From the NCBI GenBank assembly GCA_002308815.1, contig DBVX01000014.1:1-19227 (forward strand): DNA of 19,227 nucleotides. The letters run 5' to 3'. Below are positions 1 through 19,227 of this stretch, one piece after another (position 1 is the first letter of the stretch; each line of letters starts with the position of its first letter). The notes below the pieces were generated by a model. It was given only the letters and a program-made list of their open reading frames with translations, searched no databases and was not told where the DNA came from. This stretch comes from Bacteroidales bacterium UBA1253 (GTDB lineage: Bacteria; Bacteroidota; Bacteroidia; Bacteroidales; Paludibacteraceae). Position numbers and translations under genes: made by a program.

Positions 1-108
1 CTTACTTTCTGAAAACCAAGCAATGTGCATTTGATTATCAGAGAGTTTCAGGAAATTAAAAGGCTTTTATGAGTTTTATCGGACAGTAATAATAACGAAT
101 AAGACCCG

Positions 109-116
109 TAATTTTG
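109..116 (+). promoter_or_regulatory. Bacteroidota -7 promoter element of the ATPase remnant
   Basis: The octamer TAATTTTG fits the Bacteroidota -7 consensus TAnnTTTG and lies 22 bases before the ATG at 139, which would give a leader of roughly 15 bases. No convincing -33 TTTG/TTG element is visible at the expected distance, so this is a half-supported promoter. It would drive only the broken ATPase gene. Confidence 0.45.
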
Positions 117-138
117 CGGCGTTAATAAAATTACTTTT

Positions 139-673
139 ATGATTGATGATATTTCAGTACTTCGTCAAGCGATGACAAACCGTTTGCAGGCAACAACCAC
201 GTTATTTCACAGGTATTTGTATCATTCCATCAATTGGGACAACCGCTTGATTGGAATCCGAGGTTATCGCGGCGTAGGCAAAACGACATTGGTTCTGCAG
301 CATATCAAAGAGTCATTCAAAGACCGTCAATCAGTACTGTATGCCAGTATGGATCACGGTTGGTTTCAAACTCATACGATTTATGATTTGGCGCAATATC
401 ACTACCAGCATGGCTGCATTGACCGCAAATCCAAATACCGGCACAGCACGGGAAACATTCTTCTATAACCAGCTGCATTCAGCCGGACATGAAGTGACAC
501 TTGCCGTTAAAGGCGACTTCGTGGTCAATCGCCAATATACTTTCGAGGTGGGAGGAGCAACCAAAACATTCAAGCAGATAAGGAACATAAAAGACAGTTT
601 TCTCGCAGTGGATAACACACCAATAGGCGATGTGAACCGCATCCCGCTCTGGCTGTTCGGGATGCTGTATTGA
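139..673 (+). pseudogene. AAA/DUF4143-type ATPase remnant with internal deletion
   Basis: Two pieces of one ATPase family are joined out of frame. The first piece (139 to about 414) starts MIDDISVLRQ and carries a Walker A motif GYRGVGKT at residues 42-49, matching the N-terminus of the Bacteroidota AAA ATPases with a C-terminal DUF4143-like nuclease domain. The second piece (about 410-673, a different plus frame) reads TARETFFYNQL near its start and ends IPLWLFGMLY, both typical of the extreme C-terminus of that same family. Intact members are near 390 residues; here only about 92 plus 85 remain, so the Walker B, lid and most of the C-terminal domain are missing and the frame shifts at the join. 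The start at 139 is supported by the -7 element just upstream. It is convergent with the MORN gene ending at 729. Function is surely lost; the family assignment is from remembered sequence pattern. Confidence 0.8.
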
Positions 674-728
674 GACGGTGATAAGTCAAAGAACTTGCAT
701 ATTCTCAGTTCGTTTTCTTAAAATCGTG

Positions 729-1988
729 TTAGTGCCAATTACGAATCAGTTTTCCATTAGAATATCGGGCCTTTCCCTTAAATCCATTAGGACATATTAC
801 TTTCCATTCACCTTCTGCCTGACCATTCTCATAATTTCCCATATACTTACATCCATTGTCCGAATAAATAGTTGCAGATCCGTTCTGATAACCTTCTATC
901 CATACACCCTCGTTTCGACCACCTGAATAATAATATGTTCCTTCACCATGCCGTAGTCCATCCTTCCAATAACCGACCCATTTTGTGCCATCTTTATAAT
1001 ACATCGTTCCACTACCAGACATTTTATCATCTTTCCAGTTCCTAACATATTTTCTACCATCTGCCCAATAATATGTTCCCCAACCGTCGTAATAGCCATT
1101 CTTAAAGTGTCCTTCATACCTATCTCCGTGTGACGAATAAAGCGTTCCACTTCCTGACATCATACCATCTTTCATATAACCAACATATTTATCACCATTT
1201 ACAAAATAATATGTTCCATAACCATTAGGTCTGTCGTTTTCAAAATACCCTTCATATCTATCCCCATTTGCGTGATAATCTATACCTTTACCATTACGCT
1301 GACTTTTTTTCCAATTACCCACATATTTTTCACCGTTATTCCAAATCATTGTCCCCTGTCCCGTACGTTCTCCTTCCACCCAATCACCCTCATAAGATTT
1401 CCTATCGTTTTTATCCGTTGTTGAAAAATATATTTTTCCTTTACCATTTGGTTTGCCGTATTGTATTTCCCCCTCGTATCTGCCTTCATCCAATTGTAAT
1501 GTGCCTTTACGTGTCCCACTATCAAAATCCACTATTCCAAATAATTTCATAGCCAATCCTTCACAGGATTTTTGCACAACAGGCGGGGTTTCTTCCATCA
1601 ATTTGCTTAAACCTTTAGAAGTCTCTCCCGTTTCTATATTCACAATCTTCACCAGCACAGTCATGTATCCCTGCCATGCACTGGCTTCAGAAACAATTAC
1701 AAAATCTACACCCGCATAAACACCCATCTGCCTGATCAGTGAATCATTCACAGCACCGGATCTTTCAAAATGGTGTTCCTCCAAAACTTTATCAAATGCT
1801 GTACGATCAAATGGATCATATTCATCCGTAGCAGTAACAGCACTTTCCATTGCCCCGCGCACTATTTGTTGGTAGAACGTATTGACACTATTATCAACAC
1901 ATATAGGATTAAGAACCGCTACAGATTTCTTCTGTGCGAATGCTGTCAGCGAGAGGACTGAGAGCAAGATGAGGAATAGTTGTTTCAT
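729..1988 (-). CDS. Secreted MORN-repeat protein with LpoB/CsgG-like N-terminal domain
   Basis: The 419-residue product has a signal peptide (residues 1 to about 19, ending AFAQ). Residues 22-150 form an alpha/beta domain of the LpoB/CsgG/TolB-N type; the landmarks are VAVLNP, FDRTAFDKVLEE, RSGAV, the small-residue stretch YAGVDFVIVSEA and ETGE. From residue 170 to the end there are about ten MORN repeats of the pattern YEGxxxxGxxxGxGTxxxxxG, ending ...RNWH. MORN arrays form elongated beta-hairpin sheets and usually bind partners or membranes; no enzyme motif is visible. It is the last gene of the cluster, 97 bases after the SUMF1-fusion gene, with a hairpin in the gap. It is a close paralogue of 6539-7729 over the N-terminal domain, much less so in the repeats. 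Export is inferred from the signal peptide; periplasm or cell surface cannot be told apart. Confidence 0.85.
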   Translation of the reverse strand: MKQLFLILLSVLSLTAFAQKKSVAVLNPICVDNSVNTFYQQIVRGAMESAVTATDEYDPFDRTAFDKVLEEHHFERSGAVNDSLIRQMGVYAGVDFVIVSEASAWQGYMTVLVKIVNIETGETSKGLSKLMEETPPVVQKSCEGLAMKLFGIVDFDSGTRKGTLQLDEGRYEGEIQYGKPNGKGKIYFSTTDKNDRKSYEGDWVEGERTGQGTMIWNNGEKYVGNWKKSQRNGKGIDYHANGDRYEGYFENDRPNGYGTYYFVNGDKYVGYMKDGMMSGSGTLYSSHGDRYEGHFKNGYYDGWGTYYWADGRKYVRNWKDDKMSGSGTMYYKDGTKWVGYWKDGLRHGEGTYYYSGGRNEGVWIEGYQNGSATIYSDNGCKYMGNYENGQAEGEWKVICPNGFKGKARYSNGKLIRNWH

Positions 1989-2023
1989 TATGTCAGATTG
2001 TTTACCAATTATTCATTAAAGCG

Positions 2024-2045
2024 GCGCAGAAATCTCCGGCTGCGC
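2024..2045 (-). terminator. Hairpin before the second MORN gene (attenuator or weak terminator)
   Basis: GCGCAG at 2024-2029 pairs with CTGCGC at 2040-2045 around a 10-base loop, in the 97-base gap between the SUMF1-fusion gene and the MORN gene. The minus-strand sequence after the stem is only CGCTTTAATG, so there is no real T run. It may be a processing or attenuation site rather than a full terminator. Confidence 0.35.
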
Positions 2046-2085
2046 AGTCAGGCTAATCCATAAAAGACGGATACCCTTCAGCAAA

Positions 2086-3360
2086 CTACGGGAGAACAAC
2101 CACACGGAATCCGAGATTGAAGTTGCGGTACGAAGAAGTGCTGATGTTCCGAGTCGCTACACGGCAATCCCGCGCAAAGTAGTTGTACCAGCTGCCGCCA
2201 CGATTCACGCGCCCAGAACCCGAGGAAGGTCCTGTAGGGTTGTTGGTGTCATAGTTTGTGTAACTGCTGCTATACCAGTCCTTGCACCACTCCCATACAT
2301 TGCCGGACATATCGTAAATGCCGAGGGCGTTGGCACGCTTGGTACCGCATGGGTGGGTGCTGCTGCCGCTGTTGTCCGTGTACCATGCCACGGCATCAAC
2401 CATGTTGCTTCCGGCATACTTCGTTCCGTCCGCGCGGTTTCCGCCGCGCGCGGCGTACTCCCATTGCGCTTCGGTCGGCAGCGTGTAGGTTCTGCCCGTT
2501 TTGTTGGAAAGCAGGCGGCAGAACTCCATCGCCTCGTCCCAACTGACATAATACATCGGATAATCAGGACCGACACCGTTTAATGACCATTGAGGGTTGC
2601 CTTTGTTCTTCTGCTGATAGACGGATGTGCCGACCACCTTCTCCCACTGGGACTGCGTGACTTCAAGCATACCAATGTAGAAACCGTCCACCGTGACGCG
2701 GCGAACGTTTTTCTCATCATCATAGCAGTCGCTCTGCTCACTGGTGCAGCCCATCATGAACTCGCCGCCTTCCACCCAGATCATCTTCATGTTGATGCCC
2801 CATGCATCTTCTGTAAAATCCTGACCGGCTTTAGAGCGAGAATTATGTACACCTCCTACTTTCGGTGATTTGTGTGCAGAGCCGGCTATGGCTCCGAGCA
2901 TCTCTTCTGCCAGTGCATTACAAGAGGCGGGCAATGTGCTGTAATCCTCATTCTTTACGTTGGCATATTGCGTTGCCGGATTAGTCATCTGTCCAGTCTC
3001 AACATTTACCAGATACGCCTCAATGTACAATTGTGAACCATACTTGGTAATAGAAGACACGCAGATATACTGAGCACCTGTCATTACGCCCACTTGTTTG
3101 CGCTGATTATCGTCCACCATACCTGAACGCTGGAAGCCTTGCTCCTTAAGCATCGCATCTACGTCCATACGGGTTAATACCTGAAAATCAGATTGCCATC
3201 CAAACGCCTTGCGCAATTCTCCACGCACCATACTAATCTCCATGGGATTACATTCTGTTGATCCCGGGACGGTAAGCGGCTGTAATAACGCCAATTTAAC
3301 ATCTTCGGCAAATGCTGTCAGCGAGAGGGCTGAAAGCAAGATGAAGAATAGTTTTTTCAT
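2086..3360 (-). CDS. Secreted LpoB/CsgG-like + SUMF1 (formylglycine-generating-enzyme-like) fusion
   Basis: The start is set at ATG 3360-3358, giving MKKLFFILLSALSLTAFA, a clean signal peptide, and an ATGA overlap with the stop of the upstream gene; the frame is open 30 bases further to 3390 but that adds ten residues that break the signal peptide. The product is then 424 residues. Residues 20-155 repeat the LpoB/CsgG-like domain of the MORN proteins (RMDVDAMLKEQGFQRSG, ETGQ). Residues 188-424 are a SUMF1/FGE-sulfatase fold domain: WVEGGEFMMG, LPTEAQWEYAARGG, GIYDMSGNVWEW, VNRGGSW and NLGFR. The two catalytic cysteines of true FGE (CxxxxC before AAR) are not in place: the local sequence is YFARDCRVATR with a single Cys. 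A structural or binding role, as in other non-catalytic SUMF1 proteins such as GldK, is likelier than formylglycine formation. The SUMF1 half looks richer in G+C than the N-terminal half. Confidence 0.85.
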   Translation of the reverse strand: MKKLFFILLSALSLTAFAEDVKLALLQPLTVPGSTECNPMEISMVRGELRKAFGWQSDFQVLTRMDVDAMLKEQGFQRSGMVDDNQRKQVGVMTGAQYICVSSITKYGSQLYIEAYLVNVETGQMTNPATQYANVKNEDYSTLPASCNALAEEMLGAIAGSAHKSPKVGGVHNSRSKAGQDFTEDAWGINMKMIWVEGGEFMMGCTSEQSDCYDDEKNVRRVTVDGFYIGMLEVTQSQWEKVVGTSVYQQKNKGNPQWSLNGVGPDYPMYYVSWDEAMEFCRLLSNKTGRTYTLPTEAQWEYAARGGNRADGTKYAGSNMVDAVAWYTDNSGSSTHPCGTKRANALGIYDMSGNVWEWCKDWYSSSYTNYDTNNPTGPSSGSGRVNRGGSWYNYFARDCRVATRNISTSSYRNFNLGFRVVVLP

Positions 3361-4430
3361 TGTTGTATCTGCTGTTTGATAATTGCACATATTTGGGGAG
3401 AGAGCTGTCGGTAACCCTCACGTGCAGCCTGCTCATAACTGAAAGTCCACGCTCCTTTTTCAGGTTTCAGTTGTTCATTATAAATACGCTGACCTGTGGT
3501 TGTCTTGTCGATAGAGATTTTTGTGTCAATATAGACAACATATTGCGCATCACGACCTTCACCAATCTTATTATATTCGCGGGCAGTAGCGGTAACATAG
3601 ACTGCCCAATCCGATTGGTCTGCTCTGCTTACAAAGGTGCATCCCATCGGGCTTAACGCTCCTTCGATTTCTCCTTTCAGATTTGTATAGTTTTGTCCGA
3701 ACATATACGCATGGCAAGAGATAAAGACATTCAGTCCGTTTTTCAATTGAGCGACAAAATCGATCAAACGATGTTGCAGGTTGCGTGTCTCCTGCAGTTG
3801 CAGGCTTTCCTCGTCCGCGTTCTCATTCACGGCGGCAAGCAGTTTCTGCGCCTCATCCACTTCGGCAAACCGGGGGAGTGTCTTGCTTGCCAGATCGCGT
3901 GCCTGTAGTTTCTGACCATTGCTCGCAAGTTGTTCAATCTGATCCAGCGATGTCTCTATCTTGGTAAGGCACACCGTGATTCTCTTTTCCAGTTGGCGTA
4001 TGAGTGTGCTTTTCTTAACATACGCAAACGCTGCTATATTGCCGTTCTGCGGGTTTTGCCACGCTTCTATCTTCAATCCGGGGATTTCCATATCCACAGA
4101 TGTTTCTGTGTCGGATTTGAAATCGCGCATAGACTGCCGGAAGGTGCCTTCCATGGTTCGTAACGTCTGGCTGACCGCATGATTGACGGTGGTGTTCTTG
4201 ACATGCACCCGGATGGTACTCAAGGCTTCCACTCGTGCAGCATCTTTCATCCGCGACATAGCCGCTTCAAGGCTCTCGTTGCCTTGTTTTTGCCCTTCGG
4301 CGAACCCGACGAAGTACTGTCCTCCCGGGTAGAACGAATTACGCGTGTCATTGTCATACCAGTTCGGCTCCGTCTGCGCAAGGACAGATAGTGAAAGTGC
4401 TGAAAGCAAGATAATTAATAGTTTTTTCAT
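3357..4430 (-). CDS. Secreted LPP20-like domain protein
   Basis: The 357-residue product has a signal peptide (MKKLLIILLSALSLSVLAQ). Residues 20-130 resemble the LPP20 lipoprotein family: PNWYDND, QYFVGFAEG, then an Ala-rich helix of the A..rmkdaARvEAL type. There is no lipobox Cys at the signal-peptide end, so it is probably not a lipoprotein. Residues about 140-210 look helical; the C-terminal third contains an alternating beta pattern (WAVYVTATAREY, YVVYIDTKISIDK) reminiscent of small envelope alpha/beta domains. It starts inside the stop of 4427-5008 (ATGA) and its own stop overlaps the next start in the same way, so the three proteins are translationally coupled. LPP20-like and LpoB/CsgG-like proteins are known to co-occur in envelope assemblies such as the FlgO/FlgP/FlgT set; an analogous partnership here is inference. 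Confidence 0.75.
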   Translation of the reverse strand: MKKLLIILLSALSLSVLAQTEPNWYDNDTRNSFYPGGQYFVGFAEGQKQGNESLEAAMSRMKDAARVEALSTIRVHVKNTTVNHAVSQTLRTMEGTFRQSMRDFKSDTETSVDMEIPGLKIEAWQNPQNGNIAAFAYVKKSTLIRQLEKRITVCLTKIETSLDQIEQLASNGQKLQARDLASKTLPRFAEVDEAQKLLAAVNENADEESLQLQETRNLQHRLIDFVAQLKNGLNVFISCHAYMFGQNYTNLKGEIEGALSPMGCTFVSRADQSDWAVYVTATAREYNKIGEGRDAQYVVYIDTKISIDKTTTGQRIYNEQLKPEKGAWTFSYEQAAREGYRQLSPQICAIIKQQIQQ

Positions 4431-5008
4431 CCTTTTACTATTTTTCTTTTGGCAAGATTGTATAGATATGTATAGTTCGGATACAAATCCTCCCTTCTTC
4501 GGTCTTTTCGTGTTTTCAGGATAAGAGGTTCTAATCTCTGATGAGTATCGATAATAGTTTCTTTAAAATAACCTACTATTAAATCGCTTGCAAAGTCGTC
4601 TTTTGCCATAATGCCAAGATATTCCATTTTCTTACAGAAATGCTCTATCTTATTATATGCCTTTCGGATTTCCTCTTTTGTTTTGTTTTTTGTTTCTTCG
4701 TCAATATCCAAATCCTCTCTTTTCAAGTTCTGGATTACTATTTTCTTAAAATCATCTAAACCTACCTCGTCAATCCCCAAATAATCTTTTATTGTTGCAA
4801 TATCATTAGTATATTTTTTCGACATAATATAATCAAGGCTTTCTGCATTTTTAACTCCATCAAATGTATTTCGTATTGATTCAGAGAATACACTTAATTT
4901 TCTTTTCTCTTTTTCATTTTTTAACGAGAAAAAAGCTACAATTGCAGCAATAGTTGTTGCCATGGCCGTTACCGCTGCAAATAACCAGTTGACTTCATAT
5001 AATATCAT
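4427..5008 (-). CDS. Small membrane-anchored protein, unknown function
   Basis: The 193-residue product begins with one hydrophobic segment (residues about 7-28, NWLFAAVTAMATTIAAIVAF) and continues as a charged, mostly helical domain rich in Lys, Glu and Asp (KNEKEKRK, EETKNKTKEEIRKAYNKIE), ending basic. That is the build of N-terminally anchored proteins with a cytoplasmic helical domain; it resembles DUF4760-type proteins in layout, but I cannot assign it firmly. It lies 23 bases after the Cys-rich peptide gene and overlaps the next gene by ATGA, so it belongs to the same transcript. Being next to a candidate RiPP precursor, it could be an immunity or localisation factor. It has no transporter or peptidase motif. 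The region is AT-rich compared with the genes to its right. Confidence 0.7.
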   Translation of the reverse strand: MILYEVNWLFAAVTAMATTIAAIVAFFSLKNEKEKRKLSVFSESIRNTFDGVKNAESLDYIMSKKYTNDIATIKDYLGIDEVGLDDFKKIVIQNLKREDLDIDEETKNKTKEEIRKAYNKIEHFCKKMEYLGIMAKDDFASDLIVGYFKETIIDTHQRLEPLILKTRKDRRREDLYPNYTYLYNLAKRKIVKG

Positions 5009-5031
5009 AGTTCTTCAATTTTTAATGAGAT

Positions 5032-5187
5032 TTACCAACCGTGATCACAAGAATCACACATATCACAGGAATCCCCGTCACCTGAATCGCACCCGAAACA
5101 GTTATTGGTGCTGTTTTCTTGCAGATTCACATTGCTGAAATCATACATAATGATTTTCGTTAAATCAGTTTTCTTACTTGTTTTCAT
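5032..5187 (-). CDS. Cys/Asp-rich small peptide, candidate RiPP precursor
   Basis: This 51-codon ORF is read by eye on the minus strand: ATG at 5187-5185, stop TAA at 5034-5032. An in-frame ATG at 5193 would add two residues (MR). The first 29 residues (MKTSKKTDLTKIIMYDF at the start) form a leader-like segment without Cys; residues 30-51 form a core with five Cys, CFGCDSGDGDSCDMCDSCD followed by HGW. Cys30, 33, 41 and 44 each have Asp exactly four positions on (Asp34, 37, 45, 48), so four overlapping CX3D motifs are present; Cys47 would face Trp51. CX3D is the crosslinking motif of PapB-type radical SAM enzymes, which join Cys sulfur to the Asp beta carbon. It starts 9 bases after the stop of the radical SAM gene. 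No signal peptide or double-Gly cleavage site is evident. A metal-binding role through the CxxC pairs is the main alternative. Confidence 0.75.
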   Translation of the reverse strand: MKTSKKTDLTKIIMYDFSNVNLQENSTNNCFGCDSGDGDSCDMCDSCDHGW

Positions 5188-5196
5188 ACGCATTAT

Positions 5197-6516
5197 CTAT
5201 TTGATTTTTAATATTTTCTTGTTTAGAAGGAAGGCAACTGCATCATTGATGTGTTTGTCAGTTGGTGTCACTTCAAATTTGTTGCACAACTCTCCAAAAC
5301 AGATTGCAGATAATTTTTGCAGACAGACGACAAAGTCATAGAAGATTTGATTCACCATACAATAAACATCATCTGTGGCATTATATATCAAATACGCATT
5401 TTCATCTTCACGCCTTACCATAATAACCGAAGCTATCTTCAATTGTGTATTAGGCTGCAAAACATATTCTTGTTTATCATTAATGGGAGTAAGTAGCGAC
5501 AATCTTCCAATACACCACATATCCTTTAGATTCCAATCGCCGCTATATACTTTTGCACTTGTCCGGCAACCACCGTTACAGCGGTTGAGCCATAAGCAGT
5601 CTTTGCACTCCTCTGGGATATATTTTACAGAACGCCAATCAGCCATTTTCTGCCAAATATCTCGCAAATCTTCTTCCAACAAGTTTCCGTATGAATAAGG
5701 ATTATGCGCACACGGGCGTACGTTACCATTGCAAGAGACGGCAATAACAGTCCTTCCTGCTTGGCATTTTCTATTTAGAAATGAGTGTCTGCCTCTCAAT
5801 ACTTCTTCTGGAAACACACATTTAGGCAATGCCTCCAATATGTCCACCTTCATTTTTAGGTTCTCCTCAATCCATAACAAGTCTGCTATCACTTTGCACA
5901 CATCTTCAACGCTCAACAGCAAATCTAGACGCGGATATTCTACATTCAGTCCCATTGGAGTAGCAGCAAACGACTTGCATCCTAATGACTTCATCTTCTC
6001 TGCCGTCAGACGAACTTCATGTAGATTGTCTTTCGTCACTACCATATTAACGGTGAAACGGACACCTGTAGCAACTAACTTTTTTATTTTACTTTCAAAT
6101 AACTTGTAGTTATCAATTCCGACTAATTTGGCAAACGAACTTTCTTCTCCCGAGGGGCAAGATGTCAGCACTCCCACTTTTTGCTCTTTGAGAAATTGAA
6201 TAAAGTCATCATCTGCAAGAGTTAGATTAGAATTGAGTGAGACTTTGGTGTTTTGGGCTTTTAATAAACAGATAACCTTTTTCGTTAGTTCTTTCTTTAT
6301 CAGTGGTTCACCGCCTGTTACTATTACGCTGAAAATCTGATTGTCTATCAGTTTCTGCGCACATGCCAACACCGTCTCGTCACTCACTTTGCGAGAAGGA
6401 CGATTCTGCACGTCTGAATCCAGATTATAACAATGTACACACCGATGATTGCAGTAATCTGTTATCTCCAACTGCGCAATTAATGGCAAAGACAAATATT
6501 TTATCTCAAATTTCAT
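5197..6516 (-). CDS. Radical SAM/SPASM peptide maturase with C-terminal PqqD-like domain
   Basis: The 439-residue protein opens with the radical SAM cluster motif CNHRCVHC (Cys22, 26, 29) and GGEP at 68-71, the S-adenosylmethionine-binding motif. A full SPASM domain follows: Cys251, Cys262, Cys269, then CKDCLWLNRCNGGC (Cys304, 307, 313, 317) and Cys335, enough ligands for two auxiliary 4Fe-4S clusters. Residues about 350-439 look like a PqqD-type winged helix: YVLQPNTQL, a short beta hairpin (AYLIYNATDDVYCMVN), and a terminal helix ending FLLNKKILKIK. This is the fold used as RiPP recognition element (RRE) to bind leader peptides. Such enzymes act in the cytoplasm and install thioether or C-C crosslinks in ribosomal peptides. 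The gene sits 22 bases after the MORN gene and 9 bases before the Cys-rich peptide, its likely substrate. It ends in TAG. The RRE call is from pattern and position, not from a profile search. Confidence 0.9.
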   Translation of the reverse strand: MKFEIKYLSLPLIAQLEITDYCNHRCVHCYNLDSDVQNRPSRKVSDETVLACAQKLIDNQIFSVIVTGGEPLIKKELTKKVICLLKAQNTKVSLNSNLTLADDDFIQFLKEQKVGVLTSCPSGEESSFAKLVGIDNYKLFESKIKKLVATGVRFTVNMVVTKDNLHEVRLTAEKMKSLGCKSFAATPMGLNVEYPRLDLLLSVEDVCKVIADLLWIEENLKMKVDILEALPKCVFPEEVLRGRHSFLNRKCQAGRTVIAVSCNGNVRPCAHNPYSYGNLLEEDLRDIWQKMADWRSVKYIPEECKDCLWLNRCNGGCRTSAKVYSGDWNLKDMWCIGRLSLLTPINDKQEYVLQPNTQLKIASVIMVRREDENAYLIYNATDDVYCMVNQIFYDFVVCLQKLSAICFGELCNKFEVTPTDKHINDAVAFLLNKKILKIK

Positions 6517-6538
6517 GAGATTTTACTCTGTTATACGA

Positions 6539-7729
6539 CTAATGATAATTAGTTGTTAGTTCGCCTTTCGTAAACCATCCTTTCAAATATTTCCCTGAAG
6601 ATGTTTTCATTGTCCACTCTCCATCAGGTTCGCCATTAACAAATTGACCATATTGTTCAGAGCCATCACTTCCATACACTTGAACAAAACCAGAAAGCAC
6701 TCCATTAGTCCAATTTCCAACCAGTTTACCGCCCGACCAATAATATGTTCCTTTCCCTTCTCTCTTATCATTTTTCCAAGATCCCTCGTATCTATCTCCA
6801 TCAACACCATGCATTATTCCCCATCCATGCGCTTTTCCATTGACAACATCTCCTTCATATTTTTCTCCAGTCTTATGATACAAAGTGCCTCTACCTGTCA
6901 ATTCATCATCTTTCATTTCGCCTATATATATCTCTCCACTATAAAGATGTATAGTAACATTTCCGCTCCATTTCCCTGCGCGCGATGTTCCTTCTATCCT
7001 ACTACCATCTGGTGTAATTATTGTTCCAGAACCGGACCTTACCCCATTACACATATCGCCCGTATATTTGGAACCATCTGTCCAAATGATGGTACCCTTA
7101 CCTGATGGGATTCCATTTATCCAATCCCCCTCATAACTCAAACGCATAAGATCATTATTATCTTTATAATACATTTTTCCTACTCCGTGAGGTTTACCAT
7201 TTTTTATTTCTCCTTCATATCTACCTTCCGGCAATTGTAATGTTCCTTTTCGTGTCCCACTGGCAAAATCAATTATGCCAAACACTTTTTTTGCCAACTC
7301 TTTACATGTTGACTGAACCACAGGTGGTGTCTGTTCCATCAGTTCACTTATGCTTTTAGACGATTCCCCAGTTTCGATATCCAATATCTTCACAAGAACT
7401 GTCATATAGCCATCAAAAGCACTAACTTCTGTAACCAGAACAAGATCTACTCCTGCATATATACCCATTTGTCGAATTTGCGAATCATCAACTGCACCTG
7501 ACCTTTCAAAATGATGTTCCTCTAATACTTTGTCAAATGCCGTGCGATCGAATGAAATAAATTCATCTGTTGTAGTGACAGCACTTTCCATAGCACCACG
7601 CACTATCTGTTGATAAAACACATTAACACTATTATCCCTGCAAATTGGGTTGAGGACAGCCACCTTCTGTTGCTGCGCAAATGCTGTCAGCGAAAAATGG
7701 ACAGCAAAGATAATTAACAGTTTTTTCAT
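6539..7729 (-). CDS. Secreted MORN-repeat protein with LpoB/CsgG-like N-terminal domain (first copy)
   Basis: The 396-residue product has a signal peptide (residues 1-19, ending LTAFAQ), an LpoB/CsgG-like domain at about 22-150 (VAVLNPICRDNSVN, FDRTAFDKVLEEHHFERSGA, YAGVDLVLVTE, DIETGES), a bridge with GTRKGTLQL, and about nine MORN repeats from residue 170 on (RYEGEIKNGKPHGVGK, KYEGDVVNGKAHGWG, RYEGSWKNDKREGKG). Its first 170 residues are nearly the same as those of 729-1988, while the repeats have drifted. It lies directly upstream of the radical SAM gene with a 22-base gap, which ties the exported MORN protein to the peptide-modification genes. It follows a 71-base gap with a GC hairpin. 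No enzymatic motif is visible; binding or scaffolding at the envelope is the likely role. Confidence 0.85.
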   Translation of the reverse strand: MKKLLIIFAVHFSLTAFAQQQKVAVLNPICRDNSVNVFYQQIVRGAMESAVTTTDEFISFDRTAFDKVLEEHHFERSGAVDDSQIRQMGIYAGVDLVLVTEVSAFDGYMTVLVKILDIETGESSKSISELMEQTPPVVQSTCKELAKKVFGIIDFASGTRKGTLQLPEGRYEGEIKNGKPHGVGKMYYKDNNDLMRLSYEGDWINGIPSGKGTIIWTDGSKYTGDMCNGVRSGSGTIITPDGSRIEGTSRAGKWSGNVTIHLYSGEIYIGEMKDDELTGRGTLYHKTGEKYEGDVVNGKAHGWGIMHGVDGDRYEGSWKNDKREGKGTYYWSGGKLVGNWTNGVLSGFVQVYGSDGSEQYGQFVNGEPDGEWTMKTSSGKYLKGWFTKGELTTNYH

Positions 7730-7757
7730 TGTTTGTTGTTTTTATTATGTAGCGCAA

Positions 7758-7782
7758 CCGAGGGAGGTATCAGCCCCCTCGG
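7758..7782 (-). terminator. GC-rich hairpin between the coiled-coil gene and the MORN gene
   Basis: CCGAGGG (7758-7764) pairs with CCCTCGG (7776-7782); two more inner GG/CC pairs (7766-7767 with 7774-7775) are possible past a bulged A. It lies just after the stop of the gene at 7801 on the minus strand. The stem is strong but the downstream minus strand reads TTGCGCTACATAATAAAAAC, with no T run. It may partly terminate transcription or protect the downstream mRNA. Confidence 0.45.
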
Positions 7783-7800
7783 CGCAAAAGGAAGAAACAA

Positions 7801-8592
7801 TTATTGATTAATTATTTCTTGTAGAGCCTCCTGAGATTTGTTTTTGAAGTGTTCATCAAAATCCTTTTTGAAAGACTGGTAATCGGTGTCCACTTTCAAC
7901 TCCTCGTCTTTCTGAATTCCCTCATAGATGGGCTTGAGAAGTTGATCCTCGCCCAATTCAATAACGATGTATGTCTTGAATATACGCTCTCCGTTCTGAA
8001 CATATGTTTTTGTCTTTCTGCAAGCAATACGATAGCCGGTGGCTTGGTCAACCTCTGTCATAGCCATACCTTCCACGCGGCGGATTGACTCCCGTTTGAC
8101 ATTCTGGCGCACGGATTTCTTGTAATTGGTAAGCAGTGCCTGCACCTTGGTGGATATTTGCGAACCCAGTTCCTCTATCGCGGCAGACCGTGCTATCTCG
8201 ACTGAGAGTTCCTGCTCAAAGTCCTCTCCGGTACCACGGGCGCGGATAAGATTGGCGGTGCTGGCAAATTCCATACAGGGTTCGTCAAAATCCACTTCCT
8301 GCAGTGCGGCATTTTCTTCCGCTTTTTTCTGTTTTGCTTTTGCCTCTGCTTCCGCAGCCTGGCGTTCGGCTTCAGCTTTGGCTGCCCGCTGTTCCGCCTC
8401 TTTCTTGGCATTGGCAAGGCTGTCCATCTTCTGCTGGTGGCGGAGTTCATCCTCTTCTCTCTTATAACGCTGCTCGCGTTCCCACTGTTCTTTCTTCGCC
8501 GCTTTCTTGTCTTTGCGGCTCTGTGCCTGCATCGGCATTGCCATAGCCAGTACCATCGCTACCGCAGTAGCGTAAAACAAAATCTTTTTCAT
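7801..8592 (-). CDS. Secreted coiled-coil protein with LPP20-like domain
   Basis: The 263-residue product has a signal peptide (MKKILFYATAVAMVLAMAMP, cleavage near MQAQ), then residues 25-95 of almost pure Lys, Glu, Arg, Gln and Ala (KKEAEQRAAKAEAERQAAEA), a long single helix or coiled coil. From about residue 100 to 220 an LPP20-like domain is suggested by ASTANLIRARGTGED, an Ala-rich helix SVEIARSAAIEELGSQI, and a strand pair with YRIACRKTKTYVQNG. No lipobox is seen. The same domain type occurs at the start of the 3357-4430 product. It is the first gene of the cluster; the hairpin at 7758-7782 separates it from the MORN gene, so it may be transcribed partly on its own. A periplasmic scaffold or spacer role is the best guess. 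Confidence 0.75.
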   Translation of the reverse strand: MKKILFYATAVAMVLAMAMPMQAQSRKDKKAAKKEQWEREQRYKREEDELRHQQKMDSLANAKKEAEQRAAKAEAERQAAEAEAKAKQKKAEENAALQEVDFDEPCMEFASTANLIRARGTGEDFEQELSVEIARSAAIEELGSQISTKVQALLTNYKKSVRQNVKRESIRRVEGMAMTEVDQATGYRIACRKTKTYVQNGERIFKTYIVIELGEDQLLKPIYEGIQKDEELKVDTDYQSFKKDFDEHFKNKSQEALQEIINQ

Positions 8593-8660
8593 AGTGTGTT
8601 GAATTTTAGTTTGTTTTGTGCCTACTCACTTACGGCTTTTCGGCATCCTCCGTTATTAAA

Positions 8661-8747
8661 TCACGTATCATTTTTTAGGTACTTTATCGGATGGGGTCTT
8701 TTATTCGGACACGCGGGCGCGTACCGTATGTTTATCAGACCACTCAT
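8661..8747 (-). CDS. Possible 28-residue small ORF upstream of the cluster
   Basis: On the minus strand ATG at 8747-8745 opens 28 codons ending TGA at 8663-8661. The peptide begins MSGLINIRYAPACPNKR and ends YLKNDT. It lies in the leader region between the antitoxin terminator and the gene starting at 8592. There is no visible ribosome-binding site and no other coding evidence; random occurrence of an ORF this short is likely. Confidence 0.2.
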   Translation of the reverse strand: MSGLINIRYAPACPNKRPHPIKYLKNDT

Positions 8748-8771
8748 ATAATTCACCAGACCATACCATAC

Positions 8772-8812
8772 CAACAAAAGCGGTAACCCGCATATTGGAT
8801 TACCGCTTGTTG
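8772..8812 (-). terminator. Terminator of the toxin-antitoxin operon
   Basis: AAGCGGTAA (8778-8786) pairs perfectly with TTACCGCTT (8800-8808), and CAAC (8772-8775) with GTTG (8809-8812) past a two-base bulge. On the minus strand the stem ends in CTTTTGTTGG, giving a short T run, 20 bases after the antitoxin stop at 8832. It is well placed as an intrinsic terminator. Confidence 0.65.
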
Positions 8813-8831
8813 GGATGATGTGAGATGTACT

Positions 8832-9134
8832 CTATGCCAAACTGCGCGTCAGTTCAAGGCGCAAGCCCAGCGCATTGACAATCTTCATAAAACTGGAAAA
8901 AGTCGGGTCTATCAGCCCGTTCTCCACCCGCGAGATATAACTCTTGCTCGTGCCGGTACGGCGCGCCAGTTCCACCTGCGTTATGCGTTCTTCCTTCCGG
9001 GCTTCCTGAAGCGCAAGTCCCATATAATATGCACGGGCACGATTATCAAACTCCTCCCGTTCGGGAGATCCCACATCGCCGTATTTTTTTGCCAAGACAG
9101 CACTGTAACTGGTTAAATTAGGATTTGCTTGCAT
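8832..9134 (-). CDS. higA: XRE-family antitoxin, HigA-like
   Basis: This is a 100-residue protein with a helix-turn-helix of the Cro/XRE type at residues 51-73 (ITQVELARRTGTSKSYISRV then ENG), preceded by a helical N-terminal half and ending with LRLELTRSLA. It follows the Gp49/HigB-type toxin frame and overlaps it by 17 bases (9118-9134), the usual toxin-first order of HigBA pairs. Antitoxins of this kind neutralise the toxin by binding it and repress their own promoter; an inverted repeat between the -33 and -7 elements upstream (9482-9502) is a plausible target. Unlike its toxin partner, the antitoxin frame is intact. How it is translated after the toxin stop at codon 11 is unclear, since coupling would be lost. 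Confidence 0.85.
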   Translation of the reverse strand: MQANPNLTSYSAVLAKKYGDVGSPEREEFDNRARAYYMGLALQEARKEERITQVELARRTGTSKSYISRVENGLIDPTFSSFMKIVNALGLRLELTRSLA

Positions 9135-9447
9135 AATATTCCTCCTTTAGTTTGATAGCCTTTTCTAATTCTTTTTGCGGCGTTTTTTGACTTTTCTTAT
9201 GAAAGCCATTGAACAGCACAACTATGTTCCCATTGTCAAAAATGAAAAACACCCTATAAATGTTACTTTCACATTCGGCACGTAATTCATATACATCATC
9301 ACGCAAGTATTTTACAAATTTCTTACTTACTTTATCTTGCGACTCCAATAGTGACAAAGCATAATCAATCTTGTCAACTACCTGTTCTGACAATGTTGCC
9401 AAGAAATCATAAAACTAACTCTTGTACACGTAGATATCACGTCTCAT
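9118..9447 (-). pseudogene. higB: HigB/RelE-superfamily (Gp49-like) toxin interrupted by an in-frame TAG
   Basis: The natural start is ATG 9447-9445, about 26 bases after a good -7 element. The frame reads MRRDIYVYKS, then TAG at 9417-9415 (codon 11), then FYDFLATLSEQVVDKIDYAL and on through YELRAE, YRVFFIFDNGNIVVLFNGF and HKKSQKTPQKELEKA, the hallmark of Gp49-like RelE-fold toxins that cleave mRNA on the ribosome. Family members, as I remember them, have Tyr at this site (YKSYF), so a one-base Tyr-to-amber change is likely. With the stop read through, length is 109 residues, normal for the family. The only downstream restart is a TTG at 9402, which would drop the first beta strand. Other genes here end in TAG (2086, 5197), so TAG is not recoded. 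Most likely an inactive toxin with a retained antitoxin; a sequencing error must be excluded. Confidence 0.75.
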
Positions 9448-9472
9448 ACCTTATGTATATTCAAAACTGCCG

Positions 9473-9504
9473 CAAAGGTACTGCAAGTTTCAATATCTTG
9501 CAAC
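9473..9504 (-). promoter_or_regulatory. Promoter of the toxin-antitoxin operon
   Basis: On the minus strand TACCTTTG (9480-9473) is a perfect TAnnTTTG -7 element. GTTG (9504-9501) sits 20 bases upstream as the -33 element. Transcription would start near 9466, about 19 bases before the ATG at 9447, which supports that start for the toxin frame. Confidence 0.75.
9482..9502. promoter_or_regulatory. Inverted-repeat operator candidate in the toxin-antitoxin promoter
   Basis: TGCAAG (9482-9487) and CTTGCA (9497-9502) form a perfect 6-base inverted repeat with a 9-base spacer, exactly between and partly over the -33 and -7 elements. XRE antitoxins commonly bind such repeats to repress their own operon, so this is the likely HigA site; binding itself is inference. 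Confidence 0.5.
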
Positions 9505-9620
9505 TTTTGACACATTTTTTCCACAATTTACGCACAATCTTCTTTTTACGGTAATCCAATACGTCAAAGACCTCACAGTCTGACCAATGACATCTTTCCA
9601 TTATGCTTTTATGTACACAT

Positions 9621-9648
9621 AAAAAGAGCGCAGACTTCGCTATTGCTC
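9621..9648 (-). terminator. Terminator-like hairpin at the end of the structured RNA
   Basis: On the minus strand GAGC (9648-9645) can pair with GCTC (9629-9626), with an internal GC/GC extension or an alternative AGCG/CGCT stem, immediately followed by TTTTT (9625-9621). The T run favours minus-strand transcription of the neighbouring rod-shaped RNA. The stem is imperfect. Confidence 0.5.
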
Positions 9649-9830
9649 ATCTACGCGCAAGGACCTTCGCACTGCCCCCAAAGTCAAACAAACAACAATG
9701 AAACCTGCGCCGATATGACAACCCGTCCGCCAAGAAAGGCAGGACGGGTACAAATGTCATACCCGCAGGCGCAATCGTTACTTTGTTTCTGACTTTGGTT
9801 TGTTCAAAAGTGTGCGAAGCTTTTGCGCGT
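9621..9830 (-). ncRNA. Candidate structured non-coding RNA, possibly 6S-like
   Basis: Nested complementary blocks fold 9653-9830 into one long interrupted rod: 9653-9660 with 9823-9830; 9665-9672 with 9812-9819; 9678-9685 with 9791-9798; 9686-9692 with 9782-9788; 9706-9711 with 9768-9773; 9715-9720 with 9755-9760; 9722-9728 with 9742-9748; and a tip 9729-9731 with 9738-9740. Between the basal and apical halves lies an open bubble (9693-9705 opposite 9774-9781). A rod of about 180 bases with a central bubble is the architecture of 6S RNA, which binds RNA polymerase as a promoter mimic. The strand is chosen from the hairpin plus T5 after 9653 on the minus strand and from a TTTG just before 9830; the plus strand lacks a -7 element upstream. 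No protein is encoded. Identity as 6S is inference from shape only; a long decayed repeat is the alternative. Confidence 0.45.
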
Positions 9831-10084
9831 CAAACAACAAAGCGTCAATAAACGCCTTTTCAATATGTAATGAAATCCCTCCAACCCTCTCCTATAAAGG
9901 AGATCGGCGCAGATCGGATTCCGTGGAACGAGGGCGGCAATATTGCGGACACTCCGCACACCGAACTCCGTTCATCGCGCAAAGTTGCCCCGATATTTCG
10001 ATATACGCAAGTAAAATCCGGAAAATCAGGGCAATCGCATCAAAATTTTCATTTTTTTGATAATTCCTTGTACTTAGTGAAGGT

Positions 10085-13024
10085 TTACCGCATCATCGGG
10101 GGCGGTCCCATCGGCATCTTTCCCGACCCGGGCGTATTCCCCGACTCAATCATCTCCTGCATGTGTCCAGCCATTCCTTTCGCTTTCAGGTCGCCCATGC
10201 GGTTGAACTTGTACGTGAAAGTCAGCAGGAAATACGTCGGCAGGGTGTTGGCTTTCTGATAGCGGACGTAATTCTCGCCGACGGTCTGGATGATGTTCTT
10301 CTTCTGATGCAGTATATCAAAGGCTTTGAGCGACAGGGTGGCGGCGTTCCACGTCTTGTCGATGGAGGCGTTGAGCAGAATCTCGTTCACATCCGTAAGT
10401 CCCGTGTAGCCGTAACGGGCGGTGTAACCGCAGTCGGCGGAGATGTTCCACGACTTGGGCAGGTGCAACTGCACATCCCCTGTCACCGTCCAATCCACCA
10501 CGTTCGTTACGGAATTGGCTGTCAGATTGTTCTGCGTGCGTGAGTAACGGACGTTTCCGGTAAGACCGACATCCACCACATCGTGCGTCATACGGAGCGT
10601 CAGATTCTCGCTCACGTTGAAGTTTCCCGTCCGGCTTTCCTCACCCAGTCCGAAGGTGTTTTGGTCAATCCACTGCTCAATGACGGAGGATGTGCCTTCG
10701 CGGCTGATGTACGCCAGACGCTGGTTGTAGCCGATGGCGGTACGGGTGTGGAACTGCATCAGTTTGTTGGCGAACGGCGTGTTGAACATCAGATCGGCAC
10801 TCACGTCCCAGGGTATGCCCGATGCGTTTACGGTCTGTTGGTAGAGTTTGCCGGTCTCATCGTAGATGGAGTTATTGACCAGCGCGTCCTGGGTCACGTT
10901 GCCGTGCAAACCCGTCATCAGGCTCCAGAACTTCTCGGCGTTGAACTTGGAGTACATCCCGTGAACGGAATGCTGAAAGGCGGGGCGCAGTCCCAGATTA
11001 CCAACTGTCTCGTTCATCGCGTCGGAGTTGTTGCGCACGGGTTCCATCTGGGTGACGGACGGTTGCGTGTTCGTGCCGCGATAGAATACGCGGGCGAACT
11101 CTTTCTTTCCGAGTTTGTATTTAAGGCGCACATTCGGACTCCAGTTCCAAGCGTAAATGGTCGTGTCGCGGTGGAGCGTTGTGCCGTAATAGGTCAGGTT
11201 GCGCGTCTGTGAGGGATTGAACTGCGCGCCGGCTGTCAAGTCAAGATTGTCTTTGATGAAGCGGTAGTTCAGTCCTATTGCCTCCTGATAGAAGCGGTTG
11301 CTCAGACGGTTGGAGTATTCGTTGTTGTAGATATAGTCTCCTGCCGCAAGGTCTTTGTCATATTGGTTCTTGTTGCTTTCACGCAAATTGGTGCCAAACA
11401 TCAGCGTAGTTTCCAAAAAGTGGTTCTTGCCGGATATGGGTTCCACATACGATGCGCGTATGCGTACACTGACTGCATCGTTGCCGGAATTAGTATGTTG
11501 GTCCACCTTGGCACTATCAATGAGGTTATCGTGTGCATACGTTTCGGTGTTCCCTTTTGTATCGGTGAACTGCACATTGCTGTTGAGGGTGACGGAACGG
11601 CCCGGACGGAGGAACTTATGGTTGTAGATGACACGCAGGCGCGCACCAATCTCGTCCGAATTGGAGTAACGGTTCTGGTAGCCGTCACTCATCTGCGTGC
11701 TGTCCGACAGACGCATGTAGTTGTACGCCGAATAGCCGTCGGAACGCTTGTTGGTGTAGGTCAGATTGGGCTGGAAAATGATTTTGTTGAGCGTGTCAAT
11801 CTGGTATTCCAGTTCCAAGCGTGCCTGTACGTCCCATGCCCAGTTGCGTTTGTTGGTCGAATCGAGATTATGATACGTTTCATCGCCCGAATAACTGTCC
11901 TTGGTGGCGGAAGAGGTGGTGGTGTTGTAGGAATGGTTGAGCGTGCCGTCCCCGCCGAAAGCCATAGATGTCTGGCTGTCTATTTTCTTCAGTTTCTTGT
12001 TCAGGTCGATGTTGGTGTTCACGCCCAGATTCTCGCTCCATGTGATGCCCGAGTTGTTGCTGCCTGCGAAGAAACCTCTTCCGCGTCCCGAACGGATGTC
12101 GTTGGTGTTGTTGGCACTTCCGATGATGGTCGTCTGCGTCTCGCCCGAAAGGATATTGGTGAATATGCCTGCCGTATAGCGGAAATCGTCTTGGAAGAAA
12201 TGTGTTGCTTTCTCGCCTGCCGTCTTGCCGTATTCGGGGTCAGCGTAGTTGAACCATCCCTCGTTCTGCGTCACCATATCGGCACCCGCCCCCACATTGT
12301 AGTTTCCGAACATCCCTTTCTTCCTGTTCTCCTTGAGGGTGAGGTTGATGATGCGCTCCGTCTCGTCATCCTCGAAGCCGGTCATCTTGGCGGTTTCCGA
12401 TTTCTCGTCTATCACCTGTATCTTCTCAATCATCTCGGCGGGTACGTTCTTGGTTGCGGACTGCACGTCATTGCCGAAGAACTTCTTGCCGTCAATGCGC
12501 ACGCCCGTAATCTTCTCCCCGTTGACGGTCACATTGCCCTCCTTGTCCACCTCCACGCCGTTCATCTTCTTGAGCAGATCCTCCACCATGGCGTTCTCAT
12601 TGACCTTGTAGGCGGCGGTGTTGTATTCGATGGTGTCGCCTTTGACCACCATCTCTGCGGCATGACCTTTCACGTCCACTTCGCCGAGGTTCTGCACCAT
12701 CTCGGTCAGACGGATAGTGCTTGCCGTAATCACTTTTGCCGCGCCGCCTGTCTTTTGGTTCACTTCCACATTGACCGCTTTCTCCTCGTATCCGATAGCC
12801 GAAACAACGATGCGGTACTTCCCTTCCTGAATACGCTGGATGTAGTACACGCCGTCAATGTCGGCTTGCGTACCTTGAATCATAACAGAATCCTGAAACA
12901 ATCGCACTGTGGCAAGTTCGACAGGGTCGCCAGATGCGGCATTGACCACCTTGCCGGTAATGACATATTGTGCTGAAGCCGTGATGCTTGCCAGCAGACA
13001 GATGAATAAGGTTTTGATTTTCAT
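10085..13024 (-). CDS. Outer-membrane beta-barrel protein with carboxypeptidase-regulatory-like domain (TonB-receptor-like)
   Basis: The 979-residue product has a signal peptide (residues 1-18, ITASAQ), then a carboxypeptidase-D regulatory-like beta-sandwich at about 21-105 (ITGKVVNAASGDPVELATV, GKYRIVVSAIGYE), and a plug-like domain at about 115-235 (DTIEYNTAAYKVNENAMVED, GEKITGVRIDGKKFFGNDV, IEKIQVIDEKSE). The remaining 740 residues are alternating amphipathic strands of a large barrel. This is the layout of the Bacteroidota outer-membrane beta-barrel family related to TonB-dependent receptors; substrate is unknown and no SusD partner lies next to it. The C-terminus is extended by a Met/Pro/Gly-rich tail (KMPMGPPPMMR) rather than ending in an aromatic residue. 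It stands 73 bases after the ABC exporter gene; a weak -33/-7 pair (TTTG 13077-13074, TACTTAAG 13055-13048) may give it its own promoter. Confidence 0.85.
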   Translation of the reverse strand: MKIKTLFICLLASITASAQYVITGKVVNAASGDPVELATVRLFQDSVMIQGTQADIDGVYYIQRIQEGKYRIVVSAIGYEEKAVNVEVNQKTGGAAKVITASTIRLTEMVQNLGEVDVKGHAAEMVVKGDTIEYNTAAYKVNENAMVEDLLKKMNGVEVDKEGNVTVNGEKITGVRIDGKKFFGNDVQSATKNVPAEMIEKIQVIDEKSETAKMTGFEDDETERIINLTLKENRKKGMFGNYNVGAGADMVTQNEGWFNYADPEYGKTAGEKATHFFQDDFRYTAGIFTNILSGETQTTIIGSANNTNDIRSGRGRGFFAGSNNSGITWSENLGVNTNIDLNKKLKKIDSQTSMAFGGDGTLNHSYNTTTSSATKDSYSGDETYHNLDSTNKRNWAWDVQARLELEYQIDTLNKIIFQPNLTYTNKRSDGYSAYNYMRLSDSTQMSDGYQNRYSNSDEIGARLRVIYNHKFLRPGRSVTLNSNVQFTDTKGNTETYAHDNLIDSAKVDQHTNSGNDAVSVRIRASYVEPISGKNHFLETTLMFGTNLRESNKNQYDKDLAAGDYIYNNEYSNRLSNRFYQEAIGLNYRFIKDNLDLTAGAQFNPSQTRNLTYYGTTLHRDTTIYAWNWSPNVRLKYKLGKKEFARVFYRGTNTQPSVTQMEPVRNNSDAMNETVGNLGLRPAFQHSVHGMYSKFNAEKFWSLMTGLHGNVTQDALVNNSIYDETGKLYQQTVNASGIPWDVSADLMFNTPFANKLMQFHTRTAIGYNQRLAYISREGTSSVIEQWIDQNTFGLGEESRTGNFNVSENLTLRMTHDVVDVGLTGNVRYSRTQNNLTANSVTNVVDWTVTGDVQLHLPKSWNISADCGYTARYGYTGLTDVNEILLNASIDKTWNAATLSLKAFDILHQKKNIIQTVGENYVRYQKANTLPTYFLLTFTYKFNRMGDLKAKGMAGHMQEMIESGNTPGSGKMPMGPPPMMR

Positions 13025-13097
13025 ATAGGGTTGTTTTATTGATTGTCCTTAAGTAGAAAACAATTGAATTTTGCAAAAAACGTGCCAAGTATCTCTT

Positions 13098-14960
13098 TTA
13101 TTTTGAGTTCTGCATTTCCACCAGTTTGCGGTAGTAACCGTTGAGTGCGAGCAGTTCGTCGTGCCTGCCCTGCTCGACGATTTGTCCTTCGTGCAGCACG
13201 CAGATGAGGTCGGCGTGGCGGATGGTGCTCAGGCGGTGGGCGACTACCAGCGTGGTGCGGTCGTGCATCAGGCGTTCGAGAGCTTCCTGAACCAGTTGCT
13301 CGCTTTCCGTGTCGAGAGCGGATGTGGCCTCGTCAAGGATGAGTATGGGCGGGTTCTTGAGTATGGCACGTGCGATGGATATGCGTTGCCGTTGTCCGCC
13401 GGACAGTCGGCTTCCCCGGTCTCCGATGGTGGTCTGATAGCCGTCAGGAGTCGCCATAATGAAGTCGTGGGCGTTGGCTATGCGCGCCGCTTCCTCCACC
13501 GCTTCCTGCCACGTCCTGCCGTCCGGAGCGGGCTGGGAAGTGTCCACGCCGAAGGTGATATTGTTGAAAAACGTGTCGTTGAAGAGGATGGCTTCCTGAT
13601 TGACGTTGCCCATCAGCGCGCGCAGATCATACGTCCGCACCTCCCGCACGTCCTTGCCGTCAATCAGTATGCGTCCCTCGTCCGTGTCATAGAAACGCGG
13701 CAGCAGATCAGCCATTGTGGTCTTGCCGCTGCCGGACTGACCGACCAAAGCAATCATCTTCCCACGAGGAATAGTCAGCGAAATATTGCGCAGTACAGGA
13801 CGGTTGGCTTGATAGGCAAACGAAACGTTTTCGTATCGAACTTCCTTCTCAAATGCCTGCAACGGAAGCGGTTGCTCGGGTTCTTTGATATTTGATTGCG
13901 TGTTCAGGATGCGGTCAATGCGCTCCAGTGAGGCCAAGCCGCGCCGGACACTGTAAGAAGCCTTGCTTAAGTCTTTGAACGGATTGATGATGCTGTAGAA
14001 AATGACAAGGTAATAGATAAATGTGGCGGCATCAATGGCTGAATGTTCACTCAGGATAAGTCCGCCGCCGTACCACAGCAGCACGGCAATCATCACCGTA
14101 CCGAGGAACTCGCTCACGGGATGGGCAAGGTAGTAGCGGCGGTTGATGCGGTTGAACGTGCGGCGGGTGGTATTGGCAGCCTGCGCGAAGCGTTCACGCA
14201 GTTTCCGCTCGGCATTGAAGGCTTTTACCACCCGCAGACCGCCTAATGTCTCCTCAATCTGTGTCAGCAGATCGGCTGTCTGCTCCTGCCCGAGTGTGGA
14301 GGTGCGTTTGAGCGAACGGCCTATGCGCCCGATCAGCAGACCCACTACAGGCAGCAGGACGAGTACAAAGACAGTCAGCTGCCAGGAAATGAAAAACAAG
14401 GTCGCCAGATAGACGGCAATCATCAGCGGATCCTTGAAGATGATGTCGAGCGTGGACATGATGGAGGCTTCCACCTCGTTCACATCGTTGGTCATGCGCG
14501 ACATCACATCGCCCTTCTTCTCTTCCGTGAAGAAACCTATCGGCAGCGAAACCACCTTGTTGTAGAGCATCGTGCGCAGGTCACGCAGGACACCCGTACG
14601 GATGGGAACCATGTAGAAGTTGGCGAGCCAAGCCGTCAGGCATTTGAGGAAAGTGGCAATCACCAGAAACAGTCCCAGCACCAGCAAAACATATCCGGAA
14701 CCGTGAGTATCCATCATCTGCTGGAGGTGGTAATAGACATTCCCCTTCACGGCATCCACCGTCTCTTGAAAACTCAATCCCTCCAGAGGCGTATAGACGG
14801 CTTGCGCTTCGCTGATACCGAACAGCAGTTGCAGGGCGGGGATAATCGTGGCGAAGGAGAAGAGTGACAAGACGGTGGACAGCAGGTTGAACAGGAAGTT
14901 CAGCACCACTTTCCACTTGTAAGGAGGAATGAAACGGGTAAGCAGTCTTATTATATGCAT
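13098..14960 (-). CDS. MsbA-like ABC exporter (fused membrane and ATPase domains)
   Basis: This is a 620-residue half-transporter. Residues about 15-340 form a type-I exporter membrane domain with hydrophobic segments near 18-45, 90-110, 178-210 and 285-325. The ATPase domain has Walker A GQSGSGKTT (407-415), signature LSGGQRQR (519-526), Walker B ILILDEATSALD (539-550) and the switch histidine in VVAHR (His575). Homodimers of this type flip lipids or export hydrophobic compounds across the inner membrane using ATP. Its start overlaps the lpxK stop by 10 bases, so it is translated with the lipid A kinase; that neighbour makes a lipid A/lipooligosaccharide flippase (MsbA-like) the most likely role. 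There is no C39 peptidase domain, so it is not an obvious RiPP exporter. Bacteroidota carry several such paralogues, so the gene symbol is withheld. Confidence 0.88.
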   Translation of the reverse strand: MHIIRLLTRFIPPYKWKVVLNFLFNLLSTVLSLFSFATIIPALQLLFGISEAQAVYTPLEGLSFQETVDAVKGNVYYHLQQMMDTHGSGYVLLVLGLFLVIATFLKCLTAWLANFYMVPIRTGVLRDLRTMLYNKVVSLPIGFFTEEKKGDVMSRMTNDVNEVEASIMSTLDIIFKDPLMIAVYLATLFFISWQLTVFVLVLLPVVGLLIGRIGRSLKRTSTLGQEQTADLLTQIEETLGGLRVVKAFNAERKLRERFAQAANTTRRTFNRINRRYYLAHPVSEFLGTVMIAVLLWYGGGLILSEHSAIDAATFIYYLVIFYSIINPFKDLSKASYSVRRGLASLERIDRILNTQSNIKEPEQPLPLQAFEKEVRYENVSFAYQANRPVLRNISLTIPRGKMIALVGQSGSGKTTMADLLPRFYDTDEGRILIDGKDVREVRTYDLRALMGNVNQEAILFNDTFFNNITFGVDTSQPAPDGRTWQEAVEEAARIANAHDFIMATPDGYQTTIGDRGSRLSGGQRQRISIARAILKNPPILILDEATSALDTESEQLVQEALERLMHDRTTLVVAHRLSTIRHADLICVLHEGQIVEQGRHDELLALNGYYRKLVEMQNSK

Positions 14961-15940
14961 ATTTGCAGGTAGCGTTTGATTTGTTCCAACAGCAGTTCCC
15001 CGTCATCCAACGCGACTTCTATCTCAATGGGGAAGAGTTTGTCTTTCAGACTGTCCGACAGTTCGACGGCGAGCAGGCGGGCGTAGTCCTTCTCGGTAGT
15101 GAAAACGATGTCCGCTTGTTCGGCGGCTTCCGTTATATGCCTGATGTCCGCTTTGGTGAAGCGGTGATGGTCGGGATAGGCAATGTGGGGGACATCCCCT
15201 ATGTGCTGTAAAAGATAATCGGGACGCGCTATGCCGGTCAGCAGCAGCGCGTTCTTGAACTTGGGCAGCGGCTGGTAGCGGATGCCGGAGAAGAACAGGT
15301 TCTGATAGGCAGGCAGTTGCAGACGGTTGCTCGCCACACGGCGGTCGATAGGTGTCATTGTGTCCGGACACTTGGTCACTATCACGGCGTTCGCTTTCTG
15401 GCTCTGGCGCGCGAAATCACGCAGTCTTCCGAGCGGCAGCAGACGGTCGTCTGTATAAAGACGGTCGGCGGTGGTGAGAAGGATATAGACCCCGCACCGT
15501 AGCCGCAGGTATTGGTAGGCGTCATCCAGCAGTACCACCTGTACTTTCGGACAGCGTTTCAGCAACTGCTCAATGCCCTCAACGCGATTCCGGCAGACGG
15601 CTATCGGAACATTGGGGAACTTCCTGTGCAGTTGCATACACTCATCGCCCAGCGTGTCAGCGGTGCTGCTCTCGTCCGCAAGTACAAAACCCCGCGAGCG
15701 GCGGCGGTAACCGCGTGACAGCACCGCTACCTTGTACCGCGAACCGAGTTGCCGTATCAACCATTCGATATGAGGGGTTTTGCCCGTCCCTCCAACCGTG
15801 AGATTACCCACGCAGATAGTGGGTACGCTGACCTCACGGCTGTGGAGGATATGCATATCGTACAGCAGGTGGCGGATGCCTATCGCCAAACCGTACAGCC
15901 ACGAAAGCGGCGCGAGCAATATGTTGCGGAGTGTGTCCAC
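14951..15940 (-). CDS. lpxK: Tetraacyldisaccharide 4'-kinase
   Basis: The 329-residue protein transfers phosphate from ATP to the 4' position of the lipid A disaccharide precursor at the inner-membrane cytoplasmic face. Residues about 5-25 are a hydrophobic membrane-associating helix. The P-loop is GNLTVGGTGKTP (45-56), the characteristic LpxK form. Further family landmarks are LSRGYRRRSRGF, the DDAYQYLRL stretch (family usually DDGFQH), and FTTEKDYARL near the C-terminus. Length fits the family (320-380). It lies 12 bases after sppA and overlaps the ABC exporter by 10 bases, pairing lipid A phosphorylation with a probable flippase. Confidence 0.93.
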   Translation of the reverse strand: MDTLRNILLAPLSWLYGLAIGIRHLLYDMHILHSREVSVPTICVGNLTVGGTGKTPHIEWLIRQLGSRYKVAVLSRGYRRRSRGFVLADESSTADTLGDECMQLHRKFPNVPIAVCRNRVEGIEQLLKRCPKVQVVLLDDAYQYLRLRCGVYILLTTADRLYTDDRLLPLGRLRDFARQSQKANAVIVTKCPDTMTPIDRRVASNRLQLPAYQNLFFSGIRYQPLPKFKNALLLTGIARPDYLLQHIGDVPHIAYPDHHRFTKADIRHITEAAEQADIVFTTEKDYARLLAVELSDSLKDKLFPIEIEVALDDGELLLEQIKRYLQICI

Positions 15941-15952
15941 AATGAAAGCGCA

Positions 15953-17692
15953 TTAACGGATGTCGGGGAAGTGCATCAGCATCATCACACGCGGTTGCGA
16001 GCAGAGTTCCTTCATCTTCATCAGCAGTTTCTCTTCATCGCTGCTCTGGTCGAAAGCCTCCATCAACTGCGTGTAGAAATCTTTCTTACGCGGGTAGTAG
16101 GTTAGTTCATAATCGCTTGTTTCCGCCAACTCCGCCGCTTTGGCGACAGCCTCGTCCAGACCGCCGATATCATCCACAAGACCGATACTGATAGCATCCT
16201 TTCCCAACCATACGCGACCTTCACCTATGGCTTTGATATTATCCTGCGAAGTGTGCCGTCCATCGGCGCAACGGCGGGTGAACAGGTCATAACCGCGTTC
16301 CACCATCTGCTGCATCTTCGCCCGCTCATTATCGTCCATACCTTTGTACATCGCGTTCACCTGCAAGTCCGAATAACTGTTCGTCTTCAGCCCGTCTATG
16401 TCCAGACCTATTTTGTTGCGGACTTCATTCAGGTTAGGAACAAGTCCGAAGATACCGATAGAGCCGGTAAGGGTGGAAGGCTCTGCATAGATATAATCCG
16501 CTCCGCAGGAGATGTAGTAACCGCCGCTCGCCGCATAATCGCCCATTGAGACGACCACAGGCAGACCCTTCTCACGCAGCGTCTGTACGGCGTGCCATAT
16601 CTGCTCGCTCGCGTCCGCGCTGCCGCCGGGACTGTTCACACGCAGTACGACCGCCTTCACATCCTCGTTCTTGCGTATCTTGGCAATCTCCTTCACCATC
16701 TTTGTTCCAACTATCCCGTCACCCTCTGTGTCGGTTATCTGACCCTCCGCGTACAGGACGGCGATTTTGTTGTCCGACTTGGTCGGTTTGGCGGGAATGG
16801 TGGCCAAAGCGGAGGTCGAAATCTTGTTATAGTCATCCGTACCCGTCAGGCGGGTCAGCAATGAGTCTGTCTCTTCCGTATAGATAAGTCTGTCAACCAG
16901 TCCCTTCTCCACGTACATCTCGGCAGGTTGCAGTCCCATATACATATCCGCATACCCGTTCAGGTTCTCCGTTGTAATATGCCGGCTTTCCGACACGCCT
17001 TGCAGCAGTTCCTTCCACAATCCGTCCACGTATTGCTTCGTCTGCTGGCGGTCGGCATCCGACATCTTCGTAAGGATATACGGCTCTACCGCCGACTTGA
17101 ACGTACCCACTTTCAGCACCTGCATCTCTACGCCAATCTTGTCTAACAGCCGTTTGAAGTACATCTTGTTGGCAGCCAGTCCGTTCCATTCCACCGTTCC
17201 CGTGGGATTGAGATACACGCTGTCCGCCACACAGGCCACGTAGTAGTTGCCTTGCGAGTAGTTGGACGAGTAGGCGATAAGGAACTTGCCCGACTCCTTG
17301 AAGTCAATCAGCGCGTCGCGCAACGCTTTAGCGGATGCAAAACCCATCTCCATCTCGCCGCCCTGCAGCATGATGCCGCGAATCTTGTCATTCTCCTTAG
17401 CCAGACGGATGTTGTGAATAAGGTCATCTAATCCGACCACCTCCTTCGCCGTGTAACCCGGCATCTCGCCCATCATAGCAGCAAAGGGATTATCCTCCTG
17501 ACCTTGTTCCACCAATGTGCCTTTCATCTTGAGTACATACACGGTGTTATCCTCAAGTGTCGCGCCGGATGAGAACATCCTGCCTAACCAGATGCCCGAC
17601 AAGACGGAGCATACAATGTAAATGACGATGAAGATGATAATGCCTTTCATGCACCCGCTTTTCTTCTTGCGGGGTTGTTCTTGATTGTTCAT
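15953..17692 (-). CDS. sppA: Signal peptide peptidase SppA, long (67K) form
   Basis: The 579-residue protein is an inner-membrane serine protease that degrades cleaved signal peptides. It has a basic N-terminus, one membrane helix (residues about 16-37), and two tandem ClpP/crotonase-fold S49 domains. The N-terminal domain carries the general-base lysine in TFKSAVEPY (Lys199); the C-terminal domain carries the nucleophile in GDYAASGGYYIS (Ser389) within the typical context RVNSPGGSADASE and LTGSIGIFG. Length and the split Ser/Lys dyad match the E. coli-type long form. It follows rnhB by 23 bases and precedes lpxK by 12. The ATG at 17692 is followed by a hydrophilic KKKSG stretch before the helix, as expected for a type II membrane protein. 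Confidence 0.95.
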   Translation of the reverse strand: MNNQEQPRKKKSGCMKGIIIFIVIYIVCSVLSGIWLGRMFSSGATLEDNTVYVLKMKGTLVEQGQEDNPFAAMMGEMPGYTAKEVVGLDDLIHNIRLAKENDKIRGIMLQGGEMEMGFASAKALRDALIDFKESGKFLIAYSSNYSQGNYYVACVADSVYLNPTGTVEWNGLAANKMYFKRLLDKIGVEMQVLKVGTFKSAVEPYILTKMSDADRQQTKQYVDGLWKELLQGVSESRHITTENLNGYADMYMGLQPAEMYVEKGLVDRLIYTEETDSLLTRLTGTDDYNKISTSALATIPAKPTKSDNKIAVLYAEGQITDTEGDGIVGTKMVKEIAKIRKNEDVKAVVLRVNSPGGSADASEQIWHAVQTLREKGLPVVVSMGDYAASGGYYISCGADYIYAEPSTLTGSIGIFGLVPNLNEVRNKIGLDIDGLKTNSYSDLQVNAMYKGMDDNERAKMQQMVERGYDLFTRRCADGRHTSQDNIKAIGEGRVWLGKDAISIGLVDDIGGLDEAVAKAAELAETSDYELTYYPRKKDFYTQLMEAFDQSSDEEKLLMKMKELCSQPRVMMLMHFPDIR

Positions 17693-17715
17693 AGTTGTTT
17701 GTGTTTTATAGTTAG

Positions 17716-18315
17716 TTATGGTTTGTTCAATCGAAACGACCGCCTGTGGTACGGCGTGATTCCGTACTGCCGGATGGCTGCGTAGTGGGCGGCGGTAGGG
17801 TAGCCCTTGTTCGTGTCCCAGTGGTACTGCGGGTACTCCTCATGCAATCGGTTCATATAGTCATCCCTGTACGTCTTCGCTAAAACGGACGCTGCGGCTA
17901 TCGAGAGGTACTTGCCGTCGCCTTTCACCACCGTGTCCGCCGGTATGGCGGGGAATCCGTAAGGTTTCCACCTGTTGCCGTCCACGATGATATGTTGCGG
18001 GCGCACTTTCAGCCCGTCCAATGCGCGCCGCATCGCTAACAGTGCCGCCTGAAGGATATTGATGCGGTCAATCTCCTTTGCCGTCACCTCGCTTACCGCC
18101 CATGACAGTGCTTCTTTCTCTATCAACGGACGCAGAGCATATCGTTCATTTTCTGTCAGTTGCTTTGAGTCATTCAGCCTTTCCCATTCATCGCTCAGTC
18201 CCCCGTCCGGCGGCAGTATGACCGCTGCGGCGAACACGCTTCCTGCCAAAGGACCGCGACCCGCCTCATCGCAACCCGCTTCCAACACATCCGCTATGTA
18301 ATACGTTCGCAACAT
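17716..18315 (-). CDS. rnhB: Ribonuclease HII
   Basis: The 199-residue enzyme cuts the RNA strand of RNA/DNA hybrids and initiates removal of misincorporated ribonucleotides. The acidic metal-binding motif CDEAGRGPLAG holds Asp16 and Glu17; VDGN gives Asp112; SIAAASVLAKTYRDDYM supplies the last acidic ligand (about Asp151). Length is normal. It starts 6 bases after the stop of the outer-membrane barrel gene, so it is very probably cotranscribed with it; that pairing seems to be genomic order rather than shared function. Confidence 0.95.
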   Translation of the reverse strand: MLRTYYIADVLEAGCDEAGRGPLAGSVFAAAVILPPDGGLSDEWERLNDSKQLTENERYALRPLIEKEALSWAVSEVTAKEIDRINILQAALLAMRRALDGLKVRPQHIIVDGNRWKPYGFPAIPADTVVKGDGKYLSIAAASVLAKTYRDDYMNRLHEEYPQYHWDTNKGYPTAAHYAAIRQYGITPYHRRSFRLNKP

Positions 18316-18321
18316 CGTCTG

Positions 18322-19227
18322 TCAAAAAGGATAACCGATAGCAAAGTGGATGGCCACATCGTCTTTCCAGTTCAGTTTATTGCTCGCCGTGCGCCATTGT
18401 TTGCTGTCGTAGTATATGCGTGAGGGGTCGTGCAACTTGACACCCAGATCCAGGCGGAATATAAGAAAACTCAAGTCCAATCGTACACCCGCTCCGTAAC
18501 TCCACGCAATCTGTCTGTAAAACTCGTTCCAACGGAACACCCCGTGAGGCTGGCTGTCATACTCGCGAATGGTCCAAATATTGCCTGCGTCCGTAAAGGC
18601 TGCCAGTTCGATGAAGTTCCACACCCGCCAGCGGTACTCCACGCTCAAGTCCATATGGATATCTCCTGCCTGATTGTCATAGTCTATCCGCGAACCGTCC
18701 CCGCGATATGCACCGGGACCTAACGTCCGTGCCGTCCACCCTCTGACATGGTTGCTTCCGCCTGCGAAATAGCGTTTCTCGTATGGGATGGACTGTGAGT
18801 TGCCGTATGGAAGTGCCACGCCTGCGGCAGCGTGATACACGATGCGGTGGCGCTCGGAGATGATATGGTTGTAGGTGAGGTTGGCATCCAGTTTGACGAA
18901 CTGCGAGAATGCCACCTTGCCAATCTTGTACACGCCGTCATCCGGCATCGGCAGGAAAAGGTTGCTTGCGCCGTATAGCGTGTTGCCGGCTGTCTCGGCG
19001 AAACCGGAGAAAGTGAGAAAGGAGCGTTTGGGACGGAGACGGTTGTACCCCGTGTACCTGCAGTTATAACTGATAGCCTCAATGAAGTGATCCTCATACG
19101 AGTACTTGAGAGGATTCGTGTTCGAGATGAAACGGTCATGAAACTCGCTGCTCATCCATGGAAGATAGACGTAGCTCAGGTCAATGAAATTGAACGTGTG
19201 TGTCCAGCCTCTGGTCAGTTGTGGCAG
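18322..19227 (-). CDS. BamA/TamA-family outer-membrane protein, C-terminal part (cut by window edge)
   Basis: The frame stays open from the stop at 18322 to the window end, so the N-terminus lies outside; at least 301 residues are present, and the internal ATG at 19155 is not the start. The sequence is a run of amphipathic beta strands ending in a C-terminal Phe (AIHFAIGYPF), the barrel assembly signal. The motif RYFAGGSNHVRGW matches the conserved VRGF/Y region of the Omp85 superfamily, placed in the L6 loop that reaches into the barrel; other landmarks are ELAAFTDAGNIW and SYGAGVRLDLSFLIFRLDLG. These proteins insert or secrete outer-membrane proteins. The POTRA domains, needed to tell BamA from TamA, are not in view; BamA normally sits elsewhere (next to skp/uppS), so TamA-like is favoured. 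Confidence 0.85.
   Translation of the reverse strand: MPQLTRGWTHTFNFIDLSYVYLPWMSSEFHDRFISNTNPLKYSYEDHFIEAISYNCRYTGYNRLRPKRSFLTFSGFAETAGNTLYGASNLFLPMPDDGVYKIGKVAFSQFVKLDANLTYNHIISERHRIVYHAAAGVALPYGNSQSIPYEKRYFAGGSNHVRGWTARTLGPGAYRGDGSRIDYDNQAGDIHMDLSVEYRWRVWNFIELAAFTDAGNIWTIREYDSQPHGVFRWNEFYRQIAWSYGAGVRLDLSFLIFRLDLGVKLHDPSRIYYDSKQWRTASNKLNWKDDVAIHFAIGYPF

Follow-up and report, generated by a model that had tools for sequence, protein, structure and literature searches.

PapB, the enzyme of the PapB-type ranthipeptides, joins cysteine to the beta-carbon of aspartate. According to the accessible sections of its description, it accepts Cys-Xn-Asp spacings with n from 0 to 6 as well as glutamate, its preference in nested peptides is for CX3D rather than CX0D or CX6D, and the cross-links of native PapA are in-line or nested (PMC9413430). 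Other acceptors are described in the available part of PMC8326336, where the SCIFF peptide CteA uses a threonine, and NxxcA carries a thioether from Cys to the beta-carbon of Asn (Cys23-Asn20), with the acceptor three residues before the cysteine. In the accessible text of a survey of the Hungate1000 rumen cultures, most ranthipeptide clusters belong to Bacillota and 2 of 254 to Bacteroidota, and ranthipeptides are said to lack well-characterised antimicrobial activity (PMC13289728). Here we analyse a cassette from a Bacteroidales genome, of which no description was found in the open-licence literature.

The window, a stretch of 19,227 nucleotides from Bacteroidales bacterium UBA1253, carries the cassette on its minus strand. 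In the direction of transcription, it consists of a radical SAM/SPASM peptide maturase of 439 amino acids (5197..6516, with Pfam domains over cut-off), a precursor peptide of 53 amino acids counted from the first ATG (5032..5193, an open reading frame belonging to a profile family), and a DUF4760 protein of 193 amino acids (4427..5008, PF15956 with 31.3 bits at a cut-off of 25). A second ATG at 5187 gives a 51-residue form of the peptide. Depending on the ATG chosen, the gap between enzyme and peptide is 3 or 9 bases, and 23 bases separate the precursor from the DUF4760 gene. The first-pass annotation had placed an enzyme and a small Cys/Asp-rich ORF, 9 bases apart, in 5032..6516. Both ORFs are confirmed on the minus strand, and the 9 bases are right for the 51-residue form, with 3 bases for the 53-residue form. 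The enzyme-peptide pair is real, but the DUF4760 gene as third member, the second precursor of other loci and the mosaic exchange described below had been missed.

The cassette has a low G+C content, with 0.39 in the enzyme gene, 0.38 in the peptide and 0.31 in the membrane-protein gene, as does the MORN gene alongside with 0.39; the value for the window is 0.48. Proteins around the cassette (window 729-1988, 2086-3390, 3357-4430 and 6539-7729) have signal-like N-termini, and among them Pfam identifies one CsgG/FGE-sulfatase fusion and two MORN-repeat proteins, whose CsgG matches stay under the cut-off. In L034, L036 and L043 too, BLAST-cluster relatives of these flanking proteins adjoin the cassette; the neighbourhood may be due to chance or to a functional link. 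A small gene pair at 8832-9402 of the window, which we take to resemble HigBA-type toxin-antitoxin systems, has relatives of both genes in L043.

The enzyme scores over the Pfam cut-offs for Radical_SAM (68 bits), SPASM (40.1 bits) and Fer4_12 (30.1 bits). Its radical SAM domain (residues 17-173, 5998..6468) holds the CX3CX2C motif (C22, C26, C29), and its SPASM domain (5512..5766) holds eight cysteines (251, 262, 269, 304, 307, 313, 317 and 335). All of these cysteines are invariant in the 24 aligned sequences; the distant enzymes of L040 and L042 are without C335, and that of L041 is without C262. We found 523 homologues, and the 120 listed share 70-100% identity. At E<=1, 79 NCBIfam families matched the enzyme. 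Among the best 25 of these 79, which were inspected, the general SPASM domain model was the sole one to reach its cut-off, and the enzyme stayed under the cut-off of every equivalog-type model. Membership in GeoRSP was rejected (87.7 bits, cut-off 400), as was a defence system, for which PADLOC offers only viperin models (best 48.5 bits). The sactisynthase SkfB formed the top row of VIA-align 2, whose rows cover residues 7-329, and it recurred among the PDB profile matches (6efn); two further sactipeptide maturases, AlbA (58.5 bits) and StsB (54.9 bits), were weak profile matches. The structural model of the enzyme has a mean pLDDT of 65, with residues 248-347, in the SPASM part, below 50.

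The C-terminus of the enzyme is probably a PqqD-like RiPP recognition element (RRE), comprising residues of about 355-437 (5206..5454), as indicated by the predicted order of strands and helices and by hhalign. An own leader-binding domain of this kind had been suggested in the first-pass annotation, with a winged helix expected in residues 350-439. Residues 355-438 are modelled, at pLDDT 75-90, as strands (358-361, 365-369, 374-379 and 384-389) followed by three helices (390-402, 407-413 and 421-432). The hhalign of the C-terminus to 20 Bacteroidales PqqD proteins scored 26.5 (P 3.4e-4, probability 37.9%), and 100 column shuffles, used as a control, reached at most a score of 17.0 and a probability of 2.2%. 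Pfam gave no PqqD match in the full enzyme or in five C-terminal segments, and the NCBIfam model WgkC matched weakly (E 0.052) in one of three C-terminal segments. When the C-terminal domain was searched by profile against the PDB, six chains matched weakly (best E 0.027), and by name none of them is an RRE or a RiPP protein.

The enzyme is followed at once by one or two peptides in all 12 loci that could be judged (the window and L033-L043), with two precursors in 7 of them; L044 was left out of this count, as its sequence ends inside the enzyme. Since an enzyme-linked peptide follows in 11 of 11 fetched loci, the small ORF is no chance ORF, and enzyme and precursor are a conserved RiPP cassette. 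This supports the uncharacterised RiPP enzyme-precursor pair that had been proposed from the window; homologues without the small ORF had been named as the counter-case, and the homologues carry it. The window peptide resembles the second, W-ending precursor of the two-precursor loci. A clear leader motif is present in 8 of the 11 fetched loci, and looser forms occur in the distant L040-L042, whose peptides are the least alike and whose enzymes are 57-61% identical to that of the window.

A profile built from 19 peptides retrieved 161 related peptides at E<=10 from a search set of 222 candidates, the best 120 with E-values of 1.7e-16 to 1.7e-9. These 120 listed precursors have in common the leader xYDFSNLxLQENSxxN and a variable core rich in C, D and N; in the window, the conserved leader motif is YDFSNVNLQENSTNN (5101..5145). 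By column counts over the 120, position -14 is D in 117, -13 is F or Y in 120, -7 is Q in 110 and -1 is N in 119, although the candidates were chosen by common five-letter words, and the conservation seen there is partly a product of selection. The same leader was present in 16 precursors of nine loci reached via the enzyme. Judged by sequence, the precursor family is new: no NCBIfam model matches any of the 19 precursors at E<=0.01, which agrees with the first-pass annotation not having recognised it. Searching 120 family genomes at E<=0.01 revealed no free-standing precursor, only that of the window itself and two weak matches with stops. In another frame, the core of the last precursor is open and very hydrophobic (VIVIV-like) and runs into the membrane-protein ORF; loci with this alternative-frame ORF are L033:3239, L034:11687, L038:11550, L039:11639 and L041:2330.

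The core of the window peptide is CFGCDSGDGDSCDMCDSCDHGW (5035..5100). The spacings Cys30-Asp34, Cys33-Asp37, Cys41-Asp45 and Cys44-Asp48, pointed out in the first-pass annotation, are exact in the 51-residue numbering, in which the fifth cysteine (47) has Trp51 at +4. The GDGDS stretch, regarded there as a hinge, is just a variable spacer. To compare cores, we cut them at N/D, then C/Y, then F/Y/V, a pattern that fits 120 of 120 precursors and leaves 106 unique cores. In these, D/N/E stands directly after 655 of 686 later cysteines, 118 of the +1 residues being Asn, and behind the first cysteine of the 105 cores starting with Cys stands F (74), Y (30) or V (1); the cores are related by descent, and such counts are not independent. 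The same rule applies to the enzyme-found set, with D/N/E at +1 in 113 of 117 later cysteines and 0 of 16 first ones. The Cys/acid pattern is thus conserved, in line with the first-pass annotation, and from sequence comparison it is a C[D/N/E] dyad that the listed family conserves.

The CX3D spacing emphasised in that annotation holds up in part. Neighbouring cysteines are 3 residues apart in 346 of 685 pairs and 2 apart in 154. D/E/N occupies +4 in 342 of the 346 cysteines with a Cys at +3, and without such a Cys it does so in 72 of 429 (17%), under the background of 486 of 1518 (32%), and in 12 of 70 in the enzyme-found set. Most CX3D spacings therefore arise from CDxCD repeats, and CDCD, with CX2D, is the second common form. 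Within the subtype of the window, however, the motif is conserved separately. The second cysteine (Cys33) has no Cys at +3, and its +4 residue is D (3) or E (7) in 10 of 10 unique W-ending cores, which have no acid at +2, +3 or +5 and an acid at +6 in 7 of 10. Only 1 of 200000 spacer shuffles equalled this +4 pattern, a figure that is no strict probability given that the 10 cores are related. For this subtype, CX3D as a mere by-product of CDxCD was dropped after this result, which favours CX3(D/E) thioether ladders. Other cores differ. In 13 comparable cores not ending in W, +4 is P (11), D (1) or C (1), with CEA[ED]PC putting Pro there in the 11 cores. Where the next Cys comes at +9, the acid stands at +5 for 21 of 22 cysteines, and D or E follows the last cysteine in 46 of 47 W-ending cores. 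Among the distant precursors, those of L040 (1 of 5 Cys) and L042 (1 of 2) break the C[DNE] rule, and that of L041 keeps it (3 of 3).

The explanation that we favour, with a probability of roughly 0.6, is a RiPP cassette with leader binding by an RRE, a Cys-acid thioether ladder and a product paired with the DUF4760 protein. The C-terminal RRE-like domain would bind the leader, and the enzyme would join core Cys thiols to side-chain carbons of acids about four positions downstream, or three in CDCD. The Asp directly after one cysteine would serve the cysteine before it, and the outcome would be a ladder of overlapping thioether rings. In such a ladder, the first cysteine needs no following acid but the later ones do, a pattern that the cores show, the acid behind the last cysteine included. 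The predicted window product has four links (C30-D34, C33-D37, C41-D45 and C44-D48), a mass shift of -8 Da, and C47 free. It would act on the cognate DUF4760 protein or be recognised by it, the simplest role of the latter being that of an immunity or receptor partner. Several observations speak against the ladder. CX3D is not general, given the low share of acids at +4 where a Cys at +3 is lacking, and cores not ending in W often use other acid positions (+5, or Pro at +4). Many +1 residues are Asn, only a putative acceptor for a PapB-like enzyme, and the L040 and L042 precursors deviate from the dyad rule. Furthermore, the enzyme lies far under the PapB model cut-off, and the SPASM part is modelled poorly (pLDDT <50).

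The DUF4760 protein (model pLDDT 82) has an all-helical domain and, at its N-terminus, one helix that on inspection appears membrane-spanning. Ten of 12 loci encode a relative behind the precursor(s), the exceptions being L040 and L042. Foldseek found nothing at E<=0.001 for the membrane protein (best E 2.3), and PADLOC gave no match for the four membrane proteins tried. Across eight loci, pairwise identity is 29-67% for the membrane protein versus 70-86% for the enzyme (L043 entering with a C-terminal enzyme piece only), and the two are uncorrelated (r -0.11). For example, the enzymes of L038 and L039 are 86% alike and their membrane proteins 31%.

The type of membrane protein tracks the tail of the second peptide, not the enzyme, with a post hoc r of about 0.8. 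Eight loci have a second precursor that belongs to the main family and ends in W; identity over its last 8-16 residues correlates with the membrane protein at r 0.78-0.82 (16-44 of 40320 permutations) and with the enzyme at r -0.18 to -0.23. The test leaves out L037, which has no W-ending peptide, and L040 and L042, which have no membrane protein; inclusion of L041 gives an r of 0.82-0.85 (0-3 of 20000). First precursors, in seven loci, track neither partner clearly (r -0.23 to 0.22), and leaders show r -0.20 with the membrane protein. Whole-core MAFFT identity of the second precursor gave r 0.18 with the membrane protein (16.5% of shuffles), and the ungapped C-terminal tails were chosen after this result, judged noisy on low-complexity sequence, which makes the tail test post hoc. 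Outside the sample, 4 of 4 further pairs of second precursor and membrane protein were as expected: three peptides ending in CDMCDSCDHGW pair with the protein type of the window, L033 and L038, and a peptide ending in CDCDCDSRW with that of L036 and L039. These pairs were joined by contigs of equal size (2611, 2900, 4340 and 208414), which is no proof of the same contig, and a fifth (3583) was left out because its peptide does not end in W. Judging by these comparisons, the peptide end seems to be swapped together with the membrane protein while the enzyme stays similar.

There is nearly an even chance that this co-variation is physical linkage only, with neighbouring DNA exchanged together, and that it is silent on function. 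The precursor and membrane-protein genes adjoin, and the leaders do not co-vary, an outcome that a breakpoint inside the precursor would produce. Against mere linkage, the correlation spans the whole membrane protein (r 0.75, 0.82 and 0.64 across three stretches) and L036 and L039 continue with different genes, yet both observations also fit one exchanged DNA tract. Linkage concerns the partner gene and is compatible with the ladder chemistry. On the functional side, we tentatively consider a polymorphic RiPP, possible but less probable, in which a constant enzyme would modify many exchangeable cores into the ladders of a ranthipeptide-like Bacteroidales class, each second-precursor core with its own DUF4760 partner in an effector/immunity or ligand/receptor relation.

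Two alternatives concern the chemistry itself. In the first, which we consider unlikely, the product would be a metal-binding peptide, with CxC/CxxC and the acids as chelators, and the enzyme would make another change, such as epimerisation or a single cross-link. Cysteine spacings of 2 or 3 also occur in metal-binding Cys clusters, and 500 of the 685 neighbour pairs have them; the acids behind Cys33, at +1, at +4 and at +6 (7 of 10 cores), fit as well. However, chelation leaves the first cysteine without D/N/E unexplained, and the recurring neighbours annotated by Pfam include no metal genes, a weak argument since most neighbours were only clustered. A sactipeptide-type product, with Cys linked to alpha-carbons of various residues and Asp abundant for solubility or metal binding, is quite unlikely despite the SkfB, AlbA and StsB matches, because neither D/N/E behind nearly all later cysteines with F/Y/V behind the first, nor the D/E exchange at exactly +4 of Cys33, would be expected if the acceptor were free. 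We therefore keep the Cys-acid thioether ladder as the preferred reading.

The cassette is rare. The enzyme occurs in 2 of 358 genomes from the family of the window and in 3 of 393 drawn from the order, the window's genome included in both, and in 3 of 104 genomes of a second family, by match position apparently loci already counted. Scanning a single genome of each species yielded 12 loci, which by title are all from MAGs or uncultured. The sample thus comprises the window and 12 loci, as several whole-genome matches are apparently these loci again. Most of the 12 bins are labelled Bacteroidales or Bacteroidia, and Lachnospiraceae, Christensenellaceae and Prevotellaceae appear once each as a label. 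According to their titles, four come from yak rumen, water buffalo reticulum or sheep cecum. This patchy presence suggests horizontal spread, and the cassette has probably spread in this way. Past the cassette, the flanks mostly differ, although the window and L043 have several genes in common. Phage carriage was rejected, with no phage match and no relative confirmed in viral contigs, and so was plasmid carriage, with ten plasmid records at just 24-27% identity and no plasmid match for the membrane protein of the window. None of the Pfam-scanned proteins is a C39-type exporter. In L043, from the window's own genus, a frameshift splits the enzyme into two overlapping ORFs (10001-11208), with open frames for both precursors and for the membrane protein. 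In L040 (11608-12978) and L042 (1826-2923), a second, different radical SAM gene follows the peptide and there is no membrane protein.

The cassette would add a family missed by TIGR03973, the model used, according to the accessible text, in the Hungate1000 survey (PMC13289728). Under closely related enzymes, the natural cores vary in number and spacing of Cys-acid units and in D/E/N, and could serve as a substrate series for partner choice. Furthermore, the matched DUF4760 membrane protein offers a direct handle on the function of the peptide.

Compared with known systems, the locus resembles several and belongs to none by the models applied. With FibroRumin (TIGR04135/TIGR04136) it shares, by the names of the models, a Cys-rich precursor and a radical SAM enzyme, but membership was rejected (enzyme 10.8 bits against 400; 1 of 19 precursors, at E 0.048), and no FibroRumin model matched over cut-off in the 12 genomes. 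L075, in the genome of L036, is a separate ORF with a TCSCSCNCTCGCNCNA stretch and a weak FibroRumin precursor match (22.5 bits, cut-off 45). A short Cys-rich precursor next to a radical SAM enzyme also recalls SCIFF (CteA/CteB); here too membership was rejected, TIGR03973 being absent at E<=0.1 from all 19 precursors. In the available account, NxxcA has Asn as thioether acceptor, a role for which Asn is only a candidate here. In contrast to NxxcA, D/E/N at -3 is depleted in our cores (22% versus 38% in shuffles).

The likeness to PapB/PapA (freyrasin) goes further. A SPASM radical SAM enzyme, a Cys/Asp-rich core and CX3D/CX3E spacing are common to both, and nested or in-line links are possible. 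The window peptide has four of these PapB-type CX3D/E motifs, a feature that is not general across the wider family. The first-pass annotation had set the interleaved motifs apart from separate CX3D units in freyrasin, a distinction that does not stand, as native PapA is linked in-line or nested in the accessible sections of its description (PMC9413430). The differences lie elsewhere: the cores here are built of C[D/N/E] dyads, with CX2D besides CX3D and much Asn, and the loci come mostly from MAGs labelled Bacteroidales or Bacteroidia, with two precursors in seven of 12 and a DUF4760 partner. By NCBIfam NF047865, membership among PapB enzymes was rejected (78.8 bits, cut-off 340). In its proposed working principle, the cassette is thus close to the PapB-type ranthipeptides without being a member by the tested model, and the proposed pairs of core and DUF4760 protein would work in the manner of polymorphic toxin systems. 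What appears new is the precursor family together with its unexpected DUF4760 partner gene, on a proposed PapB-like principle.
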